Source: Oryzomonas sagensis (lineage in GTDB: Bacteria > Desulfobacterota > Desulfuromonadia > Geobacterales > Pseudopelobacteraceae). Taken from it: a stretch of 64,000 nucleotides of DNA. Below are positions 1-64,000 of the stretch, piece after piece. A program made the position numbers and the translations under genes. Under the pieces are notes generated by a model. It was not told where the DNA came from. It worked only from the letters and a program-made list of their open reading frames with translations, and searched no databases. Position 1 is the first letter of the stretch. The number at the start of each line of letters is the position of its first letter. The DNA lies in assembly GCF_008802355.1 (NCBI RefSeq), contig NZ_VZRA01000001.1, positions 194,980 to 258,979 of the forward strand, given 5' to 3'.

Positions 1-28
1 TGAATCGGCGGTTGCGGACGGTTATGTA

Positions 29-66
29 CCGCTCAAACGTGGCACCCTGCCGCCACGTTTGAGCGG
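29..66. repeat. Perfect 15-bp inverted repeat downstream of acr3
   Basis: Bases 29-43 (CCGCTCAAACGTGGC) pair exactly with 52-66 around an 8-base loop. It lies just past the 3' end of the minus-strand acr3 gene, so it probably terminates transcription or stabilises the mRNA 3' end. There is no T-run on either side, so it is not a textbook intrinsic terminator. Confidence 0.55.
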
Positions 67-81
67 CACCCTTTACGGCGT

Positions 82-1134
82 TCAGGCGCCGCCGGCGAAC
101 AGCCGCTTCTGAAACCGGAAGGCCACGTTGACCAGACCGATCATCACCGGCACCTCCACCAGCGGGCCGATCACGGCGGCAAAAGCGGCCCCGGAATTGA
201 GCCCGAACACCGCCACCGCCACGGCGATGGCCAGCTCGAAGTTGTTGCTGGCAGCGGTGAAAGCCAGGGTGGTGGTCTTGCCGTAGTCGGCCCCCAGCCG
301 CTTGCCCATCCAGAACGATACCAGGAACATGACCACGAAATAGATCAGGAGCGGGATGGCGATGCGCAGCACGTCCAGGGGCAGGTGCACGATCAGTTGC
401 CCCTTGAGGCTGAACATGACCACGATGGTGAAGAGCAGCGCCACCAGGGTGATGGGGCCGATCCGGGGGACGAAGTTCGCGTGGTAGCGTTCCTTGCCCA
501 CCAGTTTCAGGCCGACCAGACGGGTCAGGGCCCCGGCGATGCAGGGAATACCCAGGTAAATGAAGACGCTCTTCGCGATCTGGCCGATCCCCACATCCAC
601 CACCACCCCTTTGAGACCGATCAGCGGCGGCAGTACGGTGATGAAAAACCAGGCGTAGACGCTGTAGAACAGCACCTGAAAGATGCTGTTGAAGGCCACC
701 AGCCCGGCGGCATACTCGGTGTTGCCCTTGGCCAGCTCGTTCCAGACGATCACCATGGCGATGCAGCGCGCCAGGCCGATCATGATCAATCCCACCATGT
801 ACTCCGGCTTGTCCGGCAGAAAGACCGCCGCCAATACGAACATCAGCACCGGCCCGATAAACCAGTTCTGCACCAACGACAGCCCCAGCACCTTCCCGTT
901 TCGAAAGACCCGGGGCATCTCCTCGTACTTCACCTTGGCAAAAGGGGGATACATCATCAGGATCAGCCCCGCGGCAATGGGGATATTGGTGGTGCCGACC
1001 CGAAAGCTGTCGATGAAGCCCTCCACCCCCGGCACGAACCAGCCGAGCCCCACCCCCAGCGCCATGGCGGCGAAGATCCACAGGGTCAGCCAGCGGTCGA
1101 GAAATGAAAGTTTCCGGGATACATGTTCGCCCAT
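82..1134 (-). CDS. acr3: ACR3-family arsenite efflux transporter
   Basis: Inner-membrane carrier predicted to export arsenite (As(III)) in exchange for protons. The 350-residue product has about ten hydrophobic segments and the ACR3 signature around Cys124 ([20 protein letters not shown]), the membrane-embedded Cys needed for transport in characterised ACR3 proteins. A conserved Glu lies in the last third ([16 protein letters not shown]). I chose the ATG at 1134 because AGGAG lies 8-9 bases upstream; 24 extra codons upstream are open but unsupported. The gene is divergent from a Cys-rich MarR-type regulator, and the shared intergenic region holds a long palindrome, so arsenite-responsive control is likely. 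Family assignment is secure. Substrate specificity is inferred from family and context. Confidence 0.93.
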
Positions 1135-1189
1135 GGTGTGCGCTCCTAAAATCGAGATTGATCCATAACCGAGCCTGTCACCATGATGT

Positions 1190-1224
1190 ACATAATTTAG
1201 TTGCAAAATGCAAATAAATTATGT
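1190..1224. promoter_or_regulatory. 35-bp near-perfect palindrome, predicted operator of the acr3/marR divergent promoter
   Basis: The 35 bases form an inverted repeat with only two mismatched pairs: outer arms ACATAATTTA / TAAATTATGT and a core TTGCA-AAA-TGCAA at 1201-1213. It is far more AT-rich than the flanks and sits between two divergent genes, as expected for an autoregulatory MarR-type operator. A second TTGCA-N3-TGCAA site lies before hgcA at 1705-1717. Confidence 0.75.
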
Positions 1225-1250
1225 AGCGTTATTTCCCAGGAGAACAATGA

Positions 1251-1721
1251 ATGGGAACAATCAGGGAAGAACTACAGATATTCGTGCGCCGTTTCGGCCT
1301 GTTGAACGCCTCCTGCTGCGACGAATGCTGCGGCGAGCAGGTGTCCATGGTGCAGAGCCACATCCTGTTCGAGATCAGGAGGATGGGGCGACCATCCATG
1401 CAGCAGGTGGCCGAGGAATTGGGCATGGACGTCACCACCTTCAGCCGCCAGGCCAAAAGCCTGGAGGGGAAGGGCCTCATCACGCGGCAGATTTCGCCCG
1501 ACGACCGGCGGGTAAGCCTCCTGGGGTTGACCGCCGGGGGGCGCGAGGTACTGAAAAAGATCGACCGTTACATGACGGCGACACTTGAACGGGTCTTCTC
1601 CCACATGAGCGGCTTCGAGCGGGACACGGTGGTCAGGTCGCTGGAACTCTTGAACGAGGCCGTGGCCAAGACTGGCGACGACGCTTCACCGCAGGAGGGC
1701 AAGATTGCATGTTGCAACTAA
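1251..1721 (+). CDS. MarR-type winged-helix regulator with Cys-Cys-x-x-Cys-Cys sensor motif
   Basis: Predicted transcriptional repressor of 156 residues. The middle carries a MarR-like winged helix (MQQVAEELGMDVTTFSRQAK as recognition region, then the DDRRVSLLGLT wing). The N-terminal helix has Cys22, Cys23, Cys26 and Cys27 (SCCDECCGEQ) and the C-terminus ends Cys154-Cys155-Asn, a layout suited to binding thiophilic ions such as As(III), Sb(III) or Hg(II); ligand binding is an inference. The ATG at 1251 has AGGAG eight bases upstream. The gene is divergent from acr3 and ends 20 bases before the presumed hgcA start, so it is likely the first gene of the hgcAB operon and its regulator. It is not a classical ArsR by sequence. 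Confidence 0.85.
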   Translation: MGTIREELQIFVRRFGLLNASCCDECCGEQVSMVQSHILFEIRRMGRPSMQQVAEELGMDVTTFSRQAKSLEGKGLITRQISPDDRRVSLLGLTAGGREVLKKIDRYMTATLERVFSHMSGFERDTVVRSLELLNEAVAKTGDDASPQEGKIACCN

Positions 1722-1723
1722 AT
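1705..1723. promoter_or_regulatory. Second TTGCA-N3-TGCAA operator-like site, before hgcA
   Basis: TTGCATGTTGCAA (1705-1717) shares its TTGCA/TGCAA arms with the operator core at 1201-1213. The 12-base run TTGCAACTAAAT (1712-1723) is the exact reverse complement of 1195-1206 in the first site. It overlaps the stop codon of the MarR-type regulator and ends 18 bases before the hgcA ATG at 1742. Binding by that regulator is predicted from the repeat alone. Confidence 0.55.
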
Positions 1724-1741
1724 GACGGAACAGGTAGGCCC

Positions 1742-2896
1742 ATGAAGATCACGAGCATCCGCAGGGTCACAGAGGCGGACCGTACCCCGGCCGCCTCCGC
1801 CTGCGGCGACGTCTCCGGTGACGGCCAGGACAAGCCACCTTGCTGAGGCCCCCCAACCTCCGCCGGGGGCGGAGCAATTACGGACAAGGTGCCCGGTTTC
1901 ATTGAATGGCTGGAGACCCCGGCCGGGCGGGTCCCCAGGATCACGTCGAAACTTGGGCTCAAAGACCACCTGGGCGCCTGCAAGGTCCGGTGGGGCATCG
2001 GCCGCATGAGCTATATGGTGCCGCCCGGCCTCTACGCCATCGGCCGACCGACGCCGGAAGACCCGGTGCTGGTGACCGCCAACTACAAGATGAGTTACGA
2101 CATCATCCGTCATACACTCTCGGAGCGCAACCTCTGGTTGCTGGTGTTGGAGACCTACGGCATCAACGTCTGGTGCGCGGCGGGTAAAGGCACTTTCGGC
2201 ACCGGCGAAGTGGTGCGCCGGGTCGCGGCCACCGGCCTGGCCCGGGTCGTCAACCACCGCCGCCTGATCCTGCCGATCCTGGGGGCGCCCGGCGTGGCGG
2301 CCCACCAGGTAGCCCGGCGCTGCGGCTTTTCGGTCAGCTATGCGGCCATCCGGGCCGCCGACCTGCCCGAGTACCTGAACAACGGCATGGTCACTACCCC
2401 GGCCATGCAGCAGTTGACCTTCACCCTCTACGAGCGGCTGGTGCTGGTGCCGGTGGAGTTGGTCATGGCCCTCAAATCCGTCGCCATCATCGCAGGTGTC
2501 GTGTTGCTGCTCGTAGCCGCACTAGGCGGCCTCACGGCGGGCGTTACGGTCCTTATCGCCTATGTGGGTGCGGTCGTGACCGGGACCGCCGTCGGGCCGC
2601 TGCTCCTCCCCTGGCTCCCCGGCAAAAGCTTTTCCGTCAAGGGTGTCGTCGCCGGGCTGATCTGGAGCGGGGCATTCTATCTTCTTGCCGACGGCCCCGC
2701 CTGGGGCATACCGACAACCATCGCGCTCTTTCTGGCGTTGCCCGCGGTGAGCGCCTTCCACACTCTTAACTTTACCGGGTGCAGCACCTACACCTCCCGT
2801 TCCGGAGTGAAGAAGGAGATGCGCATCGCCCTGCCTGCCATGGGCGGCGCGCTGCTGGCGAGCGTGGTCTTGCTGTTGGCGGGAAGATTTCTGTAA
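1742..2896 (+). CDS. hgcA: Mercury methylation corrinoid protein HgcA, with in-frame TGA (candidate selenocysteine) at codon 35
   Basis: HgcA carries a methyl-cobamide and transfers the methyl group to Hg(II), making methylmercury with HgcB. The cap-helix motif Asn-Val-Trp-Cys-Ala-Ala-Gly-Lys is intact, with the cobalt-liganding Cys at codon 145 (2174-2176). The corrinoid domain is followed by about five membrane helices and the conserved NFTGCSTYTSRSG stretch. From the ATG at 1742 the frame is open for 385 codons except for one TGA at 1844-1846 (codon 35) in the context Pro-Pro-Cys-TGA-Gly-Pro-Pro. A hairpin with a GGG loop follows (1858-1874). Reading TGA as selenocysteine gives 384 residues. 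If translation starts instead at GTG 1889, the product is 335 residues, but that start has only a distant GGAG. HgcA identity is secure; readthrough is a hypothesis. Confidence 0.9.
1844..1874 (+). promoter_or_regulatory. In-frame TGA plus SECIS-like hairpin in hgcA
   Basis: After the TGA (1844-1846), CTCCGCC (1858-1864) pairs perfectly with GGCGGAG (1868-1874) around the loop GGG (1865-1867). The loop begins 18 bases after the TGA. Bacterial SECIS elements are known as stem-loops just 3' of the UGA with a G early in a small apical loop at roughly this distance. In GC-rich DNA a 7-bp stem can arise by chance, so this is supportive but not decisive. Confidence 0.45.
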
Positions 2897-2914
2897 GCAC
2901 CAAAGGAGCGAGTG

Positions 2915-3205
2915 ATGAAAGGCTTCCGATATTTGCAAAACGTGGTCACCCTGGAACTTGACCAGGCAGTCTGCATCGGCTGCGGCAGGTGCCTGGAGGT
3001 CTGCCCCCACCAGGTATTCTCCCTGGCGGAGAAGAAGGCTTCCCTCGCGGACCGGGACGCCTGCATGGAGTGCGGCGCCTGCGCCCTCAATTGCCCGGTC
3101 AAGGCCATCACGGTGGATGCCGGAGTCGGCTGCGCTTCGGGGATGATCAACGAGTGGCTCCAGGAACGCAAGCTGCGCGCGCCGAGCGGCGGTTGCTGTT
3201 CCTGA
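2915..3205 (+). CDS. hgcB: HgcB, ferredoxin-like partner of HgcA
   Basis: Small iron-sulfur protein that supplies electrons to HgcA to reduce its corrinoid and may pass Hg(II) to it. Two [4Fe-4S] motifs are complete: Cys20, 23, 26, 30 and Cys50, 53, 56, 60. Cys73 (VGCASG) matches the extra conserved Cys of HgcB, and the C-terminal pair Cys94-Cys95 (GGCCS) is the family hallmark. The product is 96 residues. The ATG at 2915 has AAAGGAG six bases upstream and is preferred over GTG 2912. It lies 18 bases after hgcA, so the two are almost certainly co-transcribed. Confidence 0.96.
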   Translation: MKGFRYLQNVVTLELDQAVCIGCGRCLEVCPHQVFSLAEKKASLADRDACMECGACALNCPVKAITVDAGVGCASGMINEWLQERKLRAPSGGCCS

Positions 3206-3251
3206 TCCTTTGCGGGACTGTCGTCAACCAACACCACACACGGAGGACATC

Positions 3252-3548
3252 ATGTTGCCGGGACAACAGCAGAAGGCGTTCGGAGAATTTTACGATACGG
3301 TCAGGGAAAATCGGATTCTCGACCCCAAGACCACGCTCCTGCTCCACCTGGGGGCTGCCATGGCGCTCGGCTGCTCCCCCTGCATGGAGTATTACCTGGG
3401 GCAGGTGGAGGGGGCCGGGATCACGGCCGAGGAGATCGGCGCCGTGCAGGGGGTGGTGATGGCGGTTTCTGCCGGCAAGGTCAACGCCCAACTCGGCGAG
3501 GTAGAGCGTCGCATACGGAAAGAGCGGAAGGAAACGAGCCCGGCATGA
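3252..3548 (+). CDS. AhpD-like carboxymuconolactone decarboxylase family protein
   Basis: A 98-residue all-helical protein of the AhpD/CMD fold with the redox motif Cys41-Ser-Pro-Cys44 (ALGCSPCMEYYL), which in AhpD relatives acts as a dithiol in peroxide or thiol chemistry. GGAGG lies five bases before the ATG at 3252. It follows hgcB by 46 bases on the same strand and probably belongs to the hgcAB transcript. A link to thiol or metal redox chemistry is inferred only from context. Confidence 0.85.
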   Translation: MLPGQQQKAFGEFYDTVRENRILDPKTTLLLHLGAAMALGCSPCMEYYLGQVEGAGITAEEIGAVQGVVMAVSAGKVNAQLGEVERRIRKERKETSPA

Positions 3549-3598
3549 TGAACCGCTAATTTGAGCGGCCCACAGATAATAGCCATAAGGAGGGTACC

Positions 3599-4465
3599 GT
3601 GTCCGATCGACAAAGAGAGAAAGCAGAGGCATTTCTCAGGCTTCATCAAGGTCCGGCGACCCTGGTTCTCCCCAATGCCTGGGATGTGGTAAGCGCCAGG
3701 ATATTCGAGCAGGCTTCATTTCAGGCCATCGGCACGACAAGCAATGCCATTGCCGCCTCCCTCGGTTACCTGGATGGGGAGCGCATCCCATTTTCGGAGA
3801 TGGTGGCGGTGATCGAGCGCATCGCTCAGCATACCGATCTCCCGGTCAACGCCGATATTGAGTCTGGTTATGGCATGGATATCGCCGCCGTGGCCGGGAC
3901 GGTCAGGAGCGTGATCAAGGCCGGTGCCGTGGGGATCAACCTAGAAGATGCCACTCGCGATCCCGCGCAGCCGCTCTTTGAACCGGACTTTCAGTGCGAA
4001 AAACTGAAAGCCGTCAGGGAAGTCGCGAACACCCTCGATATGCCACTGGTTATCAATGCGCGGACCGACACCTACCTGGCTCCTTTCCATGACCCGGAGG
4101 CGCAGTTTCAGGAGACGGTGAAACGGGCCAATGCCTATCGCGAGGCGGGGGCCGATTGTATTTTTGTCCCCGGCAGACTCGACGGCGAACTGATAGCGCG
4201 TCTGGCCGCCGCGATCCATGCACCCTTCAATGTTTTCGCCACCCCCGTTACCCCCAGCATTCCCGAACTGAATAAAATGGGCGTGGCGCGCCTGAGCATC
4301 GGCCCCGGGGCGTTCCGGGCGGCGTTGGCAGGCACCGTAAAGATTGCGACCGAACTGGCCGGACAGGGGACCTATAAAACCCTTTTCGGCGAGGCTTTGA
4401 CGAAAGCGGAGGTCGAGAACCTGCTCAACCGCGCAAGCTCTTATTCGGAAAGTGCGGCGAGTTGA
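3599..4465 (+). CDS. Isocitrate lyase / phosphoenolpyruvate mutase superfamily protein
   Basis: A 288-residue TIM-barrel protein of the ICL/PEP-mutase superfamily. Family landmarks are NAWDVVSARIFEQ near residue 27, the metal/substrate loop NADIESGYG near 82, and the strand INARTDTYL. The isocitrate-lyase catalytic KKCGH motif is absent, so it is not isocitrate lyase. Relatives include oxaloacetate decarboxylase/carboxyphosphonoenolpyruvate mutase-like proteins, and the substrate is unknown. The GTG start at 3599 is supported by AAGGAGGG four bases upstream. It is 50 bases downstream of the AhpD-like gene and may be the last gene of the hgc operon. Confidence 0.85.
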   Translation: MSDRQREKAEAFLRLHQGPATLVLPNAWDVVSARIFEQASFQAIGTTSNAIAASLGYLDGERIPFSEMVAVIERIAQHTDLPVNADIESGYGMDIAAVAGTVRSVIKAGAVGINLEDATRDPAQPLFEPDFQCEKLKAVREVANTLDMPLVINARTDTYLAPFHDPEAQFQETVKRANAYREAGADCIFVPGRLDGELIARLAAAIHAPFNVFATPVTPSIPELNKMGVARLSIGPGAFRAALAGTVKIATELAGQGTYKTLFGEALTKAEVENLLNRASSYSESAAS

Positions 4466-4553
4466 TTCCTGTTTTTTTGTTTGTACGTTTGGCGATTTTA
4501 ACCCACCCCGGCTTTGGCAGACGCCCAAGTGAGTGACTATCCCCGTGCCGTTT

Positions 4554-5957
4554 CTACGGCTTGGCCTGTTCTTGCCATGCTGCAAATTCCAACGGGCGGA
4601 TGCCGAAACGTATCGCATTCCCTTCATGCAGGTTTTCAAACTCTTCGAGGACAAGCTCGACAAACTTGTTATGGTCTTCTGCGGCTACCGAGGAGGGAGT
4701 GACTGCCGTCACTGTTTCACTGGTGGGTCGTTGCTGCTGTTGGACAATGGCCCTGACTGTTTCGCTGAGTGCCTGCCGGTACCTCAAACGGAAGATGTCC
4801 GGCGGCACGAGTTCCTGGCGAATTGCCAGATAGTGCTGACAAGAACGTTCATAGGCCCAAACAAAGACATCGCGCAACAGTTCGGTCCTATTCAGTTCGT
4901 ACACCCCGAGCACGGCTTCTACATACGCACGTGCCGGAACGTCGATGAATGAGAGCGGACAGAGATTGTGCCGGATCAAGGGGATATTGGCGGCCAACCT
5001 GGAGACGCGCTTGTTGACGTCTTCAAACGGTTGCAGGTATGGCAGATGCACCATGAGAAAGAAAGCCTGCTCGAATGGGTCCCTGATCTCCTGGGTCGTG
5101 GAGAGAATTATCCTGAAAAGTTCTTCTAGCCGTTGCGGCATGGCAATCGGCAGGTAGACGCTTCCGCCGATGTCAACCGGACGGTGCCGAATCTTTCCAC
5201 AGGCGCTGCTATGTGACAGAAGCCCATCGGAAAGGAGTGCATGCAGGTTTAAGATGGTAAATGGGGTAAAGTCAACCAGATCAGCCTCGTTTACCAGCAA
5301 CTCGATAGCAGCCTTGTGGTTGAGGATCATCTGTGTTTCAAAGGCGTCTTTCCCTTCGGCCGCCTGGCCGAATTCAATCAACCGCTGTGTGTCGAGGCGG
5401 CTATAGGTGTTGCCTTCAAGTCGTGAAGAGGCCCATGAAAGATCAATCAGCAGCCGGTTCAGAATATCTCTGGCAAAGGTTCCAGCCGGACGTTCATCTT
5501 CGGGTGGTGTACCGATCTGACGAAGCTGTTCCCGCAGTTCGACCGGCAGATACGAAGTTTCATTGGGATAATACGCTTCCAGAAAACTCTGATTATACCC
5601 GATTGGTTTGCGCATCTGTCGGGGTTGCCGAACATACGCTTTTATTTCTTCGCTTTCAGACGACAGAGGGATGTATAACTCAAGTGAGGCCTCCGAAGCA
5701 ATGGATGTGGATACCGCGTCATCTGCGTAAATATCTCTGATTACTGGCTGATATATGCGCCCTTTTTTCTCTCCAACCAGGGCAATGCGCCCCCAGTCAT
5801 GCAGCACCGCCAACCGGCGTAGCAAGGTCCGCCGCTGTATTACAAGTCCTTGCACAGAAAGTTCAGCTTCCAACACAGAGACGCCGACACCTTCCTGGTG
5901 CCCGGCAATGCACTTTTCAATTAATGTCAACTCGTTATCGGCGATATCCTTGATCAC
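4554..5957 (-). CDS. Fic-domain protein with non-canonical catalytic motif and N-terminal inhibitory helix
   Basis: Fic enzymes transfer AMP or other nucleotide moieties to target proteins. In this 467-residue protein the Fic core motif reads QPFEDVNKR (309-317) rather than HPFxxGNGR: the catalytic His is Gln and the first Gly is Val. The auto-inhibitory motif (Ser177-x-x-x-Glu181-Gly182, WASSRLEGN) precedes the core, as in class II Fic proteins. Residues 1-75 look like a winged-helix DNA-binding region. Codon use is visibly less GC-rich than in the neighbours, suggesting transfer. Loss of the catalytic His makes classical AMPylation doubtful; I recall QPFxDxNKR-type members forming a subfamily, so this need not be a random defect. 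Confidence 0.85.
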   Translation of the reverse strand: MIKDIADNELTLIEKCIAGHQEGVGVSVLEAELSVQGLVIQRRTLLRRLAVLHDWGRIALVGEKKGRIYQPVIRDIYADDAVSTSIASEASLELYIPLSSESEEIKAYVRQPRQMRKPIGYNQSFLEAYYPNETSYLPVELREQLRQIGTPPEDERPAGTFARDILNRLLIDLSWASSRLEGNTYSRLDTQRLIEFGQAAEGKDAFETQMILNHKAAIELLVNEADLVDFTPFTILNLHALLSDGLLSHSSACGKIRHRPVDIGGSVYLPIAMPQRLEELFRIILSTTQEIRDPFEQAFFLMVHLPYLQPFEDVNKRVSRLAANIPLIRHNLCPLSFIDVPARAYVEAVLGVYELNRTELLRDVFVWAYERSCQHYLAIRQELVPPDIFRLRYRQALSETVRAIVQQQQRPTSETVTAVTPSSVAAEDHNKFVELVLEEFENLHEGNAIRFGIRPLEFAAWQEQAKP

Positions 5958-6138
5958 CTTGTTACCCCATGGCCTTTATTTTCCGACACTATTAATGACA
6001 CATTTTGTCTGAAAAATCAATTTAACAGACAGAATGATTGTCGTATAAAAATACTCTCAATAGGTGTGACAATGTCGTATTATTCGCCCAGTCATAATCA
6101 AATGAAATTTCACGGCGGAAACGCCGCAGGAGGTAAGG

Positions 6139-6942
6139 GTGCCGGAGCTTCCCGAGGTGGAACTGACCCGACGCAGGCTGGAACCGGATCTGACGGGCAA
6201 GAGGGTTGAAGGTGTGGAGGCGCGGGTACCGAAGCTCCGCCTCCCCATTCCCGAAGAGCTGGCAACAGTCCTGCCGGGGCGGACCATCCGCTCCGTGGCA
6301 CGGCGGGGCAAGTACCTGCTGCTGGACTGCGAGGCCGGGTGGCTCATCATCCACCTGGGCATGACCGGCTTTCTCCGGTTCCTCCCCCACATCACGCCGC
6401 CCGGCAAGCACGATCATCTCGATATCCGTTTTGCCGGCGGCTCGGCGCTCCGCTTCCACGACCCGCGCAAATTCGGCACCGTGGCCTGGACAACCGACGC
6501 CCCGGCAGGGCATCCGCTCCTGGCCGGGATCGGCCCGGAGCCGCTTACCCCCGCCTTCGACGGCGACTACCTCTTCCAGGCGAGCCGTTCCCGCAGGGTT
6601 GCGGTGAAGCAGTTCATCATGAACGGGGCAATCGTTGCCGGGGTCGGCAACATCTACGCCAACGAGGCGCTGTTCCGCGCCGCTATCCGCCCCGACCGGC
6701 ACGCCTCCTCCCTCACCAGCCCTGAGTGCGAGCGGCTGGCCCTCACCATCCGGGAGGTGTTGCAGGAGTCCATTGACCAGGGGAGCACCTACCGGGTGGC
6801 GGAGAATTCGGTCGCCTACCACCCCCTGGAGTTTGCCGTGTATGGCCGTGGCAAGGGGATGTGCGCCCGCTGCAACGGGGCGCTGGAAGAGATCAGGCTG
6901 GGAAACCGGAGCACGGTATTCTGTCCCCGCTGTCAACGGTAG
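6139..6942 (+). CDS. mutM: Formamidopyrimidine-DNA glycosylase (Fpg/MutM)
   Basis: Bifunctional base-excision repair enzyme that removes 8-oxoguanine and other oxidised purines and cleaves the abasic site. The 267-residue product starts with the catalytic N-terminus Pro-Glu-Leu-Pro-Glu-Val, has the helix-two-turn-helix segment VAGVGNIYANEALF, and ends with the C-terminal zinc finger (CARC...CPRC). It starts at GTG 6139 behind GGAGG (6129-6133); initiation here exposes the required N-terminal Pro after Met removal. Confidence 0.96.
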   Translation: MPELPEVELTRRRLEPDLTGKRVEGVEARVPKLRLPIPEELATVLPGRTIRSVARRGKYLLLDCEAGWLIIHLGMTGFLRFLPHITPPGKHDHLDIRFAGGSALRFHDPRKFGTVAWTTDAPAGHPLLAGIGPEPLTPAFDGDYLFQASRSRRVAVKQFIMNGAIVAGVGNIYANEALFRAAIRPDRHASSLTSPECERLALTIREVLQESIDQGSTYRVAENSVAYHPLEFAVYGRGKGMCARCNGALEEIRLGNRSTVFCPRCQR

Positions 6943-7020
6943 GCTCCGAGTCCGCGCAAACGCCCCACCACCAACTACCTCATGTTACAAGGAATCCAAT
7001 CATAGCCAATGCGCCAACAC

Positions 7021-7047
7021 AAAAAGGGCTGCCGGTCGGGCAGCCCT
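7021..7047 (-). terminator. Intrinsic terminator of the GH3/hydrolase operon
   Basis: AGGGCTGCC (7025-7033) pairs with GGCAGCCCT around a short loop, and on the minus strand the stem is followed by TTTTT. It is placed 27 bases past the stop of the minus-strand GH3-family gene. Confidence 0.8.
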
Positions 7048-7073
7048 CGTGGATTCAGGCGTAAATAGCCGTT

Positions 7074-8651
7074 TCAACCCCGCCCGACATACTCCCGCAG
7101 GCTGGTAATCATGGACGAATCAGGCGTCGGATCGATGTGCGGGATCTTGGTCTGCCCCCCCAACTTACCCCGCACCATCCTGGACCACTCGTAGATCGTC
7201 CCCTCCCCCGCCGTCACCACCTGGGGCGGATTGATGCGTCCCTGGCTGCGGAAGGTGGCATAATCCGCGTTCATGCCGCACAGGGCGGCATCCAGCAGGT
7301 GGGCGGCCTGTTCCCAGTTTCCCTCATCCGTCGTGGCCAGGACCCACACATGCCGTCGGGCCTGCACGTCGGCACCTACCATGAACTCCCGCACGCTCCA
7401 GCTTCCGAAGGCGTTCAGCTCCGCAATGACCCGTTCCACCTCCCCTTGGGTCACCTTTTCCTCCAGCTTGTCCAGAAAACGGTCTCGGCCGGTGAACTCG
7501 ATGAAGTGCGGGGCAAGGGAGGTAAACCGGATGGTGTCGCCGATGTGGTAGCGCCACAGCCCGGAGCAGGTGCTGAGGATCACGGCGTAACGCTGGCCCG
7601 TCTGTACCTCTTCCAGCGGGATCGCCGCGGCGTCCCGCGCCGGCCGCCCCTGTTCGTCCAGATCGTCGAAGCGCACGAACTCGAAGAACGCCCCGTAAAA
7701 GGGGGTCAGGCGCATCTGCGCGTCTCCCTGCCGCTGGAACGCCATGAAGGCCTCGGAGGAGGGGAGCAATTCCAGCAGGTTGGGGAGCCGGTCGTGGAAC
7801 AGCGCCTCGAATTCACTGCGATAGGGCTTGATGCTGGTGCCGCCGTGGATGATCAGCTCCAGGTGGGGCAGCAGCTCGGTCAGCGGCCTCCCCCCCATCT
7901 CGGCGCAGCGCTTCAGGAGCAGGAGAATCCAGGGGGGCACGCCGGAGATGACCCGAATCTCCGGGTCGCCCAGCAGCAGTTCGGCCATGGCCTGGAGCTT
8001 CTCCTCCCAGGGGAGGGCCGACACAGGGGCCTGGGGCTCCACGAAGGGGTCGAGCCAGCGGGGCCGGAAACGGAGCGTGAGGGCGCTCATGTCGCCGGAA
8101 CAGATACCTCCCCCCATATCGTTCAGTTCCGTGGAGCCGGACATGTAGAGGATCTTGCCGGAGCCGATGCGCGATGCCCTTTGGGTGGCCAGATAGCAGG
8201 CGATCATGTCCGTGGCAGCCCGGCGGTTTTCCTGGAACATCCGGTCGGAAAAGGGGATGTACTTGGTCGGAGCTGTGGTGCCGGAGGTTTCGCAAAACAT
8301 GCGCACCCTGCCGGGCCAGGTGACGTCATCCAGGCAAATCCGTTTTCTGCCGTCAATGCCGGTGCGGCAGCCGGCCTGGAAATAGTCGTTCCAGAAATCC
8401 TGGTAGGTACGGATCGGCACCAACTGCCGGAACCGCGCATAGGCTTGATCATAGGGGAGACGCGCCAGGACCGGGAAGTCGTGGTCGCGGCCGAAGCGGG
8501 TCCCGGCCGCCGTGCCGACGAGTTGCTGGAAGATGTCCCGCTGGGCTGCGAGCGGGTCGCGCTGGTGGAAGCGCCGGGCCCTAAAGGCGGCCGTCTGTCT
8601 GATGAGCCCCTGCACGGGGCCTGTCCGCAATGCCTGCCTGAGAAGGGCCAT
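7074..8651 (-). CDS. GH3-family acyl-acid amido synthetase-like protein
   Basis: A 525-residue adenylate-forming enzyme of the GH3 family, best known in plants for conjugating amino acids to auxin or jasmonate. The nucleotide-binding loop is present (TSGTTAPTKYIPFS near residue 125), as is the later CSGLWRYHIGDTIRFTS core, which matches GH3 proteins rather than acyl-CoA ligases. Substrates of bacterial GH3 proteins are largely unknown. The ATG at 8651 lies only three bases after the stop of the upstream hydrolase gene, so the two form an operon and may act in one pathway. Confidence 0.88.
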   Translation of the reverse strand: MALLRQALRTGPVQGLIRQTAAFRARRFHQRDPLAAQRDIFQQLVGTAAGTRFGRDHDFPVLARLPYDQAYARFRQLVPIRTYQDFWNDYFQAGCRTGIDGRKRICLDDVTWPGRVRMFCETSGTTAPTKYIPFSDRMFQENRRAATDMIACYLATQRASRIGSGKILYMSGSTELNDMGGGICSGDMSALTLRFRPRWLDPFVEPQAPVSALPWEEKLQAMAELLLGDPEIRVISGVPPWILLLLKRCAEMGGRPLTELLPHLELIIHGGTSIKPYRSEFEALFHDRLPNLLELLPSSEAFMAFQRQGDAQMRLTPFYGAFFEFVRFDDLDEQGRPARDAAAIPLEEVQTGQRYAVILSTCSGLWRYHIGDTIRFTSLAPHFIEFTGRDRFLDKLEEKVTQGEVERVIAELNAFGSWSVREFMVGADVQARRHVWVLATTDEGNWEQAAHLLDAALCGMNADYATFRSQGRINPPQVVTAGEGTIYEWSRMVRGKLGGQTKIPHIDPTPDSSMITSLREYVGRG

Positions 8652-8654
8652 GGA

Positions 8655-9734
8655 TCAGACCGCCATCTGGAGCAGGGGTGCCGAAAGTCTGCTGTACCAG
8701 CTTTCCAGCAGGGGGTTGTAGGCGTCGTGGTGGAAGATCATGGAGGCGTGGGGCACGCTGTCCTCTTCATTCTTTGATATGACCTTCTTCACCCGGCAGT
8801 TGGGAAACAGCTTGGTGTAGCGGCTCGAATCGGCGAAGAGCTCCAGGGTCGGCGACAGCGGCACAAGGATATCCCCCTCGTTCTCCGCCAAGAGCGTCAG
8901 CACCGGCCCGGCGAAGACCGAGCCGTCAAACTCGGGGAATTGAAGCTCCCGTAGCGCCTTGACCCGCTCGTACCCTCCCAGGGCCGAGGTATGGGCCAGG
9001 ACGTCCATGATCTTGCGGCGGATGGCCAGGTGCTTGCTGCTCAACACCCGGTTTTCGGCCCCGGCTGCGAACAGTGCCTGAAAGCAGCGCCGGGAGCGCT
9101 CCACCTGCTTCTCCAACTCGTCCCGCTTGGCCGGGTCGGCGGTGATGATCTTCTGCAGGCTGCTCTCCAGGAACCGGATGCCGTCCCGCTTCTCCCCCTT
9201 GGGGCGGATCAGGTCGTCGGTGCAGATCACCGGGCTGATCAGGAGCAGGCCGCGAATCTTCTCGTGAATCTGTTCGTCGGCCTGCCGGAGAAAATCCACC
9301 AGCAGGCCGGAACCGAAGCTGACGCTCATGATCAGCGGCTTGGTGCCCCCGGTGTGGATATCGTCGATCAGGTCGGACAGTTGTGCGGAAAACATCTCTG
9401 CCGAGAAGCCGTTACGGGGATAGTTGAAATAATAGATACTGCCGTACCGGCGCAGCAGCGGACGCTGGAACTCTATCGTTTCCGTGGCGTCCGGCACGAA
9501 ACCCGCGACCACGATGGTCGGCAGGGAACCGCCCCCCTTTTCCCGGAACAGTTGGCAGCGGACGCTGTGCATGCTGTGGATTTTCTTCATCTGGCTGAAC
9601 TCGCGGCGCCGGTCCCGCGGTGCGTAGGGTTTGATGGCCATGGAGCGCATGAGGCCGTGGGCCATGGTTGCTGCCGAAACAAGTACGGGGTGGGCCTCTT
9701 TCGCTGGGCCGCTCTTTAACGAAACGGACTTCAT
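8655..9734 (-). CDS. Alpha/beta-hydrolase-fold protein paired with GH3 enzyme
   Basis: The 359-residue product has the features of an alpha/beta hydrolase: a strand and oxyanion region TIVVAGFVPD near residue 72 and a nucleophile-elbow-like segment Ser-Val-Ser-Phe-Gly, where the first Gly of GxSxG is Ser. A late His (VPHASMIFHHDAYN) could complete the triad. No signal peptide is evident. The gene starts upstream of, and is tightly coupled to, the GH3-family gene. A hydrolase that reverses or supplies the GH3 reaction is one possibility, inferred from pairing only. Confidence 0.65.
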   Translation of the reverse strand: MKSVSLKSGPAKEAHPVLVSAATMAHGLMRSMAIKPYAPRDRRREFSQMKKIHSMHSVRCQLFREKGGGSLPTIVVAGFVPDATETIEFQRPLLRRYGSIYYFNYPRNGFSAEMFSAQLSDLIDDIHTGGTKPLIMSVSFGSGLLVDFLRQADEQIHEKIRGLLLISPVICTDDLIRPKGEKRDGIRFLESSLQKIITADPAKRDELEKQVERSRRCFQALFAAGAENRVLSSKHLAIRRKIMDVLAHTSALGGYERVKALRELQFPEFDGSVFAGPVLTLLAENEGDILVPLSPTLELFADSSRYTKLFPNCRVKKVISKNEEDSVPHASMIFHHDAYNPLLESWYSRLSAPLLQMAV

Positions 9735-9838
9735 GTCACCTCCTGATCTTCGTGGTTACTTCCGTCAGTAAAGCATGGCAACGTTACACGTGGGAGGCGA
9801 ATGGGAAACAGTTGGTGGAGGATTTGTTGCGATCATGA

Positions 9839-9871
9839 AAAAAGCGCCGGGACCATGACTTCGATCCCGGC
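9839..9871 (-). terminator. Intrinsic terminator of the PHP/glycosyltransferase gene
   Basis: GCCGGGA (9846-9852) pairs with TCCCGGC (9865-9871), and on the minus strand the stem is followed by a run of six T. It lies 47 bases beyond the stop codon at 9918. Confidence 0.75.
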
Positions 9872-9917
9872 ATAACATGGGGGGAACTGCTGGTGCAACA
9901 CTGGTCCGCCGGGCTGG

Positions 9918-12314
9918 TCAGGCCGCCCGGCCGCACTGGAGGATGGTACTGTAGGCGTCGTCGCTGGCGGGGGCCCTGAGCAGGGCGAAGCTGCGGGCAT
10001 TGTGGCTCATCTCGGCCAGCACCGCCCGGTTGTTGAGGAAATACCTGATAGCGGCGGCCAGTTCCGCCCCGCTGCCGGCGCCGAAGACCATGCCGGTCTC
10101 GCCGTCGGCCATCAGCTCCTTCGGGCCCCCGGCATCGGAGACGATCACCGGCAACCCGGAGGACTGGGCCTCCAGGACCACATTGCCGAAGGTATCGGTG
10201 GCGCTGGGGAAGACGAACAGGTCGGCCGAGGCGTACCCATTCTGTAATTCCTCTCCCCCCAGGTAGCCGGTGAAGAAGGCCGGATACCCTTTCAGGCGCT
10301 CCTCCATCTCCTGGCGATACGGCCCATCGCCGACGACCACCAGGGATGCGTCGAAACCGGAGTCGATCAGTTCGGCGAACGTGTCCGCCAGCAGTTCCAG
10401 CGATTTTTCCCGCGATACCCGCCCCACGTAGAGGAGCCTGATCCCCTCAGGGATGCCCCGTCTGGTCCAAAAATCCGCACTCCGTCTGACCGGCGTGAAC
10501 TGCTCCGTGTCCACCCAGCGCGGCAGCGGTTTCATCTTTTCCTCCGCCAGGCCGCGGGAGAGGAGTTGCTGCCGGGTCCCGTTGGACGGCACCATGACCT
10601 CCTCCATCTGGCTGTAGAACCAGATCATGTAGCTCCAGGCGGCCTGCTCCAGGAATTCGTCGTTGGTCAGGCTGCGCACGTACTGGGGAATGTCGGTGTG
10701 ATAGGTGCCGGCCACCGGGATGTCCATCATGCGGGCGATCAGGAGTCCCAACAGGCCGACGGTTCCCGGGGTGCTGATATGGATGCGGGTGAAGCCCCCC
10801 TGCTCGATGTAATCCATGACGTCCAGGATCGGCGGGAAGGAAAATTTCAATTCGGGGTATTCGGGCAGCACGAAATCACCCACCGATTCGAAGCGCTTGA
10901 CCCCCTCGGGGAGCGGAGCGTCGGCATTCCCGGCGGTGATCACCGTCAACTCCACCCCTCGGTTTCTGGCGGTCTGGATCAGGCGGTGGATGGTGATGGC
11001 CACCCCGTTGATCTCGTCCAGGGTATCGGTGAACAGGGCGATCTTCTCTCCGCCATCGTCGCCGGCATCGGGAAAGGTCTCCTTGAGGCCGCGCATGATG
11101 TCCTTGCCCTTGTGCTGGTGGTGGAAGGCCAGGTAGTAGGGGGTCACCAGCAGGTGCACCAAGCCGATGGTGGACAGCGTGGTGACGTAATCGAAGAACC
11201 CGGCGGAGAGCGGCAGCGACATCAGGCGATTGGTGTAGATGTAGATCATCCGGTTGGCCAGATAGCTGGTCACGGCGAAGATGGTGCGGTTCTGGTCGGC
11301 CCCCTTGAGCGTGGCCAGGAAGACGCTGTCGTTGAGCAGCACCCGTGCCTCCCGGTCCAGGACCTCCTCGAAACTGCGGCTCCGGTGGCTCCGGGACTCG
11401 GGGATGTTCTTCAGGATGAACAGCCGGATCTTTTCCACGAACGATTCCCGGGCCGAACCCACATTGAAGAAGCGGTTCAAGAGGGCGCTGATAAAGGGGG
11501 TCGAACTGCGGCCGCGGTCGCCGAAGCGCTCCCGGTAGAAGCTGTGGGCGATGCCGTACATGCTGTGGGCCATGGTCAGCGGGCCGCCGCTCTCCCCCTC
11601 GGGACGGCTCCGCCCCGCTTTTACAGCCTCGATGAAGCTGTCCACGCTGTCGGCGCCCTCTGCGGCCGTGTGGGCCCGGCTGATGAACAGGCCGCCGTGG
11701 TCGTCCGAGCCCCCCACCATCCCCTTGATCCATGGCGTGGCGCCGTAGGGGCGGATATCGTGCCGGTTGGCGAGCCGCTCCAGGGTTTCCCGGTCGAGGC
11801 TGGTGACGATCTGTTCGGTAAAGGCGTTAAAACGACGCGCCCGACAGCCGTTTCTGACCTCGAAGGTGGAGAAGAGCACCAGGGACTTCTCGATGATGGC
11901 GGTGGTCAGCTTGTCGTTCTGCGCGTAGAGCGGATGGGCCAGGAAGTGGGCGACCCCCTCCCTTTGGAGGTAGGCCACCATCTCGTAGATATTCCTGCGC
12001 AGTTCCATGATCTGGCGGAACTGGGCCTCGGTGATGTGCAGCACCACCACGTGGACCTTGCAGCCGGTCTCCGGGAAGTAGGCGGTGATCTCGGAGCTGA
12101 CGAACGCACCGGGCAGGTGGGCGATCTCCAGGGCGCCGTTGATGCTGTTGTGATCGCTGATGGTGACGAAATCCATCCCCCGGCTCCGGGCGGTCTGGTA
12201 GAGATACTCGGGCGAGGTGTAGCTTTCGGGGCAGTTGAACTTGCGCATGGCCCAGTAGGTAGGCTTGTTGGAGTGACTCGAATGGACGTGCAGGTCCGCT
12301 TTGTAGGTTCTCAT
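9918..12314 (-). CDS. PHP metal-dependent phosphoesterase fused to GT4 glycosyltransferase
   Basis: A 798-residue two-domain protein. Residues 1-230 form a PHP-type domain with the His-x-His metal site (DLHVHSSHS, His9/His11), TISDHNSI, FLAHPLYA and GGSDDHGG. From about residue 420 there is a GT-B glycosyltransferase of family GT4: acceptor-side segment FTDTLDEINGVAITIH, GTYHTDIPQYV, and donor-side GRVSREKSLELLADTF and FPSATDTFGNVVLEAQSSGLP. The second half resembles alpha-mannosyltransferases acting on lipid acceptors. The middle (about 250-420) is unassigned. No signal peptide, so cytoplasmic or membrane-peripheral. Fusion of both activities suggests removal of a phosphate and glycosylation on the same lipid or sugar; this is inference. 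Confidence 0.88.
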   Translation of the reverse strand: MRTYKADLHVHSSHSNKPTYWAMRKFNCPESYTSPEYLYQTARSRGMDFVTISDHNSINGALEIAHLPGAFVSSEITAYFPETGCKVHVVVLHITEAQFRQIMELRRNIYEMVAYLQREGVAHFLAHPLYAQNDKLTTAIIEKSLVLFSTFEVRNGCRARRFNAFTEQIVTSLDRETLERLANRHDIRPYGATPWIKGMVGGSDDHGGLFISRAHTAAEGADSVDSFIEAVKAGRSRPEGESGGPLTMAHSMYGIAHSFYRERFGDRGRSSTPFISALLNRFFNVGSARESFVEKIRLFILKNIPESRSHRSRSFEEVLDREARVLLNDSVFLATLKGADQNRTIFAVTSYLANRMIYIYTNRLMSLPLSAGFFDYVTTLSTIGLVHLLVTPYYLAFHHQHKGKDIMRGLKETFPDAGDDGGEKIALFTDTLDEINGVAITIHRLIQTARNRGVELTVITAGNADAPLPEGVKRFESVGDFVLPEYPELKFSFPPILDVMDYIEQGGFTRIHISTPGTVGLLGLLIARMMDIPVAGTYHTDIPQYVRSLTNDEFLEQAAWSYMIWFYSQMEEVMVPSNGTRQQLLSRGLAEEKMKPLPRWVDTEQFTPVRRSADFWTRRGIPEGIRLLYVGRVSREKSLELLADTFAELIDSGFDASLVVVGDGPYRQEMEERLKGYPAFFTGYLGGEELQNGYASADLFVFPSATDTFGNVVLEAQSSGLPVIVSDAGGPKELMADGETGMVFGAGSGAELAAAIRYFLNNRAVLAEMSHNARSFALLRAPASDDAYSTILQCGRAA

Positions 12315-12429
12315 GGTTCGCGATCCTAGCAGGCAATGATTACAAACATGTGAAGGCTCTGCAATAAGTATGTTGCCGTTCAGGGGGTGGTACGGCAGGG
12401 ACCTTTTCTCAGTGCCGTGTTTTTTGTCC

Positions 12430-12458
12430 TTGACAGCCAGAATACCGGCCGGTATATT
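12430..12458 (+). promoter_or_regulatory. Sigma70-type promoter with embedded palindrome
   Basis: TTGACA (12430-12435), a 17-base spacer, and TATATT (12453-12458) give an almost consensus promoter. The 14-base perfect palindrome ATACCGGCCGGTAT (12442-12455) overlaps the spacer and the -10 box, a classic repressor position. The regulator is unknown. Confidence 0.65.
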
Positions 12459-12530
12459 GATTTAAGTTTTCAATATCATAAACAAGATGACCAGCGGCAC
12501 CAACTACCCATACCAGAGGAAGCGGCAGAC

Positions 12531-12719
12531 ATGACCCATCACATCGACAGGCCGGCATACACGACTGTCCGAACGTATGACGGCCGTTGTTGTCCACCGG
12601 GCGCGCCGGCCACGGGAATGCCTCGACAGCGAACGGCCACCGGCGGCGGGGTGTTCTCCGCCATCGCAGCCAACGACTTCCGCAGCCCCCATCTCACCGA
12701 CGTAAATCAGAACCGTTAA
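12531..12719 (+). CDS. Possible 62-residue small protein
   Basis: The frame starts at ATG 12531 with GAGGAAGCGG upstream and lies 72 bases downstream of a strong promoter. The product has a Cys-Cys-Pro-Pro motif (DGRCCPPGAP), no membrane segment and no family I recognise. Codon usage is less biased than in neighbouring genes, so it could equally be a non-coding leader or a decayed gene. Confidence 0.25.
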   Translation: MTHHIDRPAYTTVRTYDGRCCPPGAPATGMPRQRTATGGGVFSAIAANDFRSPHLTDVNQNR

Positions 12720-12771
12720 GCGTACCATGTGCACCATGAAGGGCATAGCTGTCCTTTTTTGCCACATTGTT

Positions 12772-12790
12772 GATAATGACTATCAATATC
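12772..12790 (+). promoter_or_regulatory. Fur box of the feo operon
   Basis: GATAATGACTATCAATATC matches the classical Fur consensus (GATAATGATAATCATTATC) at 16 of 19 positions. It lies 22 bases before the first gene of the iron operon and overlaps a plausible -10 (TATCAA, with TTGCCA 16 bases upstream). Iron-replete repression by Fur is expected. Confidence 0.85.
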
Positions 12791-12812
12791 TTATTCCGGG
12801 AAGGAGATAACC

Positions 12813-13124
12813 ATGAGTGTCGTGCTGATCGGCGGGATGGACCGCCTGGAGCCACAGTATCTGCGGGAGGCCGCGAGGGCAGGCGTGGAGTTGAGCGTGT
12901 TCATCACCGCCCAAAACGGCATCGCCGCGAAACTGAAACATGCCGATGCCGTGGTGATCTTCACCAACAAGGTCTCCCACCGGGCGAAAAACGAGGCGAT
13001 GACGGCGGCGCGCGCCAACGACGTTCCGGTTTTCATGCACCACGCCTGCGGGGTCTGCACGCTCCGCGAGTGTTTGAAATGTATGCATATCATCAATCAC
13101 ACAGGGGGAAGGAACGATGTCTGA
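12813..13124 (+). CDS. DUF2325 domain-containing protein
   Basis: A 103-residue soluble protein that begins with a Rossmann-like strand-turn (SVVLIGGMDRLEPQY) typical of DUF2325 and ends with a Cys cluster (Cys-Gly-Val-Cys-x5-Cys-x2-Cys, CGVCTLRECLKC). Its biochemical role is unknown; the Cys cluster could bind iron or a redox metal. The ATG has GGAAGGAG upstream. It is the first gene after the Fur box and overlaps the next gene by eight bases. Confidence 0.85.
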   Translation: MSVVLIGGMDRLEPQYLREAARAGVELSVFITAQNGIAAKLKHADAVVIFTNKVSHRAKNEAMTAARANDVPVFMHHACGVCTLRECLKCMHIINHTGGRNDV

Positions 13125-13971
13125 AACCATCACCACAGGGGAACAGGAGCGTACCGCGGGGAGAATCGTGCGGCGGGGGATCACGGCGGCACTGCTGGCG
13201 GGCATGGTAACCCTGGGAGCGGTCCCGTCCTTTGCCGGGCCGCCGCTTGTCACGGACGACACCGGAACCGTGGAGCCGGGCCATGCCGAGGTGGAGCTGA
13301 ACGGCGGCTACGCCTACGACAAGGAGTCGGACAACGGGATCGCCACGCGCCGCGAGGCCTTCGACGGCGAGATGAAGATCACCACCGGCATCACCAAGGA
13401 TCTGGGGGTGTCCCTGGCAGTGCCCTATCTCTTCAGCGAGCGGGTCAGGGAAGCGGGCCAACTGGCCGGGACCAGCGACGGTTTCGGCGACATGGCCCTC
13501 GAAGTGAAGTACCGCTTCTTCGAGCGCGAGGGTTTGAGCCTTGCCGTCAAACCGACCATCCTGCTGCCGACCGGCAAGTACAGCGCCGGACTCTCGGACG
13601 GCCGTTGGGGCTTCGGCGGCGCGCTCATCGCCACTAAAGAGTTCGCCGAGGGAAAGTATCTGCTCCATGCCAACTTGGGCTATGAGCACCACGGTTTCCG
13701 CACCGACATCCAGAGAGACGAGAACCGCTCAGACCTCTGGTCCGGCTCCCTGGCCGCCGAGGTGCAGGTCATGAAGGGGCTGACGCTGATGACCGACTTC
13801 GGTGTAGCCACGACCCGGGAGAGGTCAACCAGCGAACTGTGCAGCTACGGCCTGGTCGGAGCCCGGTACGAGGTTTCCCCGTTCCTGGATGTGAACGCCG
13901 GCGTCAAGGTCGGGCTCACCAAACCGGAGGATGATCTGGCCCTGCTCTACGGGGTAGTGCTCAAGTTTTAG
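13117..13971 (+). CDS. Outer-membrane beta-barrel protein in the feo operon
   Basis: A 284-residue protein with an N-terminal signal peptide (hydrophobic stretch near residues 20-40 ending SFAGPP) and alternating amphipathic strands ending in Phe (LLYGVVLKF), as in beta-barrels of the 'MetA-pathway of phenol degradation' transporter-like family. It starts inside the DUF2325 gene, indicating translational coupling. Its place in a Fur-controlled feo operon suggests a porin that admits ferrous iron or a ligand; this is inference. Confidence 0.75.
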   Translation: MSETITTGEQERTAGRIVRRGITAALLAGMVTLGAVPSFAGPPLVTDDTGTVEPGHAEVELNGGYAYDKESDNGIATRREAFDGEMKITTGITKDLGVSLAVPYLFSERVREAGQLAGTSDGFGDMALEVKYRFFEREGLSLAVKPTILLPTGKYSAGLSDGRWGFGGALIATKEFAEGKYLLHANLGYEHHGFRTDIQRDENRSDLWSGSLAAEVQVMKGLTLMTDFGVATTRERSTSELCSYGLVGARYEVSPFLDVNAGVKVGLTKPEDDLALLYGVVLKF

Positions 13972-14027
13972 AAGCAGGTAGTCGTCCGCTCCCCTGCGGG
14001 AACGGGCGAGGAAAGGAAGTTGTGCGG

Positions 14028-14285
14028 ATGATGCCATTGGGACTGATGGGCCCCGGGGAACGGGGCGAGATCGCCGAGATCGGACAATGCACACCGGAGT
14101 GCGGCGCATGCCGCTGCAAGGAAGAACGCAAGCCGGGAGACGTGCGGGTGGAAGACATGGGGCTCAGGGTCGGCAAGCAGGTGGAGATGTTGAACAACAG
14201 CAGTAACCTGGTGCTGTTGAAGGTGGACGAATCACGGATTGCCATTGATCGCGGCGTGGCTATGAAAATAACGATACGGAGGTAG
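14028..14285 (+). CDS. feoA: FeoA-domain protein with Cys-rich insertion
   Basis: A small SH3-like FeoA protein that modulates the FeoB GTPase permease. It departs from plain FeoA by the insert QCTPECGACRCKEE (Cys-x3-Cys-x2-Cys-x-Cys) near residues 22-33, which could bind a metal or sense redox state. The ATG at 14028 is preferred because AAAGGAAG lies eight bases upstream; GTG 14022 would be too close. It ends three bases before the second feoA. Confidence 0.88.
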   Translation: MMPLGLMGPGERGEIAEIGQCTPECGACRCKEERKPGDVRVEDMGLRVGKQVEMLNNSSNLVLLKVDESRIAIDRGVAMKITIRR

Positions 14286-14288
14286 GGG

Positions 14289-14519
14289 ATGCATCTGGCG
14301 ATGATGAAACCGGGGCAGCAGGGGAGGATCGTTCACATCGGGACGGCCGTCGGCCCCATAAAGCGGCGGCTGATGGACATGGGGGTACTGGCCGGCGAGC
14401 CGGTCAGGGTGGAAAAGGTGGCCCCTCTGGGGGACCCGATCGAGGTGACCATCAAGGGGTATCATCTCTCGTTGCGCAAGAAGGAGGCGGAAGGGATCGA
14501 AGTGGAGGTGGCGTCATGA
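14289..14519 (+). CDS. feoA: FeoA, ferrous iron transport accessory protein (second copy)
   Basis: A 76-residue SH3-like protein of standard FeoA length with conserved segments IKRRLMDMGVLAGEPVRVEKVAPLGDP and the closing LRKKEAEGIEVE. It probably binds FeoB at the inner membrane and adjusts its activity. Its stop overlaps the feoB start by four bases (ATGA), so the two are translationally coupled. Confidence 0.93.
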   Translation: MHLAMMKPGQQGRIVHIGTAVGPIKRRLMDMGVLAGEPVRVEKVAPLGDPIEVTIKGYHLSLRKKEAEGIEVEVAS

Positions 14520-16726
14520 CGGAGCAGGCATCGCACGCCGACCACACCGTTTCGGCCTCGGAGGCACGCCCCCTGGTAGTGGCCGTGGCGGGCAACCCCA
14601 ACGTGGGCAAGTCCACCCTGATCAACGCCATTGCCGGCACGCGGCTCCAGGTGGGCAATTGGCCCGGCGTAACCGTGGAAAAGAAGGAGGCCCTGTTCGA
14701 GCATAACGGCCGGAAGATCCGGCTGGTTGACCTCCCCGGCACCTACTCCCTCTCCCCCTACACCCAGGAGGAGATCATCGCCCGGGATTACCTGGTGAAA
14801 GAACGGCCCGACCTGATCGTCAACGTGGTGGACGCCACCAACCTGGAACGCAACCTGTACCTGACGGTGCAACTCATGGAACTGGGCATCCCGGTGGTCA
14901 TGGCCCTAAACATCTACGACGAGGCCGAGGCCAAGGGGTATCGCTTCAACCTCCACGACATCGAGACGATGCTGGGCGTCAGCGTGGTCCCCACCTCGGC
15001 CACCCGGAGGAGCGGCCTGACGGAACTGTTGGACAAGGTGCTGGAGATGGCCGCGCAACCGGCCGACCACGCCCCGCGCATCCTCAACTACGGCGACGAC
15101 ATCGAGACCGCCGTGGCGCTGCTGGGCGATACCCTGCGCCGGGAGCATCCCGCCCTGTTCGCGTTGTACCCGGAGCGCTGGCTGCTGCTCAGGCTCATGG
15201 AGGGGGACGAACGGCTGGGCCGGGAGACCGACCTGGCCCAGGACGCCCTGCCGGAGGAGATCTTCCACCACCTGCGCCGGGGGCATGGCGAAGACCTGGA
15301 GGCGCTCATGGCCGACGCCCGCTATTCCCAGGCCGCCGGATTGGCCCGGGAGGTGCTCTTCAAGAAGGAGGAGCGCCGGGTTGAGATGACCGAGCGGATC
15401 GACCGGGTGGTGCTCAACCGCTTTCTCGGCATCCCGATCTTCCTGGCAGCCATGTGGCTGGTGTTCAAGCTGACCTTCGACCTCTCCAAACCTTTCGGCG
15501 ACTGGATCAACGACATGGCCGGCGGCCCTTTCAAACACTGGACAACGCAACTGCTGGGCCTGGTCGGTGCCCCGGACTGGACGGTTTCCCTGGCCACCGA
15601 AGGGGTCATCTCCGGGGTCGGCTTCGTGCTGGTGTTCGTCCCGGTCATCTTCATGATGATGTTCTTCATCACCTTCCTGGAGGGGAGCGGTTACATGGCG
15701 CGCGCCGCCTTTGTCATGGACCGGGCCATGCACGCCATGGGGCTCCACGGCAAATCGTTCATACCGCTTCTGCTCGGCTTCGGCTGCAACGTGCCCGGCA
15801 TCTACGCCACCCGGACCCTGGAAAACCCACGGGACAAGGTGTTGACCGCCCTCCTGATCCCGCTCATGTCCTGCGGGGCAAGGCTGCCGGTCTACGTACT
15901 CTTTGTGGGGGCCTTCTTCCCCAACAATCCGGGCACGGTGATCTGGTCCCTGTACGTACTGGGCATCGCCCTGGCCATCGTCATGGGCGTGTTCTTCAAG
16001 CGCACCCTCTTCCGGGGCGAGGCCCCCATGTTCATCATGGAGTTGCCCCCCTACCGGATGCCCTCCTTCACCAGCCTCTGCCTGCACACCTGGGAGAAGG
16101 GGAAACATTTCCTCATCAAGGCCGGTACCTACATCCTGGCGGTCTCCATCTTTGTCTGGTTCCTCCTGAACCTCCCCTGGGGGGTGGAGCACAAGAAGGA
16201 TTCCTACCTGGGACAGGCCGGGCAGGTGATGGCCCCGGTCCTGAGCCCCCTGGGATTCGGCACCTGGCAGGCGGCCTCATCCCTGATCACCGGCGTCATC
16301 GCCAAGGAGATCGTGGTCGGCACCATGGGCGAGATCTATGCCCCCAAGAAGGGGGAGCAGAAAAAACCCGAGGCGAGTTTCGGAGAAGACCTGCAGGAGA
16401 TTGCCGTCTCTTTTGGCAAGGCGGTCAAGGAATCCGCCTCCAATGTGGTCTCCACCTTCGGCGTCTCCAGCCTGGCGGCGGACGAGAAGGAGGACCGGGG
16501 TCCGCTGAAAGCCACGATTCAGCAGACCTTCACTCCCCTTTCCGCCTATGCCTTCATGGTGTTCGTCCTGCTCTACATGCCGTGCGTGGTGGTCGCCATC
16601 GCCATGCGCCAGGAGTTCGGCTCGTGGAAATGGTTCGGGGTAGCCTTTGCCTATCAGAGCGCGTTGGCCTGGGGCATGGCGATGATCGTCTACCAGGGGG
16701 GACGACTCCTGGGATGGGGGGTGTGA
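14516..16726 (+). CDS. feoB: FeoB, ferrous iron transport GTPase
   Basis: Major inner-membrane Fe(II) importer, 736 residues. The N-terminal G domain has GNPNVGKS (26-33), the switch region TVEKK, DLPG (72-75) and a G4-like NIYDEAEAKG. It is followed by the helical GDI domain and a polytopic membrane domain with two Gate motifs (GSGYMARAAFVMD; LLGFGCNVPGIYATRT; SCGARLPVYVLF). An extra hydrophilic loop (about 610-660, rich in Lys and Glu) separates the last membrane helices. The feoA-feoA-feoB order with an upstream Fur box supports iron-regulated uptake under anoxic conditions. Confidence 0.97.
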   Translation: MTEQASHADHTVSASEARPLVVAVAGNPNVGKSTLINAIAGTRLQVGNWPGVTVEKKEALFEHNGRKIRLVDLPGTYSLSPYTQEEIIARDYLVKERPDLIVNVVDATNLERNLYLTVQLMELGIPVVMALNIYDEAEAKGYRFNLHDIETMLGVSVVPTSATRRSGLTELLDKVLEMAAQPADHAPRILNYGDDIETAVALLGDTLRREHPALFALYPERWLLLRLMEGDERLGRETDLAQDALPEEIFHHLRRGHGEDLEALMADARYSQAAGLAREVLFKKEERRVEMTERIDRVVLNRFLGIPIFLAAMWLVFKLTFDLSKPFGDWINDMAGGPFKHWTTQLLGLVGAPDWTVSLATEGVISGVGFVLVFVPVIFMMMFFITFLEGSGYMARAAFVMDRAMHAMGLHGKSFIPLLLGFGCNVPGIYATRTLENPRDKVLTALLIPLMSCGARLPVYVLFVGAFFPNNPGTVIWSLYVLGIALAIVMGVFFKRTLFRGEAPMFIMELPPYRMPSFTSLCLHTWEKGKHFLIKAGTYILAVSIFVWFLLNLPWGVEHKKDSYLGQAGQVMAPVLSPLGFGTWQAASSLITGVIAKEIVVGTMGEIYAPKKGEQKKPEASFGEDLQEIAVSFGKAVKESASNVVSTFGVSSLAADEKEDRGPLKATIQQTFTPLSAYAFMVFVLLYMPCVVVAIAMRQEFGSWKWFGVAFAYQSALAWGMAMIVYQGGRLLGWGV

Positions 16727-16727
16727 C

Positions 16728-16856
16728 ATGGGAGCATTCGATATCGTGCTGATGATTGCCATACTGGCCGGCGCTGCCTGGCTGCTCTATAGTTCCCTCT
16801 GGAAGAAAAAGGGGCATTGCCCCGGTTGCGACGGCGGCGGTTGCGGCGGCAAGTGA
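16728..16856 (+). CDS. FeoB-associated Cys-rich membrane protein
   Basis: A 42-residue protein with one N-terminal membrane helix (residues 4-22), a Lys cluster (WKKKG) and a C-terminal Cys/Gly tail (His-Cys-Pro-Gly-Cys-x4-Cys-Gly-Gly). It starts one base after the feoB stop. Small proteins of this type are frequent at the end of feo operons and may act as a FeoC-like factor or iron-binding tail; function is not established here. Confidence 0.82.
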   Translation: MGAFDIVLMIAILAGAAWLLYSSLWKKKGHCPGCDGGGCGGK

Positions 16857-16979
16857 GAGCGGATGGAAGGCTGCCCGGCGGTGGGTCGCGGACGAATTCT
16901 TCCGGGAACTGTGAGCCCACAACCACGCCCTGGCGGCCATCTACCGCAGGAACGACACTATCTTCGGGTAAGCTAAATG

Positions 16980-17016
16980 CCCCTGTTTCTGCACCGGTAA
17001 CGGGCAGAAACAGGGG
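16980..17016. terminator. Hairpin between the convergent feo operon and peroxidase gene
   Basis: CCCCTGTTTCTGC (16980-16992) pairs perfectly with GCAGAAACAGGGG (17004-17016). It lies between two converging genes, so it probably ends transcription from both sides, although T-runs are weak. Confidence 0.6.
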
Positions 17017-17030
17017 AAACAGGGAAGGCG

Positions 17031-18074
17031 CTACAGCGTGGGGTGAGGTGTTGCATCGGTACTGGCCGGTAACAGCGGATAGACGATCTTGGGCTGCTTG
17101 CCGGTCAGGCTGCCAAGAAACGCGACAATGGCGCTGCTTTCCTCATCGCTGAGTTGGATGCCGAATTGGGCCGAACCCATGACGTCAACCGCCTCTTTCA
17201 GGCTCCAGACCACGCCGGAGTGAAAATAGGGGGCCGTGATGGCCACGTTGCGCAACGAAGGTGCCCGGAAGACGTACTCATCCGCCGAGGTATTGGTGAC
17301 GGCAAACCGCCCCTTATCCTTCCGCGGCATGATATTCTCGGCCGGCTTGGCCACCACGCCGAAGGGGAAATAACCGGAACCGCCCAGATTGAGGCCACCG
17401 TGGCAGGCAACACATCCCTTGTCGATGAAGAGCTTGAGCCCGGCGGTTTCCCTGGCGCCCAGGGCCTTGCGGTTCCCCTTGAGGTAGCGGTCAAAGGGGG
17501 CATCCGGCGTGACCAGGCTCGCCTCGAAGACCTCGATTGCCCGGGCCATGTTGTCGAAGGTCAGCGGCTCCTTTTCACCGGGGAAGGCTTTTTTGAAGAG
17601 TTTGACGTACTCGGGGATGCTGTTCAGGGTCTGCAACACCAGTTCAGGTGTGTTGTTCATCTCCACCGAGGCTTGCACCGGCCCCTTGGCCTGCTCGGCC
17701 AGGTCCTTGGCACGGCCGTCCCAGAACTGGGCAATATTGTAGGCGGAGTTGAGGACGGTCGGGGCGTTACGCGGCCCCTTCTGCCAGCCGTGGCCGGTGG
17801 AGGTCACCTGGAGGTCGGCTCCGCCCAATCCCGCATTATGGCAGGTGTTGCAACTGATGAGCTGGGACCGGGACAGGCGTGGATCAAAGTAAAGCTTGGC
17901 CCCCAGTTCAACTTTGGCAGGCGTGGCCGGATTGCCCTTCAGAACCGGCGGTTTGGCCGGGATCGGCTTGAAGAGGGCTTTGGCGCGGGCCTGAAGATCA
18001 TCTGCGGCAGCGGACTGGCCGGCGACGACGGCCAGCGACAGCACGAAAGCAAGCGACAGACAAATTCGTTTCAT
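17031..18074 (-). CDS. Di-haem cytochrome c peroxidase
   Basis: Periplasmic peroxidase that reduces hydrogen peroxide with electrons from c-type cytochromes. The 347-residue precursor has a Sec signal peptide (MKRICLSLAFVLSLAVVAG...SAAADD) and two haem-binding CxxCH motifs: CNTCH in the N-terminal half and CVACH in the C-terminal half, with the family segment FRAPSLRNVAITAPYFHSG. The ATG at 18074 is seven bases from AAGGAGGA; the earlier ATG at 18080 would be too close. It sits downstream of rubrerythrin and perR, forming an oxidative-stress cluster. Confidence 0.95.
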   Translation of the reverse strand: MKRICLSLAFVLSLAVVAGQSAAADDLQARAKALFKPIPAKPPVLKGNPATPAKVELGAKLYFDPRLSRSQLISCNTCHNAGLGGADLQVTSTGHGWQKGPRNAPTVLNSAYNIAQFWDGRAKDLAEQAKGPVQASVEMNNTPELVLQTLNSIPEYVKLFKKAFPGEKEPLTFDNMARAIEVFEASLVTPDAPFDRYLKGNRKALGARETAGLKLFIDKGCVACHGGLNLGGSGYFPFGVVAKPAENIMPRKDKGRFAVTNTSADEYVFRAPSLRNVAITAPYFHSGVVWSLKEAVDVMGSAQFGIQLSDEESSAIVAFLGSLTGKQPKIVYPLLPASTDATPHPTL

Positions 18075-18243
18075 GGGCATTCCTCCTTGAGTTTGGGATA
18101 AGACGTCCAATCCGACTACCGTGACAGCCCCCTCACAGAGGCGCACAGTCCACGTCAAAAAGAGCCGCCCACCGGCTTGATAACAACACGTCCGGCAGCT
18201 TCTTCGCGTCCCTTGCGCCTCGGTGAGGGGTTCTTCTGGTCGG

Positions 18244-18816
18244 TCAGTAGTTCTCGGCCAGCAGCTCGAAATGGGCCTTGGGGTGGGCACAGGCGGGGCA
18301 CAGTTCCAGGGCGGCAGGTCCTTCGTGGAGGTAACCGCAGTTGCGGCATCTCCAGACCACCGGCTCGTCCCGCCGGAAGACCCGGTCGTTCTCGATATTG
18401 GCCTGGAGGGCCCTGAAACGTTTTTCATGCTGTTTTTCGGCGACGGCGATGGCCGTGAACACGGCGGCCAGCACCGGGAACCCCTCTTCCTTGGCGATGG
18501 CGGCGAATTCCGGGTACATCTCCGTCTGTTCGTGGTGCTCTCCTTGGGCCGAGGCCAGCAGGTTTTCCGCGGTAGTCCCGACCACGCCGGCCGGAAATGC
18601 GGCAGTGATCTCCACATCGCCCCCCTCCAGAAATTTGAACAGCCGCTTGGCATGTTCCCTCTCCTGGTTGGCCGTTTCTTCGAAGATCTCGGCAATCTGC
18701 ACGTAGCCGTCCTTCTTCGCCTGTGCGGCAAAATAGGTGTAACGGTTGCGGGCCTGGCTCTCGCCGGCGAATGCGGTGAGGATGTTTTTCTCGGTGCGGG
18801 TTCCTTTTAATGACAT
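18244..18816 (-). CDS. Rubrerythrin
   Basis: Non-haem iron peroxidase of anaerobes that reduces hydrogen peroxide using NAD(P)H-derived electrons. The 190-residue protein has a ferritin-like di-iron domain with Glu/ExxH ligands (FAGESQARNRYTYFA; ANQEREHAKRL; AVAEKQHEKRF) and a C-terminal rubredoxin-like domain (WRCRNCGYLHEG...CPACAHPKAHFE). The ATG at 18816 has AAAGGAA upstream. A palindrome matching the perR operator lies about 100 bases upstream, so peroxide-responsive PerR control is likely. Confidence 0.96.
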   Translation of the reverse strand: MSLKGTRTEKNILTAFAGESQARNRYTYFAAQAKKDGYVQIAEIFEETANQEREHAKRLFKFLEGGDVEITAAFPAGVVGTTAENLLASAQGEHHEQTEMYPEFAAIAKEEGFPVLAAVFTAIAVAEKQHEKRFRALQANIENDRVFRRDEPVVWRCRNCGYLHEGPAALELCPACAHPKAHFELLAENY

Positions 18817-18913
18817 CTGTTCGGTTCCTTTCTGTGGTTGGGGTGAGTCCCTTCGAGGAAATGCCGCAGGCAATTTCAACGTGATGGGACGGTACAAAGA
18901 GCTTGGTGGCAAA

Positions 18914-18928
18914 CAGGAACGATTCCTG
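18914..18928. promoter_or_regulatory. PerR-type operator upstream of rubrerythrin
   Basis: CAGGAACGATTCCTG has 6-bp inverted arms and shares AGGAA...ATTCCT with the palindrome before perR (19392-19408). It lies between the end of perR and the start of rubrerythrin on the minus strand. Confidence 0.6.
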
Positions 18929-18949
18929 CCTGTTCGATAAAAAAACTCG

Positions 18950-19378
18950 TTAGGGCTTACGGCACTGTTTGCACAGCCCGTAGTACTCAAAACGCATATC
19001 GTGGGGGGCAAAGCCGGTGTGCTGTTCCACCACCTCGGGCGGCACGGGAACGGCGTCGGTAAAGTCCTCGATCCTTCCGCAGTTGGTGCAGATCAGGTTG
19101 AGGTGATTGGCCGTATCCATATCGTAACGGTTGTCCATGGTCTCGAACTCCAGCTCCTTGATCAGCCGGTGTTTCTTGAGCAGAGCCAGGGTATAGTACA
19201 CGGTGGACAGGCTTATGTTGGGATATTTCTCCCGCGCCGTTTTAAAGATGGTCAGGGCGGACGGATGACTCTTGTCGCGGGTAAGCACGCTTATGACCTC
19301 AAGGCGCTGTGAGGTCAGCTTCAACCCCTTTTCCCTGAGCCCCTGGATGATGTTTTTTTTGATCTGTTCCCGTTTGAT
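18950..19378 (-). CDS. perR: PerR/Fur-family peroxide-type regulator, possible ATC start
   Basis: Fur-family metal-dependent repressor, predicted to sense peroxide. It has the winged-helix region (LKLTSQRLEVISVL; NISLSTVYYTLALLKKH), the metal-binding region (TANHLNLICTNCGRIEDF) and two CxxC zinc pairs (CTNC; CKQC). The usual first helix (IKREQIKKNIIQGLREKG) is encoded upstream of the only conventional start, TTG 19324. Between the upstream stop codon and this helix there is no ATG, GTG or TTG; AGGAG sits six bases before an ATC at 19378, which may be a rare start codon. Full length from there is 142 residues; from TTG it is 124 and lacks helix 1. A palindromic operator directly upstream suggests autoregulation. 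Confidence 0.85.
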   Translation of the reverse strand: MKREQIKKNIIQGLREKGLKLTSQRLEVISVLTRDKSHPSALTIFKTAREKYPNISLSTVYYTLALLKKHRLIKELEFETMDNRYDMDTANHLNLICTNCGRIEDFTDAVPVPPEVVEQHTGFAPHDMRFEYYGLCKQCRKP

Positions 19379-19391
19379 GGCGCGCTCCTAA

Positions 19392-19408
19392 TCAGGAATC
19401 ATTCCTGA
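19392..19408. promoter_or_regulatory. PerR-type operator upstream of perR
   Basis: TCAGGAATCATTCCTGA is a perfect palindrome with 8-bp arms around one central base, located just upstream of the perR ribosome-binding site. It resembles the site before rubrerythrin at 18914-18928. Together they define a putative AGGAA-N3-TTCCT operator. Confidence 0.7.
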
Positions 19409-19533
19409 CAAAAAAACAATACGTCCTTGCGCGACGTCTGTCAAGAATCAAAATGAACGGGGCATGCGAGACACCACGGGAACGGCTCCGAAACCGACCG
19501 CCTCAGACATACGGGTAAAACAGGAGGAAGCGG

Positions 19534-20406
19534 CTACCTGATAATCTGGGCAAAATCGGCCACCGCCGTGATCCGCGCCGGACCGTGCCCGATGAAATCC
19601 CCATCGAGCTGGATCGGCTTTGCTCCACGCAGTTCGATCTCCGTGGCGGTGAGCCAGGTAAGAGCCGCATCCGGCATCGGCTGTCCCAGGAAGAGGTTGC
19701 GGATAATCGCCAGGTATCCCCTCCGATGGTTGCTCGTGACGCAGGCGATCTCAAAACCGGGGCGGAACAGGTCGCTGTCGGGCGAGAGCCTGAAGTTCCC
19801 CCCATAGCGCGAGGCGTTGCATACTACCGCCGTGTGGCAGAGACAAAGCTTCCCGTCCGCGACGATCTCCTGCATGCCCCGATCCCACCCAAGCGCCGCC
19901 CTGAGCGCCGACAGGGCGTAGGCCCCCTGCTTCAGCGCCCGTTTTTCCCCCGCCCTGACGCCGCCCACCACGGCGCCGTCCAGGCCGCTGCCCGCCATGA
20001 GTGCGAAATAGCGGCGACCCGCTTCGAACTCCAGGAGCCCCACCGAGAGCGGCCCGGTCTTGCCCGCGCATATGCGCGCGATGCCGTCCTCAAGGGAGGT
20101 GATCCCCAGTTCGGCGGCCAGGACATTGGACGTGCCCAGGGGGAGCACCGCCAGGGTCGCCGGTCCGGGGCCGAGCCCGTTCAAGACGGCGTTGAAGGTG
20201 CCGTCTCCGGCGGCCACGATGATGAAGGGATGTTCGCGTACCCGGCGGATGGCCTGGCAACAGGGGAGCGCCTCGGCGGGGTTCCTGACCGGATGGATGA
20301 CGGGGGGCAGACCGGCTCGTTTGAGGCTGTCAACCACCCGCGCAATGCGTCTGCGGCTGAAGCTGCCGGAATCGGGGTTAATGATCAGGAAAGGTGTGGT
20401 GTGCAT
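19534..20406 (-). CDS. Diacylglycerol kinase-family lipid kinase
   Basis: A 290-residue soluble lipid or sphingoid kinase-like protein (DAGK catalytic fold, YegS/BmrU type). The nucleotide-binding motif IIVAAGDGTFNAVLNGL lies near residue 65, followed by AVLPLGTSNVLAAELGI. The C-terminal half carries the second lobe ending ELRGAKPIQLDGDFIGHGPARI, the typical 'DGD/DGE' closing segment. The ATG at 20406 is preferred because the catalytic fold starts right after it (PFLIINPDSGS). Substrate is unknown. No operon partner is adjacent on the same strand. Confidence 0.88.
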   Translation of the reverse strand: MHTTPFLIINPDSGSFSRRRIARVVDSLKRAGLPPVIHPVRNPAEALPCCQAIRRVREHPFIIVAAGDGTFNAVLNGLGPGPATLAVLPLGTSNVLAAELGITSLEDGIARICAGKTGPLSVGLLEFEAGRRYFALMAGSGLDGAVVGGVRAGEKRALKQGAYALSALRAALGWDRGMQEIVADGKLCLCHTAVVCNASRYGGNFRLSPDSDLFRPGFEIACVTSNHRRGYLAIIRNLFLGQPMPDAALTWLTATEIELRGAKPIQLDGDFIGHGPARITAVADFAQIIR

Positions 20407-20590
20407 GGGCCTGGACGTTTCGCTGCCGGTCCGGCGCGGCGGACAGCAGACCTTTGGCAGAGTGAGAATCCCCCGGAGGCGGCACCCCGACCGGATGTCG
20501 CCCATGGGGTTGCCCTTGTATGATACCAAAGTCGCAGGTTATATCCAGACGTTAAATGGATTTGCGGGGTGTGCCCGGTAATCTGCCGTG

Positions 20591-20776
20591 TCAGCAGAGA
20601 CCCGCAGCGATGGAGTTGTCGATAACCACGCCCTGCGGGCTGTCGGGCAGACTCATGGGGCGGTGGCAGGCGCCGCAGTAGGCGCCGGTGTGCAGCCGCG
20701 CCCAGAGGACGAGGTTCTCCGTGTCGCACCAATCGCAGCACCAGTAGTAATAGTCTTCATCGGGTCGAATTTTCAT
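20591..20776 (-). CDS. Small zinc-ribbon-like protein
   Basis: A 61-residue protein with Cys-Cys-x2-Cys (WCCDWCDTEN) and Cys-x2-Cys (YCGACHRPM), spaced like a zinc ribbon. AAGGAG precedes the ATG at 20776 by six bases. It is rich in Tyr and Trp near the N-terminus and has no membrane segment. I do not recognise a named family. It is divergent from another small gene at 20955. Confidence 0.7.
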   Translation of the reverse strand: MKIRPDEDYYYWCCDWCDTENLVLWARLHTGAYCGACHRPMSLPDSPQGVVIDNSIAAGLC

Positions 20777-20954
20777 AACGAGTCTCCTTTGCATGTTTAT
20801 AGCAACCTACATACAGGCGGATTGTTACAGACACGTGGAAAAAGGACAACAGGTAGGCAATTTTACGGCATGACGGCCGGACAAAGGCGGGGCTTGCAGA
20901 GTGTCCCCCCGGGAGGATAAAATATAGTCAGGAAAAGAGAAAGGGGGAAGGGCC

Positions 20955-21152
20955 ATGAAAACGAAACAATACGATCAGGTCTGCTACTGGACCGAGCAGC
21001 GCGAAGAGCACGTTCCCCTCCGCAACCTGAAAAACGGGCAACTCGGCTATTCGTTCGGTTGCACCTACGAAGGTGAAACCGTCCAGGTACGGCTTGAAAA
21101 CGGTGAACTGGATTCGTGGGAGCGCAAGGAATGCGCCGAGGTCACCCACTGA
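20955..21152 (+). CDS. Small protein of unknown function
   Basis: A 65-residue acidic protein with no signal peptide or membrane segment. The sequence (YWTEQREEHVPLRNLKNG...FGCTYEGETVQVRLENGELDSW) looks like a compact beta-rich domain. GGGGGAAGGG precedes the ATG, and a strong terminator follows at 21174-21201, so it is a well-formed single-gene transcript. No function assigned. Confidence 0.7.
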   Translation: MKTKQYDQVCYWTEQREEHVPLRNLKNGQLGYSFGCTYEGETVQVRLENGELDSWERKECAEVTH

Positions 21153-21173
21153 ACACTTGGTAACGATCATCCC

Positions 21174-21201
21174 AAAGGCCTGCCGCACGGCAGGCCTTTT
21201 T
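21174..21201 (+). terminator. Intrinsic terminator
   Basis: AAAGGCCTGCCG (21174-21185) pairs with CGGCAGGCCTTT around a very short loop and is followed by T residues. It ends the small gene at 20955-21152 and, being symmetrical, may also serve the DUF512 transcript arriving from the other side. Confidence 0.9.
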
Positions 21202-21239
21202 CGCGGGCGCACTCCCCGCGGACGTGTTGCCGGCAAAGG

Positions 21240-22574
21240 TCAGGGAGATGCTGGCACAGAGTTGCCTGCACCCAAGCGGGCCATCTGCCGGAGCGCCCGG
21301 TAGCAGCCACGGGGCGTGCCGTCGAAGGTGAGCACCGGGCGGCCGAGGCGCCCCTGCAACTCCTCCAGGGACACATCGTCCAGAAACAGCCCCTCCCCCT
21401 CCTTGAGCATCACGTCCGGCACCAAGAGCCCCGCACCGATCTCCACCCCCTCAAGCGCCGCCATGATGTCGTTACCCGCCACCAGGCCGCTGACCGTCAC
21501 GCTTTCTCCGAACAGGCGGTTTTTCACCGCCAGCGGTACGATCCGGGCGCCGGTCCGCTCCTCCAACCCGGCCAGGAAGACCCCCACGAAGCCCACGGCC
21601 GAGACGCCGGTCACCACCGTGACCCGCAGGTCGCCCACCGGCCGGGCCGTTCGCAGCACCTGTGCGGCGTCCCGCTGGAACAGCGGCACCATGCCGACCC
21701 CGTTCTCTATCTGGGGGAGGTCGCCGTACTCCCGCAGCGGGGGAAACGGAACGCCTCCCTTGAGGTAAAACTCGTCGGCCAGGAAGAGGAACGGCTCGCC
21801 CAGGCGTTTTTTCACGGCCTTGGCCCGCGGCCCCCAGGTAGTGACGAAGGCCCGGGCATAATCGGTATCCACCGGCGTGAGCTGCGGCAGGCGCCCACGG
21901 TGGCGGGTCAAGCCCAACGGCACGACGGCCAGGGATTGCACCGCAGGGTAGAGTCCCGCCAGATCGTCGACGGTCCGCTCCAACTCAAGGCCATCGTTGA
22001 GGCCGGGGCAGAGCACCACCTGGGTGTGCATGCTGATGCGCGCGGCGGCCAACTCCCGCAACTGGTCGAGGATGGGGGGGATGCCCGGCCGGCCCAGCAA
22101 CCGTTCGCGCAGCGCCGGGTTGGTGGCATGGACCGAGATATAGAGCGGCGAGAGGCGCTGGTCGATGATGCGGGCCAGTTCGGGAGCTTTCAGGTTGGCC
22201 AGGGTGACGTAGTTGCCGTTGAGGAAGGAGAGGCGGTAGTCCTCGTCCTTGACGTAGAGCGGCTTGCGCAGCCCGCGGGGGAGCTGATGGACAAAGCAGA
22301 AAACGCAGTTGTTGCGGCACCGGGCCGGTTCCGGGGCCGGGAAGGTGAGCCCCAACGGCTCCCCCGGCTCCCGCTCGATCTCCAGTTCCCAGACCTCGCC
22401 GTCCGGCTTGGCGACCTCCAGCAGCAGTTCGTCGGCGACGGCGGTGTGGTAGCTGTAATCGATGATGTCCCGCAGGGGATGATTGTTGACGGCCAGGAGC
22501 CGGTCCCCCGGCTCCACCCCCATTTCATCGCTGATGGAGCCTGGCGTGACTGTTTCGACGAGAAGTCCGTTCAT
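21240..22574 (-). CDS. DUF512 radical-SAM-like protein with PDZ domain
   Basis: A 444-residue protein of the DUF512/YtlR-type family. It starts with a PDZ-like domain (residues 1-50, VTPGSISDEMGVEPGDRLLAVN), then a radical SAM-type barrel with the cluster-binding motif Cys-Arg-Asn-Asn-Cys-Val-Phe-Cys (CxxxCxxC), and ends with the DUF512 region (GVGMVPLFQRD; LTFDGTPRGCYRALRQ). The reaction catalysed is unknown. The ATG at 22574 overlaps the stop of the AI-2E-type permease gene (TGATG), so the two are coupled. Confidence 0.9.
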   Translation of the reverse strand: MNGLLVETVTPGSISDEMGVEPGDRLLAVNNHPLRDIIDYSYHTAVADELLLEVAKPDGEVWELEIEREPGEPLGLTFPAPEPARCRNNCVFCFVHQLPRGLRKPLYVKDEDYRLSFLNGNYVTLANLKAPELARIIDQRLSPLYISVHATNPALRERLLGRPGIPPILDQLRELAAARISMHTQVVLCPGLNDGLELERTVDDLAGLYPAVQSLAVVPLGLTRHRGRLPQLTPVDTDYARAFVTTWGPRAKAVKKRLGEPFLFLADEFYLKGGVPFPPLREYGDLPQIENGVGMVPLFQRDAAQVLRTARPVGDLRVTVVTGVSAVGFVGVFLAGLEERTGARIVPLAVKNRLFGESVTVSGLVAGNDIMAALEGVEIGAGLLVPDVMLKEGEGLFLDDVSLEELQGRLGRPVLTFDGTPRGCYRALRQMARLGAGNSVPASP

Positions 22575-23662
22575 CAGGTCCCCCGGTAGAAGTCGGATTC
22601 GCAATACCAAGCGGCCAGGGAGCGCAGGAAGACCTGTAGCACGGCGGTAACCGGCACGGCCAGCAGCATCCCCACGAGGCCGAACATCTGCCCCCCGATC
22701 AAGAGCGCAATAATGGCCACCAGAGGGTGCAGGCCGACCGTGTCCCCCACCACCTTGGGGGTAATGACCGCCCCCTCCAGGGTCTGAACCAGGCCGAACC
22801 ACCCCAGACAGAGCAGGGGATGGAGGATGTCGTGGAATTTGAGCAGCGCCATGGCGACCGACAGGCAGATGCCGATGATGGTGCCCACGTAGGGGATGAT
22901 GAAGGTGATGCCGGCCAGGGTGCCGATGGCGACGGCCAGGTCGATGCCGATGAAATACAGGCCGATGCTGTAGAGCACCGCCAGGATGGCGCAGACCGAA
23001 AGCTGGCCCCGGATGAAGCCGCCCAGCACCCTGTCGATTTCCCCAAGCTTTGCGTTGTAGGCCCGGTGGTGGCGCTCGGGGACAAACGACTGAACGAACG
23101 CCTTCAACCGGGGCAGGTCGGCCAGCAGGTAGAAGAGATAGACCGGGATGATGAAGTAGCCCAAAAGCGCCAGGACAAAGGAGATCGTGGAGGAAAACGC
23201 CTCCCGCAGGAGATTCAGGAGCGGCTTGGCGATGTCCGGTGCCACGCCTTTGGCCTGGGTCAAGACATCATTCAGGCGTAGCGAGAGCTTGTCCGGGGTT
23301 TCGACCCCCAGGTAGGACTTGACCGCCGCCGGGGTGATCTCGTAGAGGTGCTGGGCATAGGCGGGCAGATTGAGCTGCATGTTGGAAAACTCGCTGCCGA
23401 GGGAGACGACGAAGAACACGGCGATGCCGACGCAGATAACCAGCGCGGTGGTGAAGACGACCAGGATGCCGGGGATGCGCCCAACCCCCTTCCGCTCCAG
23501 GAATATCACCGCCGGGTTGAGCATGTAGGCCAGGGCAAAGGCGATGAACAGTTGCAGGAATACGGAGGACGAAAAATAGAGGATGACCGCAGCCAGGGCC
23601 GCGAGGGACAGGGCCGTTGCGAGAAGGAGCTTTGTACTTTTGTTCATGGGAACCTGATTCAT
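22574..23662 (-). CDS. AI-2E transporter family protein
   Basis: A 362-residue polytopic inner-membrane protein with about eight hydrophobic segments. The family core is present: FALAYMLNPAVIFLERKG near the N-terminus, GQLSVCAILAVLYSIGLYFIGI in the middle, and ITPKVVGDTVGLHPLVAIIALLIGGQMFG near the end. Members export diverse substrates (autoinducer-2, sodium/proton exchange), so the name is only a family label. It is translationally coupled to the DUF512 gene downstream. Confidence 0.92.
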   Translation of the reverse strand: MNQVPMNKSTKLLLATALSLAALAAVILYFSSSVFLQLFIAFALAYMLNPAVIFLERKGVGRIPGILVVFTTALVICVGIAVFFVVSLGSEFSNMQLNLPAYAQHLYEITPAAVKSYLGVETPDKLSLRLNDVLTQAKGVAPDIAKPLLNLLREAFSSTISFVLALLGYFIIPVYLFYLLADLPRLKAFVQSFVPERHHRAYNAKLGEIDRVLGGFIRGQLSVCAILAVLYSIGLYFIGIDLAVAIGTLAGITFIIPYVGTIIGICLSVAMALLKFHDILHPLLCLGWFGLVQTLEGAVITPKVVGDTVGLHPLVAIIALLIGGQMFGLVGMLLAVPVTAVLQVFLRSLAAWYCESDFYRGT

Positions 23663-23707
23663 GATGCCGTCTCCGGGGCCGCGGCGCCCCGGAGACGGTT
23701 GAACGGA

Positions 23708-23932
23708 TTATTGGTGCAGCCGGAAAGCGCCGTCAGCCGAGGTGATGGTGGATATGGCATGTTTATAGATAAGGATGTCGCCGTTGTAATCCAGCAGCAC
23801 GGAGAAGTTGTCGAACGACTTGATGTGGCCTTCCAGCTTATCGCCCGACATCATGGTAACAACCACGCGGACACGCTCCTTACGGGCCTGATTGAGGTAC
23901 TGGTCCTGAATGTTGAAGGGTGCTTTTGCCAT
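23708..23932 (-). CDS. hfq: RNA chaperone Hfq
   Basis: Hexameric Sm-like protein that pairs small RNAs with target mRNAs. The 74-residue product has both Sm motifs: FNIQDQYLNQARKERVRVVVTMMSGDKLEGHIKSF in parts, then the Sm2 signature ILIYKHAISTI with the conserved Tyr-Lys-His. It follows miaA closely on the same strand, the classical miaA-hfq arrangement. Confidence 0.97.
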   Translation of the reverse strand: MAKAPFNIQDQYLNQARKERVRVVVTMMSGDKLEGHIKSFDNFSVLLDYNGDILIYKHAISTITSADGAFRLHQ

Positions 23933-23949
23933 GAGGGGCGTTCCTCCTG

Positions 23950-24879
23950 TTATTCAAAAAATTCAATAGCATGCTGTAAAATACTAGCAAACTTTCCCGG
24001 ATATTCAAACCATAATATATCCGGGTCGGCATTGAACCACGTCAATTGGCGTTTGGCATAGCGGCGCGTGTCCCGCTTCATGATCTGCACGGCCTCATCC
24101 AGGTCGCATTCTCCGGCCAGATACGCGGCCGACTCCTTATAGCCGATGGCCCGCATGGCTTTCAATTGGCGGTCATATCCCCGGGCCAGGAGCCCGCGGA
24201 CCTCTGCCAGCAACCCCGCCGCCAGCATCTGATCAACCCGGGCCTCGATACGCCGGTAGAGTTCCTGGCGGTCGATGCGGATACCGATCTGGAGGCTTTC
24301 GTAACGCCGGACGCCGAAGGCGTGCTCCTGCTGGTGGCGGGAGAGGGGGACGCCGGTCAGGCGGTGCACCTCCAGGGCGCGGATGATGCGCACCAGGTTG
24401 TTGGGGTGCATGCGCGCCGCCGACTCCGGGTCAACCTCCCGCAGCCGTTCCAGCATGGCCTCGTTGCCCAGCTGCGCGGCCTCTTCCTGCAACGCCTTTC
24501 TGATGGCGCCCGCGCCGCTGGGGGAATCCACCAGCCCCTTGAGCAGGGCGCGGATGTAGAGCCCGGTGCCGCCGACCACAATAACCCGCTTGCCCCGGTC
24601 GGTGATGGCCCGGATGGCCTCGTCGGCGGCCTCGGCGAAATCGGCGGCGGAGAAGAGCCGGTCCGGCTCCGCCACATCGATCAGGTGGTGAGGCACGCCG
24701 GCGCGCTGTTCAAGGGTCGGCGTGGCGGTGCCGATGTCCATGCCGCGATAGACCTGCATGGAGTCGGCATTGACGATCTCGCCATCCACTGCCCGGGCCA
24801 GGCGCAGGGCCAGCTCGCTCTTGCCCGATGCGGTGGGCCCGACGACGACCAGCAGTTTTGGTTTGTCCGATACGTTCAT
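23950..24879 (-). CDS. miaA: tRNA dimethylallyltransferase
   Basis: Adds a dimethylallyl group to adenosine 37 of tRNAs that read codons starting with U. The 309-residue protein has the P-loop VVVGPTASGKSELAL near residue 15, the DSMQVYRGMDIGTATP substrate segment, VVGGTGLYIRALL, and the C-terminal basic region. The ATG at 24879 is chosen because the conserved fold starts within ten residues; an upstream extension of 14 codons lacks support. It ends 17 bases before hfq. Confidence 0.96.
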   Translation of the reverse strand: MNVSDKPKLLVVVGPTASGKSELALRLARAVDGEIVNADSMQVYRGMDIGTATPTLEQRAGVPHHLIDVAEPDRLFSAADFAEAADEAIRAITDRGKRVIVVGGTGLYIRALLKGLVDSPSGAGAIRKALQEEAAQLGNEAMLERLREVDPESAARMHPNNLVRIIRALEVHRLTGVPLSRHQQEHAFGVRRYESLQIGIRIDRQELYRRIEARVDQMLAAGLLAEVRGLLARGYDRQLKAMRAIGYKESAAYLAGECDLDEAVQIMKRDTRRYAKRQLTWFNADPDILWFEYPGKFASILQHAIEFFE

Positions 24880-25055
24880 ATCGCCCGCCCGCCATTGACC
24901 GCCGGACCGGCACTCCAGCAATTGCCAAATGGGTTTTCATGTGATGTATTTGGTGCTATATTCGTCCGCAATTTCGTCACAATCTGCCGCAATCGATCAC
25001 AATCCCCCCAAATTTCCTTGAAATTTCATATGCTTCTATAAACGAAGGAGGATGT

Positions 25056-26681
25056 ATGTGGCTCAAGAATCTCTCGATCGGTGCAAAACTCATCATGTCG
25101 TTCCTGCTCGTCCTGCTGCTCACGGTCTTTTTGGGCATCTTCATGATCGGCAGGCTGAACCTGGTCCGCACCAGTGCCGAGGACGTGGCCCAAAAGCAGG
25201 TGCCGGGCATCCTCTCCGTAGCCCGCATCAGCGATCTCTTCGGCAGCCTCCGGCGGGGAGAGCTGCTGATGGTCGTCTCCAACAACCCGGAAGACATCGA
25301 CAAATACATCAAACGCAACCAGGAAACCGCCGAAAAGCTCAGGAAGGAGCAGGCGGCCTATGAGAAGATGATCGACACCGACGAGGAACGCAAACTCTAC
25401 GGCGAGTTCACCAAGGCGTTGCAACGGTACCTGGCCGAGACCCCCAAAGTAGCCGAAATGGCCCTGCAGAACAAGGATACCGAGGCCGGGGAACTGATCC
25501 GAGGGGCATCGAGCAAGTACTTCAACCAGGCGCTCAAGGCCCTGGACGCCACGGTGGAGAATCAGGCAAAACAGACCACGACGGAGAGCCGCGGCATGGC
25601 GGCCATCAGTTCCGCGGCTCGCACCTGGGTCATGATCGCCCTGGCGGTCTGCATCGCCATCGGCCTGCTGGAGGCGGTCATCCTGGCGCGCCTGTTCAGC
25701 GCCCCCCTGCGCAGCCTGGCCCGCAAGGCGGACCAGATCGCCTCCGGTGACCTGGGGGTCGAAATCGAATTGAACTCCCGGGACGAGATCGGCCAGTTGA
25801 GCGCCGCCTTCGGCGCCATGGTGAAAAACCTGCGGGAACTTATCGGCAAGGTCATGGAGACCGCGGCCCAGTTGTCGGCAGCCGCCGCCCAGGTCAGCGC
25901 TACGGCCGCGCAGATGTCCACCGGCACCGAGGAGGTCGCCGCCCAGGCCGCAACCGTCGCCACCGCCAGCGAAGAGATGGCGGCCACCTCCTCGGATATC
26001 GCCACCAACTGCCACATGGCCGCCGGGGGGGCTCAACAGGCCGCGGCCACGACGAACAGGGGGTTCGAGGTCGTCAAGAACACCGTGGACGGCATCCGCC
26101 AGCGGGGTGACGGCACCCGCGCCAACGCCGGGATCGTCGAGTCGCTGGGAGAGCGCTCGGACCAGATCGGGGCCATTGTGGCCACCATCGAGGACATCGC
26201 CGACCAGACCAACCTCCTGGCCTTGAACGCCGCCATCGAGGCGGCCCGGGCCGGCGAGCAGGGGCGGGGCTTCGCGGTGGTCGCCGACGAGGTGCGCGCC
26301 CTGGCGGAGCGTACGACCCGCGCCACCAAGGAGATCGGCGACATGATCAAGGCGATCCAGGGCCAGACCAGGGAGGCCATCGTCTCCATGGAGGAGGGGG
26401 TCAGGGGCACCGAGCGGGGAGCCGCCGAGGCCGCCCAGTTGGAAACGGCCCTGAACGAGATTCTGGAGCAGGTCAACGCCGTCACCATGCAGGTCAGCCA
26501 GATCGCCACGGCCGCCGAGGAGCAGACCGCCACGACCAGCGAGATCACCAACAATATCCACATGATCACCCAGGTGGTGCACGACACCTCCCGCGGCGCC
26601 CAGGAATCGGCCGCCGCCGCCGCGCAGATGGCACGGCAGGCGGAGCACCTCCAGGGCCTGGTACGGCAGTTCAGGCTGTGA
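25056..26681 (+). CDS. Methyl-accepting chemotaxis protein
   Basis: A 541-residue transmembrane chemoreceptor. TM1 is near residues 10-32; a periplasmic four-helix-bundle-type sensor with no Cache fold follows; TM2 is about 187-210, then a HAMP domain ([20 protein letters not shown]). The signalling tip is fully conserved ([20 protein letters not shown] followed by [18 protein letters not shown]) and is where CheA and CheW bind. The ATG has GAAGGAGG upstream. It is encoded against the direction of its neighbours and separates mutL from miaA. Confidence 0.95.
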
Positions 26682-26736
26682 CCGCCGGCTTAGCCCCGGC
26701 GGGACCGCACATCCACGGAAACGGCAGCAAACAAGG

Positions 26737-26775
26737 CCCCCGGCAAACGCGCACCCGCGCTTGCCGGGGGTTTTT
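26737..26775 (+). terminator. Intrinsic terminator after the chemoreceptor gene
   Basis: CCCCCGGCAA (26737-26746) pairs with TTGCCGGGGG (26761-26770), with additional internal CGCG pairing, followed by TTTTT. It lies between the converging chemoreceptor and mutL genes. Confidence 0.92.
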
Positions 26776-26814
26776 CGTTCGCCGTTCCCGAGCAGCCGCG
26801 GCGGCCGGAAGCGG

Positions 26815-28656
26815 TCAGGTCCGCTTGAAGATCTTTTCCAGTTCCCCCAGGGTGATGGTGTGGGATACCGGCCGGCCGTGGGGGCAGCTGGCGGCAAAGT
26901 CGGTTTCGTCCATGGCCCGCAGCAACTCAGTGATCTGACGGTGCTCCAGGGGATGGAAGCCGCGTACCACCGAATGACAGGCGATGCGGGCCAGCAGGTC
27001 GTCGATGGCGCCGTCGAAGGCAACGCTGGTCCCCAGTGCGGCAAGTTCGGCCAGGATGTCCCGCACCAGCTGCATGCCGTCCCGGCCCGTAGCCAGACGC
27101 GGCAGGGCGGCAACGATAACGGTGGTGCCGCCGAACGGCTCAAGATCGAAGCCGATCCGGGCGAGGTCCTCGCGGAAACGTCCCACCACGGCCGCCTCCC
27201 CAAAAGAAAGCTCCAGGGTCTCGGGAAAGAGCAACCGCTGCGACTCCACCCCGCCAGCCCGGAACTGCTGCCGCAGGCGTTGGTAGGCGACTCGTTCGCT
27301 GGCGGCATGCTGGTCGATGATCACCAGTTCGACGCCCGACTGGCACAGGAGATACTCCCCGTGGAACTGGCCGATGATCGCCAGTGCAGAGAAATAGCCT
27401 GCGGCTTCCGCCGACGCGGGCTCCGGCTGGAACGGTTCCACCGGTTCCCGGACCGAAACCGAAACGGTGGGGGCGGGAGGAGCAACGGCAGCGACCGGCA
27501 CGGTACGCCTCCCCTCGCCGGAAGCGGGGGGGAGGGACGAACGCGACGGCTGCTCCACAAACCTGAGAGACGCCTGGGCCGCGGCGGCGATCCGCTCGCG
27601 ATAGGCCTGACCGGTGGGAGGAGCGGCCTGTGCCGGGGGTGCCGGCTCCTGACGGTGCGCCAGCCAGGGGGAGCGGCGCAGCACCCCTTCCAGGGCCGCC
27701 TGGAGGGCGTCGTGCACAGCGGATTGGCGGCGGAAGCGCACCTCGTGCTTTGTAGGATGGACGTTGACGTCCACCTCGCCCGGGGGCAGTTCGATGAACA
27801 GGGCCAGGATCGGATAACGGCCACGGTCGATCACGCCCCGGTAGGCCTGCATGATGGCGTGCTGCACGACCTTGTCCCGCACGAACCGGCCGTTGATGTA
27901 GGTGAACATGGCCGAGGTGGTGGAGCGGACAGACTGGGGGCCGGAGATGAACCCGGTGACCGTGATGCCCCCCTCGGTGCCGGCGACCTCGTGGAGAGCG
28001 GCAGCGGCGTCCTTGCCCACGGCCTGGGCGATGCGCCGGCGCAGGTCGCTGCGTTGCACCCGCAGCATCTCCCGGTCGTCGCTGGTCAGCCGGAAGGCCA
28101 CATCGGGACGGGAAACGGCCATGCGGGCCACCGTGTCCCCCACGTGTCCCGTCTCGGTCTCGGCGCTCCGCAGGAACTTGAGGCGTGCCGGGGTGTTGAA
28201 GAACAGCTGTTCCACGCTGATGACCGTGCCGGGGGCCATGCCGCAGGCCTTCACGTCCTTGACCCGCCCCCCTTCCACGATGATCTCGGTTCCCTCCAGG
28301 CTGCCGGCTTCGCGGGTCGCCAGCCGGAAACGGGAGACCGAGGCGATGGAGGGGAGCGCCTCGCCGCGGAATCCCAGGGTCAGGATGCCGTCCAGGTCGC
28401 TGTCGGTCCTGATCTTGCTGGTGGCGTGGCGTTCCAGGGAAAGCAGGGCGTCCTCCCGGGACATGCCGTGGCCGTTGTCCGTGATGCGGATCAGCCGTCT
28501 CCCCCCGGCGGCGACCTCCACCGAGATATCGCTTGCGCCGGCATCCAGGGAATTTTCAAGCAACTCCTTGATGACCGAGGAGGGCCGTTCGACCACTTCG
28601 CCGGCGGCGATCTTGTTGGTGATGGTTTCGGGAAGAATGGCGATGCGTTGGGACAC
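26815..28656 (-). CDS. mutL: DNA mismatch repair protein MutL
   Basis: Mismatch-repair matchmaker ATPase, 613 residues. The GHKL ATPase motifs are intact (ENSLDAGASDI, DNGHGMSREDALLSLERHATSKI, GFRGEALPSIASVS). The C-terminal domain has the endonuclease-type motif DQHAASERVAYQ, in which the last Glu of the usual DQHA(x)2E(x)4E is Gln, together with ACHSVVRG and CPHGRP. A long Pro/Ala/Ser linker (about 345-420) joins the halves. In many genomes mutL is followed by miaA and hfq; here a chemoreceptor on the other strand intervenes. Confidence 0.96.
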   Translation of the reverse strand: MSQRIAILPETITNKIAAGEVVERPSSVIKELLENSLDAGASDISVEVAAGGRRLIRITDNGHGMSREDALLSLERHATSKIRTDSDLDGILTLGFRGEALPSIASVSRFRLATREAGSLEGTEIIVEGGRVKDVKACGMAPGTVISVEQLFFNTPARLKFLRSAETETGHVGDTVARMAVSRPDVAFRLTSDDREMLRVQRSDLRRRIAQAVGKDAAAALHEVAGTEGGITVTGFISGPQSVRSTTSAMFTYINGRFVRDKVVQHAIMQAYRGVIDRGRYPILALFIELPPGEVDVNVHPTKHEVRFRRQSAVHDALQAALEGVLRRSPWLAHRQEPAPPAQAAPPTGQAYRERIAAAAQASLRFVEQPSRSSLPPASGEGRRTVPVAAVAPPAPTVSVSVREPVEPFQPEPASAEAAGYFSALAIIGQFHGEYLLCQSGVELVIIDQHAASERVAYQRLRQQFRAGGVESQRLLFPETLELSFGEAAVVGRFREDLARIGFDLEPFGGTTVIVAALPRLATGRDGMQLVRDILAELAALGTSVAFDGAIDDLLARIACHSVVRGFHPLEHRQITELLRAMDETDFAASCPHGRPVSHTITLGELEKIFKRT

Positions 28657-28711
28657 GTGAAGACTCCGGGGAAGCGTTTTTCATTCGGGATTGCATAGGG
28701 TGGATACGTCA

Positions 28712-28749
28712 AGGCCCGTCCGCCCTGAAACGAGAGGGGGAACGGGCCT
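28712..28749 (-). terminator. Possible hairpin terminator after the zinc-ribbon gene
   Basis: AGGCCCGT (28712-28719) pairs with ACGGGCCT (28742-28749) around a long loop, between the zinc-ribbon gene and mutL. The loop is large and no clear T-run follows, so this is weak. Confidence 0.3.
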
Positions 28750-28777
28750 GAGGCCAGCGGACCGGCACGCGGCGGGA

Positions 28778-29356
28778 CTACTTCTTGGTGCCGCCGAACA
28801 GGCTGCCGAAGTCATCTTCACGGGGCTTGCTGCCGCCCTTGTCGTCGCCGGCGGAACCAGGCGTGTCGTCCCAGGAAAAGTTTTCCAGATCGAACTCGTC
28901 GTTCGCGGCAGCGGGCTTGCCTGCCGGCGCGGCAGTGCTCTTGTGCGGGGTTGACTCCAGCAGGCTGGCGAAGGCGTCCTCTTCGGCCTTGGCCTGGGCC
29001 GATTTCTGCTCCTCGCCGAAGGAGAGGTCGCCAAACCCGGTCGCAAAGGAAGCGCCCGGCTCATCGTCGAAGCTGAAGGGGTCGTGGACGGCACCGCCTC
29101 CCTGGGACGACGCCTCCTCCCCCGCATCGCCCAGGTCAAAGGAGAAGATATCGGCGGTCATATCCGTATCCTCCGCCGAGTGATCGTCTGCGTGAGCCTC
29201 GTTCGCCATGGCCCGGGCCATATCCGTCCGGGCCGCGAGGGGCAACACCATGGCCTTGAGCCCGTAGGTCGCCTTGTAGCCGGTGAGATCATTGAGGCAC
29301 TTGGGGCAATTATCATGGTACTCAAAGCTGTTGTATCCGCACTTGGGGCATTTCAT
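28778..29356 (-). CDS. Zinc-ribbon protein with long acidic disordered tail
   Basis: The first 35 residues are a zinc ribbon with two CxxC pairs (MKCPKCGYNSF; DNCPKCLNDL). The rest of the 192-residue protein is acidic and low-complexity, rich in Asp, Glu, Ser, Ala and Phe, with repeated FSFD/DPFSFDDE-like patches. AAGGAG precedes the ATG at 29356. No catalytic domain is visible. It lies between rsmE and mutL on the same strand; a scaffold or adaptor role is possible but unproven. Confidence 0.75.
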   Translation of the reverse strand: MKCPKCGYNSFEYHDNCPKCLNDLTGYKATYGLKAMVLPLAARTDMARAMANEAHADDHSAEDTDMTADIFSFDLGDAGEEASSQGGGAVHDPFSFDDEPGASFATGFGDLSFGEEQKSAQAKAEEDAFASLLESTPHKSTAAPAGKPAAANDEFDLENFSWDDTPGSAGDDKGGSKPREDDFGSLFGGTKK

Positions 29357-29385
29357 CGGCGGCTCCTTGCGACCTGTAATTCTCG

Positions 29386-30132
29386 TTACTGAGTATCCCA
29401 AATATACTGTAAAATTGCGGTAATGGCAATAGCGGCGGTTTCGGTCCTCAGAATCCGGTCTCCCAGGGAAACCGGCAGATACCCCTGCTGGAGAAACTGC
29501 TGCACCTCAAGGGGGTCGAAGCCCCCCTCCGGCCCCACAGCCACGATGACTGAGGCGGGGCAGGCCCGGTCGGCAAGGGCCGCCTTCAGGCCCTGTTTCC
29601 GCTCCCCCTCCCACAGCAGCAGGCGGAGCTCCTGGGAGGTGGAGCCGGCCGCCTCGGCCGCCGACGGCGACCAGGAGACGCCGGGAATGGAGCGCCGGTT
29701 GCACTGGCGGGCCGCCTCGGCCGTTATCCGCCGCCAGCGTTCCAGCTTGGCGGCGATCTGTTCCTCGCGTACCCGGGCCACGGAACGCCGACCGCCGAAC
29801 AGGCTGAAGTCGTGAGCCCCCAACTCCGTCCCCTTCTGGAGGATCAGATCGATTTTTTCCCCCTTGGGCAGGGCCTGGCAGATGGTGATCCGCGCCCCCC
29901 CCTCCCCGGCCGGGGCCGCCTGCCGGGGAGCCTCCACCCTGACGGCGACCCACTCCCGGGACACCTGGTCGATAACCCCCTGGTGCTCGTTGCCCGCCTC
30001 GTCCACCAGGGTCACGCCATCGCCGGTGCCGAGCCGCAGCACCCGCACCATGTGGTTGAAGAGATCGCCGTTAAAGGAGGCATACCCGTCCCGGATATTC
30101 CGGGACGATATCATGAAGCGCCGCTGGCTCAT
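29386..30132 (-). CDS. rsmE: 16S rRNA (uracil1498-N3)-methyltransferase RsmE
   Basis: SPOUT-fold enzyme that methylates U1498 of 16S rRNA using S-adenosylmethionine. The 248-residue protein has the N-terminal PUA-like region (HMVRVLRLGTGDGVTLVDEAG) and the C-terminal trefoil-knot motifs VIVAVGPEGGFDPLEVQQF and SLGDRILRTETAAIAI. The start ATG at 30132 overlaps the prmA stop (ATGA), so translation is coupled. The prmA-rsmE pair is a conserved arrangement. Confidence 0.96.
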   Translation of the reverse strand: MSQRRFMISSRNIRDGYASFNGDLFNHMVRVLRLGTGDGVTLVDEAGNEHQGVIDQVSREWVAVRVEAPRQAAPAGEGGARITICQALPKGEKIDLILQKGTELGAHDFSLFGGRRSVARVREEQIAAKLERWRRITAEAARQCNRRSIPGVSWSPSAAEAAGSTSQELRLLLWEGERKQGLKAALADRACPASVIVAVGPEGGFDPLEVQQFLQQGYLPVSLGDRILRTETAAIAITAILQYIWDTQ

Positions 30133-31061
30133 GCCGGTGCGGCATCCTTGCCGTAGAGCATCGCCACCCACTCCCCCTGGTGCGCCGTTTCCCGGTAGAC
30201 CAGGGGCTGAGCCGCGAACCCGCTCCGCACAAAGGCCTCCTTCTCGGCCAGGATGCCGGAGAGGATCAGCACGCCGCCCTGGGCCAGCCGCTCCGAGAGT
30301 TGGGGGGCCAGCCGGACCAGTTCCTCGGCCAGGATGTTGGCCAGGATGACGTCGAAGGGCCCGGCCAGGGATTCCAGGGGGGCCGCGCTGCACTCGATCC
30401 GCTCCGCCAGGCCGTTGATCGCCAGATTTTCCCGCGCCACCGCCACCGCGTCCGGGTCGATGTCCACGGCGCAGATGCGGCCCGCGCCCAGGCGTGCCGC
30501 GGCCATGGCCAGAATGCCGGAACCGGTCCCCAGGTCCAGCACCGAGGGGGGAGTGGCGGCCGGGCGGTCCAGCAGGACCGTTTCCAACTGCTCCAGGCAG
30601 AGCCGGGTCGTCTCGTGCCCGCCGGTGCCGAAGGCCATGCCCGGGTCCAGACTGAGGACGATATCATCCGGCCCGGCCTCGACCTCCTCCCAGGACGGCA
30701 CGATCAAAAGCCTCCGGCCGATACGGAGCGGTTTGAAGTTGACTTTCCAACTCGTGCTCCAATCCTCGCTTTTCACCGTCGTAACGGCAGGCTTTCCGAT
30801 GGCTGCGCCGGGGTTGGCGGCGGCCAGGTCATCCAGAAAGGCCGAGATCTCGGCCAGGCGGGCAGCCATATCGTCGCCGGAGCTAAAATATGCCTTGACG
30901 GTCATAAGCGGACTGTGGGCTATCTCGGAAGGGGAAAAGGCATCCACATTCAGGTTTTCGACACAGACGCCGGCGCCCGAGACGCCGGCCAGGTATTCGG
31001 CCAGGATATCGGCAAGTTCGCTGGGCAGCTCGCAGGCCACCTCCAACCAGGTATCGTTCAT
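30129..31061 (-). CDS. prmA: Ribosomal protein L11 methyltransferase
   Basis: Trimethylates lysines of ribosomal protein L11 with S-adenosylmethionine. The 310-residue protein has an N-terminal substrate-recognition region and a class I methyltransferase domain with motif I LDLGTGSGILAMAAARLGA, the acidic loop AVDIDPDAVAVARENL and the family signature DVILANILAEELV. It overlaps rsmE by four bases. Confidence 0.96.
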   Translation of the reverse strand: MNDTWLEVACELPSELADILAEYLAGVSGAGVCVENLNVDAFSPSEIAHSPLMTVKAYFSSGDDMAARLAEISAFLDDLAAANPGAAIGKPAVTTVKSEDWSTSWKVNFKPLRIGRRLLIVPSWEEVEAGPDDIVLSLDPGMAFGTGGHETTRLCLEQLETVLLDRPAATPPSVLDLGTGSGILAMAAARLGAGRICAVDIDPDAVAVARENLAINGLAERIECSAAPLESLAGPFDVILANILAEELVRLAPQLSERLAQGGVLILSGILAEKEAFVRSGFAAQPLVYRETAHQGEWVAMLYGKDAAPA

Positions 31062-31271
31062 ATACAGTCAGTGACTCCTCGATTATTTTTACGTTATTTC
31101 GGAAAGTTAGCAGAACAGCCCGTCATTGGCAATATAAATCAGGCCGCCGTTCCGGACAATGAGACCTCCGGCCGGAGTACACACTGAATGCTTGACGGCG
31201 TATCGCGCATCACATAAACTGTACGGTCAGGCGTTGCATACCCCTTTCGGAAATAGGGAGCATTCATTCAG

Positions 31272-32645
31272 ATGAATAACGTTGCCGCAATCATCCTTGC
31301 CGCAGGCAAGGGAACCCGTATGAAATCCGGCCTGGTAAAGGTCCTGCACCCGGCGGCCGGGAGGCCGATGATCGACTACCCGGTAACGGCGGCCCGGACG
31401 GCGGGAGCGACCCCGGTAGTGCTGGTGGTCGGGCACCAGGCCTCTGCGGTGCAGGAGCATTTCCGCGCCGCAGAGGATATCCGCTGCGTGATCCAGAAGG
31501 AACAACTCGGCACCGGGCACGCCGTGGCCTGCACCCGTGAGGCGCTGACCGGCTTCGACGGCACGGTGCTGATCCTGTGCGGAGACACCCCCTTGCTGCG
31601 GGCGGAGACCCTGGAAAACCTGATCGGATTCCACCGCGCCCAAAAAGCGGCGGTGACGGTCCTGACCGCCACGGTGAATGATCCCTATGGTTACGGCCGG
31701 ATCGTGCGCGACGACAGCGGAGCGGTGCTGCGCATCGTCGAGCAGAAGGACGCCGCCCCGGAAGAGCAGGCCCTCCGCGAGATCAACAGCGGCATCTACT
31801 GCATGGATGCGGCCTTCCTGTTCGACAATATCGACAGTGTGGGGAGCGACAACGCCCAGCAGGAGTTCTACCTGACCGATCTGGTGGCCGTGGCCGTTCG
31901 CAGGGGAGCCGGCTGCCAGGCCCTGTGCTGCGACGACGCCGAGGAGATCATGGGGGTCAACGATCGCAGCCAGTTGGCCGAAGCGGGGCGCGTTCTGCGC
32001 CGACGCATCAACCGGGAGCTGATGCTCTCCGGCGTCACCATCATCGATCCCGACCAGACCTACATCGACGATGGTGTCGCCATCGGCAGCGACACCATCG
32101 TCCACCCCAACTGCCAGATCAGCGGCACAACGGCCATAGGCTCCGGCTGCGTGATCGAAAACGGCGTCACCATCTCCAACTGCCGCATCGCCGGCAACTG
32201 CCATATCAAGGCGGGATCGGTCCTGGAGGATTCGGAACTGCACGAGGCGGTGGCCGTGGGCCCCATGGCGCACCTGCGTCCCGGAACGCTGCTCCACGCC
32301 CACGTCAAGATCGGCAATTTCGTGGAGACCAAGAAGGTCGTCATGGGTGAGGGCTCCAAGGCGTCCCACCTGACCTACCTGGGTGATGCCGAGATCGGCC
32401 GCGACGTCAATATCGGCTGCGGCACCATCACCTGCAACTACGACGGGGTCAACAAGCACCGCACGGTCATCGGGGACCAGGTGTTCATCGGCAGCGACGT
32501 CCAGCTCGTGGCCCCGGTCACCGTGGGGCGCAACGCCCTGGTGGCGGCCGGGACGACCGTCACCATCGACGTGCCGCCCGACTCGCTGGCGATCTCCCGC
32601 GTACCCCAGGTGAACAAGGATGGCTGGCGACTGAAGAAAAAATAG
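31272..32645 (+). CDS. glmU: Bifunctional GlmU: GlcNAc-1-P uridyltransferase / GlcN-1-P acetyltransferase
   Basis: Makes UDP-N-acetylglucosamine for peptidoglycan and lipopolysaccharide. The 457-residue protein has the N-terminal pyrophosphorylase domain (ILAAGKGTRMKSGLVKVLHP; CGDTPLL) and a C-terminal left-handed beta-helix of hexapeptide repeats (GDAEIGRDVNIGCGTITCNY; IGSDVQLVAPVTVGRNALV) for acetyl-CoA-dependent acetylation. It is divergent from prmA across 210 bases that show no other feature. glmS, the preceding pathway enzyme, lies at 49269-51098. Confidence 0.97.
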   Translation: MNNVAAIILAAGKGTRMKSGLVKVLHPAAGRPMIDYPVTAARTAGATPVVLVVGHQASAVQEHFRAAEDIRCVIQKEQLGTGHAVACTREALTGFDGTVLILCGDTPLLRAETLENLIGFHRAQKAAVTVLTATVNDPYGYGRIVRDDSGAVLRIVEQKDAAPEEQALREINSGIYCMDAAFLFDNIDSVGSDNAQQEFYLTDLVAVAVRRGAGCQALCCDDAEEIMGVNDRSQLAEAGRVLRRRINRELMLSGVTIIDPDQTYIDDGVAIGSDTIVHPNCQISGTTAIGSGCVIENGVTISNCRIAGNCHIKAGSVLEDSELHEAVAVGPMAHLRPGTLLHAHVKIGNFVETKKVVMGEGSKASHLTYLGDAEIGRDVNIGCGTITCNYDGVNKHRTVIGDQVFIGSDVQLVAPVTVGRNALVAAGTTVTIDVPPDSLAISRVPQVNKDGWRLKKK

Positions 32646-32664
32646 TCCCCACAAGGTTCCACGG

Positions 32665-34800
32665 GTGACGAAGAGAGAGCGCATGACGGGATCGCCTTAC
32701 ACTATAAAGGCCGGAAGCACCATCCTCATCATTGAGGACGACATCGCTTTTGCCGAACTGACATCGGACACCCTCCAGGAACACGGTTTCAAGGCCATTG
32801 GGGCGACCAGCGGCCAGGAAGCCATGGAACTGCTCTCCGCCACGATCCCTTCCCTGATCATCCTCGACTATTCCCTCCCCGACATGACCGGGGTCGCCAT
32901 CCTGGAGCAGATCGCCGACCGCGGACTTTCCGTCCCGTTCATCATGGTCACCGGCCGGGACGACGCCCTCCTGGCGGTCCAGATGATGAAGACCGGCGCC
33001 TGCGACTACCTGTTGAAAGACACCAGTTTTCTGGACCGCCTGCCGGCGACGGTCCTGCGAACCCTCCATGACGCCGAAACCCGCGAACGGCTGCACCGCG
33101 CCGAAGAGTCCCTGCGCCAGAGCGAGACCCGCCTGGCACGGGCCCAGAAGATTGCCCGCATGGGAAGCTGGGAATGGAATCCCCTGACCGGGGAAACGTA
33201 CTGGTCCGACGAGTTGTACCGCATCTTCGGGTTCACCCCCGGCGAGCCCCGCCACGTGGAGTTGGAGTGGTTCATCAACCTCATCAACGAGGCGGACCGT
33301 CCGGCCTTCAAGAAGGCCATCACCAACGCCGCCCGGCAGTGCCAGTCGTTCAGCCTGATCTACCGCATCAAAGCGCGCACCGGCGACGAACTGGTCGTCA
33401 ACAGCCAGGCCGAGGTGGAATGCGACAGCGAAGGCAGGGCCCAGCTCGTCTCCGGTACGACCCTCGACATCACGGCCCGCATCAGGGCCGAGAACGAGAT
33501 CCAGCAGCTGATCAACTACGACACCCTGACCAGCCTTCCCAACCGCACCCTGCTCAACGACCGCCTCAGGCACGCCATCGCCCAGGCGGCACGGGATCGC
33601 CAGATGGCCGGCGTGCTGTTCCTGGACCTGGACCGCTTCAAGGGGATCAACGAGACCCTCGGCCACCGGGCCGGCGACAAGCTGCTCAAGACCATCGCCA
33701 AACGCCTCAAGGCCTGCGTCCGGGAGACCGATACCCTGGCCCGCATCGGCGGCGACGAATTCGCCGTCGTCCTGATGGGCGTCTCCAACGAAGAGGTCAT
33801 CACCGCCATTACCAAGAAGATTCTGGGGCTGATCTCCGAGCCGATCTACATCAACGGCCACGAGATCTACACCACCGGCAGCATCGGCATCGCCGTCTAC
33901 CCCATGGACGGGGAGGACGGCCCCACCCTGCTCAAGCATGCCGACCAGGCCATGTACCAGGCCAAGGAGCGGGACGGCAACAACTTCCAGTTTTTCTCCA
34001 GCGAAATGAACATCAAGGTGCTGGAGCGGATGATGCTGGAGAACTCCCTGCGCAAGGCGCTGGAACGCGAGGACCTCTTCCTGCTGTACCAGCCCCAGGT
34101 GGATACCCGCACCGGGGAGCTCACGGGGCTGGAGGCGCTTCTGCGCTGGAGACACCCCGACCTGGGGGTGATCCTCCCGGACAAATTCATCTATCTGGCG
34201 GAAGAAACCGGCCTGATCATCCCCATCGGGGAATGGGTCCTGCGAACCGCCTGTTTCCAGGCAAAGGCATGGCAACAGCAGGGCTTCCCGCCGGTTCGCA
34301 TGGCGGTCAACCTGTCGGCCAAGCAGTTCGCCCAGAAGGACCTGAGCGGGACCATCGCCGCCATCCTGTTGGAAAGCGGACTCGACCCCGGCTGGCTGGA
34401 ACTGGAGATCACCGAAAGCACCATCATGAAGGACCCGGACACCAACACCCGCATGCTGCACAAGCTCAAGGACATGGGCATCAGCCTGGCCATCGACGAT
34501 TTCGGCACCGGCTATTCGTCCCTCTCCTATTTGAAGCACTTCCCCATCAGCCGGCTCAAGATCGACCGCACGTTCGTGCGGGACATCGCCATCAACCCGG
34601 ACGACGCCGCCATCGTGGAGATCATCATCTCCATGGCCCACACCCTCAAGCTCAGCGTCACGGCAGAGGGGGTGGAAACGCGCCCCCTGATGGAGTTCCT
34701 CGCCTCCCGCAACTGCGTCGAGATGCAGGGCTACCTGTTCTCCCGGCCGGTCAAGGCCGAAGAAATCACCACTATCCTCGAAAACGGACTGAAATACTGA
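32665..34800 (+). CDS. Response regulator with REC, PAS, GGDEF and EAL domains
   Basis: A 711-residue c-di-GMP signalling protein. Domains in order: receiver (ILIIEDDIAFAEL; phospho-Asp in LIILDYSLPDMTG), PAS-type sensor (about 155-275, MGSWEWNPLTGETYWSDELY), diguanylate cyclase with intact GGDEF (ARIGGDEFAVVLMG), and phosphodiesterase with an intact EAL core (TGLEALLRWRHPD; DDFGTGYSSLSYLK). Both catalytic motifs look complete, so net synthesis or breakdown cannot be told from sequence. GTG 32665 and ATG 32683 are both possible starts; GAGAGAG precedes the ATG. No adjacent kinase; the partner is unknown. Confidence 0.94.
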   Translation: MTKRERMTGSPYTIKAGSTILIIEDDIAFAELTSDTLQEHGFKAIGATSGQEAMELLSATIPSLIILDYSLPDMTGVAILEQIADRGLSVPFIMVTGRDDALLAVQMMKTGACDYLLKDTSFLDRLPATVLRTLHDAETRERLHRAEESLRQSETRLARAQKIARMGSWEWNPLTGETYWSDELYRIFGFTPGEPRHVELEWFINLINEADRPAFKKAITNAARQCQSFSLIYRIKARTGDELVVNSQAEVECDSEGRAQLVSGTTLDITARIRAENEIQQLINYDTLTSLPNRTLLNDRLRHAIAQAARDRQMAGVLFLDLDRFKGINETLGHRAGDKLLKTIAKRLKACVRETDTLARIGGDEFAVVLMGVSNEEVITAITKKILGLISEPIYINGHEIYTTGSIGIAVYPMDGEDGPTLLKHADQAMYQAKERDGNNFQFFSSEMNIKVLERMMLENSLRKALEREDLFLLYQPQVDTRTGELTGLEALLRWRHPDLGVILPDKFIYLAEETGLIIPIGEWVLRTACFQAKAWQQQGFPPVRMAVNLSAKQFAQKDLSGTIAAILLESGLDPGWLELEITESTIMKDPDTNTRMLHKLKDMGISLAIDDFGTGYSSLSYLKHFPISRLKIDRTFVRDIAINPDDAAIVEIIISMAHTLKLSVTAEGVETRPLMEFLASRNCVEMQGYLFSRPVKAEEITTILENGLKY

Positions 34801-34803
34801 CCC

Positions 34804-37665
34804 ATGGCACACTCCAGCATAATCGTCAAAGGCGCCTGCGAGCACAACCTCAAGTGTATCGATGTTGAAATCCCGCGGGACGAGTTAGTCGTCATCACCG
34901 GCATCTCCGGCTCGGGCAAATCCACCCTGGCCTTCGACACCATCTACGCCGAGGGGCAGCGCCGCTATGTGGAATCCCTCTCGGCCTACGCCCGCCAGTT
35001 CCTGGAACAGATGGAAAAACCGGACGTGGAGTCCATCGAAGGGCTCTCCCCGGCCATCTCCATCGAACAGAAGACCACGAGCAAGAACCCCCGCTCCACC
35101 GTGGGCACGGTCACGGAGATCTACGACTACCTGCGCCTGCTGTTCGCCCGGGTCGGCCATCCCCACTGCACCTCCTGCGGCAGGGAGATCACCTCCCAGA
35201 CCGTCTCCCAGATGGTGGACCAGATCATGGCGCTGCCCGCCGGTGCCAAGTTGACCCTGCTGGCCCCCATGATCCGGGGCCGCAAGGGGGAGTACAAGAA
35301 GGAACTCAACCAGTTGCGCAAGGAGGGCTTCACCCGGGTCGTCATCGACGGAACCTTGCGGGAGTTGGCCGACGAGATCGAGCTGGACAAGAAGAAAAAA
35401 CACGACATCGACATCGTCATCGACCGCATCGTGGTCAAGGAGGGGGTCCAGCGCCGCCTGGCCGACTCCCTGGAGACCGCCCTGCACCATGCCGAAGGGG
35501 TGGTGAAGGTGGAGACCGTCCTGCCGGCCACGGATGAACCGGACGAGGAGGGGGGCAGGAGACCTCCCAAGCCGGTTACCCATATCTTCTCCGAAAAGCT
35601 GGCCTGCGTGGAGTGCGGCATCTCCTACCAGGAGGTCACACCGCGGCTCTTCTCCTTCAACAACCCCCACGGCGCCTGCCCGGACTGCACCGGCCTGGGT
35701 ACCCGCATGTACTTCGATGCCGAACTGGTGATTCCCAATCAGGAACTGTCCCTGCGGGAAGGGGCCATCGCCCCGTGGGAAAAACGGCTCTCGGGCTGGT
35801 TCCACCTGATCCTGGAGGCGTTGGCCAAGGCCTACAAATTCGACATCCGCACCCCCTTCAAGGATCTGCCCCACCAGGTTCGGGACGTGATCCTGAACGG
35901 TTCCGGGGGCAAGAAGATCGAGTTCTGGTGGGAAGAGGACGGCGGACGGCGCCATACCTACCAGAAGGAGTTCGAGGGGGTGCTGAACAACCTGGAACGG
36001 CGCTGGCGCGAGACCGAATCGGACGCATCCCGGGAAGAGATGGAAAAGTACATGAACGTCATGCCGTGCCCCACCTGCCAGGGGGCGCGCCTGCGCCCCG
36101 AGGCGCTGCATGTGCTGGTGGGGGGGCGCACCATCCGCGACGTCACCGCTTTCTCCATCCGTGACTGCCTGGCCTTTTTCGAGGGTTTGGAACTCACCGA
36201 CAAGGAGAAGGAGATCGCCCGGCGCATCCTCAAGGAGATCCGCGAGCGCCTGTCGTTCCTGGTGAACGTAGGGCTGGACTACCTCTCCCTGGACCGCACC
36301 TCCGGCACCCTCTCCGGCGGCGAAGGGCAGCGCATCCGCCTGGCCACCCAGATCGGCTCGTCTCTGGTGGGGGTACTCTACATCCTGGACGAGCCCTCCA
36401 TTGGCCTCCACCAGCGGGACAATGCACGCCTGCTGGACACCCTCAGGCATCTGCGCGACCTGGGCAACACCGTCCTGGTGGTGGAACACGACGAAGAGAC
36501 CATTCTGGAGGCCGACTATCTGATCGACATGGGGCCGGGGGCCGGGGTCCACGGCGGCGAGGTGGTGGCCCAGGGCACACCTGCCGAGGTCATGAAGAAT
36601 CCGGAATCCCTCACCGGCAGATACCTGTCCGGGGAGTTGTCCATCCCGGTGCCGAAGAAGCGCCGCAAGGGGACCAAGCACTTAAAGATCATCGGCGCCT
36701 CCGAAAACAACCTGAAGAACGTGGATGCGGAGATTCCCCTGGGCATCATGACCTGCGTGACCGGCGTTTCGGGCTCGGGGAAATCGACCCTGGTGATCGA
36801 CACCCTGTACAAGGTGCTGAGCCAAAGGCTCTACCGCAGCCGGGAGAAGGCCGGCGCCGTGAGGGACATCCGCGGCCTGGAGCATCTGGACAAGGTCATC
36901 AATATCGACCAGTCCCCGATCGGCCGCACCCCGCGCAGCAACCCGGCCACCTATACCGGCGTGTTCGGCGATATCCGCGACCTGTTTTCCAACCTGCCCG
37001 AATCCAAGCTGCGCGGCTACAAGCCGGGGCGCTACTCCTTCAACGTCAAGGGGGGACGCTGCGAGGCCTGTTCCGGGGACGGCATCATCAAGATCGAGAT
37101 GCACTTCCTGCCGGACGTGTACGTGGAGTGCGAGGTCTGCAAGGGGGCGCGCTACAACCGGGAGACCCTGGAGGTGCTCTACAAGGGCAAGTCCATCGCC
37201 CAAGTGCTGGACATGACCGTTTCCCAGTCCCTGGAGTTCATGGGCGCCATCCCGCGCATCAAGAACAAGCTCAAGACCCTGGAAGAGGTGGGCCTGGGCT
37301 ACATCAAACTGGGACAATCCGCCACCACCCTCTCGGGAGGCGAGGCCCAGCGGGTCAAGCTGGCCAAGGAACTTTCCCGCCGCGCCACCGGCCGCACCAT
37401 CTACATCCTGGACGAACCGACCACCGGCCTGCACTTCGAGGATATCCGCAAGCTCCTGGAAGTGATCCAGCGCCTGGTGGACGCCGGCAACACCATCGTC
37501 ATCATCGAGCACAATCTTGACGTGATCAAGACCGCCGACCACATCATCGATCTGGGCCCCGAGGGGGGCGACCGGGGGGGCGAGATCATCGCCAGCGGCA
37601 CCCCGGAGCAGGTGGCCAAGGTCAGCAAATCATACACCGGCCAGTACCTGCGCAAGATGCTGTAG
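34804..37665 (+). CDS. uvrA: Excinuclease ABC subunit A
   Basis: ATP-dependent DNA damage recognition subunit of nucleotide excision repair, 953 residues. Two ABC ATPase halves are present: Walker [13 protein letters not shown] and [12 protein letters not shown], signatures [14 protein letters not shown] and [15 protein letters not shown], and Walker B segments [12 protein letters not shown] and [12 protein letters not shown]. Zinc modules include CTSCGRE, CVECG/CPDCTG and CEACSGDG...CEVCKGARY. It starts at ATG 34804, four bases after the GGDEF-EAL gene. A MITE-like repeat begins one base after the TAG stop. Confidence 0.98.
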
Positions 37666-37851
37666 CAGGTTGTTGAAAAACAGCCATCGGGCCTTCGTAC
37701 TCGAAAACTCCTTTGTGACTTCGGCCTGCGGCCTCACCCTTCGGGCGCCTTCGCGGTCCAATTTCACAAGTGAAATTGTGCGGCGTAGCGCTGCTACGCC
37801 TCCGCGGGGCTTTCTGCGGGTGCGACGATCTGACTATTTTTGAACAACCTG
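37666..37851. mobile_element. MITE-like 186-bp repeat with terminal inverted repeats
   Basis: The element starts CAGGTTGTTGAAAAA and ends with its near inverse, TTTTTGAACAACCTG (one mismatch in 15). Inside are further palindromes, CAATTTCAC-AA-GTGAAATTG and GGCGTAGC-GCT-GCTACGCC. It encodes no protein, which fits a non-autonomous element or a structured intergenic repeat. It begins immediately after the uvrA stop and may also act as its terminator. A clear target-site duplication is not visible. I recall very similar sequences in other Geobacteraceae, but cannot verify that here. Confidence 0.7.
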
Positions 37852-37919
37852 AATTTTTCAATGCTAACCGTTGCGGCGTCGTTCACCGTTTATCGTGGAC
37901 ATAGTTGGCGTCAACATCC

Positions 37920-38852
37920 ATGACAAATAACCACACCATGATGACCTCTGCCTCTGAACAGACGCCCTTCCGTATCGGCATCGACCTGGGAGGCACCAAG
38001 ACCGAGGCGCTGCTCCTTGCCCCCGACGGTACGGTCCTGTTCCGGGAGCGCCGGGGCACGCCCCTTGACCGGGGCTATCCCGCCGTAGTGGCAACCGTAA
38101 CCACGGCCATTCGGGAAGCCATGGCCCTTGTTCCGGCCGGGGCGCCCTGCACCGTGGGGATCGGCATCCCCGGCTCCAGTGACGAGCGGACCGGCCTGGT
38201 GCGCAACGCCAACTCCACCTGCCTCATCGGCAGGCCCCTGCAGGGGGACCTGGAACGGCAACTGGACCGGGCCGTGGCCCTGTGCAACGATGCCGACTGT
38301 TTCACCCTGGCCGAGTGCTGTCAGGGGGCGGGGCAAGGATACGGGCTGGTATTCGGGGTGATCATGGGGACCGGCTGCGGGGGCGGGATCTGCATCGACG
38401 GACGGGTACGCCAAGGGCCTCACCGCATCGCCGGGGAATGGGGGCACCTGTCGGTGGACCCGGCCGGGACGGCGTGCTACTGCGGCAACCGGGGGTGCGT
38501 GGAGACGAAGATCAGCGGCTCCGGGGTCGAGGCGGCCTTTGCACGGGAGTACGGCGAACGCTTGACCATGGAGCGGATCGTGGCAGGCGCCCGGGAGGGG
38601 GAGCCCCGCTGCCGCGCCGCCTTCGACCGGTTCCTGGACGACTTCGGCCGCTGCCTGGGGGGACTGATCTCGATCCTCGACCCGGATGCCGTGGTTCTGG
38701 GGGGCGGCTTGTCCAACATCGTCGAGCTGTACACCACCGGCATCGAGCGGGTACGGCACTATGCCTTCCACGACCACCTGGCCACCCCGATTCTGAAGAA
38801 CCGCCTGGGCGACTCGGCCGGCGTCTTCGGCGCCGCCTGGATCGGAATCTGA
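37920..38852 (+). CDS. ROK-family sugar kinase
   Basis: A 310-residue ATP-dependent sugar kinase of the ROK family. It has the N-terminal phosphate-binding motif IGIDLGGTKTEALLLAPDG, IGIPGS, GVIMGTGCGGGICIDG, the ROK zinc/substrate motif (GEWGHLSVDP then CYCGNRGCVET) and LGGGLSN near the end. Specificity (glucose, N-acetylglucosamine, fructose or mannose) cannot be decided from sequence alone. The gene starts 68 bases after the MITE-like element. Confidence 0.9.
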   Translation: MTNNHTMMTSASEQTPFRIGIDLGGTKTEALLLAPDGTVLFRERRGTPLDRGYPAVVATVTTAIREAMALVPAGAPCTVGIGIPGSSDERTGLVRNANSTCLIGRPLQGDLERQLDRAVALCNDADCFTLAECCQGAGQGYGLVFGVIMGTGCGGGICIDGRVRQGPHRIAGEWGHLSVDPAGTACYCGNRGCVETKISGSGVEAAFAREYGERLTMERIVAGAREGEPRCRAAFDRFLDDFGRCLGGLISILDPDAVVLGGGLSNIVELYTTGIERVRHYAFHDHLATPILKNRLGDSAGVFGAAWIGI

Positions 38853-38907
38853 GCTTACACCGGATAAAACCTCTGAAACGGCCTTTATCCGCCTCAGGTT
38901 ACGGCGG

Positions 38908-39705
38908 CTACCGACTCGAACCGTTTCCCGGTTCACCCGCCTCGCCCCCGGACGACAGCATCACGATATCGACTCGACGGTTTTTGGCCCGGCCTTCCGC
39001 AGCCCCATTGTCGGCCACGGAACGGTATTCGCCGTACCCCGCCGCCGACATCACGGCCGGATCGAAGCCGTAGGAATCGACCAACTTCTGGAGAACATTA
39101 GTGGCGCGCATCGTTGAAAGCTCCCAATTGGAACGGAACTGGCCGGTGTGGATCGGTACGTTATCCGTATGTCCCTCGATCCGATAGGGATTGGCATAAT
39201 GGGACAGGGATTGGGCGATCACGCTGAAAAGCTCCTCAGATCCCGCCTTGATCCGGGCGCTGCCCGAATCGAAGAACCCCGCCTCCTTGAGACTTACCAC
39301 CAGCCCCCGGCGGGTGATATCGATGCTCACCTTCCCCCTATTGCCGCTCTTCGTCAGGTAGGCATCCAGGGATGCCTTGATCGTTCCAAAATCCTTCTCC
39401 ATCGCATAGGCGCGCTGCTTCCCCTGGGCTTGGCGCTGCTGCACCGGCAAGCTTTGGGGTTTGATGCTCGGAACAATGCTGATATTCCCAGACTCGATCA
39501 CCACCGGCTTTGCCCCGAGGGACGCTTTGGAGTACCCGAAGGACTCCCGCAGCGACTCCGCCACCTCTTCAACCTTCTTCTTATCGGCCAGGGACATGGC
39601 GTACAGGACCACGAAGACCGCTAAGAGCAGCGTCAGCAGATCGCCGTATGAGACCAGCCAGCGTTCATGATTCGGGTGCTTTTCCGGTTCCCGCTTCAAT
39701 GCCAT
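38908..39705 (-). CDS. MotB-like flagellar motor/OmpA-domain protein
   Basis: A 265-residue inner-membrane protein with one N-terminal membrane helix containing the proton-binding Asp (WLVSYGDLLTLLLAVFVVLYAMS in parts, Asp22) and a C-terminal OmpA/MotB peptidoglycan-binding domain (YRIEGHTDNVPI; TMRATNVLQKLVD; AAGYGEYRSV; KNRRVDIVM). This is the stator component MotB layout, but no motA is adjacent. It could be an orphan stator subunit. A 34-bp palindrome lies 19 bases upstream of its start. Confidence 0.85.
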   Translation of the reverse strand: MALKREPEKHPNHERWLVSYGDLLTLLLAVFVVLYAMSLADKKKVEEVAESLRESFGYSKASLGAKPVVIESGNISIVPSIKPQSLPVQQRQAQGKQRAYAMEKDFGTIKASLDAYLTKSGNRGKVSIDITRRGLVVSLKEAGFFDSGSARIKAGSEELFSVIAQSLSHYANPYRIEGHTDNVPIHTGQFRSNWELSTMRATNVLQKLVDSYGFDPAVMSAAGYGEYRSVADNGAAEGRAKNRRVDIVMLSSGGEAGEPGNGSSR

Positions 39706-39723
39706 GACAAAAATTCCTCGCAG

Positions 39724-39757
39724 CGTAATTAGGAGTGAACGTTCACTCCTAATTACG
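39724..39757. promoter_or_regulatory. 34-bp perfect palindrome upstream of the MotB-like gene
   Basis: Bases 39724-39740 are the exact inverse complement of 39741-39757; the centre reads AGGAGTGAACGTTCACTCCT. TGAACGTTCA centres are common in TetR-family operators, and a tetR gene ends 24 bases away. It could be an operator for the MotB-like gene or a cruciform-type terminator of tetR. Confidence 0.6.
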
Positions 39758-39780
39758 GTAAAAAAATAAATACTCTATTA

Positions 39781-40356
39781 CTACTGCCGGATCGCATCCC
39801 AACAGGTGGTGACCACCGTTTCGATAAGTTGGTCGTCCAAAGGAACAAAGCCCAGGAGATGCTCTCGTGCAACGGTGAATAACGGCCCGAACAGCAGGGA
39901 AAAGAGCATCATCAGGGGAAGATTCTTTACAACCTGCTGTGCCGTTCCGTCCTGAAAGAGGACCATAAAGACATCGCGATACTCTGTACGCTCCAAAAGC
40001 CGTTCCCTGCGGAATGCGCCACCGTAGGGCGAGATGTGAAACTGTTCGAAATAATGGAATTCCGCCGGATTGCGTATGAAGTAGGAGAGCACTCCGACTC
40101 CGAGATGGAGGAAGCGCTCCCTGACGGGACGTTCGGACCGGTACCCCTCCAGGATATGAGCCATGAGCCGTTCTTCTATCTCCAGGTAAATCTCGTTGAT
40201 CAGTACATCCTTGTTCGCAAAATAGCGGTAGATGGTCCCGGCCCCCACATTGGCCCTGGCTGCGATCACGGCTATGGGGGCGTCATGGAAACCAAACTCG
40301 GCGATGAGTTCCATCGTCGCACGCACTATCTCGTCACGCTTTTCCGATTTTGCCAT
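39781..40356 (-). CDS. TetR-family transcriptional regulator
   Basis: A 191-residue repressor-type protein with the N-terminal TetR helix-turn-helix (IVRATMELIAEFGFHDAPIAVIAARANVGAGTIYRYFANKD in parts) and a helical ligand-binding C-terminus with no recognisable specificity. It is upstream of the MotB-like gene on the same strand. A palindrome with ACGGAA/TTCCGT arms lies just before its start, pointing to autoregulation. Confidence 0.92.
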   Translation of the reverse strand: MAKSEKRDEIVRATMELIAEFGFHDAPIAVIAARANVGAGTIYRYFANKDVLINEIYLEIEERLMAHILEGYRSERPVRERFLHLGVGVLSYFIRNPAEFHYFEQFHISPYGGAFRRERLLERTEYRDVFMVLFQDGTAQQVVKNLPLMMLFSLLFGPLFTVAREHLLGFVPLDDQLIETVVTTCWDAIRQ

Positions 40357-40369
40357 GGGGTGCCTTTTT

Positions 40370-40387
40370 ACGGAATGAATGTTCCGT
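40370..40387. promoter_or_regulatory. Palindrome upstream of tetR, likely autoregulatory operator
   Basis: ACGGAATGAATGTTCCGT has 6-bp inverted arms (ACGGAA/TTCCGT) around a 6-base centre and sits 13 bases upstream of the tetR start codon. The GAATGAATGTTC core is typical of TetR operators. Confidence 0.6.
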
Positions 40388-40529
40388 TTTCAGTTAATTA
40401 CAATTAACCGACACTGTCAAGGCGTTTTTATCTGCCAATAAACATATACCGTGTCCACGGAACAGGATAAAAGAGGTATAATTACACTTAAGAAATAAGC
40501 AACCGAATCCGGAGAAAGGACCTGGACAG

Positions 40530-41153
40530 ATGAAACGACCATTACAACTGGCAATGATCGGGCTCGCGATGGCGTTCGTACTGGCCCCGGCCGCTGTTGT
40601 GGCGGCAGGTTCAGCCCCAGTTTTGGAAAAGGCCACCTTTGCCGGCGGCTGTTTCTGGTGCATGGAACACCCCTTCGACGAACTGCCCGGGGTGATCTCA
40701 GTGACCTCCGGCTATACGGGCGGCCAGACCAGAAACCCGACCTACGCAGAGGTCTCCGCCGGCGGCACCGGCCATGCCGAATCGGTGCAGATCGTCTACG
40801 ACCCGTCCCGGATCGGCTACGACAGGCTGCTCACGGTCTACTGGCACAATATCGACCCCACCGTGAAGGACCGCCAGTTCTGCGACAACGGACACCAGTA
40901 CCGTAGTGCCATCTTCTACCACAACGAGCAGCAGCGCCGGCTGGCCCAACAATCGAAAGAGGCCTTGGCACGGAGCAAGCCCTTCCGGGAGGCGATCGTG
41001 ACCGAGATCACTCCGGCCGGTCCCTTCTATCCGGCGGAGGAGTACCACCAGCACTACTACAAAAAAAATCCGATCCGTTACAAATTCTATCGTACCAGTT
41101 GCGGCCGCGACAAACGACTCAAAGAGCTGTGGGGCGGCGCGGCGGGGCATTGA
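40530..41153 (+). CDS. msrA: Exported peptide-methionine (S)-S-oxide reductase MsrA
   Basis: Reduces the S-form of methionine sulfoxide in proteins. The 207-residue product has a signal peptide (MKRPLQLAMIGLAMAFVLAP, cleavage after VVAAG likely), the active-site motif GCFWC near residue 40, GYTGGQTRNPTYAEV and the C-terminal EYHQHYYKKNP. Export implies repair of oxidised envelope proteins. It is followed by an msrB lipoprotein gene on the same strand. Confidence 0.95.
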   Translation: MKRPLQLAMIGLAMAFVLAPAAVVAAGSAPVLEKATFAGGCFWCMEHPFDELPGVISVTSGYTGGQTRNPTYAEVSAGGTGHAESVQIVYDPSRIGYDRLLTVYWHNIDPTVKDRQFCDNGHQYRSAIFYHNEQQRRLAQQSKEALARSKPFREAIVTEITPAGPFYPAEEYHQHYYKKNPIRYKFYRTSCGRDKRLKELWGGAAGH

Positions 41154-41189
41154 GCATGCGGCCCTGCCCCACGGCACGGGAGGTATCCC

Positions 41190-41762
41190 ATGAAACGGCA
41201 TCACATCCTTCCGGCCGCCGTCATTATCTGTTCGGTGGCCGGCGCATGCAGCAACGGCAACGGCACGCCAACGGCCACGACGGCTGGCCAAAGCGCCCAA
41301 ACCGCTTCGCCGGGCTCGGCGAGCCGCGTCCGGCTCTACTCCGTGGCCCGGAAAGGGTATATCATGAGCGACAAGGTCACCAAGAGCGAGGCAGAGTGGC
41401 GCAAGCTCCTCACCCCGGAGCAGTACCGCGTCACCCGGGAACAGGGGACCGAGCGGGCCTACACCGGCGCCACCTGGAACAACCACGAGAAGGGGATTTA
41501 CCGCTGCGTCTGCTGCGGCAACGATCTCTACAGCTCGGACACCAAGTATGAATCCGGCACCGGCTGGCCCAGCTTCTGGCAGCCGGTCGCCCCGGAAAAC
41601 GTGACCCTGCGGCCGGACAACGGCTTCTTCATGAAACGCACCGAGGTGGTGTGCAGCCGCTGCGAGGCGCACCTGGGGCATGTCTTCGACGACGGCCCCC
41701 AGCCGACCGGGCTGCGCTACTGCATGAACTCGGCAGCCATGCAGTTCGTCAAAACGCCGTGA
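41190..41762 (+). CDS. msrB: Lipoprotein peptide-methionine (R)-S-oxide reductase MsrB
   Basis: Reduces the R-form of methionine sulfoxide. The 190-residue protein begins with a lipoprotein signal and lipobox (VAGAC, Cys at residue 20), then a low-complexity Thr/Ser/Ala linker, then the MsrB domain with two CxxC zinc pairs (CVCCG; CSRCEAHLGH), GTGWPSFWQP and the catalytic Cys in RYCMNSAAM. With msrA it covers both sulfoxide forms in the periplasm. Its stop overlaps the GTG start of the next gene. Confidence 0.94.
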   Translation: MKRHHILPAAVIICSVAGACSNGNGTPTATTAGQSAQTASPGSASRVRLYSVARKGYIMSDKVTKSEAEWRKLLTPEQYRVTREQGTERAYTGATWNNHEKGIYRCVCCGNDLYSSDTKYESGTGWPSFWQPVAPENVTLRPDNGFFMKRTEVVCSRCEAHLGHVFDDGPQPTGLRYCMNSAAMQFVKTP

Positions 41763-43318
41763 GCGGAGCACCGGCCATAGCGCCCGACACCCCGGAGAAC
41801 CGGGAGTTGCGGGATAATGTTCACCCCAGCGACTGGGCCCTCCCCCAGCCGGCAGGATGCTACAACCTGGTGGTGATCGGCGCCGGGACCGCAGGCTTGG
41901 TCTGCGCCGCCGGGGCGGCCGGTCTGGGCGCCAGGGTGGCCCTGGTGGAGCGGCACCTCATGGGGGGCGACTGCCTCAACTACGGCTGCGTCCCGTCCAA
42001 GGGACTTATCCGCGCGGCGCGGGCCCTGTTCGACGCGCGCAACGGCGATGAATTCGGCATCAGGGGGGGCGCGGGGGTCGGCTGCGACTTCGGCGCGGCC
42101 ATGGAGCGGATGCGGCGGCTGCGCAGTTCCTTGAGCCGCCACGATTCGGCCCGACGGTTCCGCGACGAACTGGGGGTCGACGTTTTCCTAGGCGAGGCCC
42201 GTTTCACCGCCCGCGACCGGGTAGCGGTGGACGGCCGGGAGATATCTTTCAGGAAGGCCGCCATCTGCACCGGCGGGCGGGCGGCAGCGCCGCCGATCCC
42301 GGGTTTGGCCGAGGCCGGCTACCTGACCAGCGAAACCGTATTCTCCCTGACCGAACTGCCACGCCGCCTGGCGGTGATCGGCGCCGGGCCCATCGGCTGC
42401 GAACTGGCCCAGGCGTTCTCCCGCTTCGGCAGCCGGGTGACGCTGATCGAAGCGGCGCCCGGGATCATGGGGCGCGAGGACCGGGACGCTGCCGACATCC
42501 TGCGGAAGGTCCTGATGCGTGAAGGGATCGACCTGCTGACGGGAACAACGGTCCGGGCCGCGGCACAGCGGGGCAGCGACAAGGTACTGCGCCTGGAACG
42601 GGACGGTGCGGCAACCGAGGTTACGGCGGACGCCATCCTGGTGGGGGTCGGCCGGGCTGCCAACACGGAGGGACTGGGACTGGAGGCGGCCGGTGTCGCC
42701 TACGGACCGGGAGGGGTAACGATCAGCGACACCCTGCAAACCTCCAATCCCCGCATCTATGCCGCCGGCGACTGCTGTTTCCCCTTCAAGTTCACCCACA
42801 CCGCCGATGCCCTGGCCCGCATCCTGATCGCCAACGCCCTCTTCATGGGGCGGCAGAAGGCATCCGGCCTGGTCATCCCGTGGTGCACCTACACCGACCC
42901 GGAGATCGCCCATGTGGGGTTGTATGAACGGGATGCGCGGGAGCGGGGCATCCCGGCCTCTACCCTGACCGTGCCCCTGACAGAGGTGGACCGGGCCGTG
43001 CTGGACGGCGAGACCGAGGGTTTCGCCCGGGTCCACCTGCGCGCCGGCACCGACAGGATCATCGGCGCCACCATCGTGGCCCGCCACGCCGGGGAGATGA
43101 TCAACGAATTCTCCCTGGCCATCACAAGCGGCCTCGGCCTGGGGACCATCGCCCGGACCATCCACCCCTACCCGACCCAGGCCGAGGCGATCAAAAAGCT
43201 GGCCGACGCCCATAACCGCACCCGCCTGACGCCGTTCCTCAAAAGGATGCTCGGCGCCTGGCTGCGCTGGCAGCGGGGCGGGAGTTGCGACGCCGGCAAA
43301 GGAGGTAGGAAACCATGA
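41759..43318 (+). CDS. FAD-dependent pyridine nucleotide-disulfide oxidoreductase
   Basis: A 519-residue flavoenzyme of the dihydrolipoamide dehydrogenase/mercuric reductase family. It has the FAD-binding Rossmann motif LVVIGAGTAGLVCAAGAAGL, the redox-active disulfide CLNYGCVPSK, the NAD(P)H site VIGAGPIGCELAQAF and the C-terminal catalytic His region HPYPTQAEAIKKLAD. It lacks the N-terminal heavy-metal domain and the C-terminal Cys-Cys of true MerA, so mercury reduction is not supported. GTG 41759 overlaps the msrB stop. The physiological disulfide substrate is unknown; delivery of electrons to the Msr proteins is an attractive but untested idea. Confidence 0.9.
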   Translation: MSGAPAIAPDTPENRELRDNVHPSDWALPQPAGCYNLVVIGAGTAGLVCAAGAAGLGARVALVERHLMGGDCLNYGCVPSKGLIRAARALFDARNGDEFGIRGGAGVGCDFGAAMERMRRLRSSLSRHDSARRFRDELGVDVFLGEARFTARDRVAVDGREISFRKAAICTGGRAAAPPIPGLAEAGYLTSETVFSLTELPRRLAVIGAGPIGCELAQAFSRFGSRVTLIEAAPGIMGREDRDAADILRKVLMREGIDLLTGTTVRAAAQRGSDKVLRLERDGAATEVTADAILVGVGRAANTEGLGLEAAGVAYGPGGVTISDTLQTSNPRIYAAGDCCFPFKFTHTADALARILIANALFMGRQKASGLVIPWCTYTDPEIAHVGLYERDARERGIPASTLTVPLTEVDRAVLDGETEGFARVHLRAGTDRIIGATIVARHAGEMINEFSLAITSGLGLGTIARTIHPYPTQAEAIKKLADAHNRTRLTPFLKRMLGAWLRWQRGGSCDAGKGGRKP

Positions 43319-43740
43319 AAACAACACTTGCGGCGGGACTGGAACACACCTTCAGCTATCGCGTGCCGCGGGAGAAGACCGTCCCTTTCCTGTACCCCGA
43401 GTCGGACCTGTTCCGTGACATGCCCGAGGTCTTTGCCACCGGCTTCATGGTCGGCTTCATGGAATGGGCCTGCATGGAGGCCCTGCGTCCCTATCTGGAC
43501 GAAGGGGAGCGGACCCTGGGCACCATGATCAACATCACCCACCAGGCGGCCACTCCTCCCGGCATGGAGGTGACGGCGCGGGTCCGCTGCATCGAGGTGG
43601 ACGGGAAACGCACGGTGTGGGAGATCGAGGCCCGGGACGAGGCGGATGTCATCGGCAGGGGAACCCATGAGCGCGTAACGGTCAATCTGGACAGATTCAG
43701 CGCCCGGGTGGCGGCAAAAGGCAAGGCGGCAAAGGGCTGA
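43315..43740 (+). CDS. Hotdog-fold thioesterase (fluoroacetyl-CoA thioesterase-like)
   Basis: A 141-residue hotdog protein resembling FlK-type thioesterases (TVPFLYPESDLFRDMPEVFATGFMVGFMEWACMEAL in parts; LGTMINITHQAATPPGMEV; RGTHERVTVN). Such proteins hydrolyse small acyl-CoA thioesters, often as detoxification or housekeeping. It overlaps the oxidoreductase stop by four bases (ATGA) and is therefore coupled to it. The substrate is unknown. Confidence 0.85.
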   Translation: MKTTLAAGLEHTFSYRVPREKTVPFLYPESDLFRDMPEVFATGFMVGFMEWACMEALRPYLDEGERTLGTMINITHQAATPPGMEVTARVRCIEVDGKRTVWEIEARDEADVIGRGTHERVTVNLDRFSARVAAKGKAAKG

Positions 43741-43754
43741 AGGAGTACGCGGTC

Positions 43755-44456
43755 ATGCGGTGGAAAAAGCTCCTGATCGCCCTGGCCGGGGGGCTCGGGG
43801 TGGGCCTGTTCCTCTGGTTCGACCTGGGACGCTTCCTGACCCTGGAGGCCCTCAGGGCCAACCGCCAGAGCCTGATGGCATACCATGCCGCCCATAGGGC
43901 CCTCATGGCAGCCGGCTTCATGGCGGTCTACATCATCCAGACCGCCCTCTCCCTCCCGGGCGCCGCCGTCCTTTCCCTGGCTGCCGGCGCCATCTTCGGT
44001 TCGCTCAGGGGAACGGTCTACGCAAATATCGCCGCCACCATCGGCGCCACCCTGGCCTTTCTGGTGACCCGCTATCTGCTGCGCGATGCGATCCAGAACC
44101 GGTTCGGCACGAGACTGGAAACCATGAACCGGGAGTTGGAGGCCCGCGGCTTCAACTACCTGCTCTTTCTGCGGCTGGTGCCGCTGTTTCCCTTTTTCCT
44201 GATCAACCTGGCGGCTGGCTTGACCCGACTGCCGCTGCGCACCTTCGTGCTCGGCACCATGATCGGCATCATCCCCGGCGGTTTCGTTTATGTCAACGCC
44301 GGGGCCAGCCTGGCCACCGTCACGTCCCTCTCCGGCATCGCCTCACCGCGGGTGCTGGGCTCGTTTGCCCTCCTGGGCCTGTTCGCGCTCCTGCCGGTGC
44401 TGTACAACCGGCGGAAGGCGGGCAGAACCCCTCCGAATCCTCCCGCTGAAAGCTAA
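43755..44456 (+). CDS. TVP38/TMEM64 (DedA-like) membrane protein
   Basis: A 233-residue inner-membrane protein with five or six hydrophobic segments and the VTT/SNARE-associated core (ALSLPGAAVLSLAAGAIFG; LLFLRLVPLFPFFLINLAAG). DedA-superfamily members affect membrane lipid handling and proton-motive force. AAGGAG lies upstream of the ATG at 43755, 14 bases after the thioesterase gene. The pairing of TVP38 proteins with MerA-like flavoenzymes is common in my recollection; the functional link is unknown. Confidence 0.9.
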   Translation: MRWKKLLIALAGGLGVGLFLWFDLGRFLTLEALRANRQSLMAYHAAHRALMAAGFMAVYIIQTALSLPGAAVLSLAAGAIFGSLRGTVYANIAATIGATLAFLVTRYLLRDAIQNRFGTRLETMNRELEARGFNYLLFLRLVPLFPFFLINLAAGLTRLPLRTFVLGTMIGIIPGGFVYVNAGASLATVTSLSGIASPRVLGSFALLGLFALLPVLYNRRKAGRTPPNPPAES

Positions 44457-44510
44457 CCTTCGGCTTTCCATTGTTTCTATTTCCGGTGCGTTAGCAACGG
44501 CGGCACGTCA

Positions 44511-45236
44511 TCACTGCCGGTCGGCATTCTCGATGACCACACCGGAGAACCCCTCAAGGGGCTGCCGGGGGTTCCCGAGAACGGCCCTGATCGGTTCCCT
44601 GGACGAGTCCTGCTGCCAGCCTGGCACGACCGGGGTTGCCTTCACGGGGGTAACAAACTCCTTGCTGTGGATTTCATTCCCCGCGGCGTCGACAACGACA
44701 ACACGGTACCGGAGCGCCGTGGCGCCCGATTCGAGGGCAGGCAGGGATGCGCCATAGGTAAACTGGCTTCCCGGCACCTTTGCCATCGGCACCCAGGCGT
44801 CGCCCCCCTTATCCCCGGCGCGGAAGCGGCACCGAACTGACTGCACCGCGTCCAGGCTGACCACGGCCTTAACAGTGGTCCGTTTGCCCGGCACCACATA
44901 GCTGTACGGCTCATGGCTGATGTTGGCGCTGTCCGCTGTTTCCAGGGCAGTTGCCGCGTTCTGGGCCACTGGCGGCGCAGGGATGGACGGGGCGGAGGTG
45001 CCTGACGGTTCCGACACCTTACGGGGCGCCGTATGAGCCCGTCTCTTTTCCGCGTGTTTCCTGGTTTCCGCTTTCTTCGGTTTCTTCTTCTCCACCTTTT
45101 TAAGCTCGCTCAGGGGTATCTCGTAGACGTTGCCCCCGGCAGCGGAAGATGCCGCCGACAGATCGAGAACCGGCTGAACCAGCATGGATGCCACTACCAG
45201 GTGGGCGGCAATCCGCCACCTTGAAAACATACTCAT
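44511..45236 (-). CDS. Exported protein of unknown function with Lys-rich linker
   Basis: A 241-residue protein with an N-terminal hydrophobic signal (WRIAAHLVVASMLVQPVLDLSAAS), then a highly basic stretch (KKVEKKKPKKAETRKHAEKRR in parts, about 48-70), a Pro/Ala/Ser linker, and a C-terminal beta-rich region (about 110-200, VVSLDAVQSVRCRFRAGDKG; ALRYRVVVVDAAGNEIHS) resembling an Ig-like fold. The ATG at 45236 has GAGG six bases upstream. No known family assigned. Probably periplasmic. Confidence 0.65.
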   Translation of the reverse strand: MSMFSRWRIAAHLVVASMLVQPVLDLSAASSAAGGNVYEIPLSELKKVEKKKPKKAETRKHAEKRRAHTAPRKVSEPSGTSAPSIPAPPVAQNAATALETADSANISHEPYSYVVPGKRTTVKAVVSLDAVQSVRCRFRAGDKGGDAWVPMAKVPGSQFTYGASLPALESGATALRYRVVVVDAAGNEIHSKEFVTPVKATPVVPGWQQDSSREPIRAVLGNPRQPLEGFSGVVIENADRQ

Positions 45237-45522
45237 ACGCCACCTCTTTCCGCTTTGCTGCAAACCACTGTCAGCATAGCTCAAACAGCGGTAATTCTAA
45301 AAACAAAAAATTTTAAAAAATACCGTACGCGGCCAAACGACCACCGGTTCCCCGAACAAGCCGGATAACTACGAACCGACGCCGCGGTTGCTCTTGACAA
45401 TAATTATCACGGGAAGCATGCTGCGTTTTGCTGCAATCCCGGCACCGGCACCCCCAGGACTCGTTCATGGCGACGGGCCGGCCCTTCCGCCCGCATGGTT
45501 CACACAAGAAAAGGAGACCATC

Positions 45523-45957
45523 ATGCACAAAAAGATCCTGCTCGCTTATGACGGCACCGAGGAGGGCCGGGTGGCGCTCCTCGAATGCGCAGACATTGCC
45601 CACCTGCTCCGTGCGGAAACCCACCTGCTGGCGGTCATGCGCATGCCGGCGGGCGTCTTTCTCGCCGAGGGTTTTGTGCCGGAGACGTTTCTGGAGAAGG
45701 AACAGCGGCATATCCAGAGCACCATCGACGATGGGGTCGCCCTGTTACGCGAGGGTGGGGGTAGCGCTTACGGCCATCTGGCTTACGGGGAGCCGGTTGA
45801 AGAGATCTGCCGCCTGGCGGCCGAACTGGAGGTGGACCTGATCGTGCTGGGGCACCAGAAGCAGACATCCTTTGCCTCCCGCTGGTGGAAAGGGTCGGTG
45901 GGCGTATCGCTTCTGGAACGGGCTCCGTGCAGTATCCTGGTGGCGGTCGGCGACTAG
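45523..45957 (+). CDS. Universal stress protein
   Basis: A 144-residue UspA-domain protein with the first-strand motif KKILLAYDGTEEGRVAL, the middle helix EICRLAAELEVDLIVLGHQKQTS and the closing GSVGVSLLERAPCSILVAV, which includes a G-x2-x(9)-G-like ATP-binding pattern. AAGGAG precedes the ATG at 45523. The upstream 286 bases contain TTGACA at 45394-45399, a possible -35 box, with only a weak -10. Confidence 0.93.
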   Translation: MHKKILLAYDGTEEGRVALLECADIAHLLRAETHLLAVMRMPAGVFLAEGFVPETFLEKEQRHIQSTIDDGVALLREGGGSAYGHLAYGEPVEEICRLAAELEVDLIVLGHQKQTSFASRWWKGSVGVSLLERAPCSILVAVGD

Positions 45958-45982
45958 TGTCCCGTACGCTTTGGCGGTGGGG

Positions 45983-46321
45983 TTACTCGTTTTCCGCCAG
46001 AAGGGTGCGCAACTGGTCCTGCTGATGGGGGTCGAAGACATACATACCCATGGATATGCTGCCGTCAGGATTGTAGGAGGAATAGATACACCGGCAGCTA
46101 ACCCGCAGGCGCGAAGCGTGAAAGACAACCTCGACGGTTTCGCTCTTTCGGGGGATCGTCAGGGGGACGGGGGTCGGGGGGATGGCGAGCTTCATCCCCT
46201 GACAGCTGATATCCATCAACTGTGATGTAATCTCGAACCTGTCGGGCAATACGAGCAGGACCGTGGACAGGGAGTCAGGTAACTGGTCGGAGCGGTGGCG
46301 GGGGACAAGTCGGGTTTCCAT
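45983..46321 (-). CDS. PilZ-domain protein
   Basis: A 112-residue single-domain protein predicted to bind cyclic di-GMP. It carries an RxxxR motif near the N-terminus (Arg4-Leu-Val-Pro-Arg8) and a DxSxxG motif (LMDISCQGMKLAI), the paired nucleotide-binding elements of PilZ. It would respond to c-di-GMP made by proteins such as the GGDEF-EAL protein in this window. The 266 bases upstream show no other feature. Confidence 0.8.
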   Translation of the reverse strand: METRLVPRHRSDQLPDSLSTVLLVLPDRFEITSQLMDISCQGMKLAIPPTPVPLTIPRKSETVEVVFHASRLRVSCRCIYSSYNPDGSISMGMYVFDPHQQDQLRTLLAENE

Positions 46322-46587
46322 AGTGTATCCGCGGCATTTCCCTTACGGCAAGAGTGGCTGCCGGTTCCCATCGGCAGGTGACAATGCAAGCATGGGGCAC
46401 GATGGGATGTCGGCTCGCACGATATTTCAAGTGGTTATCGCACAGCCGGGCTCATTCGGCAATACTAAAATGTTCTTCCCGCCCATATACCCATGAAATA
46501 GCCTTATTTTCCCGATCCGACCGGCCAGGGCATCAACCTCACATCGGATCAGAGCCGAAGCTGCGAACTGCGGGCTAGCGCCGATAA

Positions 46588-47607
46588 TCAGTTGCCTACT
46601 CTCCCGAGCTCATCGAGCAAGGCCTTATGAAACATTGCCGGGGCTTCGATCTGCGGCGCATGCCCGAAACCGGGGAACTCGATTAAACGGCCGTGGGGAA
46701 TCGTCTTGACGACCTCCTTGCCCAGCAGCTTGTAGCGGCCGACCTTTGCCTTGACCTCCGGCGGGGCGATGTCACTGCCGATGGCGGTGGTGTCGGCATC
46801 GCCGAGCATCAGGGTGGTAGGCACCTTCAGCAGGGGAAACTCATACACCACCGGCTGAGTATAGATCATGTCGTAGATAAGCGCGGAATTCCAGGCGACC
46901 GCTTTGTGCCCCGGCCCCCGGTTGAGTCCTGCCAGCATATCCACCCAGCGGTCGTAGTCCGCTTTCCAGCGTCCGCCGTAATAGACCGACCTTTCGTACT
47001 GGCGCACCCCCTCGGCCGAAAGTTTCAGCTCCCGCTCATACCACTGGTCCACGGTCCGGCTCGGCACGCCCAGCGCTTTCCAGTCTTCCAGTCCGATGGG
47101 GTTGACCATGACCAGTTTCTCGACGGCTTCCGGGTACATCAAGGCAAAGCGGGTCGCCAGCATCCCCCCGGTCGAGTGGCCGACCAGCAGGACGCGGGAT
47201 ACTCCCGCCTGCTTCAGCAGGGCCCTGGTGTTGGCGGCAAGCTGCTGGAAGCTGTACTGGTAATACGCCGGCTTGGTCGAGGTGCAGAAGCCGATCTGGT
47301 CGGGAGCGACGACCCGGTATCCCGCGGCGGCCAGGACAGAGATCGTGGCCTCCCATGTGGCACCGCAAAAATTCTTCCCGTGCATCAACACCACCGTGTG
47401 CCCGTTGGGCCTGCCCGTGGGCTTTACATCCATGTACCCCATCTGGAGGTCGCGCCCCTGGGAGGCAAACCGGAAATGCTCGACTGCGTAAGGATAGGGA
47501 AAACCCTCGAGTTCGGCGCCATAACCGCCGGCGGCGCCTTCCGCGCAGGCGGTACCGGCAGCGGCGAACAACAGAACCGCCAGGGACAGGCAAATTATAT
47601 ATCGCAT
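46588..47607 (-). CDS. Exported alpha/beta hydrolase
   Basis: A 339-residue secreted hydrolase with a signal peptide (MRYIICLSLAVLLFAAAGTACA), an oxyanion-type strand VVLMHGKNFCGATWEA, the nucleophile elbow GHSTGG, and the late Asp (LMLGDADTTAIG) and His (FPGFGHAPQIEAP) of the triad. AAAAGGAG precedes the ATG at 47607. Substrate is unknown; similarity is to epoxide hydrolase/haloalkane dehalogenase-like proteins in general layout. Confidence 0.9.
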   Translation of the reverse strand: MRYIICLSLAVLLFAAAGTACAEGAAGGYGAELEGFPYPYAVEHFRFASQGRDLQMGYMDVKPTGRPNGHTVVLMHGKNFCGATWEATISVLAAAGYRVVAPDQIGFCTSTKPAYYQYSFQQLAANTRALLKQAGVSRVLLVGHSTGGMLATRFALMYPEAVEKLVMVNPIGLEDWKALGVPSRTVDQWYERELKLSAEGVRQYERSVYYGGRWKADYDRWVDMLAGLNRGPGHKAVAWNSALIYDMIYTQPVVYEFPLLKVPTTLMLGDADTTAIGSDIAPPEVKAKVGRYKLLGKEVVKTIPHGRLIEFPGFGHAPQIEAPAMFHKALLDELGRVGN

Positions 47608-47675
47608 GATAACTCCTTTTGTAACATTCGTGATGACAACCGGACTGCGGGAAAAGAGCCGGAACACGGGACCTT

Positions 47676-49067
47676 TTACTGAGGTCTTGGCTCCATTATA
47701 CCTCTAACGCCCTGTTTGTTCGCCTGTGGATGCCGCCGGCGGCGTCTCTTTCTCTTCCGTTGCGGCGCCCCGGCTTCTGCGGCGGGCCCGGAAGGAGGCG
47801 GCAGCGGCGCCTGCTGCCGTGCCTGAGCCGCCCACCAGTCGAGCTGTTTGACGACATCCTTGTTGTCGCCGCAGGTTATCCGGCAGTATTCGACGATGTC
47901 ATTGAAATCGGGTCGGGCGATGAACGACTCCGGCCGGCGCCCGGGGATCTTTTTCAGGCGCATCTGCTGGCTGATGATGTCGCGGAGCGCGAGCCCGACG
48001 CGGTTCGCGATCATGATGATCGGACAGGTTTCGCCCATGAACTCGGCGACCGCGGCGTTAACGCTCTGCTGCCAGGGCATACCCTGCCGGCGGGAATGCG
48101 CCGCCTTCTCATCGAGGTACTCGCCGAAAAGAAGTGCCAGGAGGAGCGGCGGGGAGACCGTGCCGCCCTGCTGGATACGGGAATCGGCGTAGCTGAGCAT
48201 TTCCCCGAACCGGGCGTGGGGGAAGCCTTCGCTCTCGGCGTCGAGCCAGTTCGAAAAATCCGGGAAAAGCGCTGCAAAGAGCCCGGTCCGGCGGAGGAGT
48301 TCGTAGCACCTCGCCCCCTCACCCGAGAGGAAAAGCTTGAGCACCTCTTCGTAGAGGCGCGGCGGCGCCGCCCTGACAATGGTATCAGCGGCGGCGACCA
48401 GCGCTTTCAGGGTCTTTTCCTCAATGGTGAAGGCGAGTTGGGCGGCAAACCGCACCGCCCGCAGCATCCGTACCGGATCTTCCTGGAAGCGGACGGCGGG
48501 ATCGCCGATGGTGCGGATGATGCCGGCGTTGAGGTCGGCGAGGCCTCCCGTGTAGTCGATGATCGAAAAATCGGCGATATTGTAGGACAGCGCGTTAATG
48601 GTGAAGTCACGGCGAAGGGCATCCTCTTCGGGGGTGCCGTAGACGTTGTCCCGCAGGATCATGCCGGCATCGTCCTTCACTATCCGTGGGGGCCGTTGCC
48701 GGTGATCCGGCCCGTTTGCGTCTTCCGGTTCGGACTCCGGCTCGTTCGAAGCCAGGGACCGAAAGGTCGCCACCTCGATGATCTCATCCTGGAAGTGGAT
48801 GTGCGCAAGACGAAAACGCCGCCCGACAAGACGGCAGTTGCGGAACAGCCGCTTCACCTCGCCAGGGGTGGCGTCGGTTACCACGTCGAAATCCTTCGGT
48901 TCCCGCCCGAGCAGGAGGTCGCGCACGCAGCCGCCGACGAGATAGCCGAGAAAGCCGTTGTCCCTCAAGCGGTAGAGGGTGCGCAGGGCGTTCGGGCTCA
49001 TGAGTTTGCGGGAGACCCCGTGTTCCTGACGGGCGATGATCACCGAACAGCTTTTTTCCTTTTTCAT
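47676..49067 (-). CDS. pcnB: Poly(A) polymerase / polynucleotide adenylyltransferase
   Basis: Adds A tails to RNA 3' ends and so promotes RNA decay. The 463-residue protein has the class II nucleotidyltransferase motif GYLVGGCVRDLLLGREPKDFDVVT, the poly(A)-polymerase signature RLVGRRFRLAHIHF, DALRRDFTINALSYNI and EDPVRMLRAVRFAAQL. A long C-terminal extension ends with a very basic tail (RKRKRRRRRHPQ), as in PcnB proteins. The RRFRLAHI signature favours PcnB over a CCA-adding enzyme. Confidence 0.92.
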   Translation of the reverse strand: MKKEKSCSVIIARQEHGVSRKLMSPNALRTLYRLRDNGFLGYLVGGCVRDLLLGREPKDFDVVTDATPGEVKRLFRNCRLVGRRFRLAHIHFQDEIIEVATFRSLASNEPESEPEDANGPDHRQRPPRIVKDDAGMILRDNVYGTPEEDALRRDFTINALSYNIADFSIIDYTGGLADLNAGIIRTIGDPAVRFQEDPVRMLRAVRFAAQLAFTIEEKTLKALVAAADTIVRAAPPRLYEEVLKLFLSGEGARCYELLRRTGLFAALFPDFSNWLDAESEGFPHARFGEMLSYADSRIQQGGTVSPPLLLALLFGEYLDEKAAHSRRQGMPWQQSVNAAVAEFMGETCPIIMIANRVGLALRDIISQQMRLKKIPGRRPESFIARPDFNDIVEYCRITCGDNKDVVKQLDWWAAQARQQAPLPPPSGPAAEAGAPQRKRKRRRRRHPQANKQGVRGIMEPRPQ

Positions 49068-49268
49068 CCCGTTACCGCCACCTCTTCTTCATATGGTACC
49101 AGACACCCGAGATGGGCCGTTCTCAAGCAACGGCGGTCCATCTCACGCATAACCTCAAGTATGTGTTCCGGCAACGTGTTCCGCACTCTGTCTTTTCCCT
49201 GCGCCGAGACCATCAGTTCCCGGCGGAGAATTTTATTTCACGGGGCACGTTCACCGAAACATCCCCCC

Positions 49269-51098
<1,830 letters not shown>

Positions 51099-51116
51099 AG
51101 CAGATTCCTCCGAAAA

Positions 51117-51605
51117 TTAAGTTAGTTGTTCTATTCTGCCCTCTACCCCGTCCAGGTCCGGCACCTGCACCACCAGCAGGAACAGTCCCAGCCTGTTCAG
51201 CATCTCGGCGAACTTCTGGTAATCCACCGGCTTGGTGACGTAGCAACTGCATCCCAGGGCGTAGCAGGTACGGACCTCCCGGGGGTCGTCGGTGGTGGTC
51301 AGCATGATCACCGGCATATTCTTCAACTCCGGGTCGGACTTGATCTGCCGGAGCACCTCCACGCCGTCCACCTTGGGCATGCGGATGTCCAGGAGCATCA
51401 TATACGCCAGTCCCTTTTCACACCGGGGCGCATCGCCGTCGGACGCGCCGTAGAAGAAGTCAAGAGCCTCCTGGCCGTTGCGAAACCGGACGATCGGATT
51501 TCTGAGGCCCGCCTCCTGAAGATTGTCCTGGATCAGTTCGGCGTGGCCGTCATCGTCCTCGGCAATCAGGATGGTGACCTCTTTCTTGAACCTGTCATCG
51601 ATCAT
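51117..51605 (-). CDS. Single-domain response regulator
   Basis: A 162-residue CheY/Rcp1-like receiver: acidic pair ILIAEDDDGHAELI, phospho-Asp in MMLLDIRMPKVDG, the Thr/Lys switch (VIMLTTTDDPREV; YVTKPVDYQKF). The insert FFYGASDGDAPRCEKG is typical of Rcp1-type regulators that pair with phytochrome-like kinases. The ATG at 51605 has AGGAG seven bases upstream. It immediately follows the histidine kinase gene, its likely partner, and has no output domain. Confidence 0.93.
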   Translation of the reverse strand: MIDDRFKKEVTILIAEDDDGHAELIQDNLQEAGLRNPIVRFRNGQEALDFFYGASDGDAPRCEKGLAYMMLLDIRMPKVDGVEVLRQIKSDPELKNMPVIMLTTTDDPREVRTCYALGCSCYVTKPVDYQKFAEMLNRLGLFLLVVQVPDLDGVEGRIEQLT

Positions 51606-51606
51606 C

Positions 51607-53829
51607 TCATGCTCCTGTGGCCACATGTCCATCAGATTCGGGTGCGCACGGCAGGACGACATAGAAGCTGCTGCCCGCGTCCGGCTCGGACTCCACCCAG
51701 ATGGCGCCCCCCAGGCGATCGACGATGCGGCGCGCCATGGTCAGGCCCAAGCCCTCCCCCGGGGTGTCCCCCGGATTGAGGCGATGGAAGATCTCCCAGA
51801 TCTTGTCCTGCTGGTCGCGGGGGATGCCGATACCGTTATCCGCTACGCAGTAGCGCACCCCCTCGGCAAACTCCTCGCTGAGGATATGCACCACCAGCGG
51901 ACGATTCGCGGCGCGGTATTTTAAGGCGTTATCCAGCAGATTGCTGAATATCTGGGTAACCTGAACGCTGTCCCCGATACAGGGGTGCAGAAACGGGGCG
52001 ACCTCGACCCGAGCCCCCGCGGATTCGATCTGGTAGGTTACGGAAGCAATAATATTTGACATCACAAGGCGCATGTCAAGGGTTTCAAAGCAAATCGCCG
52101 TCCTCCCCAGGCGGGAGAGCCGCAGCAGGCCGTTCAACAGGCTGTCCATCTTCTCGATGCTGCGGGTGATGAACCCGAGGGATTTGGGGATGGTTTCCCT
52201 GAGTAGCGGCTCGATGCGGGCCTGTTGGGCCCCGTCCAGGGCCAGCCCGGCCATGAACTCGTCCAGTTCGGCGCAGCTCTTGGCCAGCTTGCGGCTGAAT
52301 CCCTGCACATTGACCAGAGGCGAGCGCAGATCGTGGGATGCTACATAGACGATCCCCTCCAACTCCTTGTTCTTTTTCTGCAACTCCACCATCAGGTGGT
52401 CGCGCTGGCGCTCGGTCGTCTTCCGCTCGGCAATCTCCTTCTGCAGCTCCTCGTTGGCCCGGGTCAATTCCCCGGTGCGCTCCGCGACGTGATGTTCCAG
52501 CGTCTCGTTGGTGTAGGTGATCTCCTGGAAACGCTGGCTGAGGGCGATGGACATAACCTTGAAGTTGCCGATCAACTGGTCGATCTCGCTGACCATGCTC
52601 TCCGGCCACGCGCCGATGTTTTCCCGCAGCAGGCGTTTGGGCAGGTCGGTCGTCACCTGGGACAGCCGGTAGAGGGGAGCGGCCAGGCGATGGGACAGGG
52701 AGAGGGAGGCGACCAGAACGAACATGTTCAGGCCGAGCACGATCAACAGCGACTTGATATGATCATGGAGCAGCGCGCGCTGGTAGGGCGCAAACGGGGA
52801 TTCGACCGCCACGCTCCAGGTGGTGCCCGCCAGGGGGACGCGACGCAGGAAGGTCGCGTCGTGCATCCGCTGCAGGAGCGGCACGGGCCTGTCCGCCGTG
52901 GGCATGCAGCGGTAGACGCCGGCCTCCCCGGTCGGTTCCAGCGAGCCGCTGCGGCAGGGATCGTACGGTGACGCGCTCCCCGGAGCGCTGTCGGTGCCGG
53001 CGATAACGCGGCCGGCATCGTCCACCAGGGTGATGCGCCATGGCTGCCTGCCCCGCATGTCCATAAAGATCCGCCCGAGGGCGCCGGCGGCCTCGGCGTT
53101 CCGCGGGACGGCCCCGTCGGCCTTCGCAGCCAATTCCCGGAGCCTGAGCCGCGTCTCGTAGCCGGCGACCTTCAGGCTGTCGTCGATGCCCGCATGCATC
53201 TCCTTGAGGTAGCGGTTCTCGGCCCCCTTGCCGTAGATCACCATGACCACGATGGACGGTATCAGCACCACGGCCATCAGGATATTGAAGATGAGGTGGT
53301 GGATCGGGATGGTGCGGGACATGTCCAGGCCGTAAAGGGGAGCGATGCGGGGGATATAGGTCAGCAGGAGACTGGCGACCAGCGCATTGGTGATGCCCAC
53401 CACCCAGTAGGTCAGCATGGCGGCCACGGTTCCCAGCACCGAAACATGCATGACATGCTGGAAGAACAGCCACACGAGGGGTACGCCCACCAACGGCCAG
53501 TAGCAGGCGTCATAGAGGAGGATGTTGCGCTTTTTCCCCTGGTGCAGCAGCCAGCCGACAAAGAGCGGTTCGCCGCAGAGCCAGATCACGGCATAGGGGT
53601 GCCCGTAGAGCGGGACGGTCCATGCCGAAGCGGCCAGTCCGGCCACAAGGCCCCAGCGGATGCCGAACAGCCGGACCACCAGGAGTACCGCTATGCTGCC
53701 GAACAGGAAGTTGAAACCGGTGAACAGGCGCAGGGAGAAGAAGTTTCCGGCAAAACCGGCAGCGATCAGAGCGACCAGCAACAGCAAGGACTTGCCGCTG
53801 TATGTGAGGCGCCGCCCCTGTTCCCCCAT
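51607..53829 (-). CDS. Membrane-bound sensor histidine kinase
   Basis: A 740-residue kinase. The N-terminus has about six hydrophobic helices (residues 15-200), then a seventh flanking an extracytoplasmic sensor (about 210-370), a HAMP-like segment (LSLSHRLAAPLYRLSQVTTDLPKR), a coiled coil (about 440-500), the dimerisation/phospho-acceptor motif ASHDLRSPLVN and an HATPase domain with N box (IFSNLLDNALKYR), DNGIGIP and GEGLGLTMARRI. It probably phosphorylates the receiver encoded directly downstream. The signal sensed is unknown. Confidence 0.93.
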   Translation of the reverse strand: MGEQGRRLTYSGKSLLLLVALIAAGFAGNFFSLRLFTGFNFLFGSIAVLLVVRLFGIRWGLVAGLAASAWTVPLYGHPYAVIWLCGEPLFVGWLLHQGKKRNILLYDACYWPLVGVPLVWLFFQHVMHVSVLGTVAAMLTYWVVGITNALVASLLLTYIPRIAPLYGLDMSRTIPIHHLIFNILMAVVLIPSIVVMVIYGKGAENRYLKEMHAGIDDSLKVAGYETRLRLRELAAKADGAVPRNAEAAGALGRIFMDMRGRQPWRITLVDDAGRVIAGTDSAPGSASPYDPCRSGSLEPTGEAGVYRCMPTADRPVPLLQRMHDATFLRRVPLAGTTWSVAVESPFAPYQRALLHDHIKSLLIVLGLNMFVLVASLSLSHRLAAPLYRLSQVTTDLPKRLLRENIGAWPESMVSEIDQLIGNFKVMSIALSQRFQEITYTNETLEHHVAERTGELTRANEELQKEIAERKTTERQRDHLMVELQKKNKELEGIVYVASHDLRSPLVNVQGFSRKLAKSCAELDEFMAGLALDGAQQARIEPLLRETIPKSLGFITRSIEKMDSLLNGLLRLSRLGRTAICFETLDMRLVMSNIIASVTYQIESAGARVEVAPFLHPCIGDSVQVTQIFSNLLDNALKYRAANRPLVVHILSEEFAEGVRYCVADNGIGIPRDQQDKIWEIFHRLNPGDTPGEGLGLTMARRIVDRLGGAIWVESEPDAGSSFYVVLPCAPESDGHVATGA

Positions 53830-53997
53830 GACTTGTCCCCCTGGCGCACGGCCGTCTGAATCCTTTTGTCTATATCACACTTTGCCTTTTATGATAAGGC
53901 GTTTCCCGGGCGACCCGCAAAAAAACGTCAGCGCACTTGAAGCTCGCACCGTTTGCGGCTATGATCGGAAAATCCAAACACCCAAGAAGGAAAGCGC

Positions 53998-55062
53998 GTG
54001 AACATTGCCCAACTGAAGCTGGTTCTGAGGGAAATCCTCGCAAAAACCGATTTGACGCCGTGTGTCGTCGGGCACCGCGGCGTCGGTAAAACCGCCGGGA
54101 TCATCCAGGTCTGCCGCGAAGACAATTGGCGCTATGCCTCCCTGCGCCTCGGGCAGATGGAGGTCGGCGACCTGGTCGGCATCCCGTATCGGGAGGGGGA
54201 CATCATGCACTGGTCGCGCCCGTCCTGGTGGCCGGCCGACGACGACCCGCCCACCGTGGTCCACTGCGACGAGTTGAACCGCGCCCAGCAGGAGGATACC
54301 CTCCAGGCCATCTTCCAGTTCGTCGAGCCCCCCATCGAGGGCGAGCCGCGCGCCCTGCACACCCACCGGCTGGCTCCCCGCCACAAGGTGGTGGTGACCA
54401 TCAACCCGCCCGACGGCAGCTATCAGGTGGCCACCCTGGACCGGGCCCTGATCGACCGGATGGTGATGCTCTACGTGGAGAGCGACCACGCCTGCTGGTC
54501 GCGCTATGCCGCCGAACGTGGGCTGGATGACAGGGTCCGGCAGTTCCTGTCCGCCAACACCAACCTGCTGGCCGGCCCGGGGGCTCCCATGGACCTCCCG
54601 GTGGAGCCGACCGAACGGGCCTGGGAGATGATCAGCGTCCTGCGCCGGAACTGCCGTTTTCCCGGCGATCTGGAGATGGAGGTCTATTCCGGCATCGTCG
54701 GCCGGGAGGCGGCCATCATGTTCATGCGCTGGCTGGCCGACGAACGCCACCGTCCCCTGACGGCCGCCGATATCCTGGACAACTGGCCCCAGGTGGCCGA
54801 ACAGGCGGCCGCCCAGCGCGACGACATCCAGGCCGCCACCATGACCGACCTGACGGCACTCCTCCAGGCTTCACCGGTGCTGGCACCCGAGCAGGAGGAG
54901 CATCTGGTGGCCTACATCGCCTGCCTCCCCCGGGATCTGCGCTTCGGCTTCGTCAAGACCCTGCTCAAGATCCCCGCGGTCGCCCAGGCCATCAGCCAGG
55001 ACAAATACGACACCGTAGTCTTCGATGCCATCCGGGCCATCAGCGAAGAGGCCCGGCGTTAG
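53998..55062 (+). CDS. MoxR-like AAA+ ATPase
   Basis: A 354-residue AAA+ protein with Walker A GHRGVGKTAG near residue 25, Walker B VVHCDELNRAQQED, a sensor region (HKVVVTINPPDGSYQVATLDRALIDR in parts) and a helical C-terminus. MoxR proteins act as chaperones for cofactor insertion or complex assembly, usually beside a VWA-domain gene; none is next to it here. The GTG start at 53998 is supported by AAGGAA. Divergent from the histidine kinase gene. Confidence 0.88.
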   Translation: MNIAQLKLVLREILAKTDLTPCVVGHRGVGKTAGIIQVCREDNWRYASLRLGQMEVGDLVGIPYREGDIMHWSRPSWWPADDDPPTVVHCDELNRAQQEDTLQAIFQFVEPPIEGEPRALHTHRLAPRHKVVVTINPPDGSYQVATLDRALIDRMVMLYVESDHACWSRYAAERGLDDRVRQFLSANTNLLAGPGAPMDLPVEPTERAWEMISVLRRNCRFPGDLEMEVYSGIVGREAAIMFMRWLADERHRPLTAADILDNWPQVAEQAAAQRDDIQAATMTDLTALLQASPVLAPEQEEHLVAYIACLPRDLRFGFVKTLLKIPAVAQAISQDKYDTVVFDAIRAISEEARR

Positions 55063-55122
55063 AAAACCACCCTCTCAGGCCGGTCATGCGCCGGAACATT
55101 TATTGACAAGGAGAGAACTTCC

Positions 55123-55581
55123 ATGAAAACCATCATCGCCCTGCTCATAACCCTGGCCCTGGCTGCCAACGCCCTGGCGGCCGACTCACTGGGGATCGGC
55201 ATCCGCGGCGGAGCCGCCACCAACCGCAGCAGCAACTTCACCGAGGCCTTTGCCGACCTCTACCTCAACCGGCTGGTCTCCATCGGCGCCACCGCGGCCT
55301 ATGTCATGCTCGACAAGGACAACGCCAAGTCCATCAGGCGCGACGAGTCTCTGCCCATCACGGCCCTGTTCAAAATCCACGCCCCGATCCCCTTTTTCCA
55401 GCCCTACGCCGGCCTCGGCGCGGCACTGGTGTTTCATGACAAGCGGGGCACCAAGGGTACTCCCGTGGCCCTGGCCGGGGGCGACCTGCTCTTTGGACCG
55501 TTCTTCGTCAACGCAGAATACCGGCGCCAGTTCGACGACGAGTTGAATTTCCTGGGGGGCGGCGTAGGAGTCAGGTTCTGA
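55123..55581 (+). CDS. Small outer-membrane beta-barrel protein
   Basis: A 152-residue precursor with a signal peptide (MKTIIALLITLALAANALA) and a mature part made of alternating short strands (GIGIRGGAATNRSSN; VSIGATAAYVML; QPYAGLGAALVFHDK) that ends with a C-terminal Phe (GGGVGVRF), as in small OmpA/OmpW-like barrels. AAGGAG precedes the ATG. The role is unknown. Confidence 0.75.
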   Translation: MKTIIALLITLALAANALAADSLGIGIRGGAATNRSSNFTEAFADLYLNRLVSIGATAAYVMLDKDNAKSIRRDESLPITALFKIHAPIPFFQPYAGLGAALVFHDKRGTKGTPVALAGGDLLFGPFFVNAEYRRQFDDELNFLGGGVGVRF

Positions 55582-55598
55582 CCCTCTGTACTCATAAC

Positions 55599-55635
55599 GC
55601 GACACCCCGCCGGAAGGTCTCCGGAGGGGTGTCGC
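55599..55635 (+). terminator. Hairpin downstream of the small barrel gene
   Basis: GCGACACCCC (55599-55608) pairs with GGGGTGTCGC (55626-55635). It begins 18 bases after the barrel gene stop. No strong T-run follows, so it may be a weak or Rho-assisted terminator. Confidence 0.5.
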
Positions 55636-55732
55636 ATATCGCACAACTATTTTCACTGCCCGGCGAAGAACCGGCGCAACCGGGAGACTGCACGCCCAAC
55701 GGCCGCTTCTTCACTGACAAGCCGTCACGGGG

Positions 55733-55921
55733 CTAGGCCGCCCTCCGCTCAACGCCGTGGTAATTCGGGCTTTTTCTCCAGCGAAGGGGGTCTACGCCGA
55801 CGGTGACCCACCCCGTACTCCGCTTGAACTTTTGAACCTTCTTCACCTCCAGCAACCTGTCGAGCTGGAAGCCTTTGACGTAATCATACTTATTGTCGTC
55901 ATACAGAACGTGGATAAGCAT
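55733..55921 (-). CDS. GSU3473-family small protein
   Basis: A 62-residue protein matching the Geobacter small-protein family I know as GSU3473: N-terminal IHVLYDDNKYDYVKGFQLDRL in parts, central LLEVKKVQKFKRSTGWVTVGVD and closing GVERRA. GGAGG lies six bases before the ATG at 55921. It is predicted cytoplasmic and its function is unknown. Presence of this family is one of the lineage markers for the window. Confidence 0.8.
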   Translation of the reverse strand: MLIHVLYDDNKYDYVKGFQLDRLLEVKKVQKFKRSTGWVTVGVDPLRWRKSPNYHGVERRAA

Positions 55922-56032
55922 GGCTGCCTCCGTGCGGATTTTTCCCGTTGTTGTTGAAAAACCCTTATTTCCAGCAGTTACACCAACTATTACTAGAATA
56001 CACCCCCCCGACACAAATGCAAGATGGCCATG

Positions 56033-56626
56033 TCACTCCATGGCCTGAGGCCCCCAGGCTTCGTAATGCACGATTTCATCCAGGGATTTCCGCGAGGCCC
56101 CGCATTCGGGTGCCTCCGAGGGATACCCCAGGGGGATGAGCCCCACGATACTGATGTAGGCCGGAATACCGAGCAGACTTCCCACCTGCTTCTCGTCAAA
56201 GATGCCGACGAAGACGCTCCCCAGCCCCACGGCATGGGCCGCCAGCATCAGGCTCGCCACAGCCATCCCCACATCGGCCATATAATACTGCTGTCCCCGT
56301 GTGTCCCCCGACCGGTTGCATTCGGCACAGGCGACGATCACCACCGGCGCCTCGGCAAGAGCCCGCTGGGAAGGGTTGGATTTGTACCCTCTGGCCGTGA
56401 CGAATGAATCCGCTGCCGAATATTCGCTGAGCCTTCGCTTCATGGCCGGGTCCCGCACCACCACAAATCGCCAACACTGCATGTTGGCCCATGAAGGCGC
56501 CATCCGGGCTGCCTCCAAGACGCTCTGCAGCTTCTCCGCCTCCACCGGCCTGTCGGAAAACCTACGGACGCTTCGCCTGGTCTGTATCGCTTCAAGGGTG
56601 TCCATCATTGCCCAATTCCACTCCAT
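56033..56626 (-). CDS. Nitroreductase-family flavoprotein
   Basis: A 197-residue FMN-dependent oxidoreductase. Family features are the FMN phosphate site [26 protein letters not shown], the central helix [26 protein letters not shown] in parts and [18 protein letters not shown]. The Cys in [10 protein letters not shown] and the Cys pair region ACAECNRSG are not known to be catalytic. Two starts are possible (56626 and 56608), neither with a strong ribosome-binding site. Substrate is unknown. Confidence 0.9.
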
Positions 56627-56734
56627 GACCGCTTGGTCCGAACGGGTGCGGGACGCCCAAAACGGCACGCCACCTCACGCAACCCATGTGAAAATGCTAC
56701 CTGCCTTGCAGTAAACGCGCATCTCTCCGCTTGA

Positions 56735-57934
56735 TCAGTACGCCCAGTAGGGGCCGGTCCCCAGGCTCGAACTCGCCCCATCGATCCCCACAAAGACACT
56801 TCGCCCCAGGAAAAAGGGAAGCCCCCAATCAAAACTATTGGCCGCGCCGCCGCCCAGATCGCCGAACACTTGGTTTGACGTAGTGAAGTGACTGACGGCA
56901 TTGCCGATCAGGAACGAAACAATCCCGCTCGGCGAACCGCCGGCCCCCGTATTGGTCGCGGAGAAACTGACCGTGGCCGGCGGGCAGAACCAGGCGGCAT
57001 TGGGAGAGGGACAGGCGGGAAGCTGGGTCGCCGAGGTGCTCGGGAAGAAGAGCCCGTTCGAACCGGTATCGAGGAAACTGGCATACCGGAGACCGTTGAA
57101 GGTGGTGCTGAATTCGGCGAATTGATTGGCACCATAAGTCGTTACCGCGGAAGGCACATTGTTGGACTGGGTGCCGATGCCGAGTATGAGTGAACCGGTG
57201 GCAGAACCCGCCCCGTTCGCGGGCACGCCGGGGAGCTGCACGATCACACCGTTGTTGTCCCCGGGAAGGGCGGCAACCGGGTTTATGAGTTGGCTGGCAT
57301 TCGGCACCGCAGTCGCCGCACACGAGGATCCGCTCGCCGCCCCGCTGCAGGAAAAATACAGTCCGGAATCCTGCGCAAAAAGGCCCACGCCGAGGATCCC
57401 ATTGTAGTTGGCTTCGGAAGGGCTGGTGTTCGGGGTAGAGTTCGGGCTCGTGCAGAGGTTGGACGGAGTCCCGAAATTCTGGTTGACGACCTGGACGGGA
57501 ATCTGAACCGCGGGCTCATTTCCCAGAATCACGCGGGCCATCTGAACCGGCCCCCACATGGATGAGCCATCGCCGAAGTTGACGCATTCCGCTAACAGCC
57601 CGGGACCTGCCGTTACTTGAGCAAGCGGGACCGCGAGCGCCTGATTAAAGATACGGAGCCCACTGCTTCCGGTATCGAGGAGGATGTCGCCGATAGTCTG
57701 GCAGTTGGTCGTGCCGGGGGCACAAATCGTGACGCTGACGCACGGTTCGTTGGGATAGGAGGGGTTACCCGAGCAGAGAGAACCGTTCACGGTGACACTC
57801 ATCACGTTGTTCCCGGCAGCGGGCGGCCCCCCGATCGTGGTGCCCGGCGAACCGGAACCACCCCCGGAGCCGCCACAGCCGGCAAGCACCATAAGCATCA
57901 GCAGCAAAACTGCGGCCATCTTACTTGATTTCAT
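56735..57934 (-). CDS. DUF3443 lipoprotein with aspartic-protease-like motifs
   Basis: A 399-residue lipoprotein (lipobox VLAGCGGS, Gly/Ser-rich linker). It holds two DTGSxGL motifs (ILLDTGSSGLRIF near residue 90 and FLDTGSNGLFFP in the second half), the pattern of pepsin-like aspartic proteases, with many paired Cys in between. Proteolysis is not demonstrated for this family. The start at 57934 overlaps the preceding DUF2844 gene by 14 bases, and the two families commonly occur together. Confidence 0.85.
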   Translation of the reverse strand: MKSSKMAAVLLLMLMVLAGCGGSGGGSGSPGTTIGGPPAAGNNVMSVTVNGSLCSGNPSYPNEPCVSVTICAPGTTNCQTIGDILLDTGSSGLRIFNQALAVPLAQVTAGPGLLAECVNFGDGSSMWGPVQMARVILGNEPAVQIPVQVVNQNFGTPSNLCTSPNSTPNTSPSEANYNGILGVGLFAQDSGLYFSCSGAASGSSCAATAVPNASQLINPVAALPGDNNGVIVQLPGVPANGAGSATGSLILGIGTQSNNVPSAVTTYGANQFAEFSTTFNGLRYASFLDTGSNGLFFPSTSATQLPACPSPNAAWFCPPATVSFSATNTGAGGSPSGIVSFLIGNAVSHFTTSNQVFGDLGGGAANSFDWGLPFFLGRSVFVGIDGASSSLGTGPYWAY

Positions 57935-58394
57935 CGATGGGCACCCCCGAAGGCACCAAGGCCGGGACATAGGCCCGCCCCTGCAGGTTTCGCATATGTC
58001 CCCATTTTTCGACAACGACCCGGCTTCCCCTTACCTCACGGCGCCTCTGCCCCATCTGGCGTGGCGTCTTTTGTGCGGCCTGCTGATATTCTCCGACATA
58101 CGAGCCCAGTAGTATCGTGAGGTCGGGATGCATCAGCCCATTCCAGGCGATTGCAAACACAATCCCGTCTCGCGACACGTATTCCCGCACGTTGGTTGCA
58201 TCGGACGCGATTTCCTGGACCGTATAACCCGGCCCGACCGTTGTGGCACGCCGCGCGGCTGAGAGCGCCTTGCGGTCCGTAGTGACAGAATCGGCAGATC
58301 CGCCCAAGGCGGCCCCGGCCCTCGGGACCATCGTGAAGACCGTTGCCAGCATGAGGCCGAAACAGGCTCCTAAAATGTACGCTTTTTTCTTCAT
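57921..58394 (-). CDS. DUF2844 exported protein
   Basis: A 157-residue protein with a signal peptide (MKKKAYILGACFGLMLATVFTM) and the mature start ALGGSADSV typical of DUF2844. The middle (YTVQEIASDATNVREYVSRDG, IVFAIAWNGLMHPDL in parts) is the conserved part. It precedes and overlaps the DUF3443 gene, so the two probably act together in the envelope; the function is unknown. Confidence 0.85.
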   Translation of the reverse strand: MKKKAYILGACFGLMLATVFTMVPRAGAALGGSADSVTTDRKALSAARRATTVGPGYTVQEIASDATNVREYVSRDGIVFAIAWNGLMHPDLTILLGSYVGEYQQAAQKTPRQMGQRRREVRGSRVVVEKWGHMRNLQGRAYVPALVPSGVPIDEIK

Positions 58395-58516
58395 TGCCCC
58401 CCCTGCCGCTCCCCTGCCTCAAAAGAACATTTCCGCTCCATCCGGCGGGGCTTAACCGCTTCCGCATATATCGGTTTATGGTTACATTCTACTCTTTTTT
58501 CGACAAAAAAAACAAA

Positions 58517-58538
58517 AAAGCCGTCTCGCGACGGCTTT
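58517..58538 (-). terminator. Intrinsic terminator of the TPR membrane-protein gene
   Basis: AAAGCCGTC (58517-58525) pairs with GACGGCTTT (58530-58538) around a TCGC loop, and on the minus strand is followed by a long T-rich run. It lies 36 bases beyond the stop codon at 58574. Confidence 0.92.
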
Positions 58539-58573
58539 CAAAGGGATGGTATCTGCGGTGGCAACGCACAGTG

Positions 58574-59311
58574 CTACCTTCTGGCCACCATGCGCCGCTG
58601 CATGCGGCCGCCCATGGCAGCCATCTGGTGTTTCTGCAAGGCGCCCAGGCTCTCAAGGTGAAACTGGAACCACATGTCGCCGTAGTTTCTCATCTTCATC
58701 TTCTTGCCCTGTTCCAGGCAGGCCAGGTTATCCGCGAGCGTCGCATCGCCGGGCAGCTTCTTCAGCCCCTTGCCCAGAACCTCCTTGGCCTTCGACACAT
58801 CGCCACACTCGTTGAGGCAATAGGCATACACCCCCCAGAGCAGCGATTCCTTGCCGTTCCACTGCACCGCCTTGTCGAAGGTGGCAATCATCTTGTCCTT
58901 CTTCTGGCGTTTCATGTAGCAGATGGCCAGCATGCCCATGGCTGCCCAGTTTTTGAAGAACGACTTTTCCAGATACGGGAAGGCGTTGGAAAAATCGCGT
59001 TTCATGTAGTAGATCATGCCGATCTGGGAGTTGATCTGCCCTTCCACATAGACCTGCCATTTGCCGTATTGCAAGGCATCCTTCAATTCGCGGACCGCCT
59101 TTTCAAAACGCGGCGGCTGCGCCTGGAGATCCTTGCCGGCGGTCTCGATGGAAGCCATGACCTTCTTCATGATAACGCGGGAAATGACCACGAAGAGAGC
59201 GGTAAAAATTACCAGGCCGACCAGGAGCGCCGCCCACCAGGGAAGTTTGACGGCAAGGAGCAGCAGGGACAGGACTGCGCCCGACGCGGCGGAAATGAGA
59301 ATATTATACAT
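58574..59311 (-). CDS. TPR-type membrane-anchored protein
   Basis: A 245-residue protein with two N-terminal membrane helices (residues 5-45) and a cytoplasmic helical region of tetratricopeptide-like repeats (QINSQIGMIYYMKRDFSNAF; SFFKNWAAMGMLAICYMKR; LLWGVYAYCLNECGDVSKAK), ending in a Met/Arg-rich tail. Likely a protein-interaction scaffold. It ends with its own terminator and starts 41 bases downstream of the transglycosylase gene. Confidence 0.75.
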   Translation of the reverse strand: MYNILISAASGAVLSLLLLAVKLPWWAALLVGLVIFTALFVVISRVIMKKVMASIETAGKDLQAQPPRFEKAVRELKDALQYGKWQVYVEGQINSQIGMIYYMKRDFSNAFPYLEKSFFKNWAAMGMLAICYMKRQKKDKMIATFDKAVQWNGKESLLWGVYAYCLNECGDVSKAKEVLGKGLKKLPGDATLADNLACLEQGKKMKMRNYGDMWFQFHLESLGALQKHQMAAMGGRMQRRMVARR

Positions 59312-59352
59312 CGGTCTTTCCTTTCATGATGAGGCAGACAGGGCGGAAAACA

Positions 59353-60876
59353 TCAGCTTTTCCGTGCTTCAGGTACCATTTCCCCGTTTTTTTCGATAAA
59401 CTTGGCGATGATGATACGCCGTCCCGGCTTCAGGGCAACCCTGACCTTCAGGTTGTTCCAGAGCGAGAGGAGCTTGGAAGAAACGTTGAAACGCTTGGCG
59501 AGAGACGTCAGGGTATCGCCCTTCTTCACGGTATAATACTTCGCATAGCCGCCCTTCGCAGTACCGGCGGTGGCGGCGGAACGGCCCTCGTGGCTGAAAT
59601 CAACCGTCTGCCGGGCCGGAACGACCAGCGTCTTGCCGGCAATACGGCTCTTCTTTGAGAGCCCGTTCAATTCGGCCAGCGCATCCGGGGTCGTGCTGTA
59701 CCGGCGGGCGACTCCCTTGAGCGAATCCCTTTTGCGGGCGTGATAGTGGGTGTAAAGCACCTTTTCGGTGTAGCGCTGGTCCTCGGGGACCTTGCCGTAA
59801 GCGGCATCGAACTGCAGCTTTGTCCCCTTGGGCACCTTGAGTTCATAGTCGGGGTAATTGGGAGGGGTGGACCAATGGCGCAGATCCGGATTCAGTTCCT
59901 TGATCGTCTCGTAGGTCGTGCCGGTCAGCTTGGCAACCAATTCCAGATCGGTGCGCGAGGGGATCTTGACGATATCGAACTCAATCGGAGACAGGTAGGC
60001 CACGTCGGAAAAACCGTAGCGGGCGGGGTCCTTGGCGATTATGGCCGCGGCCAGCAGCTTGGGGACATATTCTTTTGTCTCGCGCTTGAGATAGGAACCG
60101 CGGGAAAGCTCCCAAAAATCGCTGGTGTTGTACATGCTGATGGCGCGCAGAATCTTGTTTTCACCGGCGTTATAGCCGGCGGCCGCCAGATACCAGTCGC
60201 CGTTGAACATGCCGTAGAGTTCTTTCAGGTACAGGGCGGCGGCAACCGTGGCCTTGAGCGGGTCCTTGCGCTCGTCGATCCACTGGTCGATACGCAGGGA
60301 ATAACGCCGGCCGGTGCCGGAGATAAACTGCCACGGCCCCACGGCATTGGCCACCGAACGGGCCTGTAGATGGAAACCGCTCTCGATCATGGCCACGTAG
60401 ACCAAGTCTTCCGGCATCCCCTCGCGCTTGAGGATCTCTTTCATCATGGGGATGTAGCGGGACGAGCGGGAGAGCCAGCGGGAGAAGGATTGTTTTCCCC
60501 TGGTCTGGAAATAGGAGAGGAAATATTCGACCTTGCTGTTGAGGGCCAGGGGGATGTCCGCCTGGGGCAGATCGACATCGGGCAGCGCCAGTTCGACAGC
60601 GTCGCTTCCTTTGTCCTTGAGTTCCTCAAGGGTAAAGAGTTCGCTCGCGTCCTGCTGCTGCGGCTCATCCTCGTCCGTCAACTCGTCGCGTGGGACGAGC
60701 GCCACCTGTTCCAATGCGGGCAACGCCGGAACAGTAGGGCTGGTCAACTCGGCCAGCAGAGGCTGGACCGGCTCCGTAGCGCCTGCCGGAAGGGAGCACG
60801 CTACAAGGGCTATGGCAATGACGATATGCTTCACACGCTTCCCGATGACTACTACGCGGTAGTGTCGCGCCGTCAT
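59353..60876 (-). CDS. Membrane-bound lytic transglycosylase with LysM repeats (MltD-like)
   Basis: Cleaves peptidoglycan glycan strands. The 507-residue precursor has a signal region (HIVIAIALVACSLPAGA), an SLT domain with the catalytic Glu in YVAMIESGFHLQARSVANAVGPWQF in parts and AAAGYNAGENKILRAI, and at least two C-terminal LysM repeats (YHARKRDSLKGVARRYSTTPDALAELNG in parts; YTVKKGDTLTSLAKRFNVSSKLL in parts). The ATG at 60876 is followed by an in-frame GTG nearer the signal peptide that could be the real start. Confidence 0.92.
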   Translation of the reverse strand: MTARHYRVVVIGKRVKHIVIAIALVACSLPAGATEPVQPLLAELTSPTVPALPALEQVALVPRDELTDEDEPQQQDASELFTLEELKDKGSDAVELALPDVDLPQADIPLALNSKVEYFLSYFQTRGKQSFSRWLSRSSRYIPMMKEILKREGMPEDLVYVAMIESGFHLQARSVANAVGPWQFISGTGRRYSLRIDQWIDERKDPLKATVAAALYLKELYGMFNGDWYLAAAGYNAGENKILRAISMYNTSDFWELSRGSYLKRETKEYVPKLLAAAIIAKDPARYGFSDVAYLSPIEFDIVKIPSRTDLELVAKLTGTTYETIKELNPDLRHWSTPPNYPDYELKVPKGTKLQFDAAYGKVPEDQRYTEKVLYTHYHARKRDSLKGVARRYSTTPDALAELNGLSKKSRIAGKTLVVPARQTVDFSHEGRSAATAGTAKGGYAKYYTVKKGDTLTSLAKRFNVSSKLLSLWNNLKVRVALKPGRRIIIAKFIEKNGEMVPEARKS

Positions 60877-60937
60877 GCTGAGTGCCGACGCAGAGTTTGA
60901 TAAAGCTATGGAATTATAAAGGAGTTGCCAAGGAAAG

Positions 60938-61840
60938 TCAATCCCGGGGAAAACCTTGCGGCATGGGCGTTTGCGAGATATTGCCCCGCCGGTCGCCCAC
61001 CGCGTCCGCGGTTCGGGCAGGTATGCCCTCCTGGAGATATCTGACAAATTCCATCCCCGCCAGGACGATGATCCAACTGGTGTAAATCCAGACCATGAAG
61101 ACCGGCAGCACGGCCAACGTACCGTAAATGGCGTTATAGCGCGATACGCCGACCTGAAAATGGATATAGGCCCACTGGGCCACCTGCCACACGGTGCCGG
61201 CCGCCACCCCGCCCATCACGGCATTGCGCAAGCTCACCCGCACGTTCGGGATGAACTTATAGAGAAACACAAGGGCGATCCAGCTACTCAGGTAGGGGAC
61301 CAACCGGAACAGCATCAGGATCAGGTAGCCGAATACCGGCAGCCGGAAGAACCACTGCACCACCCCCTGATGCTGGAGACTGCTGGTAATGCTGACGGCC
61401 AGGGCGATCAGGAGCGGCACGCTCAGGATCACGATCACATAATCCCGCAATTTGTGGTGGAGCCGCTTACCCCGTTCGAGGCTCCAGATCTGGTTGAAGG
61501 CGTCCTCAACGCTATCCAGAATCGCCATGGCCGACACCAGCAGGGTCATCAGGCCGGCCGCCCCCAACGATCCCACATGGGTGTTGGCGATATAATGCAG
61601 CATGCGGGTAACCAGCTCGTGCGACCCGGCCGTCACATGGGAAAGGATCATGGGCGCCAGGACCGCATGCATATTGAGCGCCTTGAAGGTGGCGAAGAGC
61701 AAGGCCAGAAAGGGCACGATGGAGAGCATGCTGGAGAAGGCCAGCGCCGAGGCGTGGGTCGTACAGCGGTCGTCCATGAATCGTTGGACCAGAATCCGGC
61801 CCGTGGTTATCATCCTGCGCTGACGCTCCGAAAGCGGCAT
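60938..61840 (-). CDS. YihY/BrkB-family inner-membrane protein
   Basis: A 300-residue membrane protein of the YihY/virulence factor BrkB family with six hydrophobic segments. Typical features: DRCTTHASALAFSSMLSIVPFLALLF in parts, WSLERGKRLHHKLRDY, and VRVSLRNAVMGGVAAGTVWQVAQ. Function is unknown (RNase BN annotation for relatives is historical). GAGGGG precedes the ATG at 61840. Confidence 0.92.
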   Translation of the reverse strand: MPLSERQRRMITTGRILVQRFMDDRCTTHASALAFSSMLSIVPFLALLFATFKALNMHAVLAPMILSHVTAGSHELVTRMLHYIANTHVGSLGAAGLMTLLVSAMAILDSVEDAFNQIWSLERGKRLHHKLRDYVIVILSVPLLIALAVSITSSLQHQGVVQWFFRLPVFGYLILMLFRLVPYLSSWIALVFLYKFIPNVRVSLRNAVMGGVAAGTVWQVAQWAYIHFQVGVSRYNAIYGTLAVLPVFMVWIYTSWIIVLAGMEFVRYLQEGIPARTADAVGDRRGNISQTPMPQGFPRD

Positions 61841-61856
61841 GGATCCCCTCATACAA

Positions 61857-61880
61857 AAAAGCCCACCGTAGTGGGCTTTT
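61857..61880 (-). terminator. Intrinsic terminator after the YtxH gene
   Basis: AAAAGCCCAC (61857-61866) pairs with GTGGGCTTTT (61871-61880) around CGTA, with T-rich sequence following on the minus strand. It lies 23 bases after the YtxH stop codon and before the YihY gene. Confidence 0.88.
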
Positions 61881-61903
61881 CCCCTTCGTTTTCCCGCCAA
61901 AGG

Positions 61904-62224
61904 TCAGGAGGCGGCGGTACGTTCCTTCTCCTTGTGCATCGCTTCCCGGCCGGCTTCGATGGCCGACGCGAGGATGGACTTCTTCTCCACGATGGTTTCC
62001 TTGCCGTCCTCGATGGCCGTCTTGATCTTGTCCTGGGCGTCCTTGGCGTATTCCTTGATCTTGTCGACCGCATCTTCGGTCAGATCGGCGATGGTCTCAC
62101 GCATCTCCTTGCCGCTCTTGGGCGCGTACAGCAACGCCAGCCCGGCGCCGAGAGCCGCCCCGGCCAGAAATGACACCATCACCGTTCCCGCGGAAATTCC
62201 TTTTTCGTCGTCAGACATGGTCAT
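61904..62224 (-). CDS. YtxH-domain protein
   Basis: A 106-residue protein with an N-terminal glycine-rich membrane helix (VMVSFLAGAALGAGLALLYAP, the YtxH hallmark) followed by a charged amphipathic helix (residues 35-100). The first ATG (62224) overlaps the stop of the DUF948 gene; the next ATG at 62218 is better spaced from GGAGG. Relatives are linked to envelope stress; function is unknown. Confidence 0.88.
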   Translation of the reverse strand: MTMSDDEKGISAGTVMVSFLAGAALGAGLALLYAPKSGKEMRETIADLTEDAVDKIKEYAKDAQDKIKTAIEDGKETIVEKKSILASAIEAGREAMHKEKERTAAS

Positions 62225-62616
62225 TTTCCTCCCCGTTTTTTGAGATAGCGTTCAAGCAGATATTTCCCCGCCACCTTGGCGCCGACCACCCAGGTCGAGG
62301 TGGCGTTGAGCACCCCGGCAACCATCCCTACCGATCGGTTTATGGTGTTAAGGTTGTCGCCGGTCTCGCCCAGCGCCGTCATGAAACGCTTGACATCGTC
62401 CGCATGCTCGGCCACGTCGCTGCCAACGGCCCGCAACTCGGTCAAAGCCGCGGTCAGTTCCTGGAGGGCCGGTTTCAACTCCGTATGCACCATTTCCGAC
62501 AGCGCCCCCAAGGAGATCGCCGCCCGCTTCACGGCCAGCAGCGTCGGAATAAAGGCGAGCACCATGATGCAGAGCGCCGCCGAGATGATGATCAGCACAA
62601 TTCCGGTCAGGGTCAT
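62221..62616 (-). CDS. DUF948-domain protein
   Basis: A 131-residue protein with one N-terminal membrane helix (IVLIIISAALCIMVLAFIPTLLAV) and a helical cytoplasmic or periplasmic domain of DUF948 type (LKPALQELTAALTELRAVGSDV; TWVVGAKVAGKYLLERYLKKRG). It is translationally coupled to the YtxH gene. DUF948-YtxH pairs are a common general-stress module; the function is unclear. Confidence 0.85.
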   Translation of the reverse strand: MTLTGIVLIIISAALCIMVLAFIPTLLAVKRAAISLGALSEMVHTELKPALQELTAALTELRAVGSDVAEHADDVKRFMTALGETGDNLNTINRSVGMVAGVLNATSTWVVGAKVAGKYLLERYLKKRGGK

Positions 62617-62694
62617 TTTTTTCTCCGGCTCACGTTTTCAGGCCTTCCAAGGTACGTCACAGTATAAAACAAAATCGGAATAATTCAATCTGTT

Positions 62695-63654
62695 TCAGTC
62701 CCGGCGTGGGCCGATTTTGTCCAGAATCCCCGCCGCCAGGAGCGGAATCATGATTTCGTGGTGACCCGTAATCGCCAGACCGCGGCTGTCGCCGGCGGTC
62801 GGCCGCTTGACCACGTTCTGCAGCGGGCGGTAATGCTGCTGCATATCGAAGTTGGCGGTGGTGAAATGGTCCACGTGAAAGCCCATGTTCTGGACGATGG
62901 AGAGAGCCTTGAGAAACACCTCCGGCATGATCACGGCACTGCCGATGTTGATGAAGACCCCGCCGTCCCCCAGGGTCGCCACCACAGAGGCGAAGAGCCG
63001 GAAATCGGTGAACGTGGCCTGTCCCAGCACGGCGCCGTCGGCCTCCGGGTGCTGGTGGATGATGTCGGTGCCCATGGCCACATGCACCGTGGCGGGAATC
63101 CCCTTGGCGCGGCAGGCCGCCAAAAGGCTGGCCCCGGCGTGGGGATTGCGGTTTTCGGCGATGAAGCGCCCGAGGGACTCGCCGTAGCCCATCCCCTCGG
63201 CGACCCCGGCCTTGAGCGCCCGGTTGATGTCGCGCCCGGTCTCCTCGGCCATGCCGAAGGTGCCGCAGTGCAGCACAGCGCCCACATCCTCGCTGGTCTC
63301 GCCGATCAGGGATATCTCGTAATCGTGGATCGAGGCGGAACCATTCATGGCCACCGCCGTCACGACGTCGGCGTCAATGAGGGCCTTCAGCACCGGTTGC
63401 AGGCCGCATTTGATCACGTGGCCGCCAATGGCGATCACCACCGGCTTCCCCTTGCGGCGGGCCGCAACGACTGCGTCGATGGTCGCCTTGAGGTTCTCGG
63501 CGCCCAACTGGTTGGGCATGGCCGCCAAAAGGCCGGCAACGGTCATTCCGGGGGTGACGGCAGCGGCAAAATCACGTTCGAGCGAGACCTTGTTCCTGCG
63601 CTCGGCGATGGGGTAGGTCTTGACGGCGGCGAGATCGATAGGCTGGAGTTTCAT
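62695..63654 (-). CDS. Conserved protein resembling deoxyhypusine synthase-like enzymes
   Basis: A 319-residue protein with a Rossmann-like core (KPVVIAIGGHVIKCGLQPVLKALI in parts; AMNGSASIHDYEISLIGETSED; GTFGMAEETGRDIN) and a late segment with VHVAMGTDIIHQHPEADGA. These features resemble deoxyhypusine-synthase-like NAD-binding proteins, though the eukaryotic hypusine substrate is not expected here. It lies just after gmhA on the same strand, so a role near heptose or lipopolysaccharide synthesis is possible but inferred. Function not assigned. Confidence 0.55.
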   Translation of the reverse strand: MKLQPIDLAAVKTYPIAERRNKVSLERDFAAAVTPGMTVAGLLAAMPNQLGAENLKATIDAVVAARRKGKPVVIAIGGHVIKCGLQPVLKALIDADVVTAVAMNGSASIHDYEISLIGETSEDVGAVLHCGTFGMAEETGRDINRALKAGVAEGMGYGESLGRFIAENRNPHAGASLLAACRAKGIPATVHVAMGTDIIHQHPEADGAVLGQATFTDFRLFASVVATLGDGGVFINIGSAVIMPEVFLKALSIVQNMGFHVDHFTTANFDMQQHYRPLQNVVKRPTAGDSRGLAITGHHEIMIPLLAAGILDKIGPRRD

Positions 63655-63679
63655 TTCGGAACCTTCCGTGTTGGTCGTG

Positions 63680-63702
63680 TTCCCCCTTTGTCAAAGGGGG
63701 AA
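63680..63702. repeat. Palindrome between gmhA and the downstream gene
   Basis: TTCCCCCTTTG (63680-63690) is the exact inverse of CAAAGGGGGAA (63692-63702), with one central base. It lies in the 56-base gap between two same-strand genes and may form an intercistronic hairpin or be a dispersed repeat. Confidence 0.5.
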
Positions 63703-63710
63703 GAAAACGA

Positions 63711-64000
63711 TTATCCGAACAGCGACCGTTCCACCAGGTCGCAGATGATGTGAATGATGGTGATGTGCCCCTCCTGGATGCGCGGGGTGTCATCGGAGGG
63801 GACCACCAGCGCCACGTCGGAGGCGGCCTTGATGCTCCCGCCGTCGCGCCCCAAGAGACCGACGGTGCGGCAGCCGCGCTCCCGCGCCGCCTGAAAGGCC
63901 TTGAGCACATTGGGGGAGTTGCCGCTGGTGGAAATGCCGACCACCATGTCGCCCGCCGCCGCAAGGGCCTCGACTTGGCGGCTGAAGATCGCCTCGAAAC
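63711..64000 (-). CDS. gmhA: Sedoheptulose-7-phosphate isomerase GmhA (3' part, runs off the window)
   Basis: Only the last 95 or so residues are in the window; the start lies beyond position 64000. The visible part is the second half of a SIS domain: [63 protein letters not shown]. The '[13 protein letters not shown]' signature is characteristic of GmhA, which makes D-glycero-D-manno-heptose 7-phosphate for lipopolysaccharide. Confidence 0.92.

Follow-up and report, generated by a model that had tools for sequence, protein, structure and literature searches.

The mercury-methylation genes hgcA and hgcB of Oryzomonas sagensis, located in the 64,000-nucleotide stretch of genomic DNA analysed here (the window), appear to form one unit, marR-hgcA-hgcB-ahpD, in which a gene for a MarR-type regulator precedes hgcA and a gene for a small AhpD-like protein follows hgcB. 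In the reading to which we give about half of our confidence, and which was derived from sequence comparison, the AhpD-like protein would be an optional accessory, likely a reductase or metal-thiol exchange partner, and the PEP mutase-like gene located further downstream would be a bystander. A recurrent Cys/Sec gene behind hgcB thus provides a concrete candidate partner of HgcAB. According to the accessible parts of PMC11588087, HgcAB is the methylating complex, in which SAM methylates the HgcA-bound cobalamin and HgcB relays electrons; the two reducing equivalents are described as being of unknown origin. An initial annotation of this DNA had described both the methyl source and the redox partners of HgcAB as only partly known; the first part of that description is partly out of date, SAM having been reported as the methyl donor, and the second still agrees with the same portions of that source.

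The features of the locus are collected in Table 1. The layout given in the initial annotation, with gaps of 18, 46 and 50 bases separating hgcA, hgcB, ahpD and the PEP mutase-like gene, proved exact, and the good ribosome-binding sites that it mentioned were recovered as AGGAG-, GGAGG- or AGGAGG-type sites preceding the genes.

Table 1. Features of the hgcAB locus, in window coordinates, with profile scores and cut-offs in bits.
Feature	Position	Strand	Evidence or detail
acr3, ACR3-family arsenite efflux transporter	82..1206	-	TIGR00832 450.5, cut-off 282.8
MarR-family regulator, N-terminal CCDECC	1251..1721	+	PF01047 53.7, cut-off 24.6
hgcA, corrinoid protein for Hg methylation	1709..2896	+	NF040863 452.8 (obtained on the part from 1889), cut-off 275
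In-frame TGA in hgcA, probable selenocysteine	1844..1846	+	residue 46 from the 1709 start, motif C-U-G-P
bSECIS-like hairpin in hgcA	1858..1874	+	CTCCGCC-GGG-GGCGGAG, 11 bases past the TGA
hgcB, dicluster ferredoxin, ATG start	2915..3205	+	NF040864 132.2, cut-off 99
AhpD/CMD-like gene, ATG start, 98 aa, CSPC	3252..3548	+	PF02627 40.0, cut-off 23
Segment missing from the colinear O. japonica locus (L031)	3528..6101		blastn
PEP mutase/isocitrate lyase superfamily gene, GTG start	3599..4465	+	PF13714 286.6, cut-off 31.5
Fic-domain gene	4554..5957	-	PF02661 38.2, cut-off 24
mutM/fpg	6139..6942	+	TIGR00577 258.6, cut-off 203.3

The acr3 gene is divergent from the regulator gene; its start as listed is a TTG, with an inner ATG at 1134 as an alternative. 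A sequence scan of positions 1000-6200 detected no terminator-like or promoter-like site on the plus strand in the gaps on either side of ahpD (3206-3251 and 3549-3598). Over the whole scanned region, four terminator-like sites were found vs 5.2 in shuffles, one of them on the plus strand within the end of hgcA (2868-2884), and one promoter-like site vs 1.7 in shuffles, on the minus strand at 3605-3576; such scans are weak evidence in either direction. A scan of the window against Rfam at the gathering threshold gave no match. The short gap behind hgcB, together with the lack of a plus-strand terminator-like site within it, would fit co-transcription of hgcAB with ahpD.

The hgcA open reading frame as listed starts at a GTG at 1889. 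Further upstream, this frame continues as far as an ATG at 1709, which the initial annotation had missed, giving a gene of 395 codons; a further ATG at 1742 is an alternative start. A Shine-Dalgarno-like AGGAGGG (1693-1699) lies upstream of the ATG at 1709 and overlaps the end of marR. The extended frame contains a single in-frame TGA, in the context DKPPC-TGA-GPPTSAGGG. When the corresponding motif was surveyed by script in 71 of 73 named hgcA loci, a TGA occupied this place in 43 loci and a Cys codon in eight, the motif C-x-G-P as searched being absent from the other 20. A hairpin with at least 6 of 7 pairs accompanied 40 of the 43 TGA loci vs one of the eight Cys loci. The window genome (G000) also contains two SelB genes above the cut-off (C5:43308-44420 and C1:1051814-1052971) and three tRNA-Sec matches above the gathering score (C2:464003-464096, C4:151198-151291 and C5:45573-45666), one of which was also found by ARAGORN. 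Thus, a TGA where relatives have Cys, a SECIS-like hairpin behind it and the presence of SelB and tRNA-Sec in the genome indicate that HgcA of this organism is most likely a selenoprotein, and gene callers that stop at the TGA will truncate it. On contig 5 of this genome, a SelB gene and a tRNA-Sec lie within about 1.2 kb of each other.

The translation of hgcA contains NVWCAAGKGTF, which carries the cap-helix motif that we take to be N-V-W-C-A-(A/G)-G-K, and that of hgcB contains both CxxCxxCxxxCP motifs, CIGCGRCLEVCP and CMECGACALNCP. In the accessible part of a recent review, HgcA (CU) and HgcB (GVGU) appear in a list of selenoproteins, with credit to Haft and Gwadz 2023 (PMC13188914). The selenoprotein nature of HgcA is therefore already in print, for other HgcA proteins. 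The window hgcA shares with the listed HgcA the TGA at C-U-G-P, whereas the window HgcB has Cys (GVGC) where the listed HgcB has Sec. Two hgcA copies were seen in each of two other genomes, namely G419 (C5:66277-67236 and C2:13913-14890, one of them with an AhpD gene behind it) and G488 (C227:2299-3240 and C252:22797-23741).

The available portions of PMC7438021 and PMC10349881 describe hgcAB operons that have regulators of the ArsR, MarR or PrlF type and lie near arsenic genes, and they note a MarR gene upstream of hgcA in Geobacter daltonii. The window matches these operons in the order regulator-hgcA-hgcB with acr3 beside it and differs from them in the AhpD-like gene behind hgcB, a gene not named in those portions of the two papers. 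A relative of the window MarR protein with at least 59% identity, starting some 1.6 kb upstream of the hgcA 3' end, was present in 19 of the 73 hgcA loci, and the MarR-type regulator, with its CCDECC, is a candidate thiol or metal sensor for hgcAB, replacing ArsR. No paper linking AhpD to hgcAB, nor any combining hgcAB with carboxymuconolactone, was found in the literature searched, which held few subscription papers, so that a prior mention is possible. Within that literature and as far as the texts were accessible, hgcA and alkylhydroperoxidase/AhpD occur together only as separate table entries of PMC13188914, whose section on selenoprotein operons names Prx-like/AhpD-like clustering and no AhpD-hgcAB pairing; selenoprotein, arsenite methyltransferase and AhpD occur together in PMC13188914 and PMC9312934, and hgcAB and selenoprotein in PMC11588087 only.

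The AhpD-like protein belongs to the carboxymuconolactone decarboxylase (CMD)/AhpD family, scoring above the PF02627 cut-off and carrying the CxxC motif, and it has the helical fold of this family (solved members 3bey, 1vke and 7y4r) in a predicted model with a pLDDT of 88.4 and four helices, all-helical. A fold search with this model returned CMD-family structures as the best matches, which were weak (best E 2.2e-3, TM about 0.6, none below 0.001), with unrelated folds further down the list. All ten rows of the search profile A1 share the motif GC.PCM, with Sec written as Cys. Peroxidase-active AhpD of M. tuberculosis presumably has proton-relay His residues around this site, one within CxxC and one four residues after it. 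The window protein has neither in its active-site stretch (GCSPCMEYYLG), so it need not be a peroxidase, and its assignment as alkylhydroperoxidase AhpD proper is not supported. The nearest named relatives, at 41-57 bits, are MduS (NF045649) and ArsM_AhpD_UU (NF041537), fusion selenoproteins in which an AhpD domain forms the C-terminal part of a methyltransferase, whereas the window protein is free-standing. Membership in the ArsM_AhpD_UU, MduS or GSU3128 selenoprotein families is not supported, the scores staying below the cut-offs (at most 47.8 vs 510, 57.1 vs 380 and 32.7 vs 110, respectively), and the NCBIfam release searched contains no separate model for the subfamily.

Homologues of the AhpD-like protein with at least 62% identity were present in eight genomes when 57 relatives were searched. 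Profile A1, built from ten members that are mostly hgcAB-linked and hence biased towards such rows, detected, at 100 bits or more, 15 places distributed over 14 of the 141 genomes of the order. Nine of these lie directly behind hgcAB (G000, G002, G004, G009, G024, G049, G085, G087 and G129), as judged by comparing AhpD and hgcA positions and reading the loci; G085 is included even though its hgcA and marR matches are broken up, apparently through poor assembly. The remaining six are found in G035, G058, G063 (two places), G100 and G048 (at a contig edge); the G058 gene stands in an arsM-ahpD arrangement, and acr3 is encoded on the opposite strand within roughly 1 kb of one of the G063 places. 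All 14 genomes with the AhpD-like gene contain hgcA, compared with 97 of the 141 overall (Fisher p 0.0039, kinship ignored). An AhpD place of 100 bits or more is missing from 83 of the 97 hgcA genomes of the order, so the AhpD-like gene is dispensable for Hg methylation.

In all nine loci measured, namely eight of the nine order places behind hgcAB (G002 being read as L031) plus that of G419 from the phylum sample, the spacing between hgcB and ahpD, stop codon to start codon, is 35-60 bases, 46 in the window, with a Shine-Dalgarno-like site. The AhpD-like gene follows hgcB in five of the 73 named hgcA loci (L031, L033, L040, L043 and L100, whose genomes account for five of the nine order places). 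Crude clustering of up to three ORFs behind hgcB per named locus yielded only two clusters recurring in at least three loci, the AhpD-like gene (five loci) and mutM (three), all others reaching at most two. Two other loci (L035:2015-2263 and L048:8002-8127) encode, about 1 kb behind hgcA, an AhpD-like protein of another kind whose end is rich in Cys (...SCC); the L035 gene comes after an ORF that by eye resembles a sigma factor.

Sampling 395 phylum genomes added 11 AhpD places scoring 99 bits or more, which brings the set to 26; weaker matches in the order (G062 and G096, 43-45 bits) and in the phylum sample (50-80 bits: G308, G416, G454, G312, G358, G161, G500, G476 and G463) are not among them. 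Only one of these 11 lies directly behind hgcAB (G419, with a second hgcA elsewhere in the genome) and one just before hgcA: in G290 (L189, 2399-5286), arsM, a TGA-form ahpD, hgcA and hgcB follow each other on one strand, which places arsenic and mercury methylation genes in a single cluster. The order arsM-ahpD-acr3 occurs in G272, the AhpD gene of G438 lies about 0.6 kb after merA (mercuric reductase), and the other seven places have no hgcAB, arsM, acr3 or merA neighbour. The arsM and merA assignments were confirmed by profile (ArsM, NF008823, 343-361 bits, cut-off 263; MerA, TIGR02053, 538 bits, cut-off 454.45). Twenty loci of order and phylum were read for their neighbourhoods. In total, the AhpD-like gene has a mercury or arsenic setting in 15 of the 26 places and stands directly behind hgcB in ten, while the probes used recognised no mercury or arsenic neighbour in 11 places within the stretches examined. 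Of 14 genomes with AhpD matches that were searched for hgcA, including those of all 11 phylum places, 12 have an hgcA match, 11 of them above the cut-off; G522 gave a weak match only (79.5 bits), and no hgcA match was obtained in G149 and G459. A plasmid collection held one relative, a Cys form of 48% identity from Photobacterium, in a record without annotation.

The varied neighbours (arsM, merA, acr3), the 11 places where no metal gene was recognised and the acr3 and MarR regulator genes flanking the window operon would also be expected if the AhpD-like protein were a general redox protein of metal or oxidative stress, associated with hgcAB through common regulators or islands and never acting on HgcAB. 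The many hgcA genomes of the order that lack it and the two genomes that have it without an hgcA match point the same way. Mere membership of an island, however, does not account for its position directly behind hgcB in ten of the 26 places, and its nearest named relatives are fusions to methyltransferases; we therefore regard a general stress function as a serious alternative that is somewhat less than probable. The initial annotation had named both downstream genes as candidates for accessory roles and had counted residence mostly away from hgcAB as evidence against such a role. For the AhpD-like gene, this idea is upheld in the order, where most places (9 of 15) are behind hgcAB, but not in the phylum sample (1 of 11).

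The AhpD-like gene of the window is the Cys form of a Cys/Sec family. An in-frame TGA is present in 15 of the 26 places, and the read-out places one in each case at the second Cys of CxxC (CxxU); one G063 place has a second TGA outside this motif. Of the ten genes located behind hgcAB, four are TGA forms (G009, G085, G087 and G419). A hairpin occurs at a fixed place after the TGA: in 16 sequences (14 free-standing TGA forms and two fusions, leaving out G063b and also G161, whose stretch is identical to that of G358), 89.3% of the cells pair and five of the seven pairs are changed on both sides. None of 500 shuffles, in which kinship among the sequences is ignored, reached the observed paired share, doubly changed pairs, doubly changed cells or covariation score, whereas the fifth measure, that of further pair types, did not stand out, its observed value being reached by 329 of the 500. 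Slid versions of the hairpin scored lower, and all ten Cys-form controls keep only two to five of the seven pairs.

A tree was built from 30 of the 32 AhpD rows, omitting G100 (a partial match) and G063b (the second G063 place); its rows are partly close relatives, its deep forks are weakly supported and it has three long end branches. Nine Cys-form rows group together with weak support (87/75), and five of the ten rows from genes immediately behind hgcAB make up a single clade (98/92). This clade is what would be seen if ahpD had been caught behind hgcB once and carried along by common descent, with no function in Hg methylation. The weak deep forks leave room for such a history, and against the three arsM/merA rows the hgcAB label is no more clustered in the tree than shuffled labels. 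Yet hgcAB-adjacent rows also come from G049, G009, G087/G085, G419 and G290, all outside the clade, and the gaps are short in those outside-clade loci that were measured, which makes a single passive capture an unlikely explanation.

We return to the accessory role, in which the AhpD-like protein is plausibly an optional thiol/selenol partner of metal(loid) methylation. Building on the observed gene order, conservation, Sec/Cys exchange, hairpins and arsM/hgcAB neighbourhoods, we infer its contact with HgcAB and the chemistry involved. The most likely use of the CxxC/CxxU site would be dedicated thiol/selenol-disulfide reduction or metal-thiol exchange. In this capacity, the protein would keep the Cys/Sec pairs of HgcA (C-U-G-P) and HgcB (the terminal CC) reduced; alternatively, it might carry Hg(II) or methyl-Hg between the pairs of the two proteins. 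Dithiol sites are too oxidising for the low-potential electrons that make Co(I), and on these general redox grounds the AhpD-like protein was judged unlikely to be a direct Co(I) reductase. The same subfamily may serve ArsM in other genomes, ArsM presumably needing similar help. ArsM enzymes depend on reduced cysteines, which would explain the same small protein behind both hgcAB and arsM. More tentatively, and with some doubt, the free-standing CxxU/CxxC family as a whole might be a redox or metal-transfer partner common to mercury and arsenic methylation. Its presence behind arsM would then tie the two processes together beyond their known regulatory link, and the hgcAB operon of some species would constitute a multi-selenoprotein organometallic system, with Sec in both HgcA and its AhpD partner.

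The PEP mutase-like gene, by contrast, is probably a bystander and not part of the methylation machinery. It is found behind hgcAB-ahpD in two of the 141 genomes of the order, G000 and G004, which belong to one genus, so that here the accessory role proposed in the initial annotation lost its ground. The protein matches the isocitrate lyase/PEP mutase superfamily over nearly its whole length, with 2ze3 and 4mg4 as the best-scoring solved sequences. It does not reach the equivalog cut-offs of PrpB (89.1 vs 354.4) or PEP mutase (59.8 vs 319.55), nor that of phosphonopyruvate hydrolase. The CGH motif, which we take to be the lyase motif of the PEP mutase/methylisocitrate lyase group, is absent from it. 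The low equivalog scores and the missing CGH leave the label of a C-C bond enzyme as a family-level guess.

Relatives of the PEP mutase-like gene have mixed surroundings. In G086, which is not among the hgcA-positive genomes, a relative of 73% identity is followed by ArsR-like and ArsM-like genes (L206:3744-5942; the ArsM-like protein is 44% identical to a profile-confirmed ArsM), and in G091 a relative of 41% identity, some 4 kb away from hgcB, has an ArsR-like gene as its neighbour; both ArsR-like genes were named by eye. The ars probes gave no match near the relative in G084 or near four of the five phylum relatives (40-52% identity), and only a weak, distant methyltransferase match in G437; the five plasmid records that were read, out of 26 with a match, have no arsenic- or mercury-named gene nearby, one of them having a MerR-family regulator. 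The G086 and G091 arrangements could be taken to mean that the enzyme genuinely takes part in metal(loid) methylation as an accessory, contributing C-C or C-element bond chemistry, which we consider very unlikely in view of its confinement behind hgcAB to one genus, its absence from the O. japonica, G003 and G001 loci, the ars-probe and plasmid results and the missing CGH motif. The comparison thus indicates that this neighbour can be left aside for now.

Comparison with the close relative O. japonica (HgcA 93% identical) delimits the segment that carries this gene. By blastn, window positions 90-3527 align with its locus at 94.4% identity (3,438 bases) and positions 6102-8999 at 87.8%, with nothing aligned between them. 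The segment holds the PEP mutase-like and Fic genes, and a Fic gene is also present in G004 (87%); the G003 and G001 loci have neither the segment nor ahpD. The simplest reading of these alignments would be an insertion between ahpD and mutM in two species, with loss of the segment in the relatives as the alternative. In relatives without the PEP mutase/Fic segment, mutM follows hgcB or ahpD.
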